Source: Sphingopyxis sp. (GTDB lineage: Bacteria; Pseudomonadota; Alphaproteobacteria; Sphingomonadales; Sphingomonadaceae). From it: a stretch of 64,000 nucleotides of DNA. Position 1 is the stretch's first letter. The number at the start of each line of letters is the position of its first letter. A model generated the notes under the pieces. That model had not been told where the DNA came from, searched no databases, and saw nothing but the letters and a program-made list of their open reading frames with translations. Of the stretch, positions 1 through 64,000 are shown in pieces. Location: contig JAEULK010000030.1 in assembly GCA_016793775.1 (NCBI GenBank), positions 1-64,000 on the forward strand, given 5' to 3'. Position numbers and translations under genes: made by a program.

Positions 1-1524
1 GTGCGGGTTGCGGATCGAGAAGCTGCCCGAGAGCGTCTTGTGCGTGTAGATGTTCGCCGGGATCGGCTCGATGCACGCGCTGGTGCCGCCGCAGATGATG
101 CTGATCGACGCGGTCGGCGCGATCGCCATCTTGCAGCTGAAACGCTCCATCACGCCCTGGTCGGCGGCGTCGGGGCACGGGCCGCGCTCGTTGGCGAGCA
201 GCATCGAGGCGGCGTCGACCTGCGCACGGATATGCTTGAAGACGCGCAGGTTCGAGGACTTGGCCATCGCGCCCTCGAAGGGCAGGCCGCGCGCCTGGAG
301 GAAGCTGTGGAAGCCCATGACGCCGAGGCCGACCGAGCGTTCGCGGCTCGCGCTGTACTTGGCGCGCGCCATTTCGGGCGGGGCGCGGTCCATATAGTCC
401 TGAAGGACGTTGTCGAGCATGCGCATGACATCCTCGATGAACATCTTGTCGCCGTTCCACTCGTCCCAGGTTTCGAGGTTGAGCGACGAGAGGCAGCAGA
501 CCGCGGTGCGATCGTTGCCGAGATGGTCGCGGCCGGTCGGCAGCGTGATTTCCGAGCAGAGATTCGAGGTGGTGACCTTGAGCCCCAGATCGCGGTGATG
601 CTTGGGCATCATGCGGTTCACCTGGTCGATGAAGATGATGTAGGGCTCGCCGGTCGCGAGGCGCGTCTCGACGAGCTTCTGGAACAGCCCGCGCGCGTCG
701 ACGGTGCCACGCACGCTGTTGTCCTTGGGTGAGCGCAGGTTGAATTCGGCGCCGTCGCGGACGGCCTCCATGAACTCGTCGGTGATGAGGACGCCGTGGT
801 GCAGGTTCAGCGCCTTGCGGTTGAAGTCGCCCGAGGGTTTGCGGACCTCGAGGAATTCCTCGATCTCGGGGTGCGAGACGTCGAGGTAGCAGGCGGCCGA
901 ACCGCGGCGCAGCGAGCCTTGGCTGATCGCGAGGGTCAGGCTGTCCATGACGCGGACGAAGGGGATGATGCCGCTGGTCTTGCCGTTGAGGCCGACGGGT
1001 TCGCCGATGCCGCGCACCGCGCCCCAATAGGTGCCGATGCCGCCGCCGCGGCTGGCCAGCCAGACATTCTCGTTCCAGGTGCCGACGATGCCCTCGAGGC
1101 TGTCGTCGACCGAGTTCAGGTAGCAGGAGATGGGGAGGCCGCGCCCGGTGCCGCCGTTCGAGAGGACGGGCGTCGCGGGCATGAACCACAGTTTCGAGAT
1201 ATAGTCATAGAGCCGCTGGGCGTGCGCCTGATCGTCGGCATAGGCGTCGGCGACGCGCGCGAAGAGGTCCTGATAGGATTCGCCGGGCAGCAGATAGCGA
1301 TCCTCGAGCGTTTCCTTGCCGAAGTCGGTCAGGAGCGCGTCGCGGCTGCGGTCGGTTTCGATCGCGAATCGACGCGCGTGGACCTTGGCCTCGCTGCTGT
1401 CGTTGAGCTTGGCCGCAGGGGCCGAATCGCCTTGCGATTCGGTGGCTGTCGGAGTCTCGTTCTTCGTCAATTCCATCGTCGCCACGTCGCTCGTCTCCAC
1501 CCGCTCGGTCTCTCGAAAATCCAT
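1..1524 (-). CDS. nrdA: Ribonucleoside-diphosphate reductase alpha subunit, class I (3' end cut by window edge)
   Basis: Large subunit of aerobic ribonucleotide reductase, which makes deoxyribonucleotides from ribonucleoside diphosphates with a radical-generating beta subunit not in this window. The first 508 residues are visible. Active-site landmarks are the redox cysteine in LPISCYLNS (Cys134), the N-x-C-x-E radical-site motif NLCSE (Asn321, Cys323, Glu325) and the second redox cysteine in AVCCLSSLN (343-344); GGGIGTYWG and the substrate-loop region GSLRRGSAACYLDVSHPE also fit. The ATG at 1524 follows a GGGGGCG stretch; an in-frame ATG 16 codons later is the alternative. Regulation by NrdR is indicated by two boxes upstream. 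The C-terminal shuttle cysteines lie beyond the window. Identification is secure; the exact start is less so. Confidence 0.95.
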   Translation of the reverse strand, partial: MDFRETERVETSDVATMELTKNETPTATESQGDSAPAAKLNDSSEAKVHARRFAIETDRSRDALLTDFGKETLEDRYLLPGESYQDLFARVADAYADDQAHAQRLYDYISKLWFMPATPVLSNGGTGRGLPISCYLNSVDDSLEGIVGTWNENVWLASRGGGIGTYWGAVRGIGEPVGLNGKTSGIIPFVRVMDSLTLAISQGSLRRGSAACYLDVSHPEIEEFLEVRKPSGDFNRKALNLHHGVLITDEFMEAVRDGAEFNLRSPKDNSVRGTVDARGLFQKLVETRLATGEPYIIFIDQVNRMMPKHHRDLGLKVTTSNLCSEITLPTGRDHLGNDRTAVCCLSSLNLETWDEWNGDKMFIEDVMRMLDNVLQDYMDRAPPEMARAKYSASRERSVGLGVMGFHSFLQARGLPFEGAMAKSSNLRVFKHIRAQVDAASMLLANERGPCPDAADQGVMERFSCKMAIAPTASISIICGGTSACIEPIPANIYTHKTLSGSFSIRNPH

Positions 1525-1582
1525 CTAATTCGCCCCCGATTCAACGCGCCTGTGGCGCGCTATGTTCCTGTCTTGTTCGACT

Positions 1583-1689
1583 CGGGGCGAAGTCCCCGTC
1601 TTAGCATTTTATCGACGTCCAGGGGCACATTTTTTGGGCGCAGGAGGCTCTTTCCTCCGCCCATATGGGATGGGCGGCGGAAATCCGCC
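1583..1689 (-). promoter_or_regulatory. Hairpin-rich 5' leader of nrdA
   Basis: The region between the NrdR boxes and nrdA holds several perfect stems: GGCGG/CCGCC (1676-1680 with 1685-1689), GCCCAT/ATGGGC (1659-1664 with 1670-1675), GGAGG/CCTCC (1643-1647 with 1654-1658) and CGGGG/CCCCG (1583-1587 with 1594-1598). GGGC at 1636-1639 can pair with GCCC at 1659-1662, which excludes the GCCCAT/ATGGGC hairpin, so two mutually exclusive folds exist. I do not recognise a known riboswitch class; the AdoCbl-riboswitch core is not seen. Function as an RNA leader is inference. Confidence 0.45.
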
Positions 1690-1704
1690 ACTTTCGGCCA
1701 GATA

Positions 1705-1746
1705 CAATTTATTGGGGTGCCCCCTCGGTCGACCCACCATCCATAG
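1705..1746 (-). promoter_or_regulatory. Tandem NrdR boxes upstream of nrdA
   Basis: Read on the minus strand, the core CTATGGATGG (1746-1737) and the core CAATAAATTG (1714-1705) both resemble the NrdR consensus CwATATwTwG-like palindrome with flanking ACA/TGT remnants. Their centres are 32 bp apart, the three-helical-turn spacing usual for paired NrdR boxes. NrdR is the ATP/dATP-sensing zinc-finger repressor of ribonucleotide reductase genes, so this is probably the nrdA promoter region. The match is by eye; the downstream box is the stronger one. Confidence 0.7.
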
Positions 1747-2009
1747 TGCCACGTCGGCGCGGAGACGCAAGACGGTAAATGACAGATTGACGACTCAACT
1801 CGTCGCTATTCCGATTCGTTTCGTCGCTCTTCGGGCCGGCTTCGCGGGGTGAAGTGGCGGCTTTCCGCCGCGTTCGCCGATCGGCGCGGCGCCGCGGCGC
1901 GGCACAAAAATTTTTCCGCCCGGCACAAGATGTGGTGGAGCCGCTTTTCAACCGCCGCCGCGCCCTCTAACCGGTGCTCACGAACAAGCGCCTTCGGGGA
2001 CAAAGACTT

Positions 2010-3716
2010 ATGCTGGTGGGGATCGATCTGGGCACGACGAACAGCGCGGTCGCCGTCTGGCGCGACGGCGCGCCGATGCTGATTCCCAACGCGCTCGGCG
2101 ACCTGATCACCCCCTCGGCGGTCAGCGTCGGCGACGACGGCGCGCTGCTCGTCGGGCTCGCGGCGCGCGAGCGGCAGGCGACGCATCCCGAGGCGACCGC
2201 GACGATCTTCAAGCGGCGGATGGGGACGATCGAGGAGGCGCGGCTCGGCAAGCGGCGCTATCGCCCCGAGGAATTGTCGGCGATGATACTCGGCGCGCTG
2301 AAGGCCGATGCCGAGGCGTTTCTGGGCGAGCCGGTGGCCGGCGCGATCATCACCGTGCCCGCCTATTTCAACGACCGCCAGCGCAAGGCGACGCGCCGCG
2401 CCGGCGAACTCGCGGGGCTGAAGGTCGAGCGGTTGATCAACGAGCCGACCGCGGCGGCGCTGGCCTATGGCATCCACGAACTGGAGGAGGAGCGGCCGTT
2501 CCTGGTGTTCGACCTGGGCGGCGGGACCTTCGACGTGTCGCTGGTCGAGATTTTCGACGGGGTGATCGAGGTGCGCGCCTCGGCGGGCGACAATCGGCTG
2601 GGCGGCGAGGATTTCAACGCCGCGATCGTCGCGCTGGCGCGCGACGCGCTGGGCGATGCGATCCGCCCGAAGGCGGGCGAGGATGCGCAGCTCGACGAAA
2701 TATTGCGCGCCGCCGCCGAGCGCACGCGCCGCGCGCTGAGCGAGGCCGACCGCGCGCCGTTCCAGATCGTGTGGAAGGGCGAGGCGCTGGCCTGCGACAT
2801 CGGCGGCGAGGCGTTCGAGGCGCGTGCACAGCCGCTGATCGACCGGCTGCGCGACCCGGTGCTGCGCGCGCTGCGCGACGGCAATGTGCGGGCGGAAACA
2901 TTGTCGGAGATCGTGATGGTCGGCGGCGCAACGCGCATGCCGCTGGTCCGCCGCGCGGTGACGCGGATGTTCTGGCGTTTCCCCAATGCGCAGATCAACC
3001 CCGACCATGCGATCGCGCTCGGCGCCGCGGTGCAGGCGGGGCTGAAGAGCCGCGACGCGGCGCTGAAGGAGATTCGCCTGACCGACGTCTGCCCTTTCAC
3101 TTTGGGGGTCGACACCGGGCACCGCGACGCGAGCGGCAAGATCACCACCGGGCTGTTCTCGCCGATCATCGAACGCAACACGGTGATCCCGGCAAGCCGC
3201 AGCGAGGTCTATTCGCCGATGGAAGCGCATCAGCAGGTGGTCAGCTTCGGCATCTATCAGGGCGAATCGCGCTTCGTCGCGCAGAATGTCAAACTGGGCG
3301 AGATCGACGTGCCGCTGCCGGCGAACCATGGCGGCCGCATCGGCATCGACGTGCGCTTCACCTATGATGTCAGCGGGCTGCTCGAGGTCGATATCGAGGT
3401 GCCGGGGACGGGAACCCGGCGCCAGCTGGTGATCCGCGACGAGGAGGACCGCGAGAGCGAGGCCGACTTCGCCAAGCGCCGCAAGGCGCTGGAGGCGCTG
3501 AAGATCCATCCGCGCGAGGAAGTGGCGAATGCCGCGACGCTGGCGCGCGCCAATCAGCTATTCGAGAACCGGCTGGGTTATGAGCGGCAGCTGGTCGGCG
3601 AGTGGATCGCGCAGTTCGAGGCGGTGCTGGCGCGGCAGGAAGCGCGCGAGATCGAGGCGGCGCGGACCGCGCTCGACAAGGCGGTCGACGAAATGGACGG
3701 CGAGCAGTTTCTGTGA
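2010..3716 (+). CDS. hscC: Hsp70-family chaperone HscC
   Basis: A 568-aa cytoplasmic Hsp70 homologue, shorter than DnaK (about 640 aa) and close to E. coli HscC in length. The nucleotide-binding domain shows GIDLGTTNS at the N terminus, NEPTAAALAYG near residue 145, DLGGGTFDVS near 165 and the IVMVGGATRMP loop near 300. The substrate-binding domain begins after DVCPFTLGVDT and the lid is short. The ATG at 2010 is preferred because the protein then begins MLVGIDLGTTNS as expected and GGGGAC lies about ten bases upstream. Its stop overlaps the start of a J-like membrane protein, the same hscC/J-protein pairing known from E. coli (DjlB/DjlC). The client is unknown. Confidence 0.88.
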   Translation: MLVGIDLGTTNSAVAVWRDGAPMLIPNALGDLITPSAVSVGDDGALLVGLAARERQATHPEATATIFKRRMGTIEEARLGKRRYRPEELSAMILGALKADAEAFLGEPVAGAIITVPAYFNDRQRKATRRAGELAGLKVERLINEPTAAALAYGIHELEEERPFLVFDLGGGTFDVSLVEIFDGVIEVRASAGDNRLGGEDFNAAIVALARDALGDAIRPKAGEDAQLDEILRAAAERTRRALSEADRAPFQIVWKGEALACDIGGEAFEARAQPLIDRLRDPVLRALRDGNVRAETLSEIVMVGGATRMPLVRRAVTRMFWRFPNAQINPDHAIALGAAVQAGLKSRDAALKEIRLTDVCPFTLGVDTGHRDASGKITTGLFSPIIERNTVIPASRSEVYSPMEAHQQVVSFGIYQGESRFVAQNVKLGEIDVPLPANHGGRIGIDVRFTYDVSGLLEVDIEVPGTGTRRQLVIRDEEDRESEADFAKRRKALEALKIHPREEVANAATLARANQLFENRLGYERQLVGEWIAQFEAVLARQEAREIEAARTALDKAVDEMDGEQFL

Positions 3717-5407
3717 GCCGGCGGCGGCCGCCGTGGAGCAGCCTGGGGATCGACCCGACGAGCGACGAGCGGGCGATCAAGCGCGCCTATGCGAAGAAAC
3801 TCAAGGAAATCGACGTCGAGGCCGAACCCGCGAAGTTCATCGCGCTGCGCGCCAGGCTGGAAGAGGCGCTGTGGCAGGCGCAATGGGTCCGCGACGTCGA
3901 GGACGCGGACGACGAGGCGGAAGAGGCCGCGGACAGCGGTACGGCATGGGAGGATGCGCCGGGCGACGCCGGGATCATCGAGGCGGTGGTCCCCGGCGCC
4001 CCGCGTGAGCCAGCGCCGCTGGCCGCCAAGCCGCAAGCGCACGCCAATCCCTGGGGGGTGCCCGAGGTCGATCCGGTCGAGGCGCGGTTCGCGGCGATCG
4101 AGGCGCTGCTCGAAAAGGGCGGCGCGGGCCGCGACGCCGCGCTCGACCGCGAACTGCGCGCGCTCTGGGCCGAACCGGCGCTGGAGACGGTCGACGCCGC
4201 CGAGGATGCCGAGCGCCGGCTCGCGCATCTGGCGCTCGACCATGGCGTTGCGGCGGCCTTTCTGCTGCGCCTCGCGAGCTGGCATTACGGCTGGGCGCGG
4301 CGCGCACAACTGGTCGCGACCGACTGGCCGGTGCGCGAGGTCGGGCAGCGCGCGGCGGCCGAGAACTGGATCGCGCGCGTCGAAAAGGGCGAGGTGCCGG
4401 GTCAGGCGCAGATGGTGATCGGCGAGTTGCGAGAGCCGCCGAGCGGGCGCTGGTGGACCGATTATTTTCCCAAGCGCCGGATCGCGGCCTTTCTGACCGA
4501 GCTGCGCCGGCGTTTTCCCGAGGGCGAATATCGGTTCGACGAAGATGTCGTCGCGGCGTGGGATGCGATCGACAATCCGGCCTTTTCGTGGAGTTCGCTG
4601 TTCCTGCTGATCCCGCTGGGATGGGGGTTGTTGCTGCTCTTCACCAACAAGAGCCTGCAGGGCGGATGGAGCAACCCGGCGTTCTGGATTTTCATCGCCG
4701 CCGCCGTGGCGTGCCTCGTCGGCTGGCGCTGGGCGCTCGATCGGCTGCGGCCGAAACAGCCGGTGCGCTATGGCGGTCCGCTGGCGCGGGGCCAGCTTGC
4801 GGCGCTTGCGGCACTGCTCGGGCTGTTCGCCGCGGCGACGCAGGTTCCGGTCGGGCTCGCGGCGGGCATCGCGCTGGCGGCGGCCGCGACGGCGCTGATG
4901 CTGCTTGCGGGGACGATGCTCCCCGCCGAGAAGGAGCGCGATCCGCTGCTGCTCGCCCTGTTCAACGCGCGCTACCTGCTGATCGCGGCGGGGCTGTTCA
5001 CCTATGCGGCGCTGCGCGAGGAGACGCCGCGCTGGGCGACGGCGATCGCGCCGGGGCTGATCGCGGCGCTGGCGCTCCACCTGCTGCGCGAACGGCTGGT
5101 CGCGACGTGGGAGGCGATGCCCGCGGGGCTGCTGATCGGCGTGCGCGCGGCGCTGCTCGCGGCGGCCGGGGGGCTGTTCCTGATCGGGGTGACCACCTTG
5201 CCCGCCTATCCCGACTGGGCGGTGCTGGCGGCGATAGTGCTGCTGATGGTGCAGGACGCGGCGGGCAACGCCTGGCGCCAGCCGCTGACGACGCAATTCT
5301 ATATCGCCTATATCGGTCTGATCGCGGTGCTGGCCGTGCTGCCGCTGCCTGCGGCGATGGCGCTGGTGGGGCGGCGGCTGGGGGACCGGTTGTTTGCGAA
5401 GGGGTGA
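3713..5407 (+). CDS. Membrane J-like protein, predicted HscC partner
   Basis: A 564-aa protein with an N-terminal J-like segment (about residues 6-52: WSSLGIDPTSDERAIKRAYA, then KKLKEIDVEAEP and RARLEEALW), a charged linker, and roughly ten hydrophobic helices from about residue 295 to the C terminus. GTG at 3713 overlaps the hscC stop (GTGA), giving tight translational coupling. The layout matches the DjlB/DjlC group, whose J domains serve HscC. The usual HPD tripeptide that activates Hsp70 ATPase is not visible: the loop reads EIDVEAEPAKF. It may therefore recruit HscC to the membrane without full J activity, or use a divergent loop. Membrane topology is inferred from hydrophobicity only. 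Confidence 0.7.
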   Translation: MSRRRPPWSSLGIDPTSDERAIKRAYAKKLKEIDVEAEPAKFIALRARLEEALWQAQWVRDVEDADDEAEEAADSGTAWEDAPGDAGIIEAVVPGAPREPAPLAAKPQAHANPWGVPEVDPVEARFAAIEALLEKGGAGRDAALDRELRALWAEPALETVDAAEDAERRLAHLALDHGVAAAFLLRLASWHYGWARRAQLVATDWPVREVGQRAAAENWIARVEKGEVPGQAQMVIGELREPPSGRWWTDYFPKRRIAAFLTELRRRFPEGEYRFDEDVVAAWDAIDNPAFSWSSLFLLIPLGWGLLLLFTNKSLQGGWSNPAFWIFIAAAVACLVGWRWALDRLRPKQPVRYGGPLARGQLAALAALLGLFAAATQVPVGLAAGIALAAAATALMLLAGTMLPAEKERDPLLLALFNARYLLIAAGLFTYAALREETPRWATAIAPGLIAALALHLLRERLVATWEAMPAGLLIGVRAALLAAAGGLFLIGVTTLPAYPDWAVLAAIVLLMVQDAAGNAWRQPLTTQFYIAYIGLIAVLAVLPLPAAMALVGRRLGDRLFAKG

Positions 5408-5535
5408 GGGGGCGGCGAACTGCCGTTCTCTCCCCTCCCGCTTGCGGTAGGCGAGGCCGGCTTATTTCGACGACGACCACGCCCGCCCGTTAACCCTCAT
5501 CCCCCGACCAAAAACCCGGCCCCCAAATGAAAAAA

Positions 5536-5556
5536 GGCCCCGGCAATGCCGAGGCC
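5536..5556 (-). terminator. Rho-independent terminator after the 20-codon gene
   Basis: On the minus strand GGCCTCGGC, an ATT loop and GCCGGGGCC form a 9-bp stem with one G-U pair, followed directly by CTTTTTTC. It sits about 20 bases past the stop of the small gene at 5578-5640. The opposite strand has a T-rich tract as well, so it may also serve the J-protein gene. Confidence 0.85.
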
Positions 5557-5577
5557 CTTTCTCTATTTCGTTTCGGA

Positions 5578-5640
5578 TTAGGCTTGGCCGCCACCGCTAC
5601 CGGTGCCACCGCCGCCCATCCATCTGTAGAACCAACCCAT
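5578..5640 (-). CDS. 20-aa Trp/Gly-rich small protein (unrecognised)
   Basis: A very short open frame encodes MGWFYRWMGGGGTGSGGGQA. Support comes from its signals: AGGAGA lies six bases before the ATG, a strong terminator follows about 20 bases after the TAA, and the space upstream contains an AT-rich promoter-like stretch (TATGAT-like -10 near 5692). The N-terminal half is aromatic and amphipathic (two Trp, one Phe, one Tyr, one Arg); the second half is a flexible Gly/Ser tail. I recognise no family. It could be a membrane-surface peptide, a toxin-like peptide or a secreted signal; conservation decides. It stands alone between the hscC operon and an EAL-domain gene. Confidence 0.55.
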   Translation of the reverse strand: MGWFYRWMGGGGTGSGGGQA

Positions 5641-5756
5641 TGGATGTCTCCTAGATGCACGTCTGCACTGCCCACGCAGAGCAGTTAACACATCATATAC
5701 CCTAAGAGACGTGGTAAATCGAGTCTTAACTAATAATATTACCGTTTTGGTAACGA

Positions 5757-8048
5757 TTATGCAGAGCGGCTGTGCGACGCGGGGTTGAGGGTGGTCACGA
5801 GTTCGGAAAATAGCTGCGGTTTGCCAAGGTGATAGCCCTGGCCGACGTCGCAGCCGAGTTCCTCGAGCAGGGCCATCGTCGGGGCGTCCTCAATGCCTTC
5901 GGCGACCGCGACGGCGCCCAGGCGGTGCGCGAGGTCGATGGTCGATTTCACCACTTCGAAGTTGCGCTGCGAATCGCGCATCGTCATCACGAATCGCTTG
6001 TCGATCTTGATTTCGTCGGCCTCGATTTCGGTCAGATATTCGAGGTTTGACTGACCCGTGCCATAGTCGTCGATCGACAGGCGGATGCCCGCGCGGCGCA
6101 GCTGGCCGAGGGTCTGGCGCGCCTGGCGGCTGTTTTCGATCTGCGCGGTTTCGGTGATCTCGATCGTCAGCATTTCGGGCGGCAGATGATGCGCGGTCAG
6201 CATGACGCGGATCGTGCCGACCAGGTCGGCATGGTCGAGCAAGGTCGCCGACAGATTGACCGACATATGGATGGCGAGCCCGCGTTCGTGGAGCTGCGCC
6301 GCCGACCGGATCGCCTGGTCCATCACGAACAGGGTGAGGCGATAGATGTCCTGGCTCTTTTCCGCCTGGACGATGAATTCGTCGGGCGGGATCGGCCCGC
6401 GCGTCGGGTGGGTCCAGCGCGCGAGCGCCTCGACCCCGACCAGCGTCTGCGTCGAAATCTGATATTGCGGCTGGAACGCGACCCAGATGTCGCCGCCGGT
6501 CAGCGCATCCTCGAGCTGCGAGTGGAAGGAGAGCTGCCAGCCGGCATCTTCCTTCTGGCGCGGCGAATAGCGGGTCCACAGCGCCCGGGTGCGGATCGCG
6601 CGTTCGGCGGCGACGAGCGCGGCGGCGAGGCGCTGGGCGTTCGATCCTTCGAACTCGTCATTGACCCCGAAGGCGATGGCGACGTCGACGCGCAACTCGC
6701 CGATCGTCAGCGGGGCGTTGAACAGCGCGGCGAGGCCGGCGAGATGCCCCTCGATCTGGCTGTGCTGGTAATAGGGCACGAGCCAGGCGAAGGTGCCGTC
6801 GAGATCGTGATGGAGCTGGGTGCCGTGGCAGGCCAGCGTCAGGCGGCGCGCGACCTGGTCGACGAGTTGCTGGCTGCCCTCGCCGGGCAGGAAGGCGGCG
6901 AGATCCTCGAAATTGACGAGCTTCGCGGCGATGACGGTCGCGCTGCCGAAGGCCGCCTGCGCGCGCAGCGCCTCGAAATTGGGGAGGCCCGAAACCGGAT
7001 TCTCGCGCTGCGCCGAGGCGCGGCGGCGCTTGCGGCTGACATTGGCGCTGACCGCGGCGATCAGGAACAGCGCGGCGCCGATCGAGACGGTGACGAGCAG
7101 GGTCGCGAGCAGCACCTTGACGATCACCAGCACCGCGACCGAGGCGAGCGCGGTCGGGGCGTACCAGCGCTGGAAGCGCGGCAGCAGCGCGGCGCACAGC
7201 ACCGCCGCCATCAGCGCCAGCGGCAGCAGCCAGCCGATATCGACCGGATTGCCGCGCTTCAGCGTCTCACCCGCGATCAGATGGATATAGGCGCCGGGGA
7301 CGAGGTCGTGGCCGGGGAGATAATGGGCGTCCTGAAAGGTCGAGGCGGTGGGCGCGAAGATGACGTCCTTGCCCCTGAGCTGCGCCGCACCGACGCGCCC
7401 CGCGAGCAGATCGGCGGCGCCATAGATCGGGATGCTGTTGGTGTTGTACGAAAAATCGAGGCGGAAAGTCTTGGGTTCGGTCGAGGTCTTGCCGCCGAGC
7501 AGCGAGGCGAAGCTCGGCAGCGGGCGGCCATCGGCGACATAGGTGATCGGAACGCTCCACACCTGCCAGAATTCGAAATCCCAGGCGATGCTGGCGAGCT
7601 GCGCCTTGTCGCCGAAAGCGGGGTTGGGGAAGATCGAGCGGCTGCGGTTGGTACCCGGCATCGACTTGGTCGCAACCGCGAGCACCGCGCGGTTGCCCAT
7701 TTTTTTCACCGCGTCGGTCAGCCGCGAAAAGTCGGGATCGGATTCGCGGCGGTCGAAATAGAAATCGAGGAACATGCGCTTGGCGCCGGCCTTGTCGATG
7801 GCGCTGACGACCTCACCATATTGGGTCATCGAAAAACTGCCGCCGGGGGTCTGGCCGAGGGTGCGGTCGTCGAGCGCGACGATGACGATATCGCCCGAAA
7901 CCGCCCGGTCGCCGAGCCGGCTCGACGCCATCGCGATCAGCCGGTCGGGCAGGTCGCCCGCGCCCGAAAAACCGACGAGAATGCTGAGCAGGAGCGCAAG
8001 GCCGAGTGTGCGCCAGCTGACGATCATCCTGTTTACGACAAGTGGCAC
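5757..8048 (-). CDS. CHASE2-GGDEF(degenerate)-EAL cyclic-di-GMP phosphodiesterase
   Basis: A 763-aa inner-membrane signalling protein. After an N-terminal membrane helix comes a periplasmic CHASE2 sensor (about residues 35-275), then three hydrophobic helices (about 280-345), a degenerate GGDEF domain (about 360-490; the active-site loop reads LDGTF instead of GGDEF) and a C-terminal EAL domain (about 505-755). The EAL domain keeps the catalytic set: EALARW, MSVNLSA, EITETA, IDDYGTG, IKIDK, VAEGIED and GQGYHLGKP. It should hydrolyse c-di-GMP in response to an extracytoplasmic signal, while the GGDEF domain is probably only regulatory. GTG at 8048 has GGAG ten bases upstream and is preferred over an ATG seven codons later. 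Confidence 0.9.
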   Translation of the reverse strand: MPLVVNRMIVSWRTLGLALLLSILVGFSGAGDLPDRLIAMASSRLGDRAVSGDIVIVALDDRTLGQTPGGSFSMTQYGEVVSAIDKAGAKRMFLDFYFDRRESDPDFSRLTDAVKKMGNRAVLAVATKSMPGTNRSRSIFPNPAFGDKAQLASIAWDFEFWQVWSVPITYVADGRPLPSFASLLGGKTSTEPKTFRLDFSYNTNSIPIYGAADLLAGRVGAAQLRGKDVIFAPTASTFQDAHYLPGHDLVPGAYIHLIAGETLKRGNPVDIGWLLPLALMAAVLCAALLPRFQRWYAPTALASVAVLVIVKVLLATLLVTVSIGAALFLIAAVSANVSRKRRRASAQRENPVSGLPNFEALRAQAAFGSATVIAAKLVNFEDLAAFLPGEGSQQLVDQVARRLTLACHGTQLHHDLDGTFAWLVPYYQHSQIEGHLAGLAALFNAPLTIGELRVDVAIAFGVNDEFEGSNAQRLAAALVAAERAIRTRALWTRYSPRQKEDAGWQLSFHSQLEDALTGGDIWVAFQPQYQISTQTLVGVEALARWTHPTRGPIPPDEFIVQAEKSQDIYRLTLFVMDQAIRSAAQLHERGLAIHMSVNLSATLLDHADLVGTIRVMLTAHHLPPEMLTIEITETAQIENSRQARQTLGQLRRAGIRLSIDDYGTGQSNLEYLTEIEADEIKIDKRFVMTMRDSQRNFEVVKSTIDLAHRLGAVAVAEGIEDAPTMALLEELGCDVGQGYHLGKPQLFSELVTTLNPASHSRSA

Positions 8049-8165
8049 GCGCGCACGTCTCCAGCGGTTACCGGACGTGCCTAGTGGGCGATGGTTATCA
8101 TCGCGTTAATGGTTAACGGAATCCGGCGGTTACGCGCGGCGGAAAGGCGTCGGCCGATGCGCCGC

Positions 8166-9899
8166 TTACCCCAGCGTCGGCAGCGCCGCATCGCCCGCCA
8201 GCGCCGACGGCGCCAGCCCGGTCGCGGCAGGGACGATCTGTTGCAGATAGAAGCGCGTCGAAGCGATCTTCGCTTCGAGAAAGGCGGCGTCGCCATGGCC
8301 TTCGTCGAGGGCCGCGCGCGCGGCCTTGTGCTGGAGCGCCATCAGCCAGCCGCATGTGGCGGTGGCGAGCATGGTCAGATAGGGATAGCTGCCCGCGAGC
8401 CGGTCGCCGGTGTTCGCGCCGACCATCCAGTGGGTCACCGCGCGGCACGCATCGACAAGCTGTTGCAATTCGGGGAAATCACTGGCGCCAGAGGCGATAT
8501 CGTCGATCAGTGCGCGGACGAGGTCGCCGCCCGCCATGCCGAGCTTGCGCCCCACCAGATCCGCCGCCTGGATGCCGTTGGTACCTTCGTAGATCGGGGC
8601 GATGCGCGCGTCGCGATAATGCTGCGCGGCGCCGGTTTCCTCGATGAAGCCCATGCCGCCATGGACCTGGATGCCCAGGCTGGCGACCTCGCAGCCGATG
8701 TCGGTGGCGTGCGCCTTGACCAGCGGGATCAGCACCTCGGCGCGCGCGGCGGCGCCCTCGTCGCCCAATTTGCCGAAGTCGATCTGCGCCGCGGCATAAT
8801 AGGTCAGCGCGCGCGCGGCCTCGGTCTGCGCGCGCATGCGCCACAGCATGCGGCGGACGTCGGGGTGGCGGTCGATCGGGACGGGCGCGCGGTCGGTGCC
8901 GCCGGCGAGCGCCGACTGGATGCGTTCGGCGGCGAAGTTCTGCGCCTGCTGCGTCGCGCGCTCGGCGATCTGGACGCCCTGGCAACCGACCATCAGGCGG
9001 GCATTGTTCATCATCACGAACATCGCGCGCATGCCGCCCATTTCGTCGCCGACGATCTCGCCGAGGCAGTCTTCGTCCTCGCCATAGACCATGACCGCGG
9101 TCGGCGAGCCGTGGATGCCGAGTTTATGTTCGATCGAGGCGCATTGGACGCCGTTCGAAATCGTCGGGTTGCCGGCACCATCGAGGCGATATTTGGGGAC
9201 GAGGAAGAGCGAGATGCCACGCGTCCCCTCGGGCGCGCCGGGGGTGCGGGCGAGGACGAGGTGGACGATATTGTCGGTGAGGTCATGCTCGCCGAAGGTG
9301 ATGAAGATCTTCTGCCCCTTGATCTTGTAGAGGCCCGCGTTCTCGCCTTCGGTGACCTTTTCGGCGGTCGAGCGCAGTGCGCCGACGTCGCTGCCCGCGG
9401 CGGGCTCGGTCAGGTTCATTGTGCCGTTCCATGCACCCGAGATAAGGTTCGGCAGCCAGCTCTGGCGCTGTTCCTCGGTGCCATAGGCCATCAGCGCATG
9501 GATCGCGCCGGGGGTCAGGATGTTGCAGAGGGTGAAGCCCATGTCGGCGGTGCCGAGCGCCTCGATGATCACGGTGGCGAGGGTGAAGGGCAGGCCCTGG
9601 CCGCCATATTCGACGGGGCCGTCGATGCTGCCCCAGCCGGCGTCGACGAACGCCTGATACGCTTCCTTGAAGCCCGGGGGCATGGTGACCTTGCCGTCCG
9701 CCCATTTGGGGTTGGTGACGTCACCGACGCGGTTCAGGGGCGCATAGACCTCCGCCGCGAACTCGCCGATGCCGGTAACGATCGCCTCGACCATATCGGG
9801 GGTCGCGTCGGCGAAACGCTCGTGCTGCGCCATCGCATCGACGCGCGCGATGTGGTTGAGGACGAACATCTGTTCGGTGGTCGGCGGCGAATAGGTCAT
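8166..9899 (-). CDS. Acyl-CoA dehydrogenase, long C-terminal-extension (DmdC-like) family
   Basis: A 577-aa flavoenzyme that introduces the alpha-beta double bond into acyl-CoA thioesters, passing electrons to ETF. It has the extra N-terminal segment and about 120 extra C-terminal residues of the DmdC/long acyl-CoA dehydrogenase group, against about 380 aa for short-chain enzymes. Visible signatures are MNLTEPAAGSDVG (substrate/FAD contact), KIFITFGEHDL, VHGGMGFIEETG and IYEGTNGIQAADLVGRK, which carries the catalytic Glu. An AAAGGGGAGC ribosome-binding site precedes the ATG. It is divergently transcribed from sua5. The acyl substrate cannot be told from sequence: 3-methylthiopropionyl-CoA and medium-chain acyl-CoAs are both possible. 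Confidence 0.9.
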   Translation of the reverse strand: MTYSPPTTEQMFVLNHIARVDAMAQHERFADATPDMVEAIVTGIGEFAAEVYAPLNRVGDVTNPKWADGKVTMPPGFKEAYQAFVDAGWGSIDGPVEYGGQGLPFTLATVIIEALGTADMGFTLCNILTPGAIHALMAYGTEEQRQSWLPNLISGAWNGTMNLTEPAAGSDVGALRSTAEKVTEGENAGLYKIKGQKIFITFGEHDLTDNIVHLVLARTPGAPEGTRGISLFLVPKYRLDGAGNPTISNGVQCASIEHKLGIHGSPTAVMVYGEDEDCLGEIVGDEMGGMRAMFVMMNNARLMVGCQGVQIAERATQQAQNFAAERIQSALAGGTDRAPVPIDRHPDVRRMLWRMRAQTEAARALTYYAAAQIDFGKLGDEGAAARAEVLIPLVKAHATDIGCEVASLGIQVHGGMGFIEETGAAQHYRDARIAPIYEGTNGIQAADLVGRKLGMAGGDLVRALIDDIASGASDFPELQQLVDACRAVTHWMVGANTGDRLAGSYPYLTMLATATCGWLMALQHKAARAALDEGHGDAAFLEAKIASTRFYLQQIVPAATGLAPSALAGDAALPTLG

Positions 9900-9935
9900 T
9901 TTGCTCCCCTTTTAGGGATGATTCCACAGGTGGCG

Positions 9936-9947
9936 GCGCTATAGCGC
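9936..9947. promoter_or_regulatory. Perfect 12-bp palindrome between divergent genes
   Basis: GCGCTATAGCGC sits three bases before the sua5 ATG and about 35 bases before the acyl-CoA dehydrogenase start. It could be a -10-like element or an operator; no factor can be assigned. Confidence 0.25.
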
Positions 9948-9950
9948 GGC

Positions 9951-10910
9951 ATGGCCGAGGGTCAAACAACAGCGCCACACGCCACCGATACCTGCGCTTT
10001 CGGCGCGGAAGCAATCGCGCGCGCCGGGGGGCTTGTCGGGGAGGGGTGGCCGGTCGCGGTGCCGACCGAGACGGTTTACGGGCTGGCCGCCGATGCGCGC
10101 AACGCCGAGGCGGTGGCGCGGATCTATGCCGCGAAAGGCCGGCCCGACTTCAACCCGCTGATCGTGCATGTGCCGGACCTCGCGGCGGCCGAAAAGCTGG
10201 GGGTTTTCGGCGATGTCGAGCGGAGGCTCGCGGCACGGTTCTGGCCGGGGCCGCTGACTTTGGTCGTGCCGCGTACGGCCGACTGCCCGGTCGCGAGCAT
10301 CGCGACGGCGGGGCTGGGTACGATTGCGCTCAGGGTGCCGGGGCACCGCGCGATGCAGGCCTTGCTGGCGGAGAGCGGCGCGCCCTTGGCTGCGCCGAGC
10401 GCCAATGCGAGCGGCGGGGTGAGCCCGACGAAGGCGGAGCATGTGCTGGCGACGCTCGACGGGCGGATCGCGCTGGTTATCGATGATGGGCCGACAACGG
10501 CGGGGGTGGAATCGACCATCGTGCGGGTGAGGGATGGCGCAGTCGAGATACTGCGGCCGGGGCCGGTGACGGCGGCGATGCTGGGCGAGGCGTCGGGGCT
10601 TGCGGTGACCGGGACCCAAGGATCGGAGATCGTCGCGCCGGGGATGCTCGCGAGCCATTATGCGCCGGGCAAGCCGGTACGGCTGGGCGCGACGGGCTTT
10701 GCGGCGGACGAATATGCGATCGGTTTCGACGCCGTGCGCGGCGATTATCAGCTGAGCGCGGCGGGCGACCTGACCGAGGCGGCGGCGCGCCTGTTCGACG
10801 CGCTGCACGCGGGGGCGGCGAGTCCGAAGACGAAGATCGCGGTGGCGGCGATTCCGACCGAAGGGCTGGGCGCGGCGATCAACGACCGGCTTTCGCGCGC
10901 GGCGGTGTGA
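9951..10910 (+). CDS. L-threonylcarbamoyladenylate synthase (Sua5 type)
   Basis: A 319-aa enzyme of t6A tRNA modification: it makes threonylcarbamoyl-AMP from threonine, bicarbonate and ATP for transfer to A37 of ANN-decoding tRNAs. The YrdC/TsaC domain (about residues 15-205) shows PTETVYGLAADA, IYAAKGRPDFNPLIVHV, RFWPGPLTLVV, LRVPGHRAM, APSANASGGVSPT and GVESTIVRV. A linker (PGMLASHYAPGKPV) leads into the smaller Sua5 C-terminal domain, so this is the longer Sua5 form rather than short TsaC. No convincing ribosome-binding site precedes the ATG; the message may have a very short leader. Confidence 0.92.
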   Translation: MAEGQTTAPHATDTCAFGAEAIARAGGLVGEGWPVAVPTETVYGLAADARNAEAVARIYAAKGRPDFNPLIVHVPDLAAAEKLGVFGDVERRLAARFWPGPLTLVVPRTADCPVASIATAGLGTIALRVPGHRAMQALLAESGAPLAAPSANASGGVSPTKAEHVLATLDGRIALVIDDGPTTAGVESTIVRVRDGAVEILRPGPVTAAMLGEASGLAVTGTQGSEIVAPGMLASHYAPGKPVRLGATGFAADEYAIGFDAVRGDYQLSAAGDLTEAAARLFDALHAGAASPKTKIAVAAIPTEGLGAAINDRLSRAAV

Positions 10911-10915
10911 ATTTG

Positions 10916-11064
10916 TTTCGCGCAAAGACGCAAAGACGCAAAGAAGAAAGCTTAGGGCCGGTAGATCCCGTTCTATTCAACCGTTGCGGATGATAATCCG
11001 TCGAAGTGGAAGGCCGCTTCGCGGCAAGCGCAACATCTTCGTGTCTTTGCGTCTTTGCGCGAAA
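10916..11064. repeat. Inverted repeat of cgcaaagacg units (22-bp perfect arms)
   Basis: The 22-base arm 10916-10937 (core GCGCAAAGACGCAAAGAC) is repeated perfectly inverted at 11043-11064. The left arm continues with a third CGCAAAG unit. It fills the convergent gap between sua5 and the DMT transporter. A dispersed extragenic repeat serving as a bidirectional stop is the likeliest explanation. Confidence 0.7.
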
Positions 11065-11070
11065 TATTTC

Positions 11071-11973
11071 TTAGGCCGCCGCCGGCTCGACGGGGTCGTT
11101 GTGGGGGACCTTGCGCGCGACGATCAGGCAGGCGACGACGATCAGCATCGCGCCGGCGATCGTCGGCCAGGTGACGGTTTCGTCGAAGAAATACCAGCCG
11201 AACAGCATCGCCCACAGGAAGCCGGTATATTCGGTCGTCGCCAGGATCTGCGCCTCGGCGCGGGCATAGGCCCAGCTCAGCAGCAGCAGCGACAGGGTGG
11301 CGAGGATCGCGGCGCCGAGGATGTGCGGCGCATGATCGCCGCTCGGCACCGCGAGGAACCAGGGTGCGCCGAGCGCGAGGATCGCTGCCACGAAGAAATT
11401 CTGGAAAAAGGCGATCTCCAGCGGCTCGGCCATTTTCGCCTGCCGCCGCGCGAGGATGAGATTGTAGGCATAGAGCGTCGCCGACACGAACACCGCGCCG
11501 ACCGCCCACAGGGCCTCGGGCGCATAATCGCCGCGGCCCAGCTTGCCCGCGACGATGACGAGCACCCCCGCGATGCCGAGCAGCGACGCGGCGATCGAAC
11601 GCGGCCCGATCTTTTCGCCGAGGAACAGCGCCGCCATGTAGAGCGTCAGCAGCGGCGCGACAAAGGCGATCGCGATCGCCTCGGCCATCGGCAGCCGCGC
11701 GAGGCCCCAGAAGAAACTGAGCGCCATGCCCGCGACGAACAGCGAACGGACGGCGTGGATCCGCATCGTCGCGCGGTCGGGCATCGTGGGTCGGCTGACG
11801 GCATAGATGGCGCCGCTGACCAACGTGCCGGTGCCGGTGCGCCACAGCACCGCGTTATAGGCGCCGAGGTCGATCGACAGCCCCTTCATCAGCACGTCCA
11901 TCGTCGAGAAGGTCGCGATCCCGGCGCAGGCGATCAGGAAGGGGATGGTGGGCGAAGGCGAATCGGGGCGCAT
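11071..11973 (-). CDS. DMT-superfamily (EamA) transporter
   Basis: A 300-aa inner-membrane protein with ten hydrophobic helices arranged as two EamA repeats (about residues 8-140 and 150-285). Repeat signatures are visible, such as the helix-ending AFVAPLLTLYMAALFLGEKIGPRS in repeat one and TEYTGFLWAMLFGWYFFDETVTW in repeat two. Such permeases export or import small metabolites; the substrate is unknown. I chose ATG 11973, giving the N terminus MRPDSPSPTIPF just before the first helix; a longer reading would add an arginine-rich tail encoded by a repeat element and is unlikely. Confidence 0.85.
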   Translation of the reverse strand: MRPDSPSPTIPFLIACAGIATFSTMDVLMKGLSIDLGAYNAVLWRTGTGTLVSGAIYAVSRPTMPDRATMRIHAVRSLFVAGMALSFFWGLARLPMAEAIAIAFVAPLLTLYMAALFLGEKIGPRSIAASLLGIAGVLVIVAGKLGRGDYAPEALWAVGAVFVSATLYAYNLILARRQAKMAEPLEIAFFQNFFVAAILALGAPWFLAVPSGDHAPHILGAAILATLSLLLLSWAYARAEAQILATTEYTGFLWAMLFGWYFFDETVTWPTIAGAMLIVVACLIVARKVPHNDPVEPAAA

Positions 11974-11990
11974 GGCGGGGCTGTAGTCCA

Positions 11991-12310
11991 CCTTCTCCCT
12001 TGAGGGGAGAAGGATACGCAGCCTTGCCGCAAAGCGGCTAAGCCAAGTTGGATGAGGGTGGGCGGCGTGTCGCGCCGCGCGAGCCCTTGGCTCGCAACCC
12101 CTCACCCAGCTTCGCCTAGGGCCGATCGACATTCAGAAGATGACGTGCCGAAAATGGTGGTTTTCCGTGACCCGGAGCGCAGCGTACTTAAAGTATGTGA
12201 GCACCGGAAGCGGGGAAAGCCGCCATTTGCAGGCCGTCAGGGCTGAATGCCGATTGGCCCTAGGTGGCAAGCCGCCAAGTCTTCGTAACCCTCTCCCTCA
12301 AGGGGAGAGG
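11991..12310. repeat. Composite extragenic repeat region
   Basis: This 320-bp gap holds three palindromic units: CCTTCTCC/GGGGAGAAGG around 12000, a TTGG-containing middle segment with inverted GCGAAGC-like parts to about 12118, and CCTCTCCC/GGGGAGAGG around 12300. Their similarity at the two ends suggests a mobile non-coding element of sphingomonad REP type. No coding sequence is supported here. Confidence 0.55.
12152..12229 (+). other. Long imperfect hairpin, possible structured RNA
   Basis: AAATGGTGGTTTTCC at the left pairs over its whole length with GGAAAGCCGCCATTT at the right; both mismatches become G-U pairs if the plus strand is transcribed. Further inside, GTACTT/AAAGTAT closes the tip. 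Expression is not shown by the sequence. Confidence 0.4.
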
Positions 12311-12379
12311 AGGAAGAGCTTGCACATCCGGGCCGGCTGACGCAGCATCGGCGGCGGGTATTCAGGGAGGGATCGGCCG

Positions 12380-12943
12380 ATGACCAAGCCGAGCAAATTT
12401 GCGCATGTCGTCTATCAGACGCGGCGCTACGACGCGATGATCGCCTGGTACCAGCAGGTCTTCCACGCCGAGGTCGTGCATCAGGATGCGGCGCTCGCCT
12501 TCCTGACCTATGACGACGAGCATCACCGCTTCGCCTTCGCCAACCTCGAGCTTCTGAAACCCGGCGGCGACGGCGGGCGCGGCGATGTCGGGGTCAATCA
12601 TGTCGCCTATACATTTGCAAGCGCGGGCGATCTGCTCGCGACCTACAAAAGGCTGAAGGCCGCGGGGATCATGCCCTATTGGCCGATCCACCACGGGATT
12701 GCGCTGTCGATGTATTATCAGGACCCCGACGGCAACCGGATGGAGTTTCAGGTCGACCATGGCAGCGTCGCCGACGGGGTCGCCTATATGAAGAGCGAGC
12801 TGTTCGGCAGCAATCCGATCGGGGTGGAATATGACCCCGACGAACTGCTCGCGCGTTATGAAGCGGGGGCGAGCGAGGCGGAGCTGATGGCGATCCCGGA
12901 CGGGCCGCCGTCGGCGATTCCGGTGGAGCATGGGATGGTTTGA
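12380..12943 (+). CDS. VOC-family (glyoxalase/extradiol dioxygenase-like) protein
   Basis: A 187-aa single-domain vicinal-oxygen-chelate protein, possibly a ring-cleavage dioxygenase or a lyase. The fold is indicated by paired motifs: FAHVVYQTRRYDAMIAWYQQVF at the N terminus (first His metal ligand), VNHVAYTF in the middle and HHGIALSMYYQDPDGNRMEF, where His and Glu complete the metal site (about residues 8, 110 and 122). GGGAGGG stands seven bases before the ATG. No partner genes of an aromatic pathway are near, so the substrate stays open. Confidence 0.82.
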   Translation: MTKPSKFAHVVYQTRRYDAMIAWYQQVFHAEVVHQDAALAFLTYDDEHHRFAFANLELLKPGGDGGRGDVGVNHVAYTFASAGDLLATYKRLKAAGIMPYWPIHHGIALSMYYQDPDGNRMEFQVDHGSVADGVAYMKSELFGSNPIGVEYDPDELLARYEAGASEAELMAIPDGPPSAIPVEHGMV

Positions 12944-12956
12944 GCCTTGATCCTCC

Positions 12957-13083
12957 CTGTGGCGCAGCCATGGGGAGGGGGACCGCTCGCACAGCGAGTG
13001 GTGGAGGGGCCCGCGACGTTGCGTTGTTGCCCCTCCGTCAGCGCTTCGCGCTGCCACCTCCCCGTCGCTTCGCGACAGGGAGG
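12957..13083. repeat. Palindromic REP-type element
   Basis: Nested inverted repeats (outer CCTCCCTGT/ACAGGGAGG, middle GGGGAGG/CCTCCCC, inner GGAGGGGC/GCCCCTCC) fill the convergent gap between the VOC and SDR genes. No coding potential is apparent. Confidence 0.65.
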
Positions 13084-13091
13084 ATTGGTGG

Positions 13092-13871
13092 TTACCGGAA
13101 CGTCGCCATCCCCGCACCGTCGATATTGAGCTTTTGCCCCGAGCAATAGGGGTTCGCATCGCTGACGAACCACAGCACCGCCGCCGCGACATCTTCGGGG
13201 AGCGAGACGCGGCCGAAGGGGAATTTGCTGTCGAGGTGGTGGATGTCGTCCTGTCCGGTGATCGCGCGCGCGAGCTTGTCGCCCATGTCGCTGACGGTCA
13301 GCGAGGGCGCGACGATGTTGACGCGGATACCGTTCGCCATCTCTTCCTTGGCGAGCGTCAGCGCGAGCGCCTCGCCCGCCGCCTTGCCCATATTATAGGG
13401 GGCGCCATTGGCGCTGTGGCTGAGCGTCGCGACGCTTGAGATGACGATGATGTCGCTGCGCTTGTGGGTGCGCAGCTGCGGCAGCGCGAGGCGGCTGACG
13501 CGGTGCGGGCCGAGCGCGTGGGTGGCGATCACGCGTTCGAGTTCGGCGGGATCGGTGTCGGCGACGGTCCGGCCGCGGCTGGCGATGCCGGCGTTGTTGA
13601 TCAGGATCGACAGCGGGCCGAGGTCGGCCTCGATGCCGGCGATCATCGCGGCGCACGCCTCCTCGTCGGTGACCGACGCGTGATAGGCTTTCGCCCTGCG
13701 CCCGAGCGCGTGAATCTCCGCGACGGTCGCGGCGGCGGCATCACCGTCGCGGGTGTAGTTGACCGCGATGTCGGCGCCCGCCCGCGCCAATGCCAGCGCG
13801 ATGCCGCGTCCGATGCCGCGCGAGCCGCCGGTGACGAGCGCAGTGCGCCCTCCCAAATTCATCTCAGCCAT
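13092..13871 (-). CDS. SDR-family NAD(P)-dependent oxidoreductase
   Basis: A 259-aa classical short-chain dehydrogenase/reductase. The Rossmann nucleotide-binding motif TGGSRGIG is near residue 15, NNAG near 90, and the catalytic Ser-Tyr-Lys is seen in ISSVATLSHS and YNMGK. It resembles FabG-like 3-oxoacyl reductases, but substrate cannot be inferred. The ATG at 13871 has GGGAGGG five bases upstream and overlaps the end of the preceding thioredoxin-like lipoprotein gene by eight bases, so the two are co-transcribed. Confidence 0.87.
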   Translation of the reverse strand: MAEMNLGGRTALVTGGSRGIGRGIALALARAGADIAVNYTRDGDAAAATVAEIHALGRRAKAYHASVTDEEACAAMIAGIEADLGPLSILINNAGIASRGRTVADTDPAELERVIATHALGPHRVSRLALPQLRTHKRSDIIVISSVATLSHSANGAPYNMGKAAGEALALTLAKEEMANGIRVNIVAPSLTVSDMGDKLARAITGQDDIHHLDSKFPFGRVSLPEDVAAAVLWFVSDANPYCSGQKLNIDGAGMATFR

Positions 13872-14346
13872 GCGGCCCTCCCAGTTTTTCGAAATAATCA
13901 TAGATGCTGCGTTCGCTGCGACTGGCGGCATTGCGCCAGCCCGCGGCGTCGGCGGGGCTGTTGACCGGTCGGCCGTAGGGGCCGAGGATCACGACGGTCG
14001 GCGTGCCGGTTATCGGTGCGACGCCATAGCGTTCGGCGAGGTCGCGGTTGGTCTGATGGTCCTCGCCGGTGTCGATCCACACGATCTCGTAGCGCGGCGC
14101 CATCATCGCCTGGAACCGCGGCGTCACGAACCAGCCGGCAAGGCCGCGGCTGTCGTGGCAGGCGTCATAGCCGAAGATCAGGATGACGCGCTTGTTCACG
14201 GCGGCGGCGCGGGCGAGCGCGCCGCCGACCGCGCTGGAGGCCGCGGGCGCCCCGGCGAAAGGCCGCGCCTCGGGGCCGTGCGACGCCGTGGTGGCGCAGG
14301 CGGTGAGCATAAGCGCGAGCGCGGCGGCGAGGAGCGGGCGGATCAT
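13864..14346 (-). CDS. Thioredoxin-like lipoprotein with a CxxS site
   Basis: A 160-aa exported lipoprotein: positively charged start, hydrophobic stretch and lipobox LTAC (Cys17). The mature part looks like a thioredoxin fold: KRVILIFGYDAC, then HDSRGLAGWFVTP, a VWIDTG strand, and GTPTVVILGP holding the conserved cis-proline region. The active site is CHDS, not CxxC, so it lacks the resolving cysteine and may act as an isomerase, a glutathione-dependent reductase or a non-redox binder. It shares an operon with the SDR gene behind it. Moderate confidence in fold, low in function. Confidence 0.65.
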   Translation of the reverse strand: MIRPLLAAALALMLTACATTASHGPEARPFAGAPAASSAVGGALARAAAVNKRVILIFGYDACHDSRGLAGWFVTPRFQAMMAPRYEIVWIDTGEDHQTNRDLAERYGVAPITGTPTVVILGPYGRPVNSPADAAGWRNAASRSERSIYDYFEKLGGPHG

Positions 14347-14365
14347 GCGCGCGACGATAGGTTTC

Positions 14366-14391
14366 GCATGACGTTTCCGTCAACGTCAGAT
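14366..14391. promoter_or_regulatory. Operator-like palindrome, copy 1
   Basis: Contains TGACGTT-TCCGTC-AACGTCA, a perfect 7-bp inverted repeat, about 20 bases upstream of the thioredoxin-like lipoprotein gene. The same 26 bases occur again at 14561-14586. The half-sites look like those of MerR-family regulators of acyl-CoA and branched-chain amino-acid catabolism; that assignment is inference. Confidence 0.5.
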
Positions 14392-14560
14392 GAAGCACCC
14401 CTCCCGCAGGCGGGAGGGGCACGAGACTTGCCAGCTTGCTGGCTAGTCGCAGTGGGGTGGGCTGGGGAGGGTACCGTCATGCCCACCCTGCTGCGACTAG
14501 GCCCGGCTCCGCCGGACCAAGTCTCGCTATCCCTCCCGCCTGCGGGAGGGAGAAGAATGG
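14392..14560. mobile_element. MITE-like palindromic element between two copies of a 26-bp sequence
   Basis: 169 bp that fold on themselves. The terminal arms 14398-14430 and 14518-14552 (CCCTCCCGC...GAGACTTG and its inverse) pair almost throughout, and inside them 14443-14462 pairs with 14481-14500 (CTAGTCGCAG...GTGGGC). A 26-base direct repeat flanks the whole unit. There is no open frame inside. This fits a non-autonomous element or a very large REP unit. Confidence 0.6.
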
Positions 14561-14586
14561 GCATGACGTTTCCGTCAACGTCAGAT
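14561..14586. promoter_or_regulatory. Operator-like palindrome, copy 2
   Basis: Exact duplicate of the 26 bases at 14366-14391, ending 12 bases before the carboxyltransferase ATG, where a bound protein would block transcription or translation start. It contains the same TGACGTT/AACGTCA palindrome. Confidence 0.5.
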
Positions 14587-14598
14587 AGCCTTCGCTCC

Positions 14599-16131
14599 AT
14601 GAGCTGGAAAAAAGAAGTCGACGAACTCGGGCGGCGGCGCGCGATGGCCGAAAAGATGGGCGGCGAGGAAAAGGTCGCGCGCCAGCATGAGCGCGGCAAG
14701 ATGGATGCGCGGGCGCGGCTCGCGGCGATCGTCGACCCGGGCAGCTTTCGCGAGATCGGCAAGATCGCGGGACGGGGCAGCTATGGTCCCGACGGCGAAC
14801 TCGAAGATCTGGCGGCGTCGAATTTCATCTTCGGGCGCGCGAATATCGACGGCCGGCCGGTGGTCGCCAGCGCCGACGATTTCACGGTGCGCGGCGGCGC
14901 GGCCGACGCGGCGCTGCACCGCAAGTTCGTCCAGTGCGAGGCGATGGCGCATGAATATCGCCTGCCGCTGATCCGCATGATCGACGGCACCGGCGGCGGC
15001 GGGTCGGTCAAGACGCTGGAGGATATGGGCTATACCTATATCCCGGCGGTGCCCGGCTGGGACCGGATCATCGCCAATCTCGACACGGTGCCGGTCGTCG
15101 CGCTGGCGCTCGGGCCGACTGCGGGGCTGGGCGCGGCGCGGGTGGTCGCGAGCCATTACAGCATCATGGTGCGCGGGCTGTCGCAATTGTTCGCGGCGGG
15201 GCCGGCGGTCGCGGCGGCGATCGGCGATACGCTGGACCGCGAGGAACTGGGCGGAGTCGATGTCCATACGCGCAACGGCGTGGTCGACGACGAGGTGGCG
15301 AGCGAGGCCGAGGCGTTCGCGGCGGCGCGGCGGTTCCTGTCCTATCTGCCATCGTCGATCCATGATCGCGCTCTGCGCACGCCGTGCAGCGACCCGGTCG
15401 ATCGGCGCGAGGAAAGTCTGTTGTCTGCGGTCCCGCGCGAGGCGAAGCAGGTTTATGCGATGCGGCGCATTGCTAATGCGGTGTTCGACAAGGGCAGCTT
15501 TTTCGAGATGGGCGCGCGCTGGGGGCGGGCGGTGATCACGGCGTTTGCGCGTTTGGATGGCTATCCGGTCGCGGTGCTGGCGAGCGATCCGTCGTTCCTC
15601 GGCGGATCGTGGGACGCGAAGACGAGCGAGAAGGCCGAGCGCTTCGTCAAGATGGCCGACCAGTTCCGGTTGCCGATCGTGCATCTCGTCGACAACCCCG
15701 GCTTCATGATCGGCGGCGAGGCCGAGCGGACGGGGACGATCCGTTATGGGGTGCAGGCGATGAACGCGATCTATCGTGCGTCGGTGCCGCTGGCGTCGGT
15801 GGTGGTGCGACGGGCGTACGGGATCGCGGGGAGCGCGATGTCGAACGCCGAGCGGTTCCAATATCGTTTCGCCTGGCCGTCGGGCGACTGGGGCAGCCTG
15901 CCGATCGAGGGCGGGGTCGAGGTCGCGTACAAGAGCGAGCTGGAGGCGGCGGCCGATCCGGCGGCGCATCTGGAGGCGATAAGGGAGCGGCTCAACCGTG
16001 TGCGCTCGCCGTTCCGCACCGCGGAGAAATATGGGGTCGAGGATATCATCGACCCGCGCGACACGCGGCCGTTGCTGTGCGAGTTCGCCGAACTGGCCTG
16101 GCGGGTGCTTGACGGGGAGACCAATAAATAG
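14599..16131 (+). CDS. Acyl-CoA carboxylase, beta (carboxyltransferase) subunit
   Basis: A 510-aa biotin-dependent carboxyltransferase of the propionyl-CoA/acetyl-CoA carboxylase beta type, moving the carboxyl group from carboxybiotin to an acyl-CoA. N-terminal half: DARARLAAIVDPGSFREIG, FIFGRANIDGRPVVASADDFTVRGG. C-terminal half: FDKGSFFEMG, LADPSFLGGSWD-like acyl-binding segment and LVDNPGFMIGGEAERTGTIRYG, where backbone amides form the oxyanion hole. The ATG at 14599 gives the usual family length. No biotin carboxylase gene is adjacent, so the alpha subunit must lie elsewhere. A palindromic operator-like site sits just before it. Confidence 0.88.
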   Translation: MSWKKEVDELGRRRAMAEKMGGEEKVARQHERGKMDARARLAAIVDPGSFREIGKIAGRGSYGPDGELEDLAASNFIFGRANIDGRPVVASADDFTVRGGAADAALHRKFVQCEAMAHEYRLPLIRMIDGTGGGGSVKTLEDMGYTYIPAVPGWDRIIANLDTVPVVALALGPTAGLGAARVVASHYSIMVRGLSQLFAAGPAVAAAIGDTLDREELGGVDVHTRNGVVDDEVASEAEAFAAARRFLSYLPSSIHDRALRTPCSDPVDRREESLLSAVPREAKQVYAMRRIANAVFDKGSFFEMGARWGRAVITAFARLDGYPVAVLASDPSFLGGSWDAKTSEKAERFVKMADQFRLPIVHLVDNPGFMIGGEAERTGTIRYGVQAMNAIYRASVPLASVVVRRAYGIAGSAMSNAERFQYRFAWPSGDWGSLPIEGGVEVAYKSELEAAADPAAHLEAIRERLNRVRSPFRTAEKYGVEDIIDPRDTRPLLCEFAELAWRVLDGETNK

Positions 16132-16213
16132 GGACAGTCCCCATTTAATCGGAGCGGGCTATGGACAACGAGCGGGGCGTCGGAATTAAATTGGGACTGT
16201 CCCTATTTATTGG
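16121..16213. repeat. Inverted repeat, 29-bp arms (28 matches), overlapping a stop codon
   Basis: The arm 16121-16149 (core AATAGGGACAGTCCC) is mirrored at 16185-16213 with a 35-bp spacer. The left arm supplies the TAG stop of the carboxyltransferase gene; the right arm ends 12 bases before the next ATG. Its low GC and form suggest an inserted palindromic element that may act as terminator. Confidence 0.7.
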
Positions 16214-16225
16214 CTGGAGAGCCCC

Positions 16226-17359
16226 ATGACCACCACGCGCCATTACGGGATGGACTGGCTTCGCATCGGGGCGTTCGCGCTGCTCATCCTCTATCATATC
16301 GGCATGTATTTCGTGCCGTGGGGCTGGCATGTGAAAATTGCCGAGCCGCTCGACTGGGTGGCGATCCCGATGCTGGCGACGAACAGCTGGCGGCTGGCGC
16401 TGTTGTTCCTCGTGTCGGGTTATGCGAGCGCTGCGCTGTTCGCGAAGCTCGGCGGGCCGGGCGGGTTTGCGAGGTCGCGCAGTGCGCGGCTGCTGGTCCC
16501 GCTGCTGTTCGGCATGGCCGTCATCGTCCCGCCGCAGCCGTGGATCGACCTCAAAGGGCAGCATGGCTATCCCCACGACTTCCTGCATTTCTGGCTGCGC
16601 GATTATTTCGGTTTCCAGTTCATCGACGGTATCGCGCTGCCGACGTGGCAGCATCTGTGGTTCGTCGTGTACCTCTGGGTCTATACGATGCTCGCGGCAC
16701 TGCTGCTCGCGCTGATCCCGGTGGGTGCGCGGGAGCGGATCGCCGATGGCGCGGCGCACCTGCTCGGCGGGTGGCGGTTGCCGGTCGTGCCGGCGCTGTG
16801 GTGGATCATCCTGTATCTGGTATTCCCCGATCATGACGAAACGCACGGGCTGTTCGACGATGGGCCGTCGCACCTTCATTATCTCGCGGCTTTCGGCATC
16901 GGCTGGCTGCTGCGCGTCCGGCCGATATTGTTCGAGGCGGTGGCGCGCTGGTGGAAGGTGGCGCTGGTGCTGGGTCTGCTCGCCTTCATCCCCGTCGCGT
17001 GGATCGAAGGAACCTGGCCCGGCGACACGCGCGCTCCCAACTGGGTGTTCCTGCCCTATCATGTCGCGCGCCACGTCAACGGCTGGCTGATCATCGTCGC
17101 GCTGGTCGGGATCGCGGACACCTATTGGAACCGCGACCATCCCCGGCGCGCGATGCTCGCCGAGGCGGTCTTCCCTTTCTATATCATCCACCAGACGATC
17201 ATCGTGGTGGTCGGCTGGTGGCTGCTGCAGGGACAGGTCGCGGCGCTGCCGTCGTTCCTGATCCTGATCGCCGCGACGGTGACGGGATGCTGGCTTTTTT
17301 ACTGGATCGGGCGCAGCATCGGCTGGCTGCGGCCGCTGATCGGACTGCAACGCAAATAG
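16226..17359 (+). CDS. Membrane acyltransferase (acyltransferase-3 family)
   Basis: A 377-aa polytopic membrane protein with about ten helices, similar to the OpgC/acyltransferase-3 group that adds acyl groups to glycans or other extracytoplasmic substrates. Family marks are MDWLRIGAFALLILYHIGMYFV (first helix with conserved Arg and His), SGYASAALFAK, WHLWFV-like QHLWFVVYLWVYT and FPFYIIHQTIIVVVGWW near the end. The acceptor is unknown. A small two-helix protein follows after 10 bases and is likely co-transcribed. Confidence 0.85.
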   Translation: MTTTRHYGMDWLRIGAFALLILYHIGMYFVPWGWHVKIAEPLDWVAIPMLATNSWRLALLFLVSGYASAALFAKLGGPGGFARSRSARLLVPLLFGMAVIVPPQPWIDLKGQHGYPHDFLHFWLRDYFGFQFIDGIALPTWQHLWFVVYLWVYTMLAALLLALIPVGARERIADGAAHLLGGWRLPVVPALWWIILYLVFPDHDETHGLFDDGPSHLHYLAAFGIGWLLRVRPILFEAVARWWKVALVLGLLAFIPVAWIEGTWPGDTRAPNWVFLPYHVARHVNGWLIIVALVGIADTYWNRDHPRRAMLAEAVFPFYIIHQTIIVVVGWWLLQGQVAALPSFLILIAATVTGCWLFYWIGRSIGWLRPLIGLQRK

Positions 17360-17369
17360 GGAGAGCGAC

Positions 17370-17570
17370 ATGGGCGCAGTGAAGGGCATCATGGCGGTCG
17401 TCGGGATCGCCGCGATCATGATGGGCGGGCTGTGGATCTTGCAGGGACTCGACATCGTGCGCTGGCCGGCGAGCAGCTTCATGCTCGGCGACCTGACCTG
17501 GACGCGCAACGGCACCGTGCTCGCGGTGATCGGCATCGTGCTGATCTGGTTCGCGCGCAGAAAGCCGTGA
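17370..17570 (+). CDS. Small two-helix membrane protein (unknown)
   Basis: 66 residues with an N-terminal helix (MAVVGIAAIMMGGLWILQGL) and a C-terminal helix (GTVLAVIGIVLIWFARR) joined by an aromatic/polar loop. The gene starts ten bases after the acyltransferase stop, with GGGAGAG seven bases before the ATG, so it belongs to the same transcript. Similar short proteins are common in proteobacteria without assigned function; it may support the acyltransferase. Confidence 0.7.
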   Translation: MGAVKGIMAVVGIAAIMMGGLWILQGLDIVRWPASSFMLGDLTWTRNGTVLAVIGIVLIWFARRKP

Positions 17571-17580
17571 GGCCCAGTCG

Positions 17581-17594
17581 ACTACATTTGTAGT
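17581..17594. promoter_or_regulatory. BlaI/CopY-type operator upstream of the S41 peptidase
   Basis: ACTACATTTGTAGT has perfect ACTACA/TGTAGT half-sites, the TACA-N2-TGTA pattern bound by BlaI/MecI/CopY winged-helix repressors. It lies about 60 bases before the peptidase ATG, close to a TTGTTC-N16-TACACT promoter-like pair. Confidence 0.55.
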
Positions 17595-17652
17595 TGTTCT
17601 GTATTGCTTGTGTGATACACTTTCTCCATCCGGGGCTGGATTGGAGATAGGA

Positions 17653-18762
17653 ATGATTCGTTCTTCGCGACCGTTACCCTCGCTGCTGCTGGCCGCCGGT
17701 ATGGCCGTCCTGCCCGTGATCGCGCCACCCCCCGCTTCGGCGGAGGAGGCCGCGGCGGCACCGCAGGCCAATGACATTGCCGAAGCCTATGCCGCGCTGC
17801 TCGCGCGCGACTATGTCTATCCCGAGACCGGCGCGCGTTATGCCGCCGCGATCCGTGCCGCCATCGCCGCCGGACGCTATCGGGCGCTGACGGGCGAGGC
17901 GCTCGGCCAGGCGATCGATGCCGATGTGAATGCGGTGGCGCCCGACGGCCATTTGCGGCTGCGCCCCCCCGAAGGCGCCGCGCCCCCGGCGGCCGCTCCG
18001 GGTGCCGCCGTGCCGGCCCCGCGCCCGAAGAAAATACCGGTCGAACAGGCGGGCTGGATCGCGCCGGGCATCGCCTTCGTCCGCTTCAACGTCTTTCCGA
18101 TGGAGGCCGAGGTCACCGCGGCGGCGGCGAAATTCATGGCCGACCATGCCGATGCCAGGGCGATCATCTTCGACATCCGCACCCATAATGGCGGCGGGCT
18201 CGACCAGATGGACGTGATCTTCCCCTGGCTGTTCGCCGAGCCGACGCGGCTGGTGACGATGGCGACGCGCGCCTCGGTCGACGCGCGCGGCGGGTCGCCG
18301 ATCGACGGGCTGCCGTCGATGCGGGTGGTGAAGGGCGATACGGGCATGGTGACGCGCGAACATTGGGCGACGCCGAACAGCGACACGCGGCTGCGCGATG
18401 CGAAAGTCTATGTGCTGACCTCGGGCGCGAGCGCGTCGGCGGCCGAGCATTTCTCGCTCGCGATGAAGCATAGGGGGCGCGGCGTACTGGTCGGCGACCC
18501 GACCGCGGGCGCCAATCATTTCGGCAGCGGCGAGAATCTGGGCGGCGGCTATTCCGCCTTTATCCCGGTCGGGCGCACCTATGACCCCGCGACCGGCAAG
18601 GATTGGGAGGGTGTCGGCGTGCTGCCCGACATCGCGGTGCCGCCCGCGCAGGCGCTCGAACGCGTGCTGACCGAGCTCGGCGTCGAGGCGGCGGAGGCGA
18701 AGCGGCTGTCGGACGAGCGCATGCCGAGCTGGCCGATGGAGCGGCGCAAGCCGCGGAAGTAA
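17653..18762 (+). CDS. S41-family C-terminal processing-like peptidase, secreted
   Basis: A 369-aa exported serine peptidase of the tail-specific/IRBP type. Residues 1-31 form a signal peptide ending ASA. An N-terminal helical domain (about 35-110) precedes the S41 core: FVRFNVFPME, IIFDIRTHNGGGLDQMD, the Ser motif VLTSGASASAAEHF, then AMKHRGRGVLVGDPTAGANHFG. No PDZ domain is seen. ATG 17653 is preferred since GGAGATAGGA precedes it. The upstream BlaI-type operator suggests control by an antibiotic- or envelope-stress responsive BlaI repressor, although no blaI/blaR1 pair is in the window. Confidence 0.88.
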   Translation: MIRSSRPLPSLLLAAGMAVLPVIAPPPASAEEAAAAPQANDIAEAYAALLARDYVYPETGARYAAAIRAAIAAGRYRALTGEALGQAIDADVNAVAPDGHLRLRPPEGAAPPAAAPGAAVPAPRPKKIPVEQAGWIAPGIAFVRFNVFPMEAEVTAAAAKFMADHADARAIIFDIRTHNGGGLDQMDVIFPWLFAEPTRLVTMATRASVDARGGSPIDGLPSMRVVKGDTGMVTREHWATPNSDTRLRDAKVYVLTSGASASAAEHFSLAMKHRGRGVLVGDPTAGANHFGSGENLGGGYSAFIPVGRTYDPATGKDWEGVGVLPDIAVPPAQALERVLTELGVEAAEAKRLSDERMPSWPMERRKPRK

Positions 18763-18778
18763 GCGCTGCCCATCCCCG

Positions 18779-18846
18779 CTTTGTCGAGCGAAGTGGAAAC
18801 ACCCTGGCGCGGTGCCAGACGCATCTCGACCTCACTCGATGCAAAC
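18779..18846. repeat. Degenerate copy of the GTCGAG palindrome family
   Basis: TTTGTCGAGCGAAGTGGAAAC and its imperfect inverse GCATCTCGACCTCACTCGA resemble the better-preserved element at 44656-44733. It fills the convergent gap between the S41 peptidase and a GNAT gene. Confidence 0.45.
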
Positions 18847-18858
18847 GGGATTCAGGAG

Positions 18859-19338
18859 TTATGATGCAGCGAGGCGGGTGAGCGCGTCGCCGTCGACGCG
18901 CATCACCGTCCATTCGTCCATCAGCCTGGCGTCGAGGCTTTGGTAGAAACCGATCGCGGGGGCGTTCCAGTCGAGCACCGACCATTCGAGCCGCGCGCAA
19001 TCGCGTGTCGTGCACAGCTTCGCGAGGTGCGCGAGCAGCGCCCTTCCAAGTCCCGATCCGCGTGCTTCGGGTCGCACGAACAAATCTTCCAGATAAATGC
19101 CCGGCTTGCCCTCGAAGGTCGAAAAATTGTGGAAGAAGAGCGCGAAGCCCTGCGGCGCGCCATCGATCTCGCCGATCACCACCTCGGCATAGGGCCGCGC
19201 GCCGAACAGGCGGTCGCCTAGCGTGGCTTCATCGAAGCGCACCTCGTGCGCGAGTTTCTCATAATCGGCGAGGTCGCGGATGAACTGCGCGATCAGCGGC
19301 AGGTCGGCGGGCGAGGCGGGGCGGATCGAAAGGGTCAC
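18859..19338 (-). CDS. GNAT-family acetyltransferase, SSAT/thialysine type
   Basis: A 159-aa N-acetyltransferase. SIRPASPADLPLIAQFIRDLADYEKL at the N terminus, FFHNFSTFEGKPGIYLEDLFV and the acetyl-CoA loop PEARGSGLGRALL match the spermidine/spermine-thialysine acetyltransferase subfamily, and WSVLDWNAPAIGFYQSL is its conserved C-terminal motif. It probably acetylates a polyamine or small amine with acetyl-CoA. GTG at 19338 with AGGAT eight bases upstream is the best start; longer readings run into low-quality sequence. Confidence 0.83.
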   Translation of the reverse strand: MTLSIRPASPADLPLIAQFIRDLADYEKLAHEVRFDEATLGDRLFGARPYAEVVIGEIDGAPQGFALFFHNFSTFEGKPGIYLEDLFVRPEARGSGLGRALLAHLAKLCTTRDCARLEWSVLDWNAPAIGFYQSLDARLMDEWTVMRVDGDALTRLAAS

Positions 19339-19404
19339 GCGATTATCCTGCAAAGAGCGACGTTGCGGCGCTTTTAACGATGGCGGGGCGAGGGGCAATG
19401 CCAC

Positions 19405-19776
19405 TCATTCGACGAGACCCTGCTTGCGATAATCGAGATGCTCGCGGCCCCATGCACGAATGGCGTGCATCAGCGGGCGCACCGTTTCGCCGTGCGGCGA
19501 AATTTCATATTCGACGTGCGAGGGCGCGAGCGAGTGGACGGCGCGCACGATCAGCCGCTCTTCCTCCAGACCCCGCAACGTTTCGGTCAGCACCTTGTGC
19601 GACACTTCAGGGATCAGGCGCCGAAGCTCGTTGAAGCGGCGCGTGCCGCTGTCGAGATAATAGAGGCAGATCAGGCTCCATTTGCCGCCGATCGCGTTCA
19701 GCGCCGCGGTCATCGGGCAATTGGTCATCGGGGTCGGCGTGTTCGCCTCTGCGTCCGATGGATTCGATGTCGCCAT
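19405..19776 (-). CDS. HxlR-family transcriptional regulator
   Basis: A 123-aa winged-helix repressor. NCPMTAALNAIGGKWSLICLYYL is the HxlR hallmark, with the conserved Cys used by redox- or aldehyde-sensing members; it is followed by RRFNELRRLIPEVSHKVLTETLRGLEEERLI (recognition helix) and the beta wing PSHVEYEISPHGETVRPLM. ATG 19776 has GGGAG upstream. It is transcribed away from a NIPSNAP gene, the usual arrangement for an HxlR regulator and its target. Confidence 0.9.
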   Translation of the reverse strand: MATSNPSDAEANTPTPMTNCPMTAALNAIGGKWSLICLYYLDSGTRRFNELRRLIPEVSHKVLTETLRGLEEERLIVRAVHSLAPSHVEYEISPHGETVRPLMHAIRAWGREHLDYRKQGLVE

Positions 19777-19797
19777 GACCTGCTCCCGGTTACCAGA

Positions 19798-19809
19798 AAG
19801 TGCGTCCTT
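19798..19809. promoter_or_regulatory. Candidate HxlR operator
   Basis: AAGTGCGTCCTT, preceded by GGTTACCAGA, is a near-palindrome resembling the AAGTGCGTACTT sites seen in front of many HxlR-controlled genes. It lies in the 66-bp gap between the divergent HxlR and NIPSNAP genes, placed to govern both. The consensus is from memory. Confidence 0.45.
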
Positions 19810-19842
19810 GTCGCGGCTTCCGGCAGCGGACAGGATGACGCG

Positions 19843-20157
19843 ATGATCGTCGAGATGCGGACCTATCAGACCAGGCCGGGAATGCGGACCCGCTTTATCG
19901 AGATTTTCGAGGCGAAGACGCGGCCCGAGCATGAGCGGCTGGGCATGTGCATCATGGGGCCGTTCCTGAGCGTCGAGAATCCCGACACCTTCTTTTTCAT
20001 GCGCGGCTTTCCCGACATCGAAAGCCGCGAGACGATGAAGGCGACTTTTTACGAAGGGCGGCTGTGGAAAGAGGAGTTGGAGGGAGTGCTGATGCCGATG
20101 CTCGAAAATTGCGATGTGGTCGTCGTCGACGATCCCGACGGCCGGATCGCGTGGTGA
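19843..20157 (+). CDS. NIPSNAP-family protein
   Basis: A 104-aa protein of the NIPSNAP / dimeric alpha-beta barrel type: MIVEMRTYQTRPGMRTRFIEIFEAKTRPEHERLG is the family N terminus and NPDTFFFMRGFPDIESRE its central strand. Members often bind small ligands or act as monooxygenase-like folds, but activity is mostly undefined. It is followed with a GTGA overlap by a secreted DUF4440-containing protein and faces the HxlR regulator, so both are likely induced when that repressor is released. Confidence 0.8.
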   Translation: MIVEMRTYQTRPGMRTRFIEIFEAKTRPEHERLGMCIMGPFLSVENPDTFFFMRGFPDIESRETMKATFYEGRLWKEELEGVLMPMLENCDVVVVDDPDGRIAW

Positions 20158-21098
20158 GCGTGCGATGGCTGGCGCTGGCACTGCTGGTCGCGGGGCCGGG
20201 CGGTTCGGCAATTGCGCAGTCGGCGCCCGCCACGTCCGCGGAAACCACGCGCGACGGCCAGCGCGATTTCGATTTCGAGATCGGCGAATGGACGACCGAC
20301 GTGCGCGTGCTGCGCAATCCCTTGTCGGGCCAGCCGCCGGTCTGGGCCGAATATCGCGGGACGAGCGTGGTCCGGGGCCTGATGGACAGCCGCGCGAACA
20401 GTGTCGCGCTGTCGGTCGCGGGCCCGGCGGGAAAAATCGAGGGTATTTCGCTCCGGCTCTACGATCCCGGCGCGCGTCGCTGGAGCCTCAACTTCGCCAG
20501 CCTTGGCGATGGCGCGATGACCCCGCCGGTGATCGGCGGGTTCGACGGCAAAGGACGCGGCATCTTTTATGGCGACGACAGGCTGGGCGCGCGCGAGATC
20601 CGGGTGCGGTTCGTCATCACGCAGGTGTCGGCTGACGAGGCGCGGTTCGAGCAGGCCTTTTCCGCCGACAATGGCGCGACATGGGAGGTGAACTGGATCG
20701 CGGTCGATCGTCGGGTGCAATCCGTCGTCGCCTTGCCCGCCGATCTCGCGCAGGCGGTGGACGCGCATAACCGCGCGACGATAGCCAAGGATATCGGGGC
20801 GCTGGGCGCGCTGGTGACCGATGACTATCTGCTGGTGAACTCCGACGCGACGACGCAGGACAAAAGCTCCTATCTCGCCGATTTCGAGAAGCCCGATTTC
20901 CGGATCGAGCCGTTCACGATCGAGCAGCCGATCGCCCGTGTCGACGGCGACACGGCGGTGACGGGCGGCCTCATGGCGCTGCGCTGGACGCAGGCCGGAC
21001 GGCAGGAGAGCCGCCGCCTGCGCATCGCGAATGTATGGATCAAGCAGGGCGGGCGCTGGCGGATCGCTTATACCCAGCTGACCCGCGTGCCGGATTAA
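20154..21098 (+). CDS. Secreted two-domain protein (DUF1579-like plus DUF4440/SnoaL-like)
   Basis: A 314-aa exported protein. GTG 20154 overlaps the NIPSNAP stop and begins a signal peptide (RWLALALLVAGPGGSAIAQS). The first domain (about residues 35-180, RDFDFEIGEWTTDVRVL onward) resembles lipocalin-like DUF1579. The second (about 190-312, DLAQAVDAHNRATIAKDIGALGALVTDDYLLVN to WRIAYTQLTRV) is a cone-shaped NTF2-like DUF4440 domain. The fusion is probably natural since one frame spans both. Function unknown; coupling to NIPSNAP and HxlR suggests a role in handling a reactive small molecule. Confidence 0.7.
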   Translation: MSVRWLALALLVAGPGGSAIAQSAPATSAETTRDGQRDFDFEIGEWTTDVRVLRNPLSGQPPVWAEYRGTSVVRGLMDSRANSVALSVAGPAGKIEGISLRLYDPGARRWSLNFASLGDGAMTPPVIGGFDGKGRGIFYGDDRLGAREIRVRFVITQVSADEARFEQAFSADNGATWEVNWIAVDRRVQSVVALPADLAQAVDAHNRATIAKDIGALGALVTDDYLLVNSDATTQDKSSYLADFEKPDFRIEPFTIEQPIARVDGDTAVTGGLMALRWTQAGRQESRRLRIANVWIKQGGRWRIAYTQLTRVPD

Positions 21099-21128
21099 CG
21101 CGGGCCGCGCGCAGAATATTTCTCTTCT

Positions 21129-21219
21129 CGTCACCCCGGACTTGACCCGGGGTCCCGCTTGATGACCGGGCCTGCCGATGCTTCAAAAAGCGGGATCCCG
21201 GGTCAAGCCCGGGATGACG
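21129..21219. repeat. GTCACCCCGG/CCGGGATGAC extragenic palindrome, copy A
   Basis: Two 32-base arms (21129-21160 and 21188-21219) with core ACTTGACCCGGG/CCCGGGTCAAG are nearly perfect inverses. Related copies lie at 29095-29169 and 50361-50449. It occupies the convergent gap before ispG. Confidence 0.85.
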
Positions 21220-21276
21220 CGTGGGGAGGGCCACTCCGAAACGGTCCTCTCGGGCGGCAAACATATGGTTCCGTCT

Positions 21277-22428
21277 CTACGCCGCCTTGCCGTGCAGCGT
21301 GTCCATGCTGACCGCGCTGCCGGCATCGATCTCGGCGGCCTTGGCTTCGACGAGTTTCACGACATGCGCGATCATGTCGGCGTCGGCGACATGATGGTCG
21401 GTGACGCCCGACAGATAGACCATATGCTTGCCGTTGCCGCCGCCGGTGATGCCGATGTCGGTCTCGCGCGCCTCGCCGGGGCCGTTGACGACGCAGCCCA
21501 CTACCGAGAGCGACATCGGGGTCTTGATGTGGCTCAGCGCCTCTTCGAGCGCCTGGACGGTGCGGATGACGTCGAAGCCCTGGCGTGCGCAGCTGGGGCA
21601 CGAGACGACGCGCACGCCGCGGGTGCGCAGGCCCAGCGATTTCAGGATCTCGTAGCCGACGCGGACTTCTTCCTCGGGTTCGGCCGAGAGGCTGACGCGG
21701 ATCGTGTCGCCGATGCCGGCCCAGAGCAGGTTGCCGATGCCGAGCGCCGATTTGACGGTGCCGCCGATCAGCCCGCCCGCCTCGGTGATGCCGAGGTGCA
21801 AGGGGCAGTCGACCGCGTCGGCGAGCTGCATATAGGAGGCGACGGCGAGGAAGACGTCGCTCGCCTTCACCGCGACCTTATAGTCGTGGAAGTCGTGGTC
21901 CTGGAGCAGCTTGATATGGTCGAGCGCGCTTTCGGTCAGCGCCTCGGGGCAGGGTTCGCCATATTTTTCGAGCAGGTCCTTTTCGAGGCTGCCGGCGTTG
22001 ACGCCGATGCGGATCGCGCAGCCATTGGCCTTGGCGGCGCGAACGACCTCGCCGACGCGCTCGGACGAGCCGATGTTGCCGGGGTTGATGCGCAGACACG
22101 CGGCGCCGGCGTCGGCGGCTTCGAGCGCGCGCTTGTAGTGGAAATGGATGTCGGCGATCAGCGGCACCCGCGCGGCGCGGACGATCTTGGCTAGCGATGC
22201 GGTCGAATCGGTGTCGGGGCAGGAGACGCGGATCAGGTCGGCGCCGGCTTCCTCGCAGCGGCGGATCTGGTCGATCGTTGCCACGGCATCGGACGTCAGC
22301 GTGTTGGTCATCGTCTGCACCGTGATCGGGGCGCCGCCGCCGACCGGGACATTGCCGACCATGATCTGGCGGCTGCTGCGCCGCGCAATGTCGCGCCAGG
22401 GGCGCAGGCCGGGATTGTGATCGCTCAT
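21277..22428 (-). CDS. ispG: 4-hydroxy-3-methylbut-2-enyl diphosphate synthase
   Basis: A 383-aa iron-sulfur enzyme of the MEP isoprenoid pathway; it converts ME-cPP to HMBPP using electrons from flavodoxin or ferredoxin. TIM-barrel part: [63 protein letters not shown]. The 4Fe-4S domain shows [12 protein letters not shown] and [12 protein letters not shown] with the three cysteine ligands, then TDIGITGGG. This is the short bacterial form. ATG 22428 has AGGAAC upstream and gives the expected N terminus. Confidence 0.96.
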
Positions 22429-22553
22429 CGCTTTACGGGTTCCTGAAAGAGGCTCGCCGCTCTTTAGCGGCGGCGCGGGCGCTTGGCAAAGCGGTTGCGC
22501 TCGCACGATGGCGCCGCCAAGGTCGCGCTCCCCCGCGCCCCCAAGGAAATATC

Positions 22554-23291
22554 ATGCTCCGCCTGCTCGCCGCCCCCGCGCTCCTGATCGCCGTCCCCGC
22601 CGCCGCGCAGGACGTCGCCGATCCGCCGTCGCGATCGTTGTCGGTGTCGGGCGGGGTCGACCTGGTCTCCGACTATCGCTTTCGCGGGCTGTCGCTGTCG
22701 GATGGAGAGGTCGCGGTGCAGCCGACGGTCAATCTCAGCCACGACAGCGGCTTCTACCTCGGCGCCTGGGGATCGAACATCGATGTCGGGCCGGCGGGCG
22801 GCGATGTCGAGATCGACCTGTACGGCGGTTACGAGACCGAGATCGCGTCGGGCACCCGGCTCGACGTCGGGCTGACCTATTATTGGTATGCCGACGCCGA
22901 CAAGGCGTTCGGACCCAGCGACTATGGCGAGGCGGCGGTGCGCCTCTCCTATCTGCTCGGGCCGGTCGAGGCGAAGGGTCGGATCGCCTATGCCTGGGAC
23001 CAGGCGGCGCTGGCTTCGGACGACAGCGTCTATCTCAGCCTCGGGCTGTCGTCGGGCATTCCGAATACCCCGGTCACGCTGTCGGCGGGGGTCGGGTACA
23101 CCGATGGCGCGCTGGCCGCGCTTGCGCCGGGGGGCGATTATCTCGACTGGTCGCTCGGGGCGTCGGCGACATTCGGACCCGTCACCACCGGCGTCAAATA
23201 TGTCGATACCGACATCGCCAAAACCGGGGTCAAGGCGATCGACCGGCGCTACGACGCGACGCTGGTCTTCTCGCTCGGGGTCGTTTTCTGA
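22554..23291 (+). CDS. TorF-family putative porin, first of a tandem pair
   Basis: A 245-aa outer-membrane beta-barrel candidate. Signal peptide MLRLLAAPALLIAVPAAAQ, then the family opening SVSGGVDLVSDYRFRGLSLSDGEVAVQPTVNLSHDSGFYLGAWGSNI, alternating amphipathic strands, and a C terminus ending in an aromatic-like LVFSLGVVF typical for barrel assembly. The protein 225 bases downstream is clearly related, for example in SDYRFRG and HDSGFYLG. Members of this family are thought to be small porins or channel-like proteins; substrate unknown. Confidence 0.85.
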   Translation: MLRLLAAPALLIAVPAAAQDVADPPSRSLSVSGGVDLVSDYRFRGLSLSDGEVAVQPTVNLSHDSGFYLGAWGSNIDVGPAGGDVEIDLYGGYETEIASGTRLDVGLTYYWYADADKAFGPSDYGEAAVRLSYLLGPVEAKGRIAYAWDQAALASDDSVYLSLGLSSGIPNTPVTLSAGVGYTDGALAALAPGGDYLDWSLGASATFGPVTTGVKYVDTDIAKTGVKAIDRRYDATLVFSLGVVF

Positions 23292-23515
23292 ACGGACAAC
23301 GAAAGATTGTTACGACCGCGACCGGATTCGCGACAGGATAGTGTTGCATATTTGTCGCAGCACCCGGATTTTGGACGCGTGACGTGATTTTTTCGATTGT
23401 GCGGCGCAGCAACTTGCCCAAAAGGGACGCACGCATGACCGGACTGGCCCGAAACAGAGGCTGGCTGTCACGCAGCAGGCAGGGACGATCCGTTTTTCCA
23501 TTTGGGGATCTGTCC

Positions 23516-24247
23516 ATGAAGAAACTCTCCCGCGCATGCCTCGGCATGCTTCTCGCCGCCGTTGCGGTTCCCTCCACGGCTTTCGCCCAGGACGAAGAAG
23601 ACACCGACGGCATCACCATCACGGGCGGTGCGACGGTCGTCAGCGACTATCGTTTCCGCGGTTTCAGCCAGTCGAACGAAGAAGGCGCGATCCAGGGCAC
23701 CTTCACCATCGCGCACGACAGCGGCTTCTACCTCGGCACCTGGGGGTCGAGCATCGGCTTCAACAACGGCACCGAGATCGATCTCTATGGCGGCTTTGCC
23801 AAGGAGATCGCCCCCGGCCTGACCGGCGACATCGGCGTGACCGCCTATACCTATCCCGGCGCCAACAACACGACGGTCATCGAGCCCTATGTGGCGCTGA
23901 CCGGCACGATCGGGCCGGCATCGGTCAAGGGCGGCCTCGCCTGGGCGCCCGGCGGCCAGAATTCGCTCGGCGACGAAAGCGCCATCTATGCCTATACCGA
24001 CATCGGCGTCGCGATTCCCGACACCCCGGTAAAGCTGAAGGCGCACCTCGGCTATGCCAACAGCGACAGCTATTTGGGCGGCCTCGACGGCGAAGTCTTC
24101 GACTATTCGGTCGGCGTCGATTTCACCTGGAAGGCGCTGACGCTGGGCATTTCCTATGTGAACACCGATGCGCCCAAGATCGGCGGCTACAAGGAAGCCA
24201 TCGGGGCCGACGGCGCTGTCCTGTTTTCGCTCGGCGCCGCTTTCTGA
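23516..24247 (+). CDS. TorF-family putative porin, second of a tandem pair
   Basis: A 243-aa paralogue of the preceding gene: signal peptide MKKLSRACLGMLLAAVAVPSTAFAQ, acidic linker DEEDTDG, then TITGGATVVSDYRFRGFSQSNEEGAIQGTFTIAHDSGFYLGTWGSSI and a C terminus VLFSLGAAF. ATG 23516 sits right before the signal peptide. The 224-bp gap upstream probably contains its own promoter, so the two copies can be expressed separately. It is followed by a strong stem-loop and a separate terminator. Confidence 0.86.
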   Translation: MKKLSRACLGMLLAAVAVPSTAFAQDEEDTDGITITGGATVVSDYRFRGFSQSNEEGAIQGTFTIAHDSGFYLGTWGSSIGFNNGTEIDLYGGFAKEIAPGLTGDIGVTAYTYPGANNTTVIEPYVALTGTIGPASVKGGLAWAPGGQNSLGDESAIYAYTDIGVAIPDTPVKLKAHLGYANSDSYLGGLDGEVFDYSVGVDFTWKALTLGISYVNTDAPKIGGYKEAIGADGAVLFSLGAAF

Positions 24248-24257
24248 CGCCTTGCGC

Positions 24258-24287
24258 GGAGGCGGCCTCTGGGGGGAGGCCGCCTCC
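24258..24287 (+). other. Perfect 12-bp stem-loop after the TorF pair
   Basis: GGAGGCGGCCTC, loop TGGGGG, GAGGCCGCCTCC, ten bases after the TorF stop. It lacks a T-run and could stabilise the 3' end of the messenger; the true terminator follows. Confidence 0.6.
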
Positions 24288-24309
24288 CTATTCTCTCTTG
24301 ACGGAAAGG

Positions 24310-24331
24310 GCCGGCGTTTCGCCGGCTTTTT
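24310..24331 (+). terminator. Rho-independent terminator after the TorF pair
   Basis: GCCGGCG, loop TTT, CGCCGGC (7 perfect pairs) followed at once by TTTTT. Confidence 0.9.
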
Positions 24332-24386
24332 CTGTTTGGGAGGGTTGGTTTTGGGCGGTGACGGACGTTGATCTCCCTTCCCTAGA

Positions 24387-24550
24387 AAGGCGATTGTGCA
24401 GTTTACAAACGCTGGGGTTCGCGGATGTCGGTTTTGCGGTGGGGAACCGACGTCCCCCCCCCGCCCCGGCTGCGGGCGGGGAGCCGAATGTCCGTTTCCG
24501 CCCGATACCCGCCGCCCAGGCCTTGGGTTTGCAAAGAAGATAATCGCCTT
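24387..24550. repeat. Inverted-repeat element upstream of sodB
   Basis: AAGGCGATT...TTTACAAAC at 24387-24410 is mirrored as GTTTGCAAA...AATCGCCTT at 24527-24550; between them lies a G/C hairpin (CCCCGCCC/GGGCGGGG near 24470) and degenerate internal repeats. The 300-bp gap from the terminator to sodB holds this element and no convincing gene. It may be a non-autonomous palindromic element. Confidence 0.5.
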
Positions 24551-24649
24551 CCATTCGGCGGGAAAATTTGCCCGCGAAACCTTGCAACCGCGTGGCGCCC
24601 TACCGAGTTACGACCCTCATCCTCCCCACCAAAAAAGATGGAGACTGCC

Positions 24650-25261
24650 ATGACGATCGCTCTAACCGTTTTGCCCTATGCCGAGGACGCGCTCGAACCG
24701 CATATCTCGGCCGAAACGCTGCGGACGCACCATGGCAAGCACCACAAGACCTATGTCGACAAGCTCAACGCCGCGATCGAGGGCACCGAACTCGCCGACA
24801 AGCCGCTCGAGGAAATCATCCATCATGCCGAGGGTTCGGGCAACAAGGGCCTGTTCAACAATGCCGCCCAGGCGTGGAACCACGGCTTCTACTGGAACAG
24901 CCTGACCCCCGACGCGACCGCGCCCGAGGGCGACCTCGCCGCCGCGATCGAGCGCGATTTCGGTTCGCTGGGCGAGCTCAAGAAGCAGCTGAAGGAGACC
25001 GCGATCGGCCATTTCGCGTCGGGCTGGGCCTGGCTCGTGTCGCGCGACGGCACGCTGTCGGTCACCGACACGCATGACGCGGGCACCGAACTGGTCGCGG
25101 GCATCAAGCCCTTGCTCGTCGTCGATGTGTGGGAACATGCCTATTATATCGACCGCAAGAATGTCCGCCCCGACTATGTCAACGCGACGGTCGACAATCT
25201 GCTGAACTGGGATTTCGCGGCGGAGAATTTCGCGCGCGACGGCACCTGGACCTATCCCTGA
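24650..25261 (+). CDS. sodB: Superoxide dismutase, iron type
   Basis: A 203-aa Fe/Mn-family enzyme that dismutes superoxide. Metal ligands and surroundings are seen in ISAETLRTHHGKHHKTYVDKL (first His), NNAAQAWNHGFYW (second His, iron-type Ala-Ala-Gln context) and VVDVWEHAYYIDRKN (Asp and third His). There is no signal peptide, so it is cytoplasmic. ATG 24650 is preferred over one four codons upstream because GGAG stands six bases before it. Confidence 0.94.
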   Translation: MTIALTVLPYAEDALEPHISAETLRTHHGKHHKTYVDKLNAAIEGTELADKPLEEIIHHAEGSGNKGLFNNAAQAWNHGFYWNSLTPDATAPEGDLAAAIERDFGSLGELKKQLKETAIGHFASGWAWLVSRDGTLSVTDTHDAGTELVAGIKPLLVVDVWEHAYYIDRKNVRPDYVNATVDNLLNWDFAAENFARDGTWTYP

Positions 25262-25366
25262 CCCGACCGGGCGGACGGCACCCGCGGTCCGCCCGATCCC
25301 CCCTTTCCCAAAAGACGCCAAGCGGCTAGGCAGCAGGCGCGCGCCGGCCAGCGAATTTGGGGGATC

Positions 25367-27238
25367 ATGCAGTATCGCAACGACATCGCCGGGCTGCGCG
25401 CGCTTGCCGTCCTGCCGATCCTGCTCGTCCATGCCGGGCTGACCGCGATCCCGGGCGGCTTCGTCGGGGTCGATATCTTCTTCGTCATCTCGGGCTATCT
25501 GATCAGCCGCATCATCCTGAAGGAGATGGAGGGCGATCGTTTCACCCTGACCGGCTTCTATCGCCGCCGCGCGCTGCGCATCCTGCCCGCGCTGCTCGTC
25601 ATGCTGGTCGTCGTGCTCGCGATCGGCTGGTGGCGATTGTTCCCGCAGGATATGCGCGACCTGTCGTGGAGCGCCGCGGCGACCGCGCTGTCGGGGTCGA
25701 ACCTGTGGTTCTGGCGCACCGTCAATTATTTCGGCGACGCCGAACTCACCCCCTTGCTCCACACCTGGTCGCTGGGGGTCGAGGAACAATTCTATATCTT
25801 CTATCCGCTGCTGCTGATCCTGCTGCGGCGCTGGCTGCCGCGGCATATTGTTGGCGCGTTATGGGTGATCGCGGCGGGATCGCTGGCGATGGGCTATGGC
25901 CTGATCCTGGTGGGCAAGGCGCAGGCGAGTTTTTACCTGCTGCCCTCGCGCGCGTGGGAACTGGCGCTGGGCGGGCTGATCGCGACCGGGGGTTTCCCGG
26001 CGCTCGGGCCGCGGCTGCGCGCGCTGGCGGCGTGGGTCGGGCTGGCCATGGTGATCGCGGCGCTGTTCGTGATCGAGGAGGGCATGGATTTCCCGGTGCC
26101 CTGGGCGCTGCTGCCCTGTGTCGGCACCGCGCTGCTGATCGCTTATGGCGAAACCGGCTGGACCGCGAAATTGCTGTCGCTGGCGCCGATGCGCTTTGTC
26201 GGCGATATCAGCTACTCGCTCTATCTGTGGCATTGGCCGGTGATGGCCTTCTGGCGCTTCGAGCGCGGGCTGACGCTCGATCCCTATGAGATGGCGGCGA
26301 CGATCGCGATCTCGTTCGGCCTCGCTATCCTCAGCTATCGCCTGATCGAGCGGCCTTTCCTCGAACGCGGCAACGGCTGGCCCACGCCCCGCGTGCTGTG
26401 GATCGCGCTTGCGGCGATGATCGCGGTCGCGGGCGCGGCGGCGCTGCTCGCGCTACAGGCGAAACACACCCGCATCGCGAACCCCGAGGTCGCGCGGCTG
26501 CTGACCTATCTCGACTATGACAACAGCAAAGAATCCTTCTTCCAGTTCAGGCGCGGCGTGTGCATGGCCGACAGCGCGCTGCCGACCTTCGACGCCAAGC
26601 TTTGCGCGACGCGGCGGCCCGACCGGCCGAACATCATGGTGATGGGGGACAGCCACGCCGGGCATATCGTCCAGGCGATCGCCGAGCGGCTGCCGCAGGC
26701 GAATGTTCTGCGGCTGACCGCGGCGGGATGCGACCCGGTGTTGCCGCTGCGCGGCGATCCGCGCTGCACCCGCGTGATGGCACTCGGGTTCGAGGGGCGG
26801 ACGCCGGGCGAAGGGGCGATCGCGCGCGTGATCCTGTCCTCGCGCTGGCGCGACGACCGGCTTCCCGGACTCCTTGGCGCGGTAAAGCATTTCCGGGCGC
26901 AGGGTGTCCCTGTCACCGTGCTCGGCCCGGCGGTCGAATATGACGAGCCCTTGCCGCGCCTGCTCGCACGCCTCACGACCCGCGGCGATGTCGATGCCGC
27001 GCGCGGCAGCCGGCGGATGGAACTGGTCGCGCTCGACCGCGCGATGCGCGACGCGGTGGTCGCGGCGGGCGGCACCTATGTCTCGATGCAGGACCTCGAA
27101 TGTCCGAAAGGCGTCTGCCCGCTCTTCGCGTCGGACCGCTCGCCCTTTCATTTCGACTATGGCCATTATACATTGGGCGCGTCGCGCGACCTGGCGGCGA
27201 AACTCCCCCTCGAAGCGATAACAGCGGCCCCCCAATGA
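25367..27238 (+). CDS. OafA/YrhL-type O-acyltransferase with SGNH domain
   Basis: A 623-aa inner-membrane enzyme that acetylates extracytoplasmic glycans such as O-antigen or peptidoglycan. About ten helices make up the acyltransferase-3 part (residues 1-365; RNDIAGLRALAVLPILLVHAG with catalytic His, GGFVGVDIFFVISGYLI, WSLGVEEQFYIFYPLLL, YSLYLWHWPVMAFWRF). A periplasmic SGNH hydrolase-like domain follows (about 390-620) with MVMGDSHAGHI as block I and a terminal HFDYGHYT containing the catalytic His. The stop overlaps the sdaA start (ATGA). Confidence 0.9.
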   Translation: MQYRNDIAGLRALAVLPILLVHAGLTAIPGGFVGVDIFFVISGYLISRIILKEMEGDRFTLTGFYRRRALRILPALLVMLVVVLAIGWWRLFPQDMRDLSWSAAATALSGSNLWFWRTVNYFGDAELTPLLHTWSLGVEEQFYIFYPLLLILLRRWLPRHIVGALWVIAAGSLAMGYGLILVGKAQASFYLLPSRAWELALGGLIATGGFPALGPRLRALAAWVGLAMVIAALFVIEEGMDFPVPWALLPCVGTALLIAYGETGWTAKLLSLAPMRFVGDISYSLYLWHWPVMAFWRFERGLTLDPYEMAATIAISFGLAILSYRLIERPFLERGNGWPTPRVLWIALAAMIAVAGAAALLALQAKHTRIANPEVARLLTYLDYDNSKESFFQFRRGVCMADSALPTFDAKLCATRRPDRPNIMVMGDSHAGHIVQAIAERLPQANVLRLTAAGCDPVLPLRGDPRCTRVMALGFEGRTPGEGAIARVILSSRWRDDRLPGLLGAVKHFRAQGVPVTVLGPAVEYDEPLPRLLARLTTRGDVDAARGSRRMELVALDRAMRDAVVAAGGTYVSMQDLECPKGVCPLFASDRSPFHFDYGHYTLGASRDLAAKLPLEAITAAPQ

Positions 27239-28614
27239 CCATCAGCCTGTTCGAATTGTTCAAGATCGGCGTCGGCCCGTCGAGTTCGCACACCGTCGGC
27301 CCGATGGTCGCGGCGCGGCGCTTCACCGTGTGGCTCGATGAGGCGGGGCTGCTGGGCAAGATCGCGCATGTCGAGGCCGACCTTTACGGCTCGCTCGCGC
27401 TGACGGGGAAGGGCCACGCCGCCGACACCGCCATCGTCGCGGGTCTCGCGGGCGAAATCCCCGCCTCGACCAGCCTCGCCGCGATCAAGGCGCATTGGGA
27501 CCGGGCGGAGGGCGAGGGGTTCCTCTACCTGCTCGGCCGCCAGCGGGTGCGCTTCCAGCCCGCACGCGACCTGCATTTCCAGATGCGCCAGCGCCAGCCG
27601 TTCCACAGCAATGCGCTCTCTTTCACCGCGCGCGATGCGGCGGGCGAGATCCTCGCCAAACGCATGTATTTCTCGATCGGCGGCGGCTTCGTCGTCGACG
27701 AGGACGAGGCGGGGCGCAACAGCCGCGGCGCCGAGGATGAAGTCGAACTGCCCTTCGCCTTCACCTCGGGCGCCGATCTGCTCACGATGGGCGCGGCGTC
27801 GGGCAAGAGCTTTGCCGAGATGATGCTCGAGAACGAGCTGGTGCATCGCAGCCTCGACGAGGTGAACGCCGGGCTCGACGCGATCGCCGGCGCGATGGAC
27901 GCGTCGATCGACTCGGGTTGTTGCAGCACCGGAATCCTGCCCGGCGGGCTGAAGGTCAAGCGCCGCGCGCCGCAGATCGCCGCCGACATCCGCAACCGCC
28001 ACGAAACCAATCTGATCGATCCGCTCGCGATGATGGACTGGATCAACCTGTGGGCGATGGCGGTGAACGAAGAGAACGCCGCGGGCGGCAAGGTCGTCAC
28101 CGCGCCGACCAACGGCGCAGCCGGGATCATCCCTGCGGTGATCCGCTTCTACCGGCGCGGCTATCGCGGCGACGCCGCCGGGGTGCGGACCTTCCTGCTC
28201 GCCGCGGGCGCGGTCGGCGCGCTCTACAAGCGCAACGCCAGCATCTCGGGCGCCGAGGTCGGCTGCCAGGGCGAGGTCGGCGTCGCCTGTTCGATGGCGG
28301 CGGCGGGGCTGACCGCCGCGCTCGGCGGCACCAACGCCCAGGTCGAGAATGCCGCCGAGATCGGCATGGAACATAACCTTGGCCTCACCTGCGACCCGAT
28401 CGGCGGCCTGGTCCAGATCCCGTGCATCGAGCGCAACGCGATGGGCGCGATCAAGGCGATCGATGCCAGCCGCATCGCGATGATCGGCGACGGCACGCAT
28501 GTGGTGAGCCTCGACACGGTGATCGCGACGATGCTGCAGACGGGCCGCGACATGCGGGATAAGTATAAGGAAACGTCGAAGGGCGGGCTGGCGGTTAGCG
28601 TGGTGGAATGTTGA
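27235..28614 (+). CDS. sdaA: L-serine ammonia-lyase, iron-sulfur dependent
   Basis: A 459-aa single-chain L-serine dehydratase converting serine to pyruvate and ammonia. The beta domain is at the N terminus ([21 protein letters not shown]) and the alpha domain at the C terminus ([59 protein letters not shown]), where cysteines hold the 4Fe-4S cluster. [10 protein letters not shown]-like [11 protein letters not shown] is present. ATG overlaps the preceding stop (ATGA), although the upstream gene is functionally unrelated. Confidence 0.95.
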
Positions 28615-28685
28615 GCGGCAGGTAGCTGGGTTGCCGGCCCTGTGCCTCTGCAAACAAACAGAAGCTTAGAGTTGGGATTGATGCG

Positions 28686-28928
28686 ATGAACGGAATTCTG
28701 CGCACTGGTTCGTCACGGCATGCGACCGAACTCGTGAGACTTGGTTGGACAGTCGAATATCAGTTCTTTTGGGGCGACGATGCCGAGCCATATGAAATTG
28801 GCCTTCAATGGGACGATGAGGACGAGCCGCTCCGTGCGGACCAAAATGCCGATGAATGGCTGACGCCCGAAGGCGTGTATCGTCTAAAAAGTGAACGCGA
28901 GCAGCGCCACAATCACAAACTGCGTTAG
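28686..28928 (+). CDS. Small acidic hypothetical protein (80 aa)
   Basis: An 80-residue cytoplasmic protein rich in Asp, Glu and Trp (WGDDAEPYEIGLQWDDEDEP) with a basic C terminus. I recognise no family. Its base composition is visibly less GC-rich than that of its neighbours, and it lies beside a truncated LysR gene and an extragenic palindrome, so it is probably an accessory acquisition. The ribosome-binding site is weak (GGGATT), and expression is uncertain. Confidence 0.45.
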   Translation: MNGILRTGSSRHATELVRLGWTVEYQFFWGDDAEPYEIGLQWDDEDEPLRADQNADEWLTPEGVYRLKSEREQRHNHKLR

Positions 28929-29083
28929 GTTGCTCCACTCCGCTGCAACGCCCCCGGCAATTCCTCGCGCAATTTGTCGATCAGCAGCCGCACCTTCGGC
29001 AGCAGATGCCGCCGCTGCGGATAGACCGCACAGATCGGTTCTTCCTGCCGGCGCAGCGGGTCGAGGAGTGAGACGAGCGCAGC
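28925..29083 (-). pseudogene. C-terminal remnant of a LysR-family regulator
   Basis: The minus strand encodes 52 in-frame residues up to a stop: VSLLDPLRRQEEPICAVYPQ and RRHLLPKVRLLIDKLREEL are typical of the last strand and helix of LysR co-inducer domains. An in-frame stop appears just upstream, next to the palindromic repeat at 29095, and no DNA-binding domain is present. The gene has therefore lost most of its length, perhaps through the event that placed the repeat. Confidence 0.65.
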
Positions 29084-29094
29084 CTTTCTCTAAT

Positions 29095-29169
29095 CGTCAC
29101 CCCGGGCTTGGCCCGGGGTCCCGCTGGCCGCGGTGAAAAGCGGGACCCCGGATCAAGTCCGGGGTGACG
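29095..29169. repeat. GTCACCCCGG/CCGGGGTGAC extragenic palindrome, copy B
   Basis: Arms of about 31 bases with core CCCGGGGTCCCGCT/AGCGGGACCCCGG, same family as 21129-21219 and 50361-50449. It abuts the LysR remnant. Confidence 0.85.
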
Positions 29170-29282
29170 GGTTTGTGCGTTCTGCCGGCTCATTTCGGGT
29201 GATCTCCGCCGCCGAAGCTTCCTCGCATCTTGCATTGCCGCCGCATTTGCCTGATTGGGGCCGCCGAAAAGGAGACCGCCCC

Positions 29283-30395
<1,113 letters not shown>

Positions 30396-30402
30396 CCGCG
30401 GC

Positions 30403-31263
30403 GTGAGCGGCCCCTATGTCCTGACCTTCAGCTGCGGCGACGCGGTCGGCATCGTCGCGGCGGTGACGGGGCTGCTCGCCGGGCACGACGGCTTCATCCT
30501 CGACAGCCAGCAATATGCCGATCTCGACACGGGGCGCTTCTTCATGCGCGTCGAATTCCGCGGCGAAGGCCCGCGCTTTCCTGCCGACCTTGCCGGGGTA
30601 CAGGCGGCGTTCGCGCCGATCGTCACCCGCTTCGCGATGGACGCGCGGATCAGCGACCGCGCCGCGAAGCCGCGCTTCGTGATCGCGGTGTCGCAGGGCA
30701 GCCACTGCCTCAACGACCTGCTCCACCGCTGGTCGACCGGCAATCTTGCGATCGACATCGTCGCTGTGGTGTCGAACCATGAGGCGCAGCGGCGGCTATC
30801 CGAATGGCACGGCGTGCCCTTCCATTACCTGCCTGTCGGCGACCCCAACCGCGCCGACCAGGAAGCGGCAATCCTCGACGTGATGGCGCGCGGCGGCGCC
30901 GAATATCTGGTCCTCGCACGCTATATGCAGATATTGTCGAGCGACCTGTCCGCAAGCCTCGCTGGCCGCTGCATCAATATCCACCACAGCTTCCTGCCGG
31001 GGTTCAAGGGCGCCAAGCCCTATCACCGCGCGCACGAACGCGGGGTCAAGCTGATCGGCGCAACCGCGCATTTCGTCACCGGCGACCTCGACGAGGGGCC
31101 GATCATCGAACAGGCGGTCGAGCGCGTCGATCACCGCGACGGCATCGACGACCTGATCCGCATCGGCCGCGACGTCGAGGCGCAGGTGCTGGCGCGCGCG
31201 GTGCGCTGGGTAGCCGAGCAGCGCGTGCTGATCGACGGGCGCAAGACCGTGGTGTTCCGCTAG
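30403..31263 (+). CDS. purU: Formyltetrahydrofolate deformylase
   Basis: A 286-aa enzyme that hydrolyses 10-formyltetrahydrofolate to formate and tetrahydrofolate. The N-terminal ACT domain is VLTFSCGDAVGIVAAVTGLLAGHDGFILDSQQY; the formyltransferase domain has VAVVSNHEAQRRLSEWHGVPFHYLPV and the catalytic Asn-His-Asp in INIHHSFLPGFKGAKPYH and TGDLDEGPIIEQ. GTG at 30403 starts seven bases after the adhC stop and fits the family N terminus; an ATG at 30358 would overlap adhC. Position beside adhC links it to one-carbon balance, as both routes yield formate. Confidence 0.92.
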   Translation: MSGPYVLTFSCGDAVGIVAAVTGLLAGHDGFILDSQQYADLDTGRFFMRVEFRGEGPRFPADLAGVQAAFAPIVTRFAMDARISDRAAKPRFVIAVSQGSHCLNDLLHRWSTGNLAIDIVAVVSNHEAQRRLSEWHGVPFHYLPVGDPNRADQEAAILDVMARGGAEYLVLARYMQILSSDLSASLAGRCINIHHSFLPGFKGAKPYHRAHERGVKLIGATAHFVTGDLDEGPIIEQAVERVDHRDGIDDLIRIGRDVEAQVLARAVRWVAEQRVLIDGRKTVVFR

Positions 31264-31363
31264 TTCGGCCTTTTCGCCGAACCCAAACCATCATCGTGGC
31301 TGGCCCTGACCGCGCGGGCGGACTAGGTTCCGATTCGCAACCAAAACCGGAGGAGCAGAGGAT

Positions 31364-31744
31364 ATGTACAGTCACAATATGGTCGGATCGAACGACATCG
31401 ATGCGTCGAAGAAATTCTATGACGCGACCTTCGCGGCGCTCGGCGGCAAGCCCGCGATCGTCGACGACAAGGGGCGACTGATCTATATGCACAATGGCGG
31501 GTTGTTCCTGGTCGGCAAGCCGATCGACGGCGAAGCGGCGACGGTCGGCAACGGCTGCACCATCGGTTTCGCGATGGAAGGACCCGAGCAGGCGAAGGCG
31601 TGGCACGATGCGGGCGTCGCCAATGGCGGCACCTCGATCGAGGATCCGCCGGGCGTGCGCGAAGGCGGCTTCGGCGCGATGTATCTCGCCTATCTGCGCG
31701 ATCCGTCGGGCAACAAGCTCTGCGCGCTCCACCGGATCGTCTGA
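31364..31744 (+). CDS. VOC-family protein of the formaldehyde cluster
   Basis: A 126-aa glyoxalase-fold protein: MYSHNMVGSNDIDASKKFYDATFAALG at the start and LRDPSGNKLCALHRIV at the end are the paired VOC motifs. GGAGGAG stands before the ATG. It sits between the two formaldehyde-oxidation genes adhC and fghA, an arrangement that suggests a link to glutathione adducts, but the metal site is incomplete by eye and no reaction can be named. Confidence 0.82.
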   Translation: MYSHNMVGSNDIDASKKFYDATFAALGGKPAIVDDKGRLIYMHNGGLFLVGKPIDGEAATVGNGCTIGFAMEGPEQAKAWHDAGVANGGTSIEDPPGVREGGFGAMYLAYLRDPSGNKLCALHRIV

Positions 31745-31752
31745 GGGCCATC

Positions 31753-32250
31753 ATGCGAGGCGAAGCGGGATTGCTGGCGGACCTGGAAACGCTCGCCATC
31801 CCCTTCGCCGCCTATGAGCATGTCGCGGTGTTCACCGTCGCCGAAAGCGACGAAGTGAACGCCGCGATACCGGGCGCGCATACCAAGAACCTGTTCCTGA
31901 AGGACAATGGTGGCGCCTATTGGCTGGTCACCGTGCCGGGCGAGGCGCGCGTCGATCTGAAAGCCTTGCCCGCCGCGATCGGCAGCAAGCGCGTCAGCTT
32001 CGGCAAGGCCGAGGATATGGAACGGCTGCTGGGGATCAAGCCGGGCTCGGTCACCCCGCTTGCCGCGATCAACGCCGCGCCGGGCAGCATCGCGGTGGTG
32101 ATCGACGCAGGGCTGGCGGCGGCGGGCACGGTCAACGTCCACCCGCTGCGCAACACCGGGACGCTGGGGCTGGCGGGCGCGGCGATCCTCGACCTGCTGC
32201 GCCATTGGGGACATGAGCCATTGGTGGCGGCGATCCCGATTCAGGCCTAA
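31753..32250 (+). CDS. ProX/YbaK-type prolyl-tRNA synthetase-associated domain protein
   Basis: A 165-aa stand-alone trans-editing domain related to ProXp-ala, which removes alanine from mischarged tRNA-Pro. Family motifs are VAVFTVAESDEV, HTKNLFLKDNGGAYWLVTVPGE, KRVSFGKAEDMERLLGIKPGSVTPLA and VNVHPLRNTGTLGL. It starts nine bases after the VOC stop. Its stop overlaps that of the convergent serine hydrolase by three bases. No proS is nearby. Confidence 0.88.
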   Translation: MRGEAGLLADLETLAIPFAAYEHVAVFTVAESDEVNAAIPGAHTKNLFLKDNGGAYWLVTVPGEARVDLKALPAAIGSKRVSFGKAEDMERLLGIKPGSVTPLAAINAAPGSIAVVIDAGLAAAGTVNVHPLRNTGTLGLAGAAILDLLRHWGHEPLVAAIPIQA

Positions 32251-33380
32251 CCCGCCGCCATTGCCATCCACATCGCGCCGATCAGGGTGAAGGAGCGCGG
32301 GTCGCCGGTCAGGCCGCTGTTCATCTTGTTCATCACATAGCTGAAGGTCGCGCGGGCATCCATGTCGATGATGATCAGCGAGCCGCCATAGCCGCCCCAA
32401 TAGAGGGTGTTGGGGTTGGGCAGCGGAACCAGTTCGCTCGGCAGGCCGAAGCCCATGGCATAGCGGATGGGCACGCCGAGGATCAGGTCGGTGCCCGCAC
32501 TCTGCAGTTCGAGTGCCTTGCGGCATCCGGCTTCGGACAGCAGGCGTTTCCCCTTCGCGACCCCGCCGTTCGCGAGCAGCGCATGGATTTCGGCGACGCT
32601 GCGCGCGTTGCCCGTGCCGCCCGCCGCGGGGATTTCGGCGCCGCGCCAGCCGCGGGTGCGCGTCGCCGACACATCGACGCCGGGGTTGGTGAAGGTCTTG
32701 CGCTGGATATCGGTCGAAAAGTCGCTGATCGTCTCGGGCGGCGGGATCAGATCGGCGACGCGGTGGTCCTCCGACGCGGGCAGGCCGATGTGGAAATCGG
32801 CACCGAGCGGTTCGGCGATCTCCTCGCGAAAAACGGTGCCGAGCGACTTGCCGGTAATCCGCCGCACGACCTCGCCCACCAGATAGCCCTGCGTGATCGC
32901 ATGATAGCCCGGCGCGCTGCCCGGCTGCCACCAGGGCGCCTGCGCGGCGAGCAACGACGTGACCTTCTCCCAGTCGTAGAAATCCTCGGTCGTCAGCGGC
33001 GCATCCCAGCCCGACAGACCGGCGCTGTGGCTCATCAGCTGCGCGACGGTGACCTCGGTCTTGCCGTTCGCGGCGAATTCGGGCCAGTAGCGCGCGACGG
33101 GCGCCGCGAAATCGAGTTCGCCGCGGTCGGCGACGAGCAGCGCGGTGAGCGCGGTCATCGTCTTGGTCGTCGAATAGACGTTGACGATCGTGTCGGCCCG
33201 CCACGGTCGGGTGCGGGCTTCGTCGGCATGGCCGCCCCACAGGTCGACCACCGTCTCGCCGTCGATCGTCGCGCAGAAGGAGAGGCCGACGTCGGCGCCG
33301 CTCGCCAGGCTCGCCGCCATGCCGAGGCGGACGGCGGCAAAGCGGTCCTGACATGTCCCGTGGATATTAATGCCCAGCAC
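32247..33380 (-). CDS. Serine hydrolase of the beta-lactamase/EstB family
   Basis: A 377-aa class C beta-lactamase-like enzyme, commonly an esterase. The catalytic Ser-x-x-Lys is in NVYSTTKTMTAL, the Tyr is in the PGYHAITQGYLVGEVVRRITGKSL segment, and the third motif region reads WGGYGGS. The GTG at 33380 is chosen since GGGAGGG lies five bases upstream; the resulting N terminus VLGINIHG lacks a signal peptide, so it is likely cytoplasmic. It is divergent from fghA with a 68-bp gap. The substrate is unknown. Confidence 0.85.
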   Translation of the reverse strand: MLGINIHGTCQDRFAAVRLGMAASLASGADVGLSFCATIDGETVVDLWGGHADEARTRPWRADTIVNVYSTTKTMTALTALLVADRGELDFAAPVARYWPEFAANGKTEVTVAQLMSHSAGLSGWDAPLTTEDFYDWEKVTSLLAAQAPWWQPGSAPGYHAITQGYLVGEVVRRITGKSLGTVFREEIAEPLGADFHIGLPASEDHRVADLIPPPETISDFSTDIQRKTFTNPGVDVSATRTRGWRGAEIPAAGGTGNARSVAEIHALLANGGVAKGKRLLSEAGCRKALELQSAGTDLILGVPIRYAMGFGLPSELVPLPNPNTLYWGGYGGSLIIIDMDARATFSYVMNKMNSGLTGDPRSFTLIGAMWMAMAAG

Positions 33381-33448
33381 GCAGCCCTCCCTTTTGAATT
33401 TGACGCGAGCATGGCGTAGCAGGGTGAAAACACAAGCAGGACGAAGCA

Positions 33449-34297
33449 ATGCCCATTGAAACCATCTCCACCACCCGCAGCCATGGCGGCACGCAAGGCG
33501 TGTACAAGCACGCCAGCACCACGACCGGCACCGACATGACCTTCGCGGCCTTCGTGCCCGACCACGAAAAGGGCGCGAAGCTGCCCGTGCTCTGGTATCT
33601 GTCGGGGCTGACCTGCACCCACGCCAATGTGATGGAAAAGGGCGAATATCGCGCCGCGTGCGCCGAACATGGGGTGATCTTCATCGCCCCCGACACGTCG
33701 CCGCGCGGCGAGGGGGTTCCGGACGACCCCGAGGGCGCGTGGGATTTCGGCCTTGGCGCGGGTTTCTATGTCGATGCGACCGAGGAACCCTGGGCGCAAC
33801 ATTACCGGATGCGCAGCTATATCGAGGACGAACTGCCGTCGCTGATCCTGCGCAATTTCCCGACCGCCGACCTGTCGCGGCAGGCGATCACCGGCCATTC
33901 GATGGGCGGCCATGGCGCTTTGACCATAGGCCTCCGCAATCAGGACCGTTTCCGCTCGGTGTCGGCCTTCTCGCCGATCGTCGCGCCGCTGCAATGCCCG
34001 TGGGGCGAAAAGGCGCTCGATCGTTACCTGGGGCAGGAGCGCGAGGACTGGTACGCCTATGACGCGTGCATGCTGCTCGAACAGGGGCTGCGCGTGCCCG
34101 ACCTGCTCGTCGATCAGGGAGAGGCCGACAACTTCCTCGCCGAACAGCTCAAGACGCATCTGCTGGTCGAGGCGTGCGAGCGCAACGGGCAGAAAGCCGA
34201 GATCCGCATGCAGCCGGGCTACGACCACAGCTATTATTTCATCTCGAGCTTTCTGGCCGAGCATGTGGCGTGGCATGCGGAGCGGTTGAAGGCTTAA
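33449..34297 (+). CDS. fghA: S-formylglutathione hydrolase
   Basis: A 282-aa esterase-D-family hydrolase that releases formate and glutathione from S-formylglutathione, completing the pathway begun by adhC. The nucleophile elbow is GHSMGGHGAL; LPVLWYLSGLTCTHANVMEKGEYRAACAEHGVIFIAPDTSPRG is the family oxyanion region; Asp in LLVDQGEADNFL and His in GYDHSYYFISSF complete the triad. Length matches the family. It begins after a short leader with AGGACG. Confidence 0.95.
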   Translation: MPIETISTTRSHGGTQGVYKHASTTTGTDMTFAAFVPDHEKGAKLPVLWYLSGLTCTHANVMEKGEYRAACAEHGVIFIAPDTSPRGEGVPDDPEGAWDFGLGAGFYVDATEEPWAQHYRMRSYIEDELPSLILRNFPTADLSRQAITGHSMGGHGALTIGLRNQDRFRSVSAFSPIVAPLQCPWGEKALDRYLGQEREDWYAYDACMLLEQGLRVPDLLVDQGEADNFLAEQLKTHLLVEACERNGQKAEIRMQPGYDHSYYFISSFLAEHVAWHAERLKA

Positions 34298-34302
34298 ACG
34301 TC

Positions 34303-34322
34303 GCCCCCGCGAAGGCGGGGGC
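34303..34322. repeat. GCCCCCGC/GCGGGGGC palindrome
   Basis: A perfect 8-bp inverted repeat with a GAAG loop just after the fghA stop. The same kind of CCCCCGCGAAGGCGGGGG unit is common between genes in sphingomonads; no T-run follows. Confidence 0.6.
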
Positions 34323-34412
34323 CGCTGGCGATTTACGCAGCCGCGCAGAGAAAAGCCGACAGCGGCCGTGTCGGGAGGCACGTGACTCCCGGCACCCTTC
34401 GCGGTGGCGACG

Positions 34413-35390
34413 CTATGGAATCAACACCGTCGATCCGGTCGTACGCCCGGCCTGCAAGTCGGCATGCGCCCGCGCAACATCCTGCAAGCCATAGCTTTGT
34501 CCGACATTGATCTTCACCGCGCCGCTTTCGATCATCTCGAACACCCGTGCCGCGCCGGCGGCACGTTCGCCGGGGTGGAGATAATAGTCGAACAGGGTCG
34601 GGCGCGTCACGAATTGCGAGCCGTTCTGCGCGAGCACGCCGAGGTTGATGCCGTTCACCGGCCCGCCGGCGTTCCCGTAACTTACGATCAGACCGCGCCG
34701 CGCGGTGGCCTTCAGCGAGACCTCCCACGTCGCCATGCCGATGCCGTCGAAGGTTACCGGCACGCCCTGGCCGTCGGTCAGGCTGCGCACATGCGCGGCG
34801 ACATCGTCGCTCTTGTAGAGCAGCACATGGTCGGCGCCCGCCGCGTGCGCGGCCTCCGCCTTGGCTTCGGTGCTGACGGTGCCGATCACCGTCGCGCCGA
34901 TCGCCTTCAGCCATTGCACGAGGATCAGCCCGACCCCGCCCGCGGCGGCGTGCACGAGTACGGGCCAGCCCGCCTCGACCTTCGCGCAGCGCTCGACGAG
35001 CATCTCGACGGTTGCCGCCTTGAGCAGCGCCGCCGCGGCGGTCTCGTCCTCGATCCCGGCTGGGAGCTTGAACAGCGACGATGCGGGCAGCAGGCGCGCG
35101 CTGGCATAGGCGCCCATGGCGGGGCCGAAGGTCGCGGCGCGGTCGCCGGGCTGGAAGCCGTGCACGCCGTCGCCGACCGCGATCACCTCGCCCGCCGATT
35201 CGACGCCGAGGCCGGTGGGCAGCGGGATCCGGTAGGTCCCGTCGCGGTGATAGATGTCGAGATAGTTGAGCCCGATCGCGGTCTGGCGCAGCAGTATCTC
35301 GCCGGGACCGGGCGCCCCGAGCGTGACCTCGCGCCAGTCGATGACCTCGGGCCCGCCCTGGGTTTCGATGAAGGCCTGGACTGCTTGCAT
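34413..35390 (-). CDS. NADPH:quinone oxidoreductase, zeta-crystallin-like
   Basis: A 325-aa medium-chain dehydrogenase without zinc ligands. IGLNYLDIYHRDGTYRIPLPTGLGVESAGEVIAVG is the quinone-reductase signature, HAAAGGVGLILVQWLKAIGATVIGTVS is the NADPH-binding Rossmann segment, and YGNAGGPV and FDYYLHPGER match the QOR group. It reduces quinones with NADPH and protects against electrophiles. ATG 35390 has AGGAGAG upstream. Confidence 0.92.
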   Translation of the reverse strand: MQAVQAFIETQGGPEVIDWREVTLGAPGPGEILLRQTAIGLNYLDIYHRDGTYRIPLPTGLGVESAGEVIAVGDGVHGFQPGDRAATFGPAMGAYASARLLPASSLFKLPAGIEDETAAAALLKAATVEMLVERCAKVEAGWPVLVHAAAGGVGLILVQWLKAIGATVIGTVSTEAKAEAAHAAGADHVLLYKSDDVAAHVRSLTDGQGVPVTFDGIGMATWEVSLKATARRGLIVSYGNAGGPVNGINLGVLAQNGSQFVTRPTLFDYYLHPGERAAGAARVFEMIESGAVKINVGQSYGLQDVARAHADLQAGRTTGSTVLIP

Positions 35391-35464
35391 CACGCGCTCT
35401 CCTGCTGTCCGCCCGATTTGGTGGATCGGCAGGGTGGGCGCAAGGGTTCCGCGCCAATATGCCT

Positions 35465-35549
35465 CGTCATTGCGAGCGAAGCGAAGCAATCCAGGGCGGG
35501 TTACGCCGCTCTGGATTGCCGCGTCGCCCTCGGCTCCCTAGCAACGACG
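35465..35549. repeat. CGTCATTGCGAGCGAAGC-type extragenic palindrome
   Basis: Contains GCGAAGCAATCCAG and its inverse CTGGATTGC with degenerate outer arms ending in GCAACGACG. It lies between the quinone oxidoreductase start and the helicase stop. Confidence 0.7.
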
Positions 35550-35553
35550 GAAT

Positions 35554-37404
35554 TCAATATTTCCCGGTCTTGCGCGGGCCGCGCTGGCCATAGGGCTTGG
35601 GCTTGTAGCGTTCGGTGGGGGCGCCCGGCGTGCCGGGTCCACGCGGTCCGCGCGGACCCGGACGGTCGCGGTCGCCGCCCGGCGCACGGCCCAGCGTGGC
35701 GCGCGGCGCATGGTCGCGGGGCGGGCGGTCGCCCGACCCCTTTTCGCGGCGCGGCGGATAGGTCGGGCCGTCGGGCGCGGGGGTGATCGCGACGCCGCTG
35801 TCGTCCTCGCCGTCCTCGTTGGCGCTGCGCACCACGGCTTCGGCGAAGCGGTCGGCGATCGCGCGCGGGATGTTGAACATCGTCTCGCTCGGACCGATGC
35901 GGATCGCGCCGATCTCCTGCTTGGTCACATGGCCGCGGCGGCAGAGCAGGGGCAGGATCCAGCGCGGGTCGGCGTTCTGGCGGCGGCCGATGTTGAGTTT
36001 GAACCAGACGCTGTCGTCGAAGCCTTCGCGGCGCTCGCCGCGCTCGGGACGCTCGAACCGTTCGCCGCGTTCGGGACGCTCGCCGCGCGGACGCGCGCTG
36101 TTGTCGATCAGATCCTCGGGCGCGGGCATCAGGGCGCGGTGCGCGCGGACGAGCGACGCGGCGATATCCTCGGCGCTGCGCTCGGCCATCAGCCGCTGCG
36201 CCAGTTCGATATCCTCGGATTCATGCTCGACGGGGGCGAGCAATTTCTCGATCAGCCGTTCCTGATCCTTCAGGCGGACATCGGCGGCGGTCGGCGCGTC
36301 CATCCATTCGGCGTTGATCCGCGCGCCGCGCAGCATGCCGTCGACGCGGCGGCGGCGCGGATAGGGGACGATGATGACCGCGGTGCCCTTCTTGCCCGCG
36401 CGGCCGGTGCGGCCCGAGCGGTGCTGGAGCGTTTCGGCATCGCGCGGGATCTCGACATGGATCACCAGGGACAGGCTGGGCAGGTCGATGCCGCGCGCGG
36501 CGACGTCGGTCGCGACGCACACCTTGGCGCGGCGGTCGCGCAGCGCCTGCAGCGCGGCGTTGCGCTCGTTCTGGCTATGCTCGCCCGACAAAGCGACGGC
36601 GGCGAAGCCGCGGTCGGTCAGGCTGGCATGGAGGCGGCGGACATTGTCGCGCGTCGCGCAGAACAGCATCGCGGTCTCGGCATCGTGCAGGCGCAGCAGA
36701 TTGATGACCGCGCCCTCGATATCGGCGGGGGCTACGGTCACCGCCTGATAGCTGATGTCGCCATGGCCGCGATCCTCACCGACGGTCGAGATGCGCAGCG
36801 CGTCGCGCTGGTAGCGCTTCGCCATGTTCGCGATCGGCTTGGGGATGGTCGCCGAGAACATCAAAGTGCGGCGCGTCTCGGGCGTCGCGTCGAGTATCTC
36901 CTCGAGGTCTTCGCGAAAGCCCATGTCGAGCATCTCGTCGGCCTCGTCGAGCACCGCGACGCGCAGCGCGGCAAGGTCGAGCGCGCCGCGTTCGAGATGA
37001 TCGCGCAGGCGCCCGGGGGTGCCGACGACGATCTGTACGCCCTGGTTGAGCGCGCGGCGCTCCTTGCTGGCGTCCATGCCGCCGACGCAGGTCGCGATGC
37101 GCGCGCCGGCCTTGGCATAGAGCCAGCCGAGTTCGCGGCTGACCTGCATCGCCAGCTCGCGCGTCGGCGCGATGATCAGCGCCAGCGGCGAGGTCGCGAA
37201 GGGCAGACGCCCGTCCTCGATCAGCTGCTCGGCCATCGCAAGGCCGAAGGCGACGGTCTTGCCCGATCCGGTCTGGGCGGAGACGAGCAGGTCGCGGCCG
37301 ATCGCTTCGGGTTCGACGACATGGGTCTGGACGGGGGTGAGATTTTCGTAACCGCGCGCGGTCAGGGCGTCCGCAAGGACGGGAGACATTGTTTCGAAAG
37401 CCAT
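35554..37404 (-). CDS. DEAD-box ATP-dependent RNA helicase (CsdA/DeaD-like)
   Basis: A 616-aa RNA helicase for ribosome assembly or mRNA decay. Motifs in order: Q motif LTPVQTHVV, Walker A AQTGSGKT, PTRELA, GTPGR, DEAD, SAT, then the second RecA domain with ARGIDLPSLSLVIH and HRSGRTGRAG. A DbpA/CsdA-type RNA-binding domain follows (about residues 455-525; FKLNIGRRQNADPRWILPLL), and the tail is Arg/Gly/Pro-rich and disordered. A 128-bp leader precedes the ATG, longer than usual, in keeping with a cold-regulated helicase message. Confidence 0.93.
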   Translation of the reverse strand: MAFETMSPVLADALTARGYENLTPVQTHVVEPEAIGRDLLVSAQTGSGKTVAFGLAMAEQLIEDGRLPFATSPLALIIAPTRELAMQVSRELGWLYAKAGARIATCVGGMDASKERRALNQGVQIVVGTPGRLRDHLERGALDLAALRVAVLDEADEMLDMGFREDLEEILDATPETRRTLMFSATIPKPIANMAKRYQRDALRISTVGEDRGHGDISYQAVTVAPADIEGAVINLLRLHDAETAMLFCATRDNVRRLHASLTDRGFAAVALSGEHSQNERNAALQALRDRRAKVCVATDVAARGIDLPSLSLVIHVEIPRDAETLQHRSGRTGRAGKKGTAVIIVPYPRRRRVDGMLRGARINAEWMDAPTAADVRLKDQERLIEKLLAPVEHESEDIELAQRLMAERSAEDIAASLVRAHRALMPAPEDLIDNSARPRGERPERGERFERPERGERREGFDDSVWFKLNIGRRQNADPRWILPLLCRRGHVTKQEIGAIRIGPSETMFNIPRAIADRFAEAVVRSANEDGEDDSGVAITPAPDGPTYPPRREKGSGDRPPRDHAPRATLGRAPGGDRDRPGPRGPRGPGTPGAPTERYKPKPYGQRGPRKTGKY

Positions 37405-37532
37405 TATTGTTCTTCTTATCCTGTGCGGCGTTATGCCGTTTTCTTGGGTATCCTCGCCGCCATCAGGCAATTGATGCAAAGCGACCGGACCATCGCCCAG
37501 CCAGCATCCCGAGGAATATTCTTGGTTTTTTC

Positions 37533-38711
37533 CTAAAGCGCCTGTCCGGCAGCGTGTCCGCTGGCCCAGGCCCATTGAAAATTATAGCCGCCCAGCCACC
37601 CGGTGACGTCAACGGCTTCGCCGATCGCATAGAGGTTTTGGACGCTTTTGGCCATCATTGTTTGCGAGGACAGCCCGGCGGTCGCGATTCCGCCGATCGT
37701 CACCTCGGCTTTCGCGAAACCCTCGGTGCCATTGGGGCGGAAGGTCCAGCGGGCGAGGCGTGCCTCGGCATCGGCCAGTTTGCGGTCGGTCAAGGCGCCG
37801 AGTTCGCCCGGCACCGCGAGCCGGTCGGCCAGCGTTTCGCCGAGCCGGTCGGGCAAGTGCGCCCCCAGCGCGGCGCGCACGGTCGCACGTGGGCGGCTGC
37901 GTTTCGCCTCGGTCAGCCAGCCTTGCGGCGCGTCGGGGAGGAAGTCGATCGTCACCGGCTCGCCGTGCCGCCAGTAACTGCTGATCTGCAGGATCGCGGG
38001 GCCGGAGAGGCCCTTGTGGGTGAACAGCGCCGCCTCGCGGAACGCCGCCTTGCCCGCGCGCGCTTCGACCGGCGCGGCGATGCCCGACAATTCGCGGAAC
38101 AGCACATCGTCGCCGCCGAGGGTGAGCGGGACGAGCGCGGGGCGCGGCTCGACGACCTTCATCCCGAACTGGCGCGCGAGGTCATAGGCGAAGCCGGTCG
38201 CGCCCATCTTGGGGATCGAGGGGCCGCCGGTCGCGATGACGAGCGCGGGGGCGGCGAAGCGGAAGTTGTCGAAAGTGCCGCGGAACGTACCGTCGGTATG
38301 CTCGACCTGTCTTACAGGTTGGCCGCAACGGATGTCGACGCCGCCCTTTTCGCATTCGGCGAGCAGCATCGCGACGATCTGTTTCGCCGAGCCGTCGCAG
38401 AACAATTGCCCCAAGGTTTTTTCATGGAAAGCAATGCCATAGGACTGGACCAGCGCGATGAAGTCGGTGGGAGTGTAGCGCGCGAGCGCCGATTTGGCGA
38501 AATGGGGGTTCGCCGAGATATAAGCTTCGGGTCGGGTGTGGATGTTGGTGAAGTTACACCGGCCGCCCCCCGAGATGAGGATTTTCTTGCCCACCTGGTC
38601 GGCGTGATCGAGCAACAGCACGCGCCGCCCGCGCTGCCCCGCGACCGCAGCGCACATCAGCCCGGCCGCGCCGGCACCCAGCACGATGGCATCATAATCG
38701 GCGGCGGACAT
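37533..38711 (-). CDS. BaiN/HI0933-type NAD(P)/FAD-dependent oxidoreductase
   Basis: A 392-aa flavoprotein. [47 protein letters not shown] is the dinucleotide-binding N terminus and family fingerprint; [25 protein letters not shown] and [46 protein letters not shown] complete it. Physiological substrate unknown in most relatives. The start lies six bases from the stop of the small SANT-like gene, in an operon with the GreA-family factor. Confidence 0.9.
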
Positions 38712-38717
38712 GGCGGA

Positions 38718-38897
38718 TCAGTGCAGCTTCGCAATCGCCAGGCCATCGGCCTTGGCGCGGACCTTCACCGATTCCTCGCTGCGCGTCAGCGCCTTGGCGA
38801 TCGCCTTCAGCGCCATGCCCTTCTTGGCGAGCGTGTGCAGCTTATCGATCTCGGCCGCTGTCCACGGCTGTTTGTGGCGTTCGAACTTGTCCTTCAT
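38718..38897 (-). CDS. 59-aa Myb/SANT-like helix-turn-helix protein
   Basis: A short basic protein beginning [20 protein letters not shown] and continuing [33 protein letters not shown]. The W-T-x-x-E-I-x-x-L start and the K-A-I-A-K-A-L-x-R-S-E-x-S-V-K helix pattern look like a SANT/Myb or GcrA-like helix-turn-helix, so DNA or protein binding is plausible. ATG overlaps the GreA-family stop (ATGA), and BaiN follows after six bases, so all three are co-translated. Confidence 0.75.
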
Positions 38898-39370
38898 GCC
38901 TGCGTCTCCGGATCGGTCGCGGCGGCGAGGATTTCTATCGCATCCTCGCTGCCCTGATAGTCGAGCGTCTCGCCGACTTCGGCGCCCATCATCGCGCGGG
39001 CGAGCGGCGCGGAAAAGGCGATGCTGCCTTGCGCCGGGTCGGCCTCGTCATGCCCGACGATCGTGAGGGTTCGTTCCGCGCCGTTCAGCGTGAAGGTCAC
39101 CCGGCTGCCGATGCCGACCACATCGGCGTCGGGCGCGGCCTGCACCTCGGCGGTCGACTGGCGCGTGTGGACATAGCGCTGGCGCTTGAGCAATTTCTTG
39201 CGCGCCTCCTCGTCGGCGGCGTTCGCAATCGCATCCGCGAGCCGCGCCGCCTCGTCGCCGAGCAGCCGCAATCCGCGCGGGGTGACCAGGTTCGGACCGT
39301 TGGGGATCGGCCATTCGAACGCGGGTTCCATATGCTCGTCGTCGCTTTCGCGGCGAAACGCTACGCTCAT
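38894..39370 (-). CDS. GreA/GreB-family transcription elongation factor
   Basis: A 158-aa protein with a helical N-terminal half ([43 protein letters not shown]) and a C-terminal FKBP-like half ([52 protein letters not shown]). Gre factors rescue backtracked RNA polymerase. The N-terminal coiled coil is short and the acidic tip is not obvious, so it could be a Gre-like regulator instead. ATG 39370 is chosen over a GTG two codons earlier because GAGAG lies nearby. Confidence 0.83.
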
Positions 39371-39452
39371 CGTCACTCTCTCGGATCAAGGGGGAATACC
39401 GTCTCTGGCCCAGGAAGGTGGCGACAAGATGGCGCGAAATTTCGACCCTCGC

Positions 39453-39478
39453 GTAACCCCGCGGCGCGCCCCCGCGAA
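39453..39478 (+). promoter_or_regulatory. Predicted SigF-type ECF promoter of the bufferin operon
   Basis: GTAACC, 16 bases, CGAA: exactly the spacing and sequence of promoters recognised by the Caulobacter ECF factor SigF. It ends 51 bases before bufA, leaving a short leader with AAAAGGGAGC as ribosome-binding site. Since the operon encodes a SigF-like factor and its NrsF anti-sigma, an autoregulatory loop is expected. Confidence 0.72.
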
Positions 39479-39529
39479 CAGCAGCACGATGCCATCCCCC
39501 GCATCGTCCATTTAAAAGGGAGCAACCCC

Positions 39530-39826
39530 ATGTCGAATAGCCTCAAACTCTCGCTGGCCGCCTCGGCCGTCCTCGCCATGGCCGCCGGCGCCATCGCCGT
39601 CCCCGCCGCGTCGGCCGCCGAAGGCAAGACCGAAAAATGCTATGGCATCGCACTGAAGGGCAAGAACGACTGCGCCGCGGGTCCGGGCACCAGCTGCGCC
39701 GGCACCTCGACGGTCAATTATCAGGGCAATGCCTGGAAACACGTCAAGCCCGGCACCTGCGTCAAGCTGGGCGGCACGCTGAGCGCGCATCAGGGCAATG
39801 CCAAGCCGGTCGCCAAGAAGGGCTGA
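39530..39826 (+). CDS. bufA: Bufferin precursor (DUF2282), copper-binding RiPP
   Basis: A 98-aa secreted precursor: signal peptide [20 protein letters not shown] plus AIAVPAASA, then a core with four cysteines (37, 48, 56, 77) in [24 protein letters not shown] and [10 protein letters not shown]. This is the DUF2282 family, shown in Caulobacter to be post-translationally modified at cysteines by a DUF692 enzyme and to bind copper, protecting cells. The two maturation genes follow directly. It heads an operon of six genes behind a SigF-type promoter. Confidence 0.88.
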
Positions 39827-39836
39827 TCGCAAAGCC

Positions 39837-40706
39837 ATGACACCTCCCCGCCCGCTCCGTGACTTGCCGCGATGCGCCGGCTTCGGGCTCAAGCCCGAAC
39901 ACCATGCCGACGTGCTGGCGGCGGCGGAGCGGTCGACCCTGCCCGCCTGGGCCGAAATACACCCCCAAAATTATTTCGGCGCAGGCGGGCCTCCGCATCG
40001 CTGGCTGGCCGCGATCGCGGCGCATCTGCCGCTGAGTTTCCACTCGGTCGGGCTGTCGCTCGGTTCGGCGGCCGGGGTCGATGAGGCGGAACTCGAAGCG
40101 CTCGCCGCGCTGTGCGACCGCTATCGCCCCGCGATGGTTTCCGACCATCTGAGCTGGAGCAACGGCGGCGACGAGAAATTTCCCGACCTCTTGCCCATCC
40201 CCTATAGCCATGCCGCGCTCGACCATTTCGTGGCGCAGGTGGTCCGGGTGCAGAACCGGCTGGGGCGCCCGATCCTGATCGAAAATCCGTCGCGCTATGT
40301 CGCTTTTGCCGGTGATGCCTGGTCCGAGGTCGATTTCCTCCACGAACTTTGCCGCCGCAGTGGCTGCGGGCTGATCCTCGACATCAACAATGTCGAGGTG
40401 TCGGCGCATAATCTCGGGCTCGATGCCGATGCCTGGCTTGCCGCCTTCGACCCCGCGCTGGTCGGCGAAATCCATGTCGCGGGCCATGCGGTCAAGGACG
40501 ACGGACTGGGCGGGACGATCGCGATCGACGACCATGGTTCGGCGGTGCGCGCCAGCTGCTGGGACCGGCTCGCCACCTTCCTGCGCCGCGCCGGGCCGAA
40601 ACCGGTGCTCGTCGAATGGGACAGCGATATTCCCGATTTCGCGACGCTGATGGCCGAGGTCGCGACCGCCGACGCGCTGCTGCAGGCCGAACCCGGCGAT
40701 GCTTGA
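39837..40706 (+). CDS. bufB: MNIO-family (DUF692) multinuclear iron oxidase for bufferin maturation
   Basis: A 289-aa TIM-barrel enzyme that modifies cysteines of the precursor peptide with a multi-iron centre. Metal-binding and fold motifs: GFGLKPEHHADVL, WAEIHPQNYF, SFHSVGLSLGS, VSDHLSWS, ILIENPSRYV, LILDINNVEVSAHN, VGEIHVAGHA and VLVEWDSDIP, which provide the expected His, Asp and Glu ligands. ATG 39837 starts ten bases after bufA; the stop overlaps bufC by eight bases. Confidence 0.9.
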   Translation: MTPPRPLRDLPRCAGFGLKPEHHADVLAAAERSTLPAWAEIHPQNYFGAGGPPHRWLAAIAAHLPLSFHSVGLSLGSAAGVDEAELEALAALCDRYRPAMVSDHLSWSNGGDEKFPDLLPIPYSHAALDHFVAQVVRVQNRLGRPILIENPSRYVAFAGDAWSEVDFLHELCRRSGCGLILDINNVEVSAHNLGLDADAWLAAFDPALVGEIHVAGHAVKDDGLGGTIAIDDHGSAVRASCWDRLATFLRRAGPKPVLVEWDSDIPDFATLMAEVATADALLQAEPGDA

Positions 40707-41412
40707 GCGGGATCAGGCGGCGATCGTCGCGACGCTCCTCGAAGGGCCGGCGCGCCTGCCGACCGATTTATTCGCCGGCGCATGGCGGCAGGTGCTGCGC
40801 GCGATGACGGTCCACGCCAACACCATTTCGCACGCGCGGCTGGTCGCGCTCGAAGACACCTTCCCGCGCACTCGCGCGTATCTGGGCAACGCCGAATTCA
40901 ACCGCCTGTCGCGCGATTTCCTCGACCGTGGCGGCGCCAGGGGCCGCGCCCATGCGCAGATCGGTGCGGGCTTCCCCGATTTCCTGGCACACGAAGCCGG
41001 CGTCATCGCGACCGACCTCGCGCGTATCGAATGGGCCTGGCTCGCCGCCTATCATGCTGCCGACGCGCCCGCACTGACGCTTGCCGATGTCGCGGGGCAG
41101 GGCGAGGCGAGCCTGCTCGCGCTGCCGGTGCGGCTACACCCTGCGGCGATGATGCTGATGCTGGCCAGCGACGCCGCGCCGATCCTCGATCCCGCGTTGC
41201 CCGCCGGGACCGCCGCGCTGCTCCTCACCCGGCCCGAGGCCGAGGTGCGACTGCTTCCGGCTACCCCCGCGACGCTCGCGCTGCTCGATGCCGCCCGAAA
41301 AATCATCCCCCTCGGTAACCTGATCGAACGCCTCGCCGAACAGCAGGACGGAGGCGGGGCTGCCGTCGTGCCGCTGATCGCGGCGGGCGCGTTCGAGAGG
41401 GTCCGACGATGA
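40699..41412 (+). CDS. bufC: DUF2063 partner protein of the MNIO enzyme
   Basis: A 237-aa protein of the DUF2063 family. The N-terminal helical DNA-binding-like domain (LERDQAAIVATLLEGPARLPTDLF to NAEFNRLSRDFLDRG) acts in known systems as recognition and docking partner that hands the leader and precursor peptide to the DUF692 enzyme. The C-terminal half (RLHPAAMMLMLASDAAPILD onward) is less conserved. Overlap with both neighbours (8 and 4 bases) supports a stoichiometric complex. Confidence 0.85.
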   Translation: MLERDQAAIVATLLEGPARLPTDLFAGAWRQVLRAMTVHANTISHARLVALEDTFPRTRAYLGNAEFNRLSRDFLDRGGARGRAHAQIGAGFPDFLAHEAGVIATDLARIEWAWLAAYHAADAPALTLADVAGQGEASLLALPVRLHPAAMMLMLASDAAPILDPALPAGTAALLLTRPEAEVRLLPATPATLALLDAARKIIPLGNLIERLAEQQDGGGAAVVPLIAAGAFERVRR

Positions 41413-41867
41413 CGAAGGCGATGCAATATTACGACCGCGCGGTGCAACTCGCCAGCGCGCGTCTTCCCGAAGGGCTGGTACTGCTGTTGCTGCGCGTCGC
41501 GCTGGCCGGCGTCTTCTGGCGCTCGGGCCGGACCAAGGTGGCCGAGGGCAGCTGGCTGCAAATCGACCCCGGCACCTACGAGCTGTTCAAGAGCGAATTT
41601 TCGGGCCTGCCGCTCGACCCGTCGATCGCCGTGCCGCTGACCACCTTCGCCGAACATTTCTTTCCGATGCTGCTCTTGCTAGGCTTGGCGACGCGCCTTT
41701 CGGCGGGCGCGTTGCTGGTGATGACGCTGGTGATCCAGATTTTCGTCTTTCCCGATGCCTGGTGGCCCGTGCACAGCCTGTGGGCGGCGATGGCGGCGGT
41801 GCTGATCGTGCGCGGCGGCGGCCTCTTTTCGCTCGACGCGCTGGCACTGAAATCGCGCCGCCGGTGA
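41409..41867 (+). CDS. DoxX-family membrane protein
   Basis: A 152-aa protein with four hydrophobic helices and the DoxX hallmark LLLLRVALAGVFWRSGRTKV near residue 25-45, then VPLTTFAEHFFPMLLLLGLATRLSAGALLVMTLVIQIFVFPDAWW. DoxX proteins are recurrent members of bufferin operons and may supply electrons or couple to respiratory quinone chemistry; the role here is inference. Start and stop both overlap adjacent genes (ATGA and GTGA). Confidence 0.87.
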   Translation: MTKAMQYYDRAVQLASARLPEGLVLLLLRVALAGVFWRSGRTKVAEGSWLQIDPGTYELFKSEFSGLPLDPSIAVPLTTFAEHFFPMLLLLGLATRLSAGALLVMTLVIQIFVFPDAWWPVHSLWAAMAAVLIVRGGGLFSLDALALKSRRR

Positions 41868-42385
41868 GTATCGACGAACCCTCGCTGGCACGGCTGATGG
41901 CGGCGGCGCAGCGCGGCGACCGCGCCGCGTACCGCGCGCTGCTGACCGATTGCCAGCGCTGGTTGTCGCGCTATTTCGCGCGCCGTATCGCGCCGCACCA
42001 GATCGACGACCTGGTGCAGGAAACATTGGTGTCGATGCACCGCAAGCTCGCGACCTGGGACAGCAGCCGCGCCTTCCTGCCCTGGCTCGCGGCGATCGCG
42101 CGCTATCGCTGGATCGACGCGCTGCGCCGCCGGCGCGACGCCGCCGAACTCCATGACGACGACGCCTTCGTCGATGCCGAGGACGAGGCGGTGCATGCGC
42201 GGCTCAGCCTCGATCGCATGCTGATGCACCTGCCCTCGGGGCAGGCGCAGGCGATCACTTTGGTCAAGATCGAAGGCGCCTCGATCGCGGAGGCCGCGCA
42301 AATTTGCGGCCAGAGCGAATCGCTGGTCAAGGTGAATATCCATCGCGGGCTGAAGAAGCTCGCGCTCCTGATTGAAAGTGAATGA
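41864..42385 (+). CDS. sigF: ECF sigma factor, SigF type
   Basis: A 173-aa sigma-70 family factor with regions 2 and 4 only. Region 2: LLTDCQRWLSRYFARRIAPHQIDDLVQETLVSMHRKLATWDSSRAFLPWLAAIARYRWIDALRRRR. Region 4: LMHLPSGQAQAITLVKIEGASIAEAAQICGQSESLVKVNIHRGLKKL. The DDLVQET start of region 2 and the pairing with an NrsF-type anti-sigma identify the SigF group that responds to copper and other metal or oxidative stress in Caulobacter. GTG at 41864 overlaps the DoxX stop. Confidence 0.88.
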   Translation: MSIDEPSLARLMAAAQRGDRAAYRALLTDCQRWLSRYFARRIAPHQIDDLVQETLVSMHRKLATWDSSRAFLPWLAAIARYRWIDALRRRRDAAELHDDDAFVDAEDEAVHARLSLDRMLMHLPSGQAQAITLVKIEGASIAEAAQICGQSESLVKVNIHRGLKKLALLIESE

Positions 42386-42386
42386 G

Positions 42387-43037
42387 ATGACGGACGCATC
42401 GATCGACGAACTGATCGAGGGCCTGACCGGCGACCTCCAGCCGTTGAAACCGCGCCGGATCGCGCGCGGCTCGCTGTGGGTCGCGGCGGGCTGGCTTGCG
42501 GGGGCGGCCGCCTTGCTTTGGGTCGCGGGCATGCGCCACGACCTTGCGGCGGGCATCATGATGCCGCCGCTGCCGATGCTCGCCTTCTGGACGATCGTCG
42601 CGCTCGGCGTCGCGGCGGCGTGGAGCGCGCTGCGCATGGGACTGCCCGGGGTCGGCCGCGATTACAGCGGCTGGTATTGGGCCGGGCTCGCCGCGCTCGC
42701 GCTGCCGCTCACCGCGCTCGTCATCGGGTTCGGCGACCATCGCGCCGCGATGGAGGCGGCACGGCCCGAGAACGGGCTGCGCTGCATGATCGAGGGCGCC
42801 ATGTCGGGGCTGGGCGTCGGCCTGGCCCTGTTCGCCTGGCTGAAGCGCGCCGCGCCGACCTCGCCCGCCCGCGCGGGCTGGGCGATCGGCATCGCCGCGG
42901 GCGCCGCGGGCGCGACGATCATCGCGCTCCATTGCGCGTCGAACGACATGATGCATATCGCGCTGTGGCACGGCCTCGCGGTTGCGCTGTCGGGCATCGC
43001 CGGACGCGTGCTGCTCGCGCCGCTGCTGCGCTGGTAG
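42387..43037 (+). CDS. nrsF: NrsF-type membrane anti-sigma factor (DUF1109)
   Basis: A 216-aa inner-membrane protein with six predicted helices and a cytoplasmic N-terminal segment (TDASIDELIEGLTGDLQPLKPRRIARG) that matches the DUF1109 start. It holds the SigF-like factor inactive until a signal reaches the membrane; two cysteines (NGLRCMIEG and IIALHCASND) lie near helix ends, where NrsF cysteines are needed for sensing. ATG 42387 is separated from the sigma stop by one base. Confidence 0.87.
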   Translation: MTDASIDELIEGLTGDLQPLKPRRIARGSLWVAAGWLAGAAALLWVAGMRHDLAAGIMMPPLPMLAFWTIVALGVAAAWSALRMGLPGVGRDYSGWYWAGLAALALPLTALVIGFGDHRAAMEAARPENGLRCMIEGAMSGLGVGLALFAWLKRAAPTSPARAGWAIGIAAGAAGATIIALHCASNDMMHIALWHGLAVALSGIAGRVLLAPLLRW

Positions 43038-43053
43038 CGTCTGGACAGCCAAT

Positions 43054-43085
43054 CCTTCGTGTGTTATCGAAATAACACACGAAGG
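43054..43085 (+). promoter_or_regulatory. Perfect 14-bp hairpin overlapping a ribosome-binding site
   Basis: CCTTCGTGTGTTAT, loop CGAA, ATAACACACGAAGG. The right arm covers most of GAAGGAG at 43081-43087, the ribosome-binding site for the GIN-domain gene at 43095. Folded RNA would hide the site; alternatively the DNA palindrome is an operator (GTGTTAT/ATAACAC). No T-run follows, so it is not a terminator. Confidence 0.6.
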
Positions 43086-43094
43086 AGATTTGCG

Positions 43095-43853
43095 ATGCGT
43101 AACTGGACGATGGCGATGCTGCCGCTGGCCCTGGCGATGACGGCGTCGGGTTGCAGCGGGTCGATCACCCGCGACGACAAGGACGGTGAAAAGACCACGC
43201 GCGTCGATGCCGGCCCGCCGACGACCAAGAATTTCGCGCTGACCGGTTTCACCGGGGTCGAGGTCGCGGGCCCCGACGATGTCACCATCCGCCAGGGCGA
43301 GACCTTCGCGATCAGCGCCAAGGGGCCGCAGGCCGAGATCGACGAACTCGACATCAAGCTCGACGGATCGACGCTGTCGATCGGGCGCAAGCGCGAGGGC
43401 TTCAGCTTCCGCGGCGGCGACCATGACGGAGTCGAGATCGCGATCACCATGCCCAAGCTCGATACGGTTCGGCTGACGGGGTCGGGCTCGGTCGATGCCG
43501 ACAGCGTCGACGGCGACGCGGTCAAGGCGTCGCTGACCGGATCGGGCGACCTCAAGATCGCCAGGATGACCGGCAAGACCGCCGACCTGACCGTGTCGGG
43601 CTCGGGCGACCTCGCCATCGCCGCCGGCACGATCGCCTCGGGCGAAGTCGGCATCACCGGGTCGGGCGATATCGATGCGGGCGGGCTGGCCGCGCAGACG
43701 CTCGACATCTCGATCACCGGATCGGGCAATGTCGAGGCGCAGGCGACCGGCAAGGCCGATATCCGCATCCTGGGGTCGGGCGACGTCGATCTGATCGGCG
43801 GCGGCAGCTGTTCGACCAAGACGATGGGATCGGGCACCGCGACCTGCAAATAA
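43095..43853 (+). CDS. GIN-domain (DUF2807) putative lipoprotein
   Basis: A 252-aa exported protein with a lipobox-like TASGC (Cys20), an acidic linker, and a DUF2807 beta-helix-like domain (about residues 45-245) built from repeated strands such as LTGSGSVDADSV, LTGSGDLKIARM, VSGSGDLAIAAG and ITGSGDIDAGG, giving a striking Gly-Ser-Gly periodicity. Such domains are thought to act as extracellular or periplasmic adhesion-like scaffolds. Function unknown. Translation may be gated by the hairpin just upstream. A second, related gene follows 43 bases later. Confidence 0.83.
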   Translation: MRNWTMAMLPLALAMTASGCSGSITRDDKDGEKTTRVDAGPPTTKNFALTGFTGVEVAGPDDVTIRQGETFAISAKGPQAEIDELDIKLDGSTLSIGRKREGFSFRGGDHDGVEIAITMPKLDTVRLTGSGSVDADSVDGDAVKASLTGSGDLKIARMTGKTADLTVSGSGDLAIAAGTIASGEVGITGSGDIDAGGLAAQTLDISITGSGNVEAQATGKADIRILGSGDVDLIGGGSCSTKTMGSGTATCK

Positions 43854-43896
43854 GGCCGATCTGGCGCCGCCCGTCGTCACGGGCTAGGGTGGCGCC

Positions 43897-44607
43897 ATGG
43901 CTTCATTGATCCGATCCGCCGCGCTCGCGGCCGCCGCCTTCCTGACCGTTCCTTCCGCATCGGCGGCCGAGAAACGTTTCGGCCTCACCAGTTTCGAGGC
44001 GATCGAGGTGACCGCCGACGTCGCGGTCGAGGTGGTGGCGCGCGCGCCGGTCAGCGCGATCGCGACCGGTCCGTCCGACGCGCTCGACCGGCTGACCGTC
44101 GAGGCGCGCGACGGCAAGCTGGTGATCGGCCAGAAAATCTATGCCGGCGACGGGGACCGGCGCCAGCCGCTCGGCCGGGTGACCTTGCGCATCAACGCCG
44201 CCAATCTGCAGTCGGCGACCGTCGTCGGCGCGGGATCGCTGCAGATCGATGGGCTGAAAGGCACCCGCGTCGCGATCGGCCTGCGCGGCCCAGGGCGGAT
44301 CACTGTCGGCACCGTCACCACCGACCGGCTCGTCGTCGCGATGGTCGGCAATGGCACGCTGGCGCTCGGCGGCACCGCGAAGACGGCGCAGATGACGCTG
44401 TCGGGCGCGGGGCAGGTCGATGCGAGCGCGCTCGCGGTCGGCGAACTGATCAGCGACAGCGAAGGCACCGGCGACCATATTTTCCAGGCGGTGAAGACCG
44501 CCGCGATCACGACGCGCGGGCTGGGCAAGACCGTGGTGCTCGGCAAACCCGTGTGCACCGTGCGCAACGTCGGCAGCGGTACGGTGCAATGCGGCACGAA
44601 GAAATAG
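43897..44607 (+). CDS. GIN-domain (DUF2807) secreted protein
   Basis: A 236-aa relative of the preceding gene, with signal peptide LIRSAALAAAAFLTVPSASA and a shorter repeated-strand domain (VVGAGSLQIDGL, LRGPGRITVGTV, VGNGTLALGG, LSGAGQVDASAL). Two cysteines near the end (KPVCTVRNVGSG and VQCGTKK) may form a disulfide. Probably the second gene of the same transcript. Confidence 0.8.
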   Translation: MASLIRSAALAAAAFLTVPSASAAEKRFGLTSFEAIEVTADVAVEVVARAPVSAIATGPSDALDRLTVEARDGKLVIGQKIYAGDGDRRQPLGRVTLRINAANLQSATVVGAGSLQIDGLKGTRVAIGLRGPGRITVGTVTTDRLVVAMVGNGTLALGGTAKTAQMTLSGAGQVDASALAVGELISDSEGTGDHIFQAVKTAAITTRGLGKTVVLGKPVCTVRNVGSGTVQCGTKK

Positions 44608-44655
44608 CGCTTGGGCGGGTTTCGGGCGGGAGCGGGCGAACTGCCCTTTAACTCC

Positions 44656-44733
44656 CGTTCGTGTCGAGCGAAGTCGAGACACCCGGAAGGCCGGCGCTCC
44701 CCAAACATGTCTCGACTACGCTCGACACAAACG
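44656..44733. repeat. GTGTCGAGCG/CGCTCGACAC extragenic palindrome
   Basis: Arms 44656-44681 and 44708-44733 share TGTCGAG(C/T)G(A/T)AGTCGAGACA in inverse orientation. The convergent gap between the GIN-domain and SDR genes holds nothing else. A decayed relative is at 18779-18846. Confidence 0.75.
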
Positions 44734-44778
44734 GAAAGAGGGATGGTCTTGAATCCACCCCAAAGCGGCCCTTGAGAT

Positions 44779-45585
44779 TCAATGCCCCGCGGCGGTCCCC
44801 AGCCCGTCGATCTTCTTCGACTGCTTCATGATCAACCCCGGGAACCAGCGCGCGAGGCGCGCGAGGCGTTTGGCCATCTTGCCCACGGTGACATGGACCT
44901 TGTCGCCGTGCACCGCCTCCCACGCCGCTTCGCCGACGCGCTCGACGGGGACGATCTCGAAGCCGCTCGACGCCAGCCGGTCGCGCGCGGGCTCGTTGCT
45001 GTCGGCGCTGACCTGGTCGAGCAGGGGCGTGTCGATGAAGCCGGGCATCAGCGAGCGCACCTTGATGCCATATTTGGCGAACTCGATCTCCAGCGCCTCG
45101 GTCAGCCCGCGCACTGCGAATTTGGTCGCCGAATAGACCGCGAGCCCCGCGACGCCATAGAAACCCGACGCCGACCCGGTGTTGAGGATCGCCGATCCGG
45201 GTGTGGCGCGGAGCAGGGGCAGCGCGGCATAGATGCCGTTGACGACGCCGCCGAAATTGATCGCGATCAGCCGGTCGGCCTCTTCCGGCGCCATGTCGAT
45301 ATATTGCCCGCCCGATCCGATGCCGGCGTTGTTGAACAACACGTCGAGCCGCCCGCCGCTCGCCGCCGCGAAGGCGTCGAGCGCCGCCTTCCATTGGTCG
45401 CGGTCGCGCACGTCCATGATGTGGCGCGACGAGGCGCCGGCGGGGAGCAGGGCGGCGGTCTCGTCGATGCCGGCGCTGTTGACGTCGGCAATGCCGACGA
45501 ACCAGCCCTGGCCAGCAAAATGGCGCGCCGTCGCGCGGCCGATGCCCGATCCGCCGCCGGTGATGAAAATCGCCTTCCTCGTCAT
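44779..45585 (-). CDS. SDR-family oxidoreductase
   Basis: A 268-aa classical short-chain dehydrogenase: TGGGSGIGRATARHF at the N terminus, DVNSAGI acidic residue suggesting NAD preference, NNAGIGSGGQY, and catalytic NTGSASGFYGVAGLAVYSATKFAVRGLTEAL with Ser, Tyr and Lys. The C-terminal extension ends AKRLARLARWFPGLIMKQSKKID. AAGGAGAGG precedes the ATG. It stands alone; substrate unknown. Confidence 0.88.
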   Translation of the reverse strand: MTRKAIFITGGGSGIGRATARHFAGQGWFVGIADVNSAGIDETAALLPAGASSRHIMDVRDRDQWKAALDAFAAASGGRLDVLFNNAGIGSGGQYIDMAPEEADRLIAINFGGVVNGIYAALPLLRATPGSAILNTGSASGFYGVAGLAVYSATKFAVRGLTEALEIEFAKYGIKVRSLMPGFIDTPLLDQVSADSNEPARDRLASSGFEIVPVERVGEAAWEAVHGDKVHVTVGKMAKRLARLARWFPGLIMKQSKKIDGLGTAAGH

Positions 45586-45745
45586 GCGCGCCCTCTCCTT
45601 ACATTCTTGTCAGTGGCAGATGATGCGATGGAGGCGGCAAGGTCAAGCCGCAATCGCGGCTTGGCAAGGCTGCGGCGCGCTGGCAATCGGGTGTGACGGC
45701 CGCCGACGCCCGATCGCGTCGCGCCGGGCACAGGGAGGAAAGTCG

Positions 45746-46768
45746 ATGCCGTTTTTCGCCGCGATACTGGCACTTGCCGCGCCGGGGGCGGCCGCGCCGC
45801 CGCCGGTGGAGGCGGAACAGCCGGGCGAAGCCATGGTGCCCGCGACCAATCCGGGAAGCTGGGTCACCAACGACGATTACCCTGCCGCCGCGATGCGCGA
45901 CGAGCGCGAGGGGACGACGGGCTTTCGCCTGACGATCTCGGCCGACGGGTTGCCGCAGCAGTGCGAGGTCACCGCGCCCAGCGGGCATCCCGACCTCGAT
46001 GCCACGACCTGTCGCCTGCTGATGGAGCGCGCGCGGTTCAAGGCCGGCCGGGACGCCGGGGGCACGCGCGTGGGCGGCACCTATAGCAACCGTATCCGCT
46101 GGCAGATTCCGGACGGTTATCAGTCACAGCTTGCCAGTGCGGGTTTCAGCGTCGACGAGGCGCGCGCCAGCTGGCCGCGCGGACCATTGCCGCTTCCCGC
46201 GATGCAGGGCATCGACCTCGAACCCCTTTACCCCGCTGCCGCACGCGCCGCCGGCCATGAGGGCGACGTCCATATGGATGTCAGCGTCGATGCGCTGGGC
46301 AAGGTCACCGGCTGCAGCGTCGCCGAGGGGAGCATGTCGCCCGATCTCGACAAGGCCGCCTGCGCCGTGATGCGCAGCGACGGCGCGTTCGAACCCGCGC
46401 TCGACAGCGTCGGCAAGCCGACCAGCGGTGTCGTGCCCGCGCTATTCCGCTGGGTGCTGCCGCGCGCCGACGGCGCGGGCGAGGAAGCGCCGCGTGCGCT
46501 GCGCAAATTTCCGATGACCGTGCCGGGATCCGCGACGATGTCGGTGCTGGTCGATGCCGAAGGCAAGGCCAGCGATTGCAGCTTTACGGGTGAATTGACC
46601 GAGGGCGCCGCCGTCAGTCCGTGCGACATGTTTGGCGGCAAGCAGCGTTATATTCCTTTCCGGGATGCAAACGGCAACCCGGTCGGCAAGCGCGTCACCT
46701 TTCGGTCCGAGCTGAAGATCGAGGATGCTGCGACCACCAAAGAGGCCGCGCCGCCATCCTCGCCCTAG
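45746..46768 (+). CDS. Secreted protein with three TonB-C-like repeats
   Basis: A 340-aa exported protein: short signal peptide (MPFFAAILALAAPGAAA), then three units resembling the TonB C-terminal fold: YPAAAMRDEREGTTGFRLTISADGLPQQCEVTAPSGHPDLDATTC (about 45-125), YPAAARAAGHEGDVHMDVSVDALGKVTGCSVAEGSMSPDLDKAAC (about 152-225) and a weaker GSATMSVLVDAEGKASDCSFTG (about 258-325). Each has the Cys pair seen in such domains. The TonB transmembrane anchor and Pro-rich spacer are missing, so it is probably not an energy transducer. GGGAGG precedes the ATG. Confidence 0.75.
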   Translation: MPFFAAILALAAPGAAAPPPVEAEQPGEAMVPATNPGSWVTNDDYPAAAMRDEREGTTGFRLTISADGLPQQCEVTAPSGHPDLDATTCRLLMERARFKAGRDAGGTRVGGTYSNRIRWQIPDGYQSQLASAGFSVDEARASWPRGPLPLPAMQGIDLEPLYPAAARAAGHEGDVHMDVSVDALGKVTGCSVAEGSMSPDLDKAACAVMRSDGAFEPALDSVGKPTSGVVPALFRWVLPRADGAGEEAPRALRKFPMTVPGSATMSVLVDAEGKASDCSFTGELTEGAAVSPCDMFGGKQRYIPFRDANGNPVGKRVTFRSELKIEDAATTKEAAPPSSP

Positions 46769-46784
46769 GGGATATGGACCCTAG
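46765..46784. other. CTAGGG/CCCTAG stem-loop at the end of the TonB-C gene
   Basis: CTAGGG, eight bases, CCCTAG overlaps the TAG stop and lies about 50 bases before the secreted small protein. It may be a weak terminator or an operator; no T-run follows. Confidence 0.35.
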
Positions 46785-46835
46785 ACGTCGCACCACTTTC
46801 ACCCTATGTTCAGCATCCAGCGTGCTATAAGCGGC

Positions 46836-47129
46836 ATGTTGATCGAAAAGGGGCTTATTTCTTTGCGTTTGTTGCTGACCCTGTTGGCTTTGCTCACCGG
46901 ACTCGCGGGCGCTGATCGCGCCGTCGCGGCGCCGGCGGTGCCGGCTGCGATGGGGTCGATGCTGCTGCTCGCCGAAACCGGGCAGCAGGCGGAAACCAAC
47001 GACAATGAACGCCGCCCCGTCACGACGGCGCCGACCCGGCGCACCGTCACCACGGGCCGCAAGCCGCGCAAGGCGGCCCCGCCGCATCTGCCCGGCATGC
47101 TCATCGGCAGCGACCGCGCGCTCGAATAG
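46836..47129 (+). CDS. Short secreted protein upstream of secA, possible secretion monitor
   Basis: A 97-aa protein: n-region MLIEKGLISLR, hydrophobic LLLTLLALLTGLAG and likely cleavage after ADRAVA, then a low-complexity, basic tail (TTAPTRRTVTTGRKPRK) ending AAPPHLPGMLIGSDRALE. There is no family match that I know. It lies 114 bases before secA in the same direction, the place held by secM in E. coli. A Lys-Ala-Ala-Pro-Pro stretch near the C terminus recalls proline-containing arrest sequences, but stalling is only a hypothesis. An ATG 30 bases upstream is an alternative start; ribosome-binding sites are weak for both. Confidence 0.55.
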   Translation: MLIEKGLISLRLLLTLLALLTGLAGADRAVAAPAVPAAMGSMLLLAETGQQAETNDNERRPVTTAPTRRTVTTGRKPRKAAPPHLPGMLIGSDRALE

Positions 47130-47140
47130 CTTCGTTTAAC

Positions 47141-47157
47141 CGGGCGCTCGTCGCCCG
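47141..47157 (+). other. CGGGCG/CGCCCG hairpin between the small gene and secA
   Basis: Perfect 6-bp stem with a CTCGT loop, 12 bases after the small gene and 87 before secA. It could be part of a secA leader control or a weak terminator. Confidence 0.4.
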
Positions 47158-47243
47158 TTCCTGATTTCGCGTCCGCCCTCGTGCGTGGCGCGCGCGACCG
47201 CATCGCCGGTCCTCTCTCTTTTCATATCCCAAGGGAATCCGCC

Positions 47244-49979
47244 ATGTTTGCTGGCATTGCCAAGAGCCTGTTCGGCTCGTCCAACGACCGTTATGTCGCC
47301 TCGATCCGCAAGATCGTCGACAAGATCAACAGCTTCGAGCCGACGATGCAGTCGTTCGACGACGCGGCGCTGAAGGCGCAGACCCCGAAGTTCCGCGAGC
47401 GGCTCGAAGCCGGCGAAAGCCTCGACGACATCCTGCCCGAAGCCTTTGCGACGGTGCGCGAGACCGCGGTGCGCACCCTCGGCATGCGCCATTTCGACGT
47501 CCAGATGATCGGCGGCATCGTCATGCACCGCGGCGAGATTGCCGAAATGGGCACGGGCGAGGGCAAGACGCTCGTCGCAACGCTCGCCGCTTATCTCAAC
47601 GCGCTCGAGGGCAAGGGCGTCCATGTCGTCACCGTCAACGACTATCTCGCCCGCCGCGACGCCGAATGGATGGGACAGGTTTACGGCTTCCTCGGTCTCA
47701 CCACCGGGATCATCGTCCCCAATCTCAACGAGGTCCAGCGCCGCGAGGCCTATAACGCCGACATCACCTATGCGACGAACAACGAGCTCGGCTTCGATTA
47801 TCTGCGCGACAATATGAAGTTCGACCGCCAGCAGATGGTCCACCGCGAATTCAATTTCGGCATCGTCGATGAGGTCGATTCGATCCTGATCGACGAAGCG
47901 CGCACCCCGCTGATCATCTCGGGCCCCACCGACGACAAGTCCGAACTTTATATCCGCGTCAACGCGGTGGTCCACGAACTGGTCGAGGATGATTATGAGA
48001 AGGACGAAAAGTCCAAGTCGATCAGCCTGACCGAGGACGGCACCGAGCATGTCGAACGCCTGCTCGAAACCGCCGGGCTGCTCCAGGGCAGCAACCTCTA
48101 CGACATCGAGAACACCCAGGTCGTCCATCACGTCAATCAGGCGCTGAAGGCGATCCTGATGTTCAAGCTCGACACCGACTATATCGTCAAGGACGGCAAG
48201 GTCGTCATCATCGACGAATTCACCGGCCGCATGATGGACGGGCGCCGCTGGTCCGACGGCCTGCACCAGGCGGTCGAGGCCAAGGAAAACGTCCAGATCG
48301 AGCCCGAGAACCAGACGCTCGCGTCGATCACCTTCCAGAATTATTTCCGCATGTATCCCAAGCTCAGCGGCATGACCGGCACCGCGGCGACCGAGGCGGC
48401 CGAATTCTTCGACATCTACAAGATGAATGTCGTCAACATCCCGACCAACCGCCCGATCGCGCGCATCGACGACGAGGATGAATTCTACAAGAATATCACC
48501 GACACGTTCGGCGCGATCGCCAAGACGATCCGCGAAGCGAACGAGCGCGGCCAGCCGGTGCTCGTCGGCACCGTGTCGATCGAAAAGTCCGAACTGCTGT
48601 CGTCTTTCCTCGAAAAGGAGGGCGTCCCGCACAGCGTGCTCAACGCGCGCTTCCACGAAAGCGAGGCGCATATCGTCGCGCAGGCGGGCCGCACCGGCGC
48701 GGTCACCATCGCGACCAACATGGCGGGCCGCGGCACCGACATCAAACTGGGCGGCAACGAGGAATTCCGCGTCGAGGACGAGCTGAAGGATACGCCCGAA
48801 GGTCCCGACCGCGACGCCGCGATCGCCCGCATCCAGGCCGAGGTCGCCGCCGAGCGCGAAGCGGTCAAGGCCGCGGGCGGGCTGTTCGTGCTCGCCACCG
48901 AACGCCACGAAAGCCGCCGTATCGACAACCAGCTCCGCGGACGCTCTGGGCGCCAGGGCGACCCCGGCCTGTCGAAATTCTACCTCTGCCTCGACGATGA
49001 CCTGCTGCGCATCTTCGGCCCCGACACGCTCTTTTCCAAGATGATGAACAAGAATCTGGAGGATGGCGAGGCGATCGGATCGAAATGGCTGTCGAAGGCG
49101 ATCGAGACCGCGCAGAAGAAGGTCGAGGCGCGCAACTACGACATCCGCAAACAGGTCGTCGAGTACGACAACGTCATGAACGACCAGCGCAAGGTCATCT
49201 ATGAACAGCGCGGCGACATCATCGACAGCGAGACCGTCGACGACGTCATGTATGCGATGCGCGCCGAGACGGTGAACGCGATCGTCGCCGACGCCTGCCC
49301 GCCGGGCAGCTATCCCGAACAGTGGGACGTCGCCGGGCTGAAGGCGCGTGCGCAGAACATCCTCGAACTCGACCTGCCGATCGAAGACTGGATGCAGGAA
49401 GATGCCGTCGATCCTGAAATCTTCGAGGAACGCATCCAGCAACAGGCCGATGCGGTCGCGGCGCAAAAGGCCGGGCTGGTCGACGACGATACCTGGAAGG
49501 GCATCGAAAAGTCGATCCTGCTCCAGACCCTCGACCATCATTGGAAAGAGCATCTGTCGACCCTCGACGCGCTGCGCCAGGTCGTGTTCCTGCGCGCCTA
49601 TGCGCAGAAACAGCCGATCAACGAATATAAGCAGGAGGCGTTCGGCCTGTTCGAGCGCATGTTGTCGAACATCCGCGAGGATGTGACGCGCACCGTCGCG
49701 CGGCTCGACCTGCGCTTCGAAGATCCCGAACCGATGCCGCTGCCCGACCTGCCCGATTTCCTGACGACGCATATCGACCCGTTCACGGGCGAGGACGACA
49801 GCGGCGACATCGATGGCGGTTCGCTGGGCGTGATCGCGAACACGCTGCCGCCGATGCAGGCGCCGCGCCCCGACCTGCCGCAGGGTGAAAATCCCTATGC
49901 CGAGCTCGAACTCAGCCGCAACGCGCCGTGCCCGTGCGGATCGGGCCGCAAATACAAGCATTGCCACGGCGCGCTGTGA
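47244..49979 (+). CDS. secA: Preprotein translocase ATPase SecA
   Basis: A 911-aa motor ATPase of general protein export. N-terminal NBD1 with [20 protein letters not shown] (Walker A) and [20 protein letters not shown] (Walker B, DEAD-like), the preprotein cross-linking domain, NBD2 with [14 protein letters not shown] and [16 protein letters not shown], the helical scaffold and wing domain, and the C-terminal zinc finger [14 protein letters not shown] preceded by a proline-rich linker. All essential parts are present. AAGGGAATC precedes the ATG. Its stop overlaps a ModE-type gene. Confidence 0.98.
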
Positions 49980-50323
49980 TGGCGGACGCCGGGCGGATCG
50001 AGCTTCGGCTGCGCATCCGGCTCGGCGATGCCATCGCGATGGGGCCGGGCAAGGCCGACCTGCTCGACGCGATCGACGCGCATGGCTCGATCTCGGCCGC
50101 GGCGCGCGCGATCGGCATGAGCTATCGCCGGGCGTGGCTGCTCGTCGAGGAAATGAACGCCTGCTTCGCGGCGCCGCTGGTCGAAACGCGGCCGGGGGCG
50201 GGGGCGATGCTCAGCGAGCCGGCGCGCGCGGTGCTGGCGGCTTATCGCAGGGCGGAGATGGCGGCGAAGGCGGCGGCGGCGAGTGAGTTGGCGGCGATCG
50301 GGGCGATGCTGAAGCGGGAATGA
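49979..50323 (+). CDS. ModE-type N-terminal winged-helix protein without ligand domain
   Basis: A 114-aa DNA-binding protein: GRIELRLRIRLGDAIAMGPGKADLLDAIDAHGSISAAARAIGMSYRRAWLLVEEMNACFAAPLVETRPGAGAMLSEPARAVLAAYR is the ModE DNA-binding domain (LysR-like winged helix). The two molybdate-binding TOBE/MOP domains of full ModE (about 260 aa) are missing, so it may sense nothing itself or respond through another partner. Its start overlaps the secA stop by one base (TGATG), which ties its translation to SecA, a linkage without obvious logic. No molybdate transport genes are near. Confidence 0.82.
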   Translation: MADAGRIELRLRIRLGDAIAMGPGKADLLDAIDAHGSISAAARAIGMSYRRAWLLVEEMNACFAAPLVETRPGAGAMLSEPARAVLAAYRRAEMAAKAAAASELAAIGAMLKRE

Positions 50324-50360
50324 TCACGGGTCGCGGGTGGCTGCGGATATTCCCTTTCCC

Positions 50361-50449
50361 GTCACCCCGGGCTTGACCCGGGGCCCGCCTTCTCTTCAAT
50401 CCAGCCTCGAAAGGAGGCAGGCGGGTCCCGGGTCAAGCCCGGGATGACG
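50361..50449. repeat. GTCACCCCGG/CCGGGATGAC extragenic palindrome, copy C
   Basis: Arms with CCCGGGCTTGACCCGGG-type core, same family as the copies at 21129 and 29095. It fills the gap between the ModE-type gene and the next, convergent gene. Confidence 0.85.
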
Positions 50450-50509
50450 ATGAAATAGGCGTTCGCTACCCACCCAAACCCGTCAAATGGCCCCGGAGGG
50501 CAAAATCCC

Positions 50510-50938
50510 TCACTTCCCCCGCACCACCATCACCCGCAAACTCGCCGCCTCACCCTTCGTCAGCGCCAGCTCATAAGTCCCGGCCGCCAGATCGAACCAC
50601 ACCACCTTGCGGATGCCCGAACAGGCCGGGCCGTGGCCGTGCTCGACCGAGGTCTGCACCGCGCCATTGGCGATCAGGTCGATCCACACCTTGCTGCCCG
50701 CCGCGACGCCGTAGCGCCCCGCGCTGTCGATCGTCAGGCGGCGCGACGCCGCGCCATCGTCCAGCGTCAGGGTGACGGGCGCACCCACCGCGAGGTCCGC
50801 CGCGTCCGCGCCGCTCCAGGCGGCATAGGGCGTCGCCGCCAGATCGGCGGGCGCGGTGCAGGCCGTGGGCTCGGGGTTGGCCGCGACGGCAGGCGCCGCC
50901 GCGCAGAGCAAGGGGAGGAAAAGCGCGGCGCGGAACAT
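50510..50938 (-). CDS. Secreted hypothetical protein (142 aa)
   Basis: Signal peptide MFRAALFLPLLCAAAPAVAA, mature protein of about 120 residues with beta-strand-like segments (GAPVTLTLDDGAASRRLTIDSAGRYGVAAGSKVWIDLI, KVVWFDLAAGTYELALTKG) and two Cys (ACTAP-like CTAPADL and GPACSGIR). The look is of a small periplasmic beta-sandwich, perhaps binding a ligand. No known family. ATG 50938 has AAGGA eight bases upstream and is preferred over ATG 50944. Confidence 0.6.
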   Translation of the reverse strand: MFRAALFLPLLCAAAPAVAANPEPTACTAPADLAATPYAAWSGADAADLAVGAPVTLTLDDGAASRRLTIDSAGRYGVAAGSKVWIDLIANGAVQTSVEHGHGPACSGIRKVVWFDLAAGTYELALTKGEAASLRVMVVRGK

Positions 50939-51012
50939 GGGCATAATCCTTCGGGCTGGCAAAGCTGTATCGCGCTGTATATGGCCAGGGCCGACAGGCA
51001 AAGGGGGATTTC

Positions 51013-51747
51013 ATGGCGGGTCTGGCGATCGCATTCGGTTTTACCGCCTTGCTCTATGCGGCGGTCGGTTTCGGCGGCGGCTCGACCTATACCGCGCTGC
51101 TGCTGCTCGGCGGCGTATCGGTGGGCCTCGTCCCCGCGATCAGCCTCGCGTGCAACGTCATCGTCGTCACCGGCGGCACGATCCGCTTCGCGCGCTCGGG
51201 GGTGATGCCCTGGGCCAAGGCGCTGCCGCTGATCGTCGTCGCGGCGCCGCTTGCCTTTCTCGGCGGGCTGACCCCGGTGAAGCAGGGCGTGCTCGTCATC
51301 CTGCTCGGGGCTTCGCTGCTCGCCTCGGCGATCGCGCTGATGGTGCAGCCGCAGACCGCGAAACCTATCGACCTATCTCCCAAGCTGCTGCTGCCGATCG
51401 CGGCGGGGCTCGGCTATCTCGCGGGCGTCGTCGGCATCGGCGGCGGCATCTTCCTCGCCCCGATCCTCCACCTTGTCCGCTGGGCCGAGGCGCGGGCCGT
51501 GGCGGCGACCGCCAGCCTGTTCATCCTCGTCAACAGCCTGTTCGGGCTGACCGGCCAGATGATCAAGGGCAAGGGCGGCGAGATGCTCCACGCGGTCGCC
51601 GACCATTGGCCGCTGCTGGTCGCGGTGCTGATCGGCGGCACGATCGGCACGCAGATCGCGGTGAAGACCGGCCCTGCGGTGCTGATCCGGCGGCTGACCG
51701 CGCTGCTGGTGGGCTTTGTCGCGGTGCGCCTGCTCTTTGGTTTCTGA
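51013..51747 (+). CDS. TauE/SafE-family sulfite exporter
   Basis: A 244-aa inner-membrane protein with about seven to eight helices in two repeats: GFGGGSTYTALLLLGGVSVGLVPAISLACNVIVVTGGTIRF and GVVGIGGGIFLAPILHLVRWAEARAVAATASLFILVNSLFGLTGQM are the duplicated TauE signatures. Members export sulfite, sulfoacetate or related anions; substrate not determined here. It stands alone between a divergent secreted protein and the Anbu operon. Confidence 0.88.
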   Translation: MAGLAIAFGFTALLYAAVGFGGGSTYTALLLLGGVSVGLVPAISLACNVIVVTGGTIRFARSGVMPWAKALPLIVVAAPLAFLGGLTPVKQGVLVILLGASLLASAIALMVQPQTAKPIDLSPKLLLPIAAGLGYLAGVVGIGGGIFLAPILHLVRWAEARAVAATASLFILVNSLFGLTGQMIKGKGGEMLHAVADHWPLLVAVLIGGTIGTQIAVKTGPAVLIRRLTALLVGFVAVRLLFGF

Positions 51748-51882
51748 CGCCTTTTACCCATCTTGCCTTCCCGCGCCGGAGTGCTAGCATCGACCGCATA
51801 AGTTCAGCGGCCATGTAGCCGAGGGGCGTGCCGGAGCTGGAACAATCGGGTGCCGCATGGTCGCGGCGCGGTCGCATGTTGC

Positions 51883-53316
51883 GTGGAAAGGGCCGGCTCC
51901 ATTAATTTCTTCGACGAGATGCGAGGCCAGACGGGCGACACACGGGCGCCCTACAGCGAATTTTGCGAATGGTTCGACGCCGAGGAACCCGCGCGCATTC
52001 ATCGCAAGGCGCAGCAGGCCGAGGCCTTTTTCCGCACCACCGGCATCACCTTCAACGTCTATGGCCAGGACGACGCCGACGAGCGGCTGATCCCCTTCGA
52101 CGTCGTGCCGCGGATCATCTCGGCGAGCGAGTGGCGGCGCCTGTCGCGCGGCATCGAACAGCGCGTGCGTGCGCTCAATGCCTTCCTCTACGACATCTAT
52201 CACCGCCAGGAGATTTTGCGCGCCGGGCGCGTGCCGGTCGAGCTGATCTCGCGCAACGAGGCCTTCCTGCCGATGATGATGGGCATGGACCCGCCGGGCG
52301 GCGTCTATACGCATATCAGCGGCACCGACATCGTCCGCACCGGCCCGAATGAGTTTTACGTGCTCGAGGACAATGCCCGCACCCCGTCGGGCGTATCCTA
52401 TATGCTCGAGAACCGCGAAACGATGCTCCAGATGTTTCCGGAACTGTTCGCGAAAGTGCCGGTGCGCGAGGTCAGCGATTATCCGATCAACCTGCTGCGC
52501 TCGCTTGCCGCCTGCGCGCCGCCGCTGTGCGAAGGGACGCCGACGGTCGCGGTGCTGACCCCGGGCATCCACAACAGCGCCTATTTCGAGCATAGCTTCC
52601 TCGCCGACCAGATGGGCGCCGAGCTGGTCGAGGGGCATGATCTGCGCGTCGTCGGCGGCCGCGTCGCGATGCGCACGACGCAGGGTTACAAGCCGATCGA
52701 CGTGATCTATCGCCGCGTCGACGACGATTTCCTCGATCCGCTCAATTTCCGGCCCGATTCGGTGCTGGGGGTGCCGGGCATCTGGGACGTCTATCGCGCC
52801 GGCGGCATCACCATCGCCAATGCGCCGGGCACCGGAATCGCCGATGATAAGGCGCTGTACAGCTACATGCCCGACATCATCGAATTCTACACCGGCGAGC
52901 GCGCGCTGCTGCCCAATGTGCCGACCTGGCGGTGCAGCGAGCCCGATCATCTGAAGGAGGTGCTCGACCGCCTGCCCGAGCTGGTGGTCAAGGAGGTGCA
53001 TGGGTCGGGCGGCTACGGCATGCTCGTCGGCCCCGCCGCGAGCAAGAAGGAGATCGCCGCGTTCAGGGCGAAGCTGGAGGCGAACCCGCGCAACTATATC
53101 GCGCAGCCGACGCTGTCGCTCTCGACCGTGCCGATCTTCACGCGCAGCGGCCTCGCGCCGCGTCACGTCGATCTTCGCCCCTTCGTGCTGATGTCGCCCG
53201 CGGGCATCACCATCACCCCCGGCGGGCTGACCCGCGTCGCGATGACCAAGGGGTCGCTGGTGGTGAATTCGAGCCAGGGCGGCGGCACCAAAGACACCTG
53301 GGTGCTGGAAGACTGA
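51883..53316 (+). CDS. Circularly permuted type 2 ATP-grasp protein of the Anbu operon
   Basis: A 477-aa ATP-grasp enzyme (DUF404/407 type) expected to join amino or carboxyl groups using ATP. FFDEMRGQTGDTRAPYSEFCEWFD starts the protein; FYVLEDNARTPSGVSYMLENR, HDLRVVGGRVAMRTTQGYKPIDVIYRRVDDDFLDPLNF, VKEVHGSGGYGMLVGP and VDLRPFVLMSP are conserved. GTG 51883 gives the family length; a GTG 33 bases earlier is possible, and neither has a good ribosome-binding site. First of four tightly packed genes; its stop overlaps the next start (TGATG). Confidence 0.85.
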   Translation: MERAGSINFFDEMRGQTGDTRAPYSEFCEWFDAEEPARIHRKAQQAEAFFRTTGITFNVYGQDDADERLIPFDVVPRIISASEWRRLSRGIEQRVRALNAFLYDIYHRQEILRAGRVPVELISRNEAFLPMMMGMDPPGGVYTHISGTDIVRTGPNEFYVLEDNARTPSGVSYMLENRETMLQMFPELFAKVPVREVSDYPINLLRSLAACAPPLCEGTPTVAVLTPGIHNSAYFEHSFLADQMGAELVEGHDLRVVGGRVAMRTTQGYKPIDVIYRRVDDDFLDPLNFRPDSVLGVPGIWDVYRAGGITIANAPGTGIADDKALYSYMPDIIEFYTGERALLPNVPTWRCSEPDHLKEVLDRLPELVVKEVHGSGGYGMLVGPAASKKEIAAFRAKLEANPRNYIAQPTLSLSTVPIFTRSGLAPRHVDLRPFVLMSPAGITITPGGLTRVAMTKGSLVVNSSQGGGTKDTWVLED

Positions 53317-54257
53317 TGCTCGGCAAGACCGCAGGCAGCCTCTTCTGGATGGCACGCTATCTCGAACGCAGCGAGAATAATGCACGGCTGATCGACGCCG
53401 GGTTCCGCATCGCGCTGACCCGGTCGAGCACCGCCCGGGCCGAATGGAAATCGATCCTCGTGACCGCGGGGTCGAACCAGGCCTATGCCGCGACGGGGCA
53501 GGAATATAACTCGGCGAAGGTCGTCGATTTCATGCTGCGCGACACGCACAACCCGTCGAGCATATTGTCGGTGGTCAAACAGGCGCGCGACAATGCCCGC
53601 ACCGCGCGCACCTATCTGACCCGCGAGGTGTGGGAGGCGGTCAATACCAGCTGGATGACGCTCGGCGCCCTGCTCAAGCGCCAGGTGCGCGACGACGATC
53701 TGCCCGACGTCCTCTCGGCGATCCGCCAGCAGAGCGCCCAGGTGCGCGGCGCCTTTTCGGGCACGATGCTGCGCAACGACGGCTATAATTTCGCGCGCCT
53801 CGGCACCTTTCTCGAACGCGCCGACAACACGGCGCGCATCCTCGACGTCAAATATTATCTGCTGCTGCCCTCGGTCGCGCATATCGGCACCTCGATCGAC
53901 AATGTGCAGTGGGAAACGATCCTGCGCTCGGTGTCGGCGCACCGCGCCTATCACTGGCTCTACGGGACCGAGATCAGCGCGCTCAAGATCGCCGAATTCC
54001 TGATCCTCTACAAACAGATGCCGCGCAGCCTGGCCTTTTGCGCGCAGAAGATGCAGGACAATATCGGCTGGCTGCAGCGCGGCTACAGGCACGAGACCGA
54101 GGCCGGGCGCATGGTCGAGGCGCTGCACCAGAAAAAGCTCGCGGGGCCGATCCAGGCGATCTTCGACAATGGCCTTCACGAATATATCACCGACTTCCTT
54201 CGCGCCAATGCCGCGCTCGCGCAGCAGATCGAGCGCGACTATCGGTTTGTCGTATGA
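53316..54257 (+). CDS. Alpha-E domain protein (DUF403)
   Basis: A 313-aa all-helical protein: LGKTAGSLFWMARYLERSENNARLIDAGFRIAL at the start, RQQSAQVRGAFSGTMLRNDGYNFARLGTFLERADNTARILDVKYYLLLP in the middle and IADFLILYKQMPRSLAFC-like segment define the alpha-E family. Its activity is unknown, but it always accompanies the ATP-grasp protein and probably forms a complex with it. Overlaps the ATP-grasp gene by one base and the transglutaminase by four. Confidence 0.88.
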   Translation: MLGKTAGSLFWMARYLERSENNARLIDAGFRIALTRSSTARAEWKSILVTAGSNQAYAATGQEYNSAKVVDFMLRDTHNPSSILSVVKQARDNARTARTYLTREVWEAVNTSWMTLGALLKRQVRDDDLPDVLSAIRQQSAQVRGAFSGTMLRNDGYNFARLGTFLERADNTARILDVKYYLLLPSVAHIGTSIDNVQWETILRSVSAHRAYHWLYGTEISALKIAEFLILYKQMPRSLAFCAQKMQDNIGWLQRGYRHETEAGRMVEALHQKKLAGPIQAIFDNGLHEYITDFLRANAALAQQIERDYRFVV

Positions 54258-55063
54258 CCATGAAGCTGCGCGTCGAACACACCACCCGTTACGAATATGA
54301 CGCCCCCGTCAGCTATGCGCTGCAACAGCTGAAACTGACGCCCAAGGAGCGGCCGGGGCAGCAGCTGATCCACCATTGGACCATTGAGATTTCGGGCGGC
54401 ACCAACCAGCTCCACTACACCGACCATCATGGCAATGGCGTCGATCTGGTCGCGGTCGATGCGGGGTCGCGCGAACTCGTCATCCATTGCATCGGCGAGG
54501 TCGAGCTGATCACCTGGGACGGCGTGATCGGCACCCACCGCGGCGCGATGCCGCTATGGACCTTCCTCCGCCCGACCCCGCTGACCCGCGCCGGGCGGCA
54601 TGTCCGCGCGCTCGCGGCCGAGCTGAAGCGCGATTTCGGCTCCGACATCGAACGCGCGCATGCGCTGTCGGCGCTGATCCTCCAGAAACTGCCCTACAGC
54701 CTCGGGTTCACCGGCGCCGAGACGACCGCCGAACAGGCGCTCGGCGGCAGCGGCGGGGTGTGCCAGGACCATGCCCATATCTTCATCTCGGCGATGCGCC
54801 ACCTCGGCCATCCGGCGCGCTATGTGTCGGGCTATCTGATGATGAACGACCGCACCCAGCAGGATGCGACCCACGGCTGGGCCGAGGCGCATTTCGACAA
54901 TATCGGCTGGGTCGGTTTCGACGTGTCGAACGGCTATTCGCCCGACCAGCGCTATATCCGCGTCGCGACCGGGCTCGACTATCACGACGCCGCGCCGGTG
55001 CGCGGCATGCGTTTTGGTGCAGCGCAAGAAAATCTGGTTGTCCAATTGCAGGTCCAGCAATAA
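54254..55063 (+). CDS. Transglutaminase-like protein of the Anbu operon
   Basis: A 269-aa protein with an N-terminal beta-rich domain (LRVEHTTRYEYDAPVSYALQQLKLTPKERPGQ) and a cysteine-protease-like transglutaminase domain: Cys in GGSGGVCQDHAHIFISAMRHLGHPARYVSGYL, His in DATHGWAEAHFDNIGWVGFDVSNG and Asp following. Homologues cleave or form isopeptide bonds; in this operon it may remove or attach the product of the ATP-grasp enzyme. Start overlaps the alpha-E stop (ATGA). Confidence 0.9.
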   Translation: MTMKLRVEHTTRYEYDAPVSYALQQLKLTPKERPGQQLIHHWTIEISGGTNQLHYTDHHGNGVDLVAVDAGSRELVIHCIGEVELITWDGVIGTHRGAMPLWTFLRPTPLTRAGRHVRALAAELKRDFGSDIERAHALSALILQKLPYSLGFTGAETTAEQALGGSGGVCQDHAHIFISAMRHLGHPARYVSGYLMMNDRTQQDATHGWAEAHFDNIGWVGFDVSNGYSPDQRYIRVATGLDYHDAAPVRGMRFGAAQENLVVQLQVQQ

Positions 55064-55111
55064 GCCGGACGCGCGACTCTATCGGGGCAGGCTGGGGGGC
55101 CGAAAGACAAG

Positions 55112-55843
55112 ATGACTTATTGCGTGGGGATGCGCCTGAACAAGGGACTGGTGTTCATGTCGGACACCCGCACCAACGCGGGTGTCGACGACATCGCCCA
55201 GGTGCGCAAGATGCGCAGCTGGCATGTGCCGGGCGAGCGCGTTATCACGTTAATGTCGGCGGGCAATCTGGCGACGACGCAGGCGGTGGTCAGCCTGCTC
55301 GACGAGCGCACCAAGGCGCCCGGGGACCGGCATCCCTCGATCCTGGCCGCGCCCTCGATGTTCCAGATCGCGACGATCGTCGGCGAGACCCTGCGCCAGA
55401 TCGTGATGCGCCACAGCGCCGAGGGGCCCGCGGCGGCCTCGCCCTTTCGCGCCTCGCTGATCGTCGGCGGGCAGATCAAGGGGTCCGAGCCGCGGCTGTT
55501 CATGATCTATCCCGAGGGCAATTTCATCGAGGCGGGCGAGGACAATCCCTTCTTCCAGATCGGCGAGACCAAATACGGCCGCCCGATCATCGTGCGCTCC
55601 TACGATCCCGCGATGTCGTTCGAGGATGCGGTGAAACTGCTCTGCGTCTCCTTCGATTCGACGATCCGCGCCAACGCCGGGGTCGACCTGCCGATCGACC
55701 TCAAGATCCACGAGCGCGACGATTACAGCACGGTACGCGAACGCCGCTTCGAACGCGGCGACCCCTATTTCCAGAGCGTTGCCGACGGCTGGGCCGAGGC
55801 GCTGGGGATTGCGCTGGCGGAATTGCCGGATTTTCATTTTTAG
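55112..55843 (+). CDS. Anbu, proteasome-like peptidase
   Basis: A 243-aa N-terminal-nucleophile hydrolase, the ancestral beta-subunit type related to HslV and proteasome beta subunits. MTYCVGMRLNKGLVFMSDTRTNAGVDDIAQVRKM places Thr2 as catalytic nucleophile after Met removal; ASLIVGGQIKGSEPRLFMIYPEGNFIEAGEDNPFFQIGETKYGRPII is the family core. Anbu assembles into an open helical ring and its substrates are undefined. It follows the transglutaminase by 48 bases and closes the four-gene operon. Confidence 0.92.
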   Translation: MTYCVGMRLNKGLVFMSDTRTNAGVDDIAQVRKMRSWHVPGERVITLMSAGNLATTQAVVSLLDERTKAPGDRHPSILAAPSMFQIATIVGETLRQIVMRHSAEGPAAASPFRASLIVGGQIKGSEPRLFMIYPEGNFIEAGEDNPFFQIGETKYGRPIIVRSYDPAMSFEDAVKLLCVSFDSTIRANAGVDLPIDLKIHERDDYSTVRERRFERGDPYFQSVADGWAEALGIALAELPDFHF

Positions 55844-55856
55844 CTCGGGCGCGACG

Positions 55857-55873
55857 AAAGGCGTTCCGCCTTT
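55857..55873 (+). terminator. Stem-loop after the Anbu gene
   Basis: AAAGGCG, loop TTC, CGCCTTT; a 7-bp stem 13 bases after the stop. Only three T follow on the plus strand, so it is a weak intrinsic terminator candidate. Confidence 0.4.
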
Positions 55874-55911
55874 GGATCGGTGAAGTCCAAGATTATATTC
55901 TGTGGGGAAAG

Positions 55912-56328
55912 ATGAGGCGAGTAGAGCTATCGATACCGTCCGAACGGCTGATCGGATTTACGATACCTCGAGACAAGAGCTTCTTGGTTTGCGATCACGA
56001 CGAAGTGTGGGGAGTCATCGCGGATAACCCGGCTAGCATCGAGCCGACCAATCATGCGCCATATGAAATCGCAGCCAGATCGGACTTTGTAGGCTGGGGC
56101 CGTGAAGATTCCGCACCGATTCTGACGACAGGCGAATCAACGATCTCTTATGCATTCGATCCCCGCGCTGACGCCTTGGATTTGCATTACGCTAGGGGCG
56201 AGACACGAAGCACAATAAAATTTCCGATACTGTCCGGCGACTGGTTCGCGGCATCATTCTCAGAGGAGGGCGATTTAGTCGTGCTGGCCGAACCTTATCG
56301 AGTCGATCTCTATCAGATCGATCCCTAG
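55912..56328 (+). CDS. Hypothetical protein (138 aa), atypical composition
   Basis: A 138-residue protein starting at an ATG with GGGGAAAG upstream. It has mixed beta-strand character (KSFLVCDHDEVWGVIADNP, SAPILTTGESTISYAFDP, RSTIKFPILSGDWFAASFSEEGDLVVLAEPYRVDLYQID) and no signal peptide or helix bundle. No family recognised. GC content and codon use are lower than in its neighbours, as for the gene at 28686, so it may have been acquired recently. It lies between Anbu and the convergent glutamine amidotransferase. Confidence 0.6.
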   Translation: MRRVELSIPSERLIGFTIPRDKSFLVCDHDEVWGVIADNPASIEPTNHAPYEIAARSDFVGWGREDSAPILTTGESTISYAFDPRADALDLHYARGETRSTIKFPILSGDWFAASFSEEGDLVVLAEPYRVDLYQIDP

Positions 56329-56400
56329 CGGCGCTCGCTACTCCACTTTTTGAGGCGTAATATATTGGAATGGCGTGCCCTCGCGGCGCCGGTATTGGCT

Positions 56401-57327
56401 TCAACGCGCCAGCGGCACCACCCGGAACTTCGGCCGGTCGCCCGTCATCTCGGCGTGCACCATCGCATATTCGGGGACGGGCATCCATGTCGCGCTGTTC
56501 GACGACAGCGGCTCCGATGCGACGATGATCGCGCGGGGTTCCTCCTCGCCGCCGACCATCTGCCACTCGCCGTCGTGGAGGCCGTAATCGCGGCCGGTCG
56601 TAAACCACATCGACAGGAAATTCATGTTCGCCTCGTGCACCTGCTCGGGCGATCCGGTGCGGTAATGGCCGAAGTCGAAGCAGTGGCGCAGGCCCAGGAT
56701 CTGGCGGCCGGTGGTGAGGAACAGATTGCAGCTCGACGAGATGGCGATGCCATGGTGGCGCCGCGCGCGCTCGAGGATGTCGACCGTCGCCTGCGCCGCG
56801 GCGATCAGTTCCTCGCCCGCGGGCTCGGCGCGCCAGTCGGGAAGCTGCGAGAGCAGCAGCGCATAGACCCATTCGCTGTCGGTCGATCCCGATATCTGCG
56901 CGAGCAGCTCGGGGGCGATGTCGGGCATGAGCGTGCCCTTCATCTCGCCGATGCGATAGATGTCGCCGTTGTGCGCCATCGCGACCGCGGCGCCGGGGAA
57001 ATGGAAGGGGTGGGTGTTCTGCTCGCTGACCTTGACCGTCGTCGAATAAGCGACGCCGCGAACGTGCGCGATCACGCATTCGGCGCGCGTCTTGGTCGCC
57101 AGCGACTTGAGGTTCCCGTCGAAGATCGGCAGCGAGGGCGAGCGGTAGCGGTGCGGCTCGTGCGCCTCGTGCGAGGCCGAATCCCACGCCATCATCCCGA
57201 ACCCCGCGAGGTTCAGCATGTGCAGCATCTTGGGCATATAGGCCTGATTGACCAAGCTGCTATCGGGCTTGAACAACAGGTCGTCGAGCGTGACGCGCTC
57301 GCCCAGATACATCATCGCCCGGCACAT
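56401..57327 (-). CDS. Class II glutamine amidotransferase
   Basis: A 308-aa N-terminal-nucleophile amidotransferase domain protein. Cys2 (MCRAMMYLGERVTLDDLLFKP) is the nucleophile after Met removal; FGMMAWDSASH, CVIAHVRGVAYSTTVKVSEQNTHPFHFPGAAVAMAHNGDIYRIGEM (Arg, Asn and Gly-Asp substrate-binding residues), STDSEWVYALLLSQL follow. It frees ammonia from glutamine for an unknown acceptor, as in YafJ and EgtC. Such proteins recur near Anbu/ATP-grasp operons, so it may belong to the same pathway although it points the other way. Confidence 0.9.
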   Translation of the reverse strand: MCRAMMYLGERVTLDDLLFKPDSSLVNQAYMPKMLHMLNLAGFGMMAWDSASHEAHEPHRYRSPSLPIFDGNLKSLATKTRAECVIAHVRGVAYSTTVKVSEQNTHPFHFPGAAVAMAHNGDIYRIGEMKGTLMPDIAPELLAQISGSTDSEWVYALLLSQLPDWRAEPAGEELIAAAQATVDILERARRHHGIAISSSCNLFLTTGRQILGLRHCFDFGHYRTGSPEQVHEANMNFLSMWFTTGRDYGLHDGEWQMVGGEEEPRAIIVASEPLSSNSATWMPVPEYAMVHAEMTGDRPKFRVVPLAR

Positions 57328-57377
57328 AGGCTGCCCCCGTCTTGGCCCACCTCGCGAGGCTACACGAGGGGAAGGGC

Positions 57378-58505
57378 TTAGGCCAGAACCTCCGGATAGA
57401 GCGCCTTCTTCGCGCGCGCCGGGTCGATCCCGTAATGATGCGCCACCGCATCGGCGATCACCGCCTCGAGGCTGCGTGTCGGTTTGAGGTCGCGGCCGTC
57501 GAGCAGCGCGCCCGCGCCCAGCCCCGGCCAGTCGGCCGAGACCTTGCCGCCTGCCGCCAGCGCGCCGCCGAACAGCAAGGCCGCCGAGCCGGTGCCATGA
57601 TCGGTGCCGCCGGTGCCGTTGACCGCGACCGTGCGCCCAAACTCGGTCGCGACGATAACCAGCGTGTTCGCCCATTCGGTGCCGAGCCCCGTCTTGACCG
57701 CACCGACGAGCTGGTCGAGCCCGCGCAGCTGCGCCGCGAGCCGGCCGCGCTGGCCGCTGTGCGTGTCCCAGCCACCGGTTTCGACCATCATCACCCGCGC
57801 GCCGTCGGCCGGCGCCATCAGCGAGGCCGCGAGCGTGCCGAGCTCGGCGCCGTTGCGGCCGTTGTTGCCGCCGATGTCGCCCGCCAGCTCCTGCGTCTTG
57901 ATCGCGCTGTCCCACAGGGGATGGAGCAATTCGTCCTTGGCATAGAGCGCCGACAATCGCGCGATCAGGTCGCCGTCGGCCTGCGGCAGACGGCTCGGCG
58001 CATAGGTGCCGACGGGCAGCGCGCCGCGCAGCGCCAGCGGCACCGCGGGGGCGATCGCCAGCGCGTCGCGCTCGGAGGCGGGAAGCAGGGTGAGCAGCCG
58101 GTTGAGCCAGCCGTCGTCGCGGCCATAGGGGCGCGTGCCGCCGCCCTCGAGCATATTCTGCCCGTCGAAATGCGAGCGGTCGCGATACGCCGTCGCCACC
58201 GCATGCGCGACATGCGCCTCGCGCGCGGCGAACAGCCCCGCCGCGCCGGTCAGCGCCGGGTGGAGCGTGAACATGCCGTCGAGCTTCGCCCCCGTCGGCG
58301 CCTCGTCGGCGAGCGCGCCGCGCGCCGCGGCAAAGGCGGGGTCGCCGGTCGGCGCGGCGATCGCCAGCCCGTCGGCGGCGCCGCGCTGGATCACGAACAG
58401 CAGCCGCCGGTCGGTCGGCGCGGCGGCAAAGGCCAAGCCGGGCAATGTCCCGGCGGCAAAGGTGCCAAGGCCGGCGGCGAGGGCGGTGCGGCGCGAAATC
58501 ATCAT
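57378..58505 (-). CDS. DUF1501 protein with Tat-type signal
   Basis: A 375-aa exported protein beginning MMISRRTALAAGLGTFAAGTLPGLAFA, a twin-arginine signal. The core (RLLFVIQRGAADGLAIAAP, FTLHPALTGAAGLFAAREAHVAHAVATAYRDRSHFDGQNMLEGGG, VMMVETGGWDTHSGQRG, VIVATEFGRTVAVNGTGGTDHGTGSAALLFGG) is the DUF1501 family, an alkaline phosphatase/sulfatase-superfamily fold with metal-binding His and Asp. Encoded three bases after the DUF1800 stop, the constant partner of this family. Substrate unknown. Confidence 0.9.
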   Translation of the reverse strand: MMISRRTALAAGLGTFAAGTLPGLAFAAAPTDRRLLFVIQRGAADGLAIAAPTGDPAFAAARGALADEAPTGAKLDGMFTLHPALTGAAGLFAAREAHVAHAVATAYRDRSHFDGQNMLEGGGTRPYGRDDGWLNRLLTLLPASERDALAIAPAVPLALRGALPVGTYAPSRLPQADGDLIARLSALYAKDELLHPLWDSAIKTQELAGDIGGNNGRNGAELGTLAASLMAPADGARVMMVETGGWDTHSGQRGRLAAQLRGLDQLVGAVKTGLGTEWANTLVIVATEFGRTVAVNGTGGTDHGTGSAALLFGGALAAGGKVSADWPGLGAGALLDGRDLKPTRSLEAVIADAVAHHYGIDPARAKKALYPEVLA

Positions 58506-58508
58506 GGT

Positions 58509-59933
58509 CTATCTCCGCAAAAAGGCGGGGCTGGCGAACAGCATTGCCAGACCCTGGCCCGGACTGTCGGCGCGCGCAATCGCTTCGCGCGTGTCGGCGT
58601 CGAGCGCGTCGGCAAGCAGCAGCGGCGCGAGGGTGCGGGCGTCGGCGCGGTCGCCGATCCGCCCCGCGATGCGGCTGGCGAGTTCGACGCGCTGCATCAG
58701 CGCCGCCGATCCCGCCCAGGTCGCGACCCGGTCGTCATAACCCGCGGGCGACCCGGGCCGCCACACCGGTTGGCCGAGCTGGGTGAAGAGTGCGGGGATA
58801 TTCTGTCTCTCGCCGAGCGGGGGCAGTTTCAGCCCGCGCATCATCGACACCGTCCAGTCCCACGGCGATTTGAACAGCGCGGGGGCCGCCTGCCACGCCT
58901 CGGGCGAGGCGATCAGGGTGCGATAGAGCGAGGGCAGGTCGCCGCCGGTCTTGCGGAAATCGGCGGCGAGCCGTTCGACGAGCGCGGGCGGCGGGGTGTC
59001 GCCGGCGAAATGGCGCGCCAGCTTGGTCGCGATGTGCGTCGCGGTCGCGGGATGCACGGCGAGGTCGCGCAGCACCGCTTCGGCCTGCCGCGCGCCGGGC
59101 TGGTCGTATCTCTTGCCGAGGATCGTCTGCGCGCCGGGTTCATGAAGCGGGCCGACGAATAGCGTCTCGCCGGGCGAGGCATCGGCGGGCATCAGCCGCT
59201 GCCCCGCCCCGCGCCCGAGTCCCGCGACGGTCAGCCCGGTCAGCGCCTTGGCGAAGGACGTGACATCGGTCTGCGTATAGCCGGTGCGCACGCCGAGCGT
59301 GTGCAGCTCCAATATCTCGCGCGCCAGATTTTCGTTGAGGCCGAGGTCCTTCTTGCCCTGCCGCCGCTGGCGCCGCGCCGCGACCGGGCTGGCGGGGCCG
59401 AAACTCTGCGCCTGGTCGAGATAGAGCAGCATCGCCGGGTGGCGCACCGCCGCGATCAGCAGGTCGGCAAATTTGCCCATGATGTGCGGGCGGATCGCCT
59501 GGTTCTCGTAATTTCCGACAAAGCCGATCACCGTCTGCTTGTCGGCCGACACCGCGAAATGATTGGCCCAGAAATAAGTGAGCCGTTCGGGGAAGGGGGT
59601 CGGCGTCGCGACCGCATGGCTCAGCCTCGCCCTTGCCGCCTCGACATAATGGCGGCGGATTTCCGAGCGCGACAGGCGCCGCAGTTCGGGGTCCATCGCC
59701 TTTTCCTCGTCGGTCATCGCGGCGGCCTCCTGCCGCATCGCCTGCCGCTCCTCGCGATAGTCGATATAGGCGGCGGCGATCGCCGCGCGCCCCGCCAGCC
59801 CGGCGATTGCCGCGGGTGCTGGGTCATAGGCGGCAAGCTGGCGCGTCAGCCACGCCCCGGGATCGTCGATCGCGGGATCGTCCCAGCGCCGCCCGAGCCC
59901 GAAACGGTTGGCGGCAAGATATTGGATCGCCAT
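58509..59933 (-). CDS. DUF1800 protein
   Basis: A 474-aa protein paired with DUF1501. Family motifs: AANRFGLGRRWDDPAIDDPGAWL near the start, LTYFWANHFAVSADKQTVIGFVGNYENQAIRPHIMGKFADLLIAAVRHPAMLLYLDQAQSFG, LNENLAREILELHTLGVRTGYTQTDVTSFAKALTGLTV and LARHFAGDTPPPALVERLAADF. No clear signal peptide is seen. DUF1800/DUF1501 pairs are often near genes for extracellular polysaccharide or phosphatase functions; the activity is not established. Confidence 0.9.
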   Translation of the reverse strand: MAIQYLAANRFGLGRRWDDPAIDDPGAWLTRQLAAYDPAPAAIAGLAGRAAIAAAYIDYREERQAMRQEAAAMTDEEKAMDPELRRLSRSEIRRHYVEAARARLSHAVATPTPFPERLTYFWANHFAVSADKQTVIGFVGNYENQAIRPHIMGKFADLLIAAVRHPAMLLYLDQAQSFGPASPVAARRQRRQGKKDLGLNENLAREILELHTLGVRTGYTQTDVTSFAKALTGLTVAGLGRGAGQRLMPADASPGETLFVGPLHEPGAQTILGKRYDQPGARQAEAVLRDLAVHPATATHIATKLARHFAGDTPPPALVERLAADFRKTGGDLPSLYRTLIASPEAWQAAPALFKSPWDWTVSMMRGLKLPPLGERQNIPALFTQLGQPVWRPGSPAGYDDRVATWAGSAALMQRVELASRIAGRIGDRADARTLAPLLLADALDADTREAIARADSPGQGLAMLFASPAFLRR

Positions 59934-60009
59934 GACTCTGCCTTTCCTGTCGGAAAACGCATCATCGGCCCCTTTTGTCGCAAAACCGTCCCAGCGGGAA
60001 CGGTTCGTC

Positions 60010-61179
60010 TCAGCTCAGCGGCTTGTCGTAGATCTGATAGACGCGGTTGACCTTGGCATCGATCGCCTTGGCGACCGCGTTCATGCCCTGATTGTCGTCG
60101 AGCACCCAGCCGAGGTCGCCGCGCTTGGTGCCATAATGCGCGACCGCGTCGCGGCGGATATATTCGATCATCATGAAGGCCAGCGTGCTCGCCATGCGGC
60201 TGTTCTGCAGGCTTTTCGCGACGCCCATCAGCGGCACGCGCAGCGTCCGGCTCTTGGGCTTGCGCAGCCACCACAGCAGGCGCGCCCAGTTGAAGGGCAG
60301 CAGCGATCCTTCCATGTCGATCAGCAATTCGTTGATGTTGGGCAGCACGATGATGAAGGCGACCGCGACGCCGTCGAGCTCCGCCACCCGCACAAAATCC
60401 TCGAACACCAGCGTTTTGAGCTTCTTGCCGACAAAGGCGATCTCGCTGTCGGTCAGCGGGACGAAGCCCCAATTGTCCGACCAGGCGTCGTTGAGCAGCC
60501 CCATGATGAGCGTCGCTTCGGCGTCGAAATTCTTCTTGTTGACCTTGCGGATGCGAATGCGCTCATTCTTGGCGCCCGCCGCGACGATGCGATCGATCAG
60601 CGGCGGGAAACCCTCTTCGACGGGCAGGTCGTAATTGATCAGCTTCTTGACCGGGCGATAACCATCGGCCTCGATCCACGCCCGATAGAGCGGGCTGTTG
60701 TGGCCCATCATCACCGTCGGCGGATTGTCGAAGCCCTCGACGAGCAGGCCGGGTTCGTCCCAGATCGAGATCGACAGCGGGCCGAGCGAGCGGTGCATGC
60801 CCTGGCCGCGCAGCCAGTCTTCGGCGGTGACGAGCAGCGCGTGGGCCACTTCGGCATCCTCGGCCTCGAGAAGGCCCCAATTGCCGGTGCCGGGTCCCAT
60901 GCCCTGTTCGACCGGCTGCGCGAGCGCGAGGTCGTCGATATGCGCCGAGATGCGGCCGACCGTCCGGCCATCGCGGCGCGCGGTGAACAGCTGTGCCTTG
61001 CCATGTTCGAACCAGGGATTTTTGCCCGGGGTGAGCAGCGCGAGAGCCTCGCCCTTCAGCGGCGGCACCCACGCCGGATCGCCGCGGTTCAGGCGATAGG
61101 CGAGCTCGACGAACTCGCGCTTGTCGGCCTTGGTCTTGACGGGATGGATGGTGACGGGGCCCTGATGATGTGCGGCCAT
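60010..61179 (-). CDS. GNAT-like N-acyltransferase-related protein (389 aa)
   Basis: A cytoplasmic protein with a GNAT-like fold in its N-terminal half (VKTKADKREFVELAYRLNRGDPAWVPPL, GRTVGRISAHIDD, LRGQGMHRSLGPLSISIWDEPGLLVEGFDNPP) and a second, similar half (SDNWGFVPLTDSEIAFVGKKL to VPLMGVAKSLQNSRMASTLAFMMIEYI), so it may be a duplicated acyltransferase. It faces a fatty-acid desaturase gene across a 112-bp gap, hinting at a shared role in lipid acylation. Precise substrate unknown. Confidence 0.75.
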   Translation of the reverse strand: MAAHHQGPVTIHPVKTKADKREFVELAYRLNRGDPAWVPPLKGEALALLTPGKNPWFEHGKAQLFTARRDGRTVGRISAHIDDLALAQPVEQGMGPGTGNWGLLEAEDAEVAHALLVTAEDWLRGQGMHRSLGPLSISIWDEPGLLVEGFDNPPTVMMGHNSPLYRAWIEADGYRPVKKLINYDLPVEEGFPPLIDRIVAAGAKNERIRIRKVNKKNFDAEATLIMGLLNDAWSDNWGFVPLTDSEIAFVGKKLKTLVFEDFVRVAELDGVAVAFIIVLPNINELLIDMEGSLLPFNWARLLWWLRKPKSRTLRVPLMGVAKSLQNSRMASTLAFMMIEYIRRDAVAHYGTKRGDLGWVLDDNQGMNAVAKAIDAKVNRVYQIYDKPLS

Positions 61180-61291
61180 GGCTGGTTTCCTGAACGATGT
61201 GCCCTATATCTGTGGCGAGGCATTAGGGCATGACGATGGCGCTGGCGACCCGCATTCGGCCATTTTGCTGCCATGAAATCATGGTGAGGAC

Positions 61292-62434
61292 ATGGATATG
61301 ACGACGATCAATCCCCCCGCCGATCGGATCGCGACCCCCTTCGTGTCCGGTGCGGCCAAGACGCCCCCATCGGCGGACGCCGACAAGAGTCGGAAGTCGT
61401 CCATCGCCGACGACAAGGCGATGCTGCGTGCGGCGTCGGAGCTGACGCGCGATCTCGTCAACCCCAGCGCGCGCATCTATTGGACCGATTTCCTCGGCTC
61501 GGCGCTGCTCGGCTATGCAGGCGTCGCGGGCGCGATCCTGTCGCCGTCGACCGGCTGGGCGCTGGCATCGGCGCTGGTCGCGGTGCTCGCGCTCTACCGC
61601 GCGGGCAGCTTCATTCACGAACTCACCCATATCCGCAAAAATGCGCTCCCGGGCTTCCGCCTCGCGTGGAATATCCTCGTCGGCGTGCCGATGCTGATCC
61701 CGTCCTTCCTCTACGAAGGCATCCACAGCCTGCATCACAACCGCACCAAATATGGCACGGTCGAGGACCCCGAATATCTGCCGCTCGCGCTGATGAAACC
61801 GTGGACGGTGCCGCTGTTCGTCATCGTCGCGGCCTTTGCGCCGATCGCGTTGCTGTTCCGCTTCGCGGTGCTGACGCCTTTGTCTTTCCTGATCCCGCCG
61901 CTGCGCAAGCTGGTGATGGAACGCTATTCGGGCCTTATCATCAACCCGCTGTTCCGCCGCCGCCCGCCCGAGGGCGAGTTCCGCCGCCAATGGGCGTGGC
62001 AGGAGGGCGGCGCCTGGGTCTGGTCGACCTTGCTGATCGTCGCGGGCGTGCTCGGTTGGATTCCGCTGCGCGCGCTGCTGATCTTCGGCGCGATCGCCTC
62101 GACGACTTTGGTGTTCAACCAGATCCGTACGCTCGTCGCGCATCTGTGGGAGAATGACGGCGGCGAACTCACCGTCACCGCGCAGTTCCTCGACAGCGTC
62201 AATGTGCCGCCGCCGGGGCTGTTGCCCGAACTGTGGGCGCCGGTCGGGCTGCGTTATCACGCGCTGCACCACTTGCTGCCCGGCGTGCCTTACCACGGCC
62301 TCGCCGAGGCGCACCGCCGGCTGAAGGACGCGCTGCCCACAGACTCGCAATATCATGGCGCCAATTATAACGGGCTGCCGGGGCTGGTCGTGCGGCTGGT
62401 GCAGGGATCGGCGCGGGGCGGGGCTGCGGTCTGA
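61292..62434 (+). CDS. Membrane fatty-acid desaturase
   Basis: A 380-aa di-iron membrane desaturase/hydroxylase. Histidine boxes: FIHELTH (about residues 108-114), GIHSLHHNRTKYG (145-152 region) and YHALHHLLPGVPYHGL (about 323-338). Four or more hydrophobic segments surround them. A disordered N-terminal tail of 45 residues precedes the first helix. The enzyme should desaturate or hydroxylate acyl chains with O2 and electrons from an unidentified carrier. Confidence 0.9.
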   Translation: MDMTTINPPADRIATPFVSGAAKTPPSADADKSRKSSIADDKAMLRAASELTRDLVNPSARIYWTDFLGSALLGYAGVAGAILSPSTGWALASALVAVLALYRAGSFIHELTHIRKNALPGFRLAWNILVGVPMLIPSFLYEGIHSLHHNRTKYGTVEDPEYLPLALMKPWTVPLFVIVAAFAPIALLFRFAVLTPLSFLIPPLRKLVMERYSGLIINPLFRRRPPEGEFRRQWAWQEGGAWVWSTLLIVAGVLGWIPLRALLIFGAIASTTLVFNQIRTLVAHLWENDGGELTVTAQFLDSVNVPPPGLLPELWAPVGLRYHALHHLLPGVPYHGLAEAHRRLKDALPTDSQYHGANYNGLPGLVVRLVQGSARGGAAV

Positions 62435-62483
62435 TCTGGAGCGCTTTCGCGAATATTCGCTTGGCGGAGTTGCCCCCAATTCT

Positions 62484-62587
62484 CGTCATGCTGAACTTGT
62501 TTCAGCATCCATGGCCTGAACTCGAATGTGACCGCTGCGCCGAAGGGAACGACAGGCCATGGATGCTGAGACGAGTTCGGGATGACG
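62484..62587. repeat. CGTCATGCTGAAC/GTTCGGGATGACG extragenic palindrome
   Basis: Arms 62484-62518 and 62553-62587 share ATGCTGAA/TTCAGCATCCATGGCCTG in inverse orientation. It lies between convergent desaturase and lptG genes. Confidence 0.8.
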
Positions 62588-62623
62588 ATGCGATGAACCG
62601 TCGCCTTTCGCCCGAAACGAACC

Positions 62624-63721
62624 CTATTCCTCGGTCCGGATCAGGATCATTTCGCCGATCAGCGCGAACAGGATGAACGGTCCCCACGCCGCCAGGAACG
62701 GCGAATAAGCCCCCAGATCGCCCATCGCGAGCGCAAAATTGTCGGCGACGAAATAGGCGAAGCCGAGCGCCATGCCCAAAATCGCGCGCACGAACAATTT
62801 GCCCGAACGCGCCAGCCCGAACGCCGCGACGGCGCCGAGCAGCGGCATCAATATCGCCGACAGCGGCCCCGAAATCTTGTGCCACAGCACGCCCTTCAGC
62901 GCGCTCACCGGGCGCCCCGCGGCCTCGAGTTCGTCGATGGCGCGGCTCAGCTCGAGGAAGGGCAGTTGCTCGCCCTTGACCTGCGCCAGCGTGAATTGGT
63001 CGGGCGCCACGCCCTTCGCCGCGATGATCGTGCCCAGCGGCTGGAGCGTGCCCGAGCGGCGGATGAAGCGTTTGGCGTTCGTCAGCTCCCACCCGCCCGC
63101 GACCGCACGCGCGCTGTCGGCCGACAGGATCGACGACAGCACCCCGCCGGTGCGTTCATAGATGGTGACCTTGTTCAGAACCACCGCCGGGCCGCCGGTC
63201 TGCACCGTGCCCGCGTTGATCAGATCGTCGCCGGCGCGCACCCAGATGTTGCTGCGCACGCCATTGTCGATCGGGACCTTGGCATATTGGACCTTTTGCC
63301 ACGCCGCGAGCGCGGCGGTCGAGCGGGTGACGATGCGTTCGTTGAACGCAAAACTGATCCCGGCGACAAGGAAAGCGGCGAGGAACAATGGCGCGAGCAC
63401 CTGATGCGCCGACATGCCGGCGCCCTTCATCGAGATCACTTCGCTGTTCTGGTTGAGCGTCATCAGCGTCAATATGGTGCCGAGCAGCACCGAAAAGGGC
63501 AGGAAGGTCTCGATGATCTGCGGGATGCGCATGCCGACATAGCGCCACACGTCGCTGTCGCTGTTGCCAGCGACCGCCAGGATCTTGCCGCTCTCGCCGA
63601 GCAGGTCGAGCGTCTGGAGGATCAGCACCAGCGCGAACAGGATCGCGAAGGTGCGGACCAGGAACAGGCGGCCGACATAAAGCGCCATCGTGCGCGACGG
63701 GAAAAAGGACAATTGATGCAT
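62624..63721 (-). CDS. lptG: LPS export permease LptG
   Basis: A 365-aa inner-membrane subunit of the LptB2FG transporter that extracts lipopolysaccharide from the inner membrane. Three N-terminal helices (LVRTFAILFALVLILQTLDLLG, FLPFSVLLGTILTLMTLNQNSEVISMKGAGMSAHQVLAP coupling region), a periplasmic beta-jellyroll (about 140-260) and three C-terminal helices (HKISGPLSAILMPLLGAVAAFGLARSGKLF onward) are seen. ATG 63721 shares one base with the lptF stop; coupling favours equal LptF and LptG synthesis. Confidence 0.93.
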   Translation of the reverse strand: MHQLSFFPSRTMALYVGRLFLVRTFAILFALVLILQTLDLLGESGKILAVAGNSDSDVWRYVGMRIPQIIETFLPFSVLLGTILTLMTLNQNSEVISMKGAGMSAHQVLAPLFLAAFLVAGISFAFNERIVTRSTAALAAWQKVQYAKVPIDNGVRSNIWVRAGDDLINAGTVQTGGPAVVLNKVTIYERTGGVLSSILSADSARAVAGGWELTNAKRFIRRSGTLQPLGTIIAAKGVAPDQFTLAQVKGEQLPFLELSRAIDELEAAGRPVSALKGVLWHKISGPLSAILMPLLGAVAAFGLARSGKLFVRAILGMALGFAYFVADNFALAMGDLGAYSPFLAAWGPFILFALIGEMILIRTEE

Positions 63722-64000
63722 CAGGCGGCGCCCTCGGCAAGCCGCGGCTTGCGCTGGAACAGGCGGGCGAGCGCGCGGACGCGCTGGCCGACCTTTGCCG
63801 CGACCCGTTCGAGCGCGCCGATCGGCTGGCCGCCCGGCACATGCGCGGTCTGATAATACATCCACACCGCGAGCGCGGCGAACAGCAGGAAGGGCACCCA
63901 TAGCGCGATCAGCGGATCGACCCCGCCGCGCGCGCCCAGATCCTCGGCATATTCGTTGATCTTGTGCTGGGTGACCAGCAGCACGATCGACAGGAAAATG
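63721..64000 (-). CDS. lptF: LPS export permease LptF (5' end cut by window edge)
   Basis: The C-terminal 92 residues of the partner permease are present: a hydrophobic helix (IFLSIVLLVTQHKI), a periplasmic-side loop, the last membrane helix (IALWVPFLLFAALAVWMYYQ) and a basic cytoplasmic tail with RVAAKVGQRVRALARLFQRK. The position just upstream of lptG and the final-helix pattern identify it; the larger part lies beyond the window. Confidence 0.85.
   Translation of the reverse strand, partial: IFLSIVLLVTQHKINEYAEDLGARGGVDPLIALWVPFLLFAALAVWMYYQTAHVPGGQPIGALERVAAKVGQRVRALARLFQRKPRLAEGAA

Follow-up and report, generated by a model that had tools for sequence, protein, structure and literature searches.

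The window analysed here, a stretch of 64,000 nucleotides from a Sphingopyxis-like genome, carries six genes between positions 39453 and 43037, all on the forward strand, together with two copies of a SigF-type promoter element:

39453..39478, forward strand: P1, SigF-type element GTAACC-N16-CGAA, exact match, 77 bp 5' of the bufA ATG
39530..39826, forward strand: bufA, Buf1 bufferin precursor of 98 aa with four Cys; PF10048 (DUF2282), 78.5 bits against a cut-off of 22.4
39837..40706, forward strand: bufB, MNIO (DUF692) maturase of 289 aa; PF05114 (MbnB_TglH_ChrH/DUF692), 302.8 against 25
40699..41412, forward strand: bufC, DUF2063 partner of the MNIO, 237 aa, with P2 in its 3' end; PF09836, 45.9 against 27.2
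41315..41340, forward strand: P2, second GTAACC-N16-CGAA, exact match located within bufC near its 3' end and 94 bp 5' of the doxX ATG
41409..41867, forward strand: doxX, DoxX-family membrane protein of 152 aa; PF07681, 59.5 against 23.6
41864..42385, forward strand: sigF, ECF sigma factor of 173 aa; Sigma70_r2 and Sigma70_r4_2 (PF04542 and PF08281) above cut-off
42387..43037, forward strand: nrsF, membrane anti-sigma factor of 216 aa with Cys133 and Cys183; PF06532 (NrsF), 128.2 against 26.8

All six proteins exceed the curated Pfam cut-offs. The six-gene bufferin operon that a sequence-only reading of this DNA had proposed, with DUF2282, MNIO, DUF2063, DoxX, SigF-type ECF sigma and NrsF proteins encoded on one strand, is therefore real, and the search with DUF2282, DUF692 and DUF2063 profiles that it had suggested identifies the 98-aa protein as a DUF2282 member, whose four Cys are present in all 77 BufA stretches that were aligned. 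Among the NCBIfam equivalog models, which are stricter than the Pfam cut-offs, MNIO_BufB is passed by the bufB product (324.5 bits against a cut-off of 310), while matches to BufA2, HvfC, HvfX (45.8 against 80 for the doxX product) and AntiSigF_NrsF stay under their own cut-offs. Since the nrsF product scores 51.8 bits against the 300 of the Caulobacter-like AntiSigF_NrsF equivalog, it belongs to the Pfam NrsF family and lies outside the narrow NCBIfam model. The bufB product also matches PDB entry 3bww (E 3.2e-33), and neither BufC nor BufA matched a PDB entry at E up to 1. In the translation, the BufA N-terminus reads by eye as a hydrophobic stretch followed by ASA-A and is signal-peptide-like.

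The order bufA-bufB(MNIO)-bufC(DUF2063) is that of Buf1 clusters. The genes had been described as packed with overlaps of a few bases, and the packing is indeed tight, with overlaps at bufB-bufC (8 bp), bufC-doxX (4 bp) and doxX-sigF (4 bp, the GTG start of sigF overlapping the doxX stop), but bufA-bufB and sigF-nrsF are separated by gaps of 10 bp and 1 bp. No terminator-like site was found in 39380-43120. The NrsF-domain membrane protein is encoded directly 3' of the ECF sigma gene, an adjacency kept in relatives, and its two Cys are present in 109 of 110 and 110 of 110 aligned NrsF proteins. By position and neighbourhood, rather than by alignment, we infer that Cys133 and Cys183 correspond to Cys131 and Cys181 of the Caulobacter protein described in PMC3511200. 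Domain content, the conserved Cys of BufA and NrsF, and the promoter element 5' of bufA bear out the view of the locus as a Buf1 operon under SigF/NrsF-type regulation.

This gene set is already described, both as Buf1 clusters with sigma/NrsF genes and as the Caulobacter SigF regulon, so the operon as first reported is an ordinary finding. The SigF-NrsF regulon and Buf1 operon of Caulobacter vibrioides (CC3252-CC3257) comprise the same six gene families and have in common with the window the promoter consensus GTAACC-N16-CGAA and the two NrsF Cys; according to the same reports, the regulon is induced by copper and a sigF mutant is copper-sensitive (PMC3511200, PMC8224329). Buf1 clusters as presented by Antoine et al. 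2025 (PMC12452194) likewise combine a DUF2282 protein with four Cys, an MNIO, a DUF2063 protein and DoxX, and sigma and NrsF genes are reported there in Buf1 and not in Buf2 clusters. The same source collects thousands of Buf1/Buf2 precursors, and the claim that bufferins are newly recognised, with few known members, thus holds for the experimentally studied ones only. In the work on captophorins, or 5-thiooxazole metallophores (PMC12668002, a preprint), of which DUF2282 precursors form one of three groups, an MNIO and its DUF2063 partner put 5-thiooxazoles on Cys, a candidate modification for the BufA described here.

The operon coordinates given by the sequence-only reading begin at 39453, the first base of the exact P1 element; the second exact copy, in bufC, was absent from that reading. 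P1-like elements (GTAAC[CT]-N16-CGAA) lie within 350 bp 5' of bufA in 50 of the 52 same-layout loci with a bufA match, the misses being L169, where a GTAACG variant is present, and L174, where the first bufA match is too near the locus end for the test. With spacers of N15-17, the pattern matched three times in the window, the third match having an N17 spacer (13069-13095, reverse strand), while 100 shuffles gave a mean of 0.08 and at most 2 matches. Across the whole genome the bare pattern is not enriched, with 22 matches at spacers of N15-17 against 19 for a reversed control pattern; this count was rejected as evidence, and single matches elsewhere in the genome are consequently left uninterpreted. 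Composition around the three element classes revealed nothing beyond the core motif.

The position of P2 was compared across fetched nrsF loci, a non-random choice of 118 that comprises 58 of the 66 places in one listing and 60 of the 110 in another; in L134, L137, L139, L141 and L158 the query from the window matched no nrsF, and these five loci were not oriented. P2 occurs in 51 of 53 same-layout loci, and in 50 of the 53 it occupies the same codon column (37 in the genus of the window and 13 in 8 other genera), L191 having its match at another codon. The exact element is missing in L077, where the spacer is N17 and the frame differs, and in L078, with AGAA for CGAA. Five named Sphingopyxis loci, which overlap with the 53 and are left out of that total, carry both elements in 5 of 5 cases.

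Chance was rejected as the source of P2 by a codon-shuffle null and by control loci. In 500 codon shuffles of the 53 loci, which are also those that first revealed the pattern, the mean was 0.956 and the maximum 5, against 51 observed. Where no sigF lies downstream, the element was found in bufC in 0 of 47 loci (0/15 named, 0/13 divergent and 0/19 Buf2, L193 being left out of the Buf2 controls as the same place as L110), and in the 53 loci it occurs neither on the reverse strand (0/53) nor in the body of bufB (0/53). A held-out set of 40 loci (34 from the 110-place listing, 4 passed over or listed earlier in another form, 1 from the 66-place listing, and others), several of which end at contig ends, contains a single co-directional locus, and P2 is present in it (1/1), compared with 0 of 11 loci where bufC is on the other strand. 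Outside the family, no element was found in bufC in the 17 loci with a bufC match among 40 fetched, including the co-directional L254 and L259.

Alternatively, the motif in bufC could reflect conservation of the protein alone, namely of Gly-Asn-Leu ... Ala-Glu at the DUF2063 C-terminus; it would then resemble a promoter by accident, leaving the operon with one promoter. In the loci tested this segment lies in coding sequence, its Glu is fixed in 52 of 52, and a first-position Gly is common in other BufC proteins too (16 of 22 rough controls). The pattern of substitution, however, makes this explanation barely credible. The first codon of P2 is always NGT (GGT 39, CGT 5, TGT 4 and AGT 2), even though these loci use GGT for 13.9% of their Gly residues, and the encoded residue drifts among Gly, Arg, Cys and Ser, the four that NGT can encode, while G and T do not change. 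On a 52-tip tree, built on the same 53 loci with L191 excluded, this codon changed six times at the first base and never at the second or third, against a median of 14 third-base changes over 227 bufC columns; no columns have fewer third-base changes than the four with the -35 and -10, one invariant Trp excepted. At the position preceding GAA nine amino acids occur, yet the codon nearly always ends in C. The Asn of the segment is found in 51 of 52 test rows and in a single one of the 22 control rows, which seems to be in a wrong reading frame, under a crude rule that recovered 22 of 47 control BufC and in which at least four rows (L037, L039, L161 and L195) look wrong or truncated; the control-region test (0/47) is independent of this rule. 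The element also outlives its host gene: in L076 bufABC has decayed, yet the element and doxX-sigF-nrsF remain, and in L110 a bufC-like tail with the element, 93 bp 5' of doxX, is all that is left. We rejected conservation of the protein as the origin of the motif, NGT being fixed while the amino acid varies. On these substitution patterns, the conservation of P2 is at the DNA level and overrides the protein sequence, as an element in coding sequence under DNA-level constraint should if it is an intragenic promoter. P2 is very probably such a promoter, a candidate for transcription of doxX-sigF-nrsF.

In Caulobacter vibrioides, sigF-nrsF and CC3254-CC3257 are separate transcription units, and sigF-nrsF is preceded by a promoter of its own (PMC3511200, PMC8224329), whereas in the window the regulators come last in one co-directional operon and the sigF-type promoter lies inside bufC. 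Outside the family, bufABC-doxX is divergent from sigF in 15 of the 17 fetched loci with a bufC match, as in Caulobacter, and a promoter before the regulators is thus ancestral. P2 might then be what remains of that ancestral promoter, still active but of no benefit, but we consider this highly improbable, as an unused relic in a fast-changing gene would not stay without third-base changes over 52 tips. In genus g38, moreover, a similar element lies in the 3' end of doxX, just 5' of sigF, in 3 of 3 loci (L182, L282 and L285), which suggests that the need has arisen repeatedly.

Recognition of P2 by another sigma factor or regulator, giving constitutive sigF-nrsF supply in place of SigF feedback, is unlikely, although the Caulobacter sigF promoter is reported to remain active in a sigF mutant, with the same -37 to +37 region needed (PMC3511200). 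The core and N16 spacing of P2 are those of P1 in the same operon; work on Caulobacter established that the consensus GTAACC-N16-CGAA directs transcription of both sigF and the bufA operon, and SigF overexpression raised the activity of this promoter type (PMC3511200). SigF and other regulators may also act on P2 together.

Related arrangements are known. RpoE7-EcfR7 of Sinorhizobium meliloti, an ECF16 system, targets a DUF692/DUF2063 operon, and its promoters (GTAAC...CGAA) are similar, but the targets are divergent from the sigma gene, with two intergenic promoters (PMC6180224). In Caulobacter cabp-sigV, the promoter of an ECF sigma gene is intragenic and lies within the 3' end of the gene before it, although sigma factor, promoter motif and genes all differ; the accessible part of that report (PMC13171946) yielded no comparative evidence of the promoter shaping the coding sequence. 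No discussion of Buf1 cluster promoters was found in the accessible part of PMC12452194, and we found no report of an internal SigF-type promoter in such clusters in the open-licence literature.

We consider it highly probable that the locus is a Buf1 operon controlled by an ECF16-type SigF with its membrane anti-sigma NrsF, and that it has two SigF-type promoters, of which P2 is intragenic. The two elements, their spacing and the nucleotide-level conservation of P2 are demonstrated at the level of sequence. P1 would read bufABC-doxX-sigF-nrsF, and P2, within the bufC coding sequence, would read doxX-sigF-nrsF alone. By analogy with Caulobacter, metal stress would inactivate NrsF through its cysteines and free SigF, so that both promoters fire; the MNIO and its DUF2063 partner would convert the two central Cys of BufA to thiooxazoles, and the exported peptide would chelate copper. 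P2 most likely gives the sigma/anti-sigma pair its own supply; that sigma, anti-sigma and DoxX are thereby supplied independently of RiPP output is the least certain step. P2 could also supply the basal SigF that starts the loop, because in Caulobacter the bufA promoter depends on SigF alone but the sigF promoter only in part. Against this reading, Caulobacter sigF is reported to lack strong autoregulation under chromium or cadmium (PMC3511200).

These observations change the earlier view that sigma and anti-sigma genes share a transcript with the RiPP, so that peptide and sensor rise together. Read-through from the bufA promoter is possible, as no terminator-like site was found, but doxX-sigF-nrsF very probably has its own SigF-type promoter in bufC, and sensor and RiPP therefore need not rise in step. 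More broadly, we lean towards the view that part of the BufC sequence (x-Asn-Leu ... -x-Glu, x being NGT-coded) has been imposed, in at least 10 genera of the family, by a SigF promoter lying within the gene, and that this promoter separates sigma/anti-sigma supply from the host peptide operon, a need strong enough for a doxX-borne counterpart in another genus; the loop would then have two gains, with P1 setting the output and P2 the sensor.

The hidden promoter would alter the regulatory reading of bufferin clusters, as maps drawn from gene order alone would merge the copper-peptide genes and the sigma/anti-sigma pair into one unit. It also appears to be an unusually clean case of a promoter prevailing over protein coding, in which one codon stays NGT while the amino acid drifts. 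Since P2 can be removed silently (GGT to GGC, AAC to AAT), a harmless bacterium from the environment offers a direct test of the role of sensor feedback in copper buffering.

The six genes that the sequence-only reading had placed at 39453-43037 were confirmed there on a single strand, and all six proteins scored above the cut-off of the expected Pfam family in the profile check. An NCBIfam model identifies BufB as a bufferin maturase, and the cut-offs of the narrower NCBIfam models BufA2, HvfC, HvfX and NrsF were not attained by the window proteins. The closest named BufB is that of Sphingopyxis sp. KK2 (85% identity), so the genome is Sphingopyxis-like. Buf1 clusters have been described as containing sigma factor and NrsF genes, with the precursor, MNIO, DUF2063 and DoxX genes as the core (Antoine et al. 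2025, PMC12452194). In Caulobacter, the genes under SigF control include the Buf1 operon and a second cluster, CC2907-CC2905; SigF also drives the promoter region of its own gene and is held back by NrsF via two cysteines (PMC3511200). The SigF regulon is copper-induced, and growth in copper is poor when sigF is mutated (PMC8224329). Given Antoine et al. and the Caulobacter SigF/NrsF work, the gene set was already known, and it is a further example of a described cluster type.

The SigF consensus defined in Caulobacter, GTAACC-N16-CGAA (PMC3511200), has an exact match starting at 39453, before bufA (P1), and a second at 41315-41340, within bufC (P2). The operon is flanked in the window by the following genes:

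38894-39376, - strand: protein with a GreA/GreB C-terminal domain, encoded divergently to bufA and starting 77 bp from P1
43059-43853: DUF2807 head-GIN protein, after the operon
43897-44607: neighbouring gene resembling the one at 43059-43853, as judged by eye only

The six window proteins served as tblastn queries to annotate 118 fetched nrsF loci, 58 from the window's genus and 60 from its family. In 53 loci, counting the window, bufC, doxX and sigF share a strand, with bufC ahead of the other two, and 51 of these test loci carry GTAAC[CT]-N16-CGAA in the 3' part of bufC. The codon column and phase are identical in 50 loci, 37 in the window's genus and 13 in eight others by genus labels. The element lies at a different place in L191; L077 has GTAACC-N17-CGAA instead, in another reading frame of bufC, and AGAA replaces CGAA in L078. 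L076, in which bufA and bufB are degraded along with most of bufC, still has the element and doxX-sigF-nrsF; elsewhere the element is borne by a bufC-like tail 93 bp before doxX (L110) or lies 90 bp before doxX in apparently non-coding DNA (L175). For the most part, the loci that revealed the bufC pattern also served to test it, and the independent evidence amounts to one case: of 40 further loci fetched later, a single one, from another genus, is co-directional and has the element in the same phase, while in none of 11 whose bufC lies on the opposite strand does bufC contain it.

Judged by sequence comparison, the constraint on the bufC element acts on DNA. When synonymous codons were redrawn 500 times from each locus's own genes, the element arose in a mean of 0.956 and a maximum of 5 of the 53 loci, compared with 51 observed. 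The codon containing the element's first GT is GGT in 39 loci, CGT in 5, TGT in 4 and AGT in 2, encoding Gly, Arg, Cys or Ser; of the 5193 Gly codons in the test loci, 722 are GGT. This NGT column ranks first of 228 in third-base excess over expectation (T 98%, expected 13%), and the C preceding GAA ranks fourth. On a 52-tip FastTree tree built from BufB, SigF and NrsF, the NGT column shows 6, 0 and 0 changes at its first, second and third positions, with a median of 14 third-position changes over 227 bufC columns. Such changes number 0, 1, 1 and 2 in the four columns that hold the -35 and -10 letters, the lowest except for an invariant Trp. Where BufC of the test loci has Asn, rough alignment places Ala or Glu in other BufC.

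The control region comprised 1150 bp after bufB where sigF is not downstream of bufC on the same strand. There, the element was found in 0/15 named loci, 0/13 divergent loci of the window's family and 0/19 Buf2-type loci; in the test loci, it was absent from the reverse strand (0/53) and the bufB body (0/53). Of 40 loci fetched in a class-level sample, bufC was matched in 17 (15 divergent, 2 co-directional), and no bufC among them held the element, so the putative hidden bufC promoter is, as far as seen, a feature of the window's family.

The window's own genome holds a second MNIO/DUF2063 cluster (L001, contig C96:33966-37748, at 587-3076) with two tandem Buf2-like precursors, one with 6 Cys (99 aa) and one with 8 Cys (101 aa). 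A simple ORF scan of Buf2 precursors in the genus covered 19 loci, L197 being incomplete. GTAAC-N15 elements lie just upstream in all 11 loci with a 6-Cys precursor (9 exact GTAACC-N15-CGAA, one GTAACA, and one GTAACT with CGGA), the spacing always N15 and never N16; the other 8, whose precursors are all of the 8-Cys or a longer type, have no such element upstream. Long repeat-type precursors (157-188 aa, 12-15 Cys), with repeats resembling SCKGASGCKGDAKTDA, precede MNIO in L203, L205 and L210 (genomes G259, G269 and G256). No NrsF match was found in these three genomes, nor in G249, which has an 8-Cys precursor. Upstream of 8-Cys and repeat-type precursors we observed a conserved TGTGA(T/C)C-N2-GATCATG (e.g. 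L001, about 1005-1040), perhaps, as a guess, a Crp/FNR-type site, and also GTCGTGTGA. Twelve genomes of the genus (G203, G206, G221, G222, G224, G225, G239, G250, G257, G266, G267 and G268) carry an NrsF gene and zero MNIO matches; SigF must therefore have other targets there.

A comparable element occurs in genus g38, where the 3' end of doxX carries GTAACC-N16-CGAA, 57-88 bp ahead of the sigF match, in all three fetched loci (L182, L282 and L285), whose layout differs from that of the test loci. Caulobacter sigV, an ECF sigma gene with an intragenic promoter in the 3' end of the upstream gene (PMC13171946), shares the principle, which is thus not new; our search of open-licence papers found no report of such an intragenic promoter for bufferin clusters.

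The same consensus precedes bufA in 50 of 52 loci; of the 48 loci that lack an upstream doxX, 34 have it no more than 500 bp ahead of sigF. The simplest reading drawn from this is that the regulators' promoter would have ended up inside bufC when two units joined and was then retained. Since a divergent arrangement prevails outside the window's family, the joining of two formerly separate units is a plausible order of events, though not proven. P2 would give the sigma factor, anti-sigma factor and DoxX a supply of their own, uncoupled from the RiPP genes, and may serve basal supply, feedback gain or both. Because the Caulobacter sigF promoter is partly SigF-independent (PMC3511200), we favour basal supply as a role of P2, alone or alongside another.
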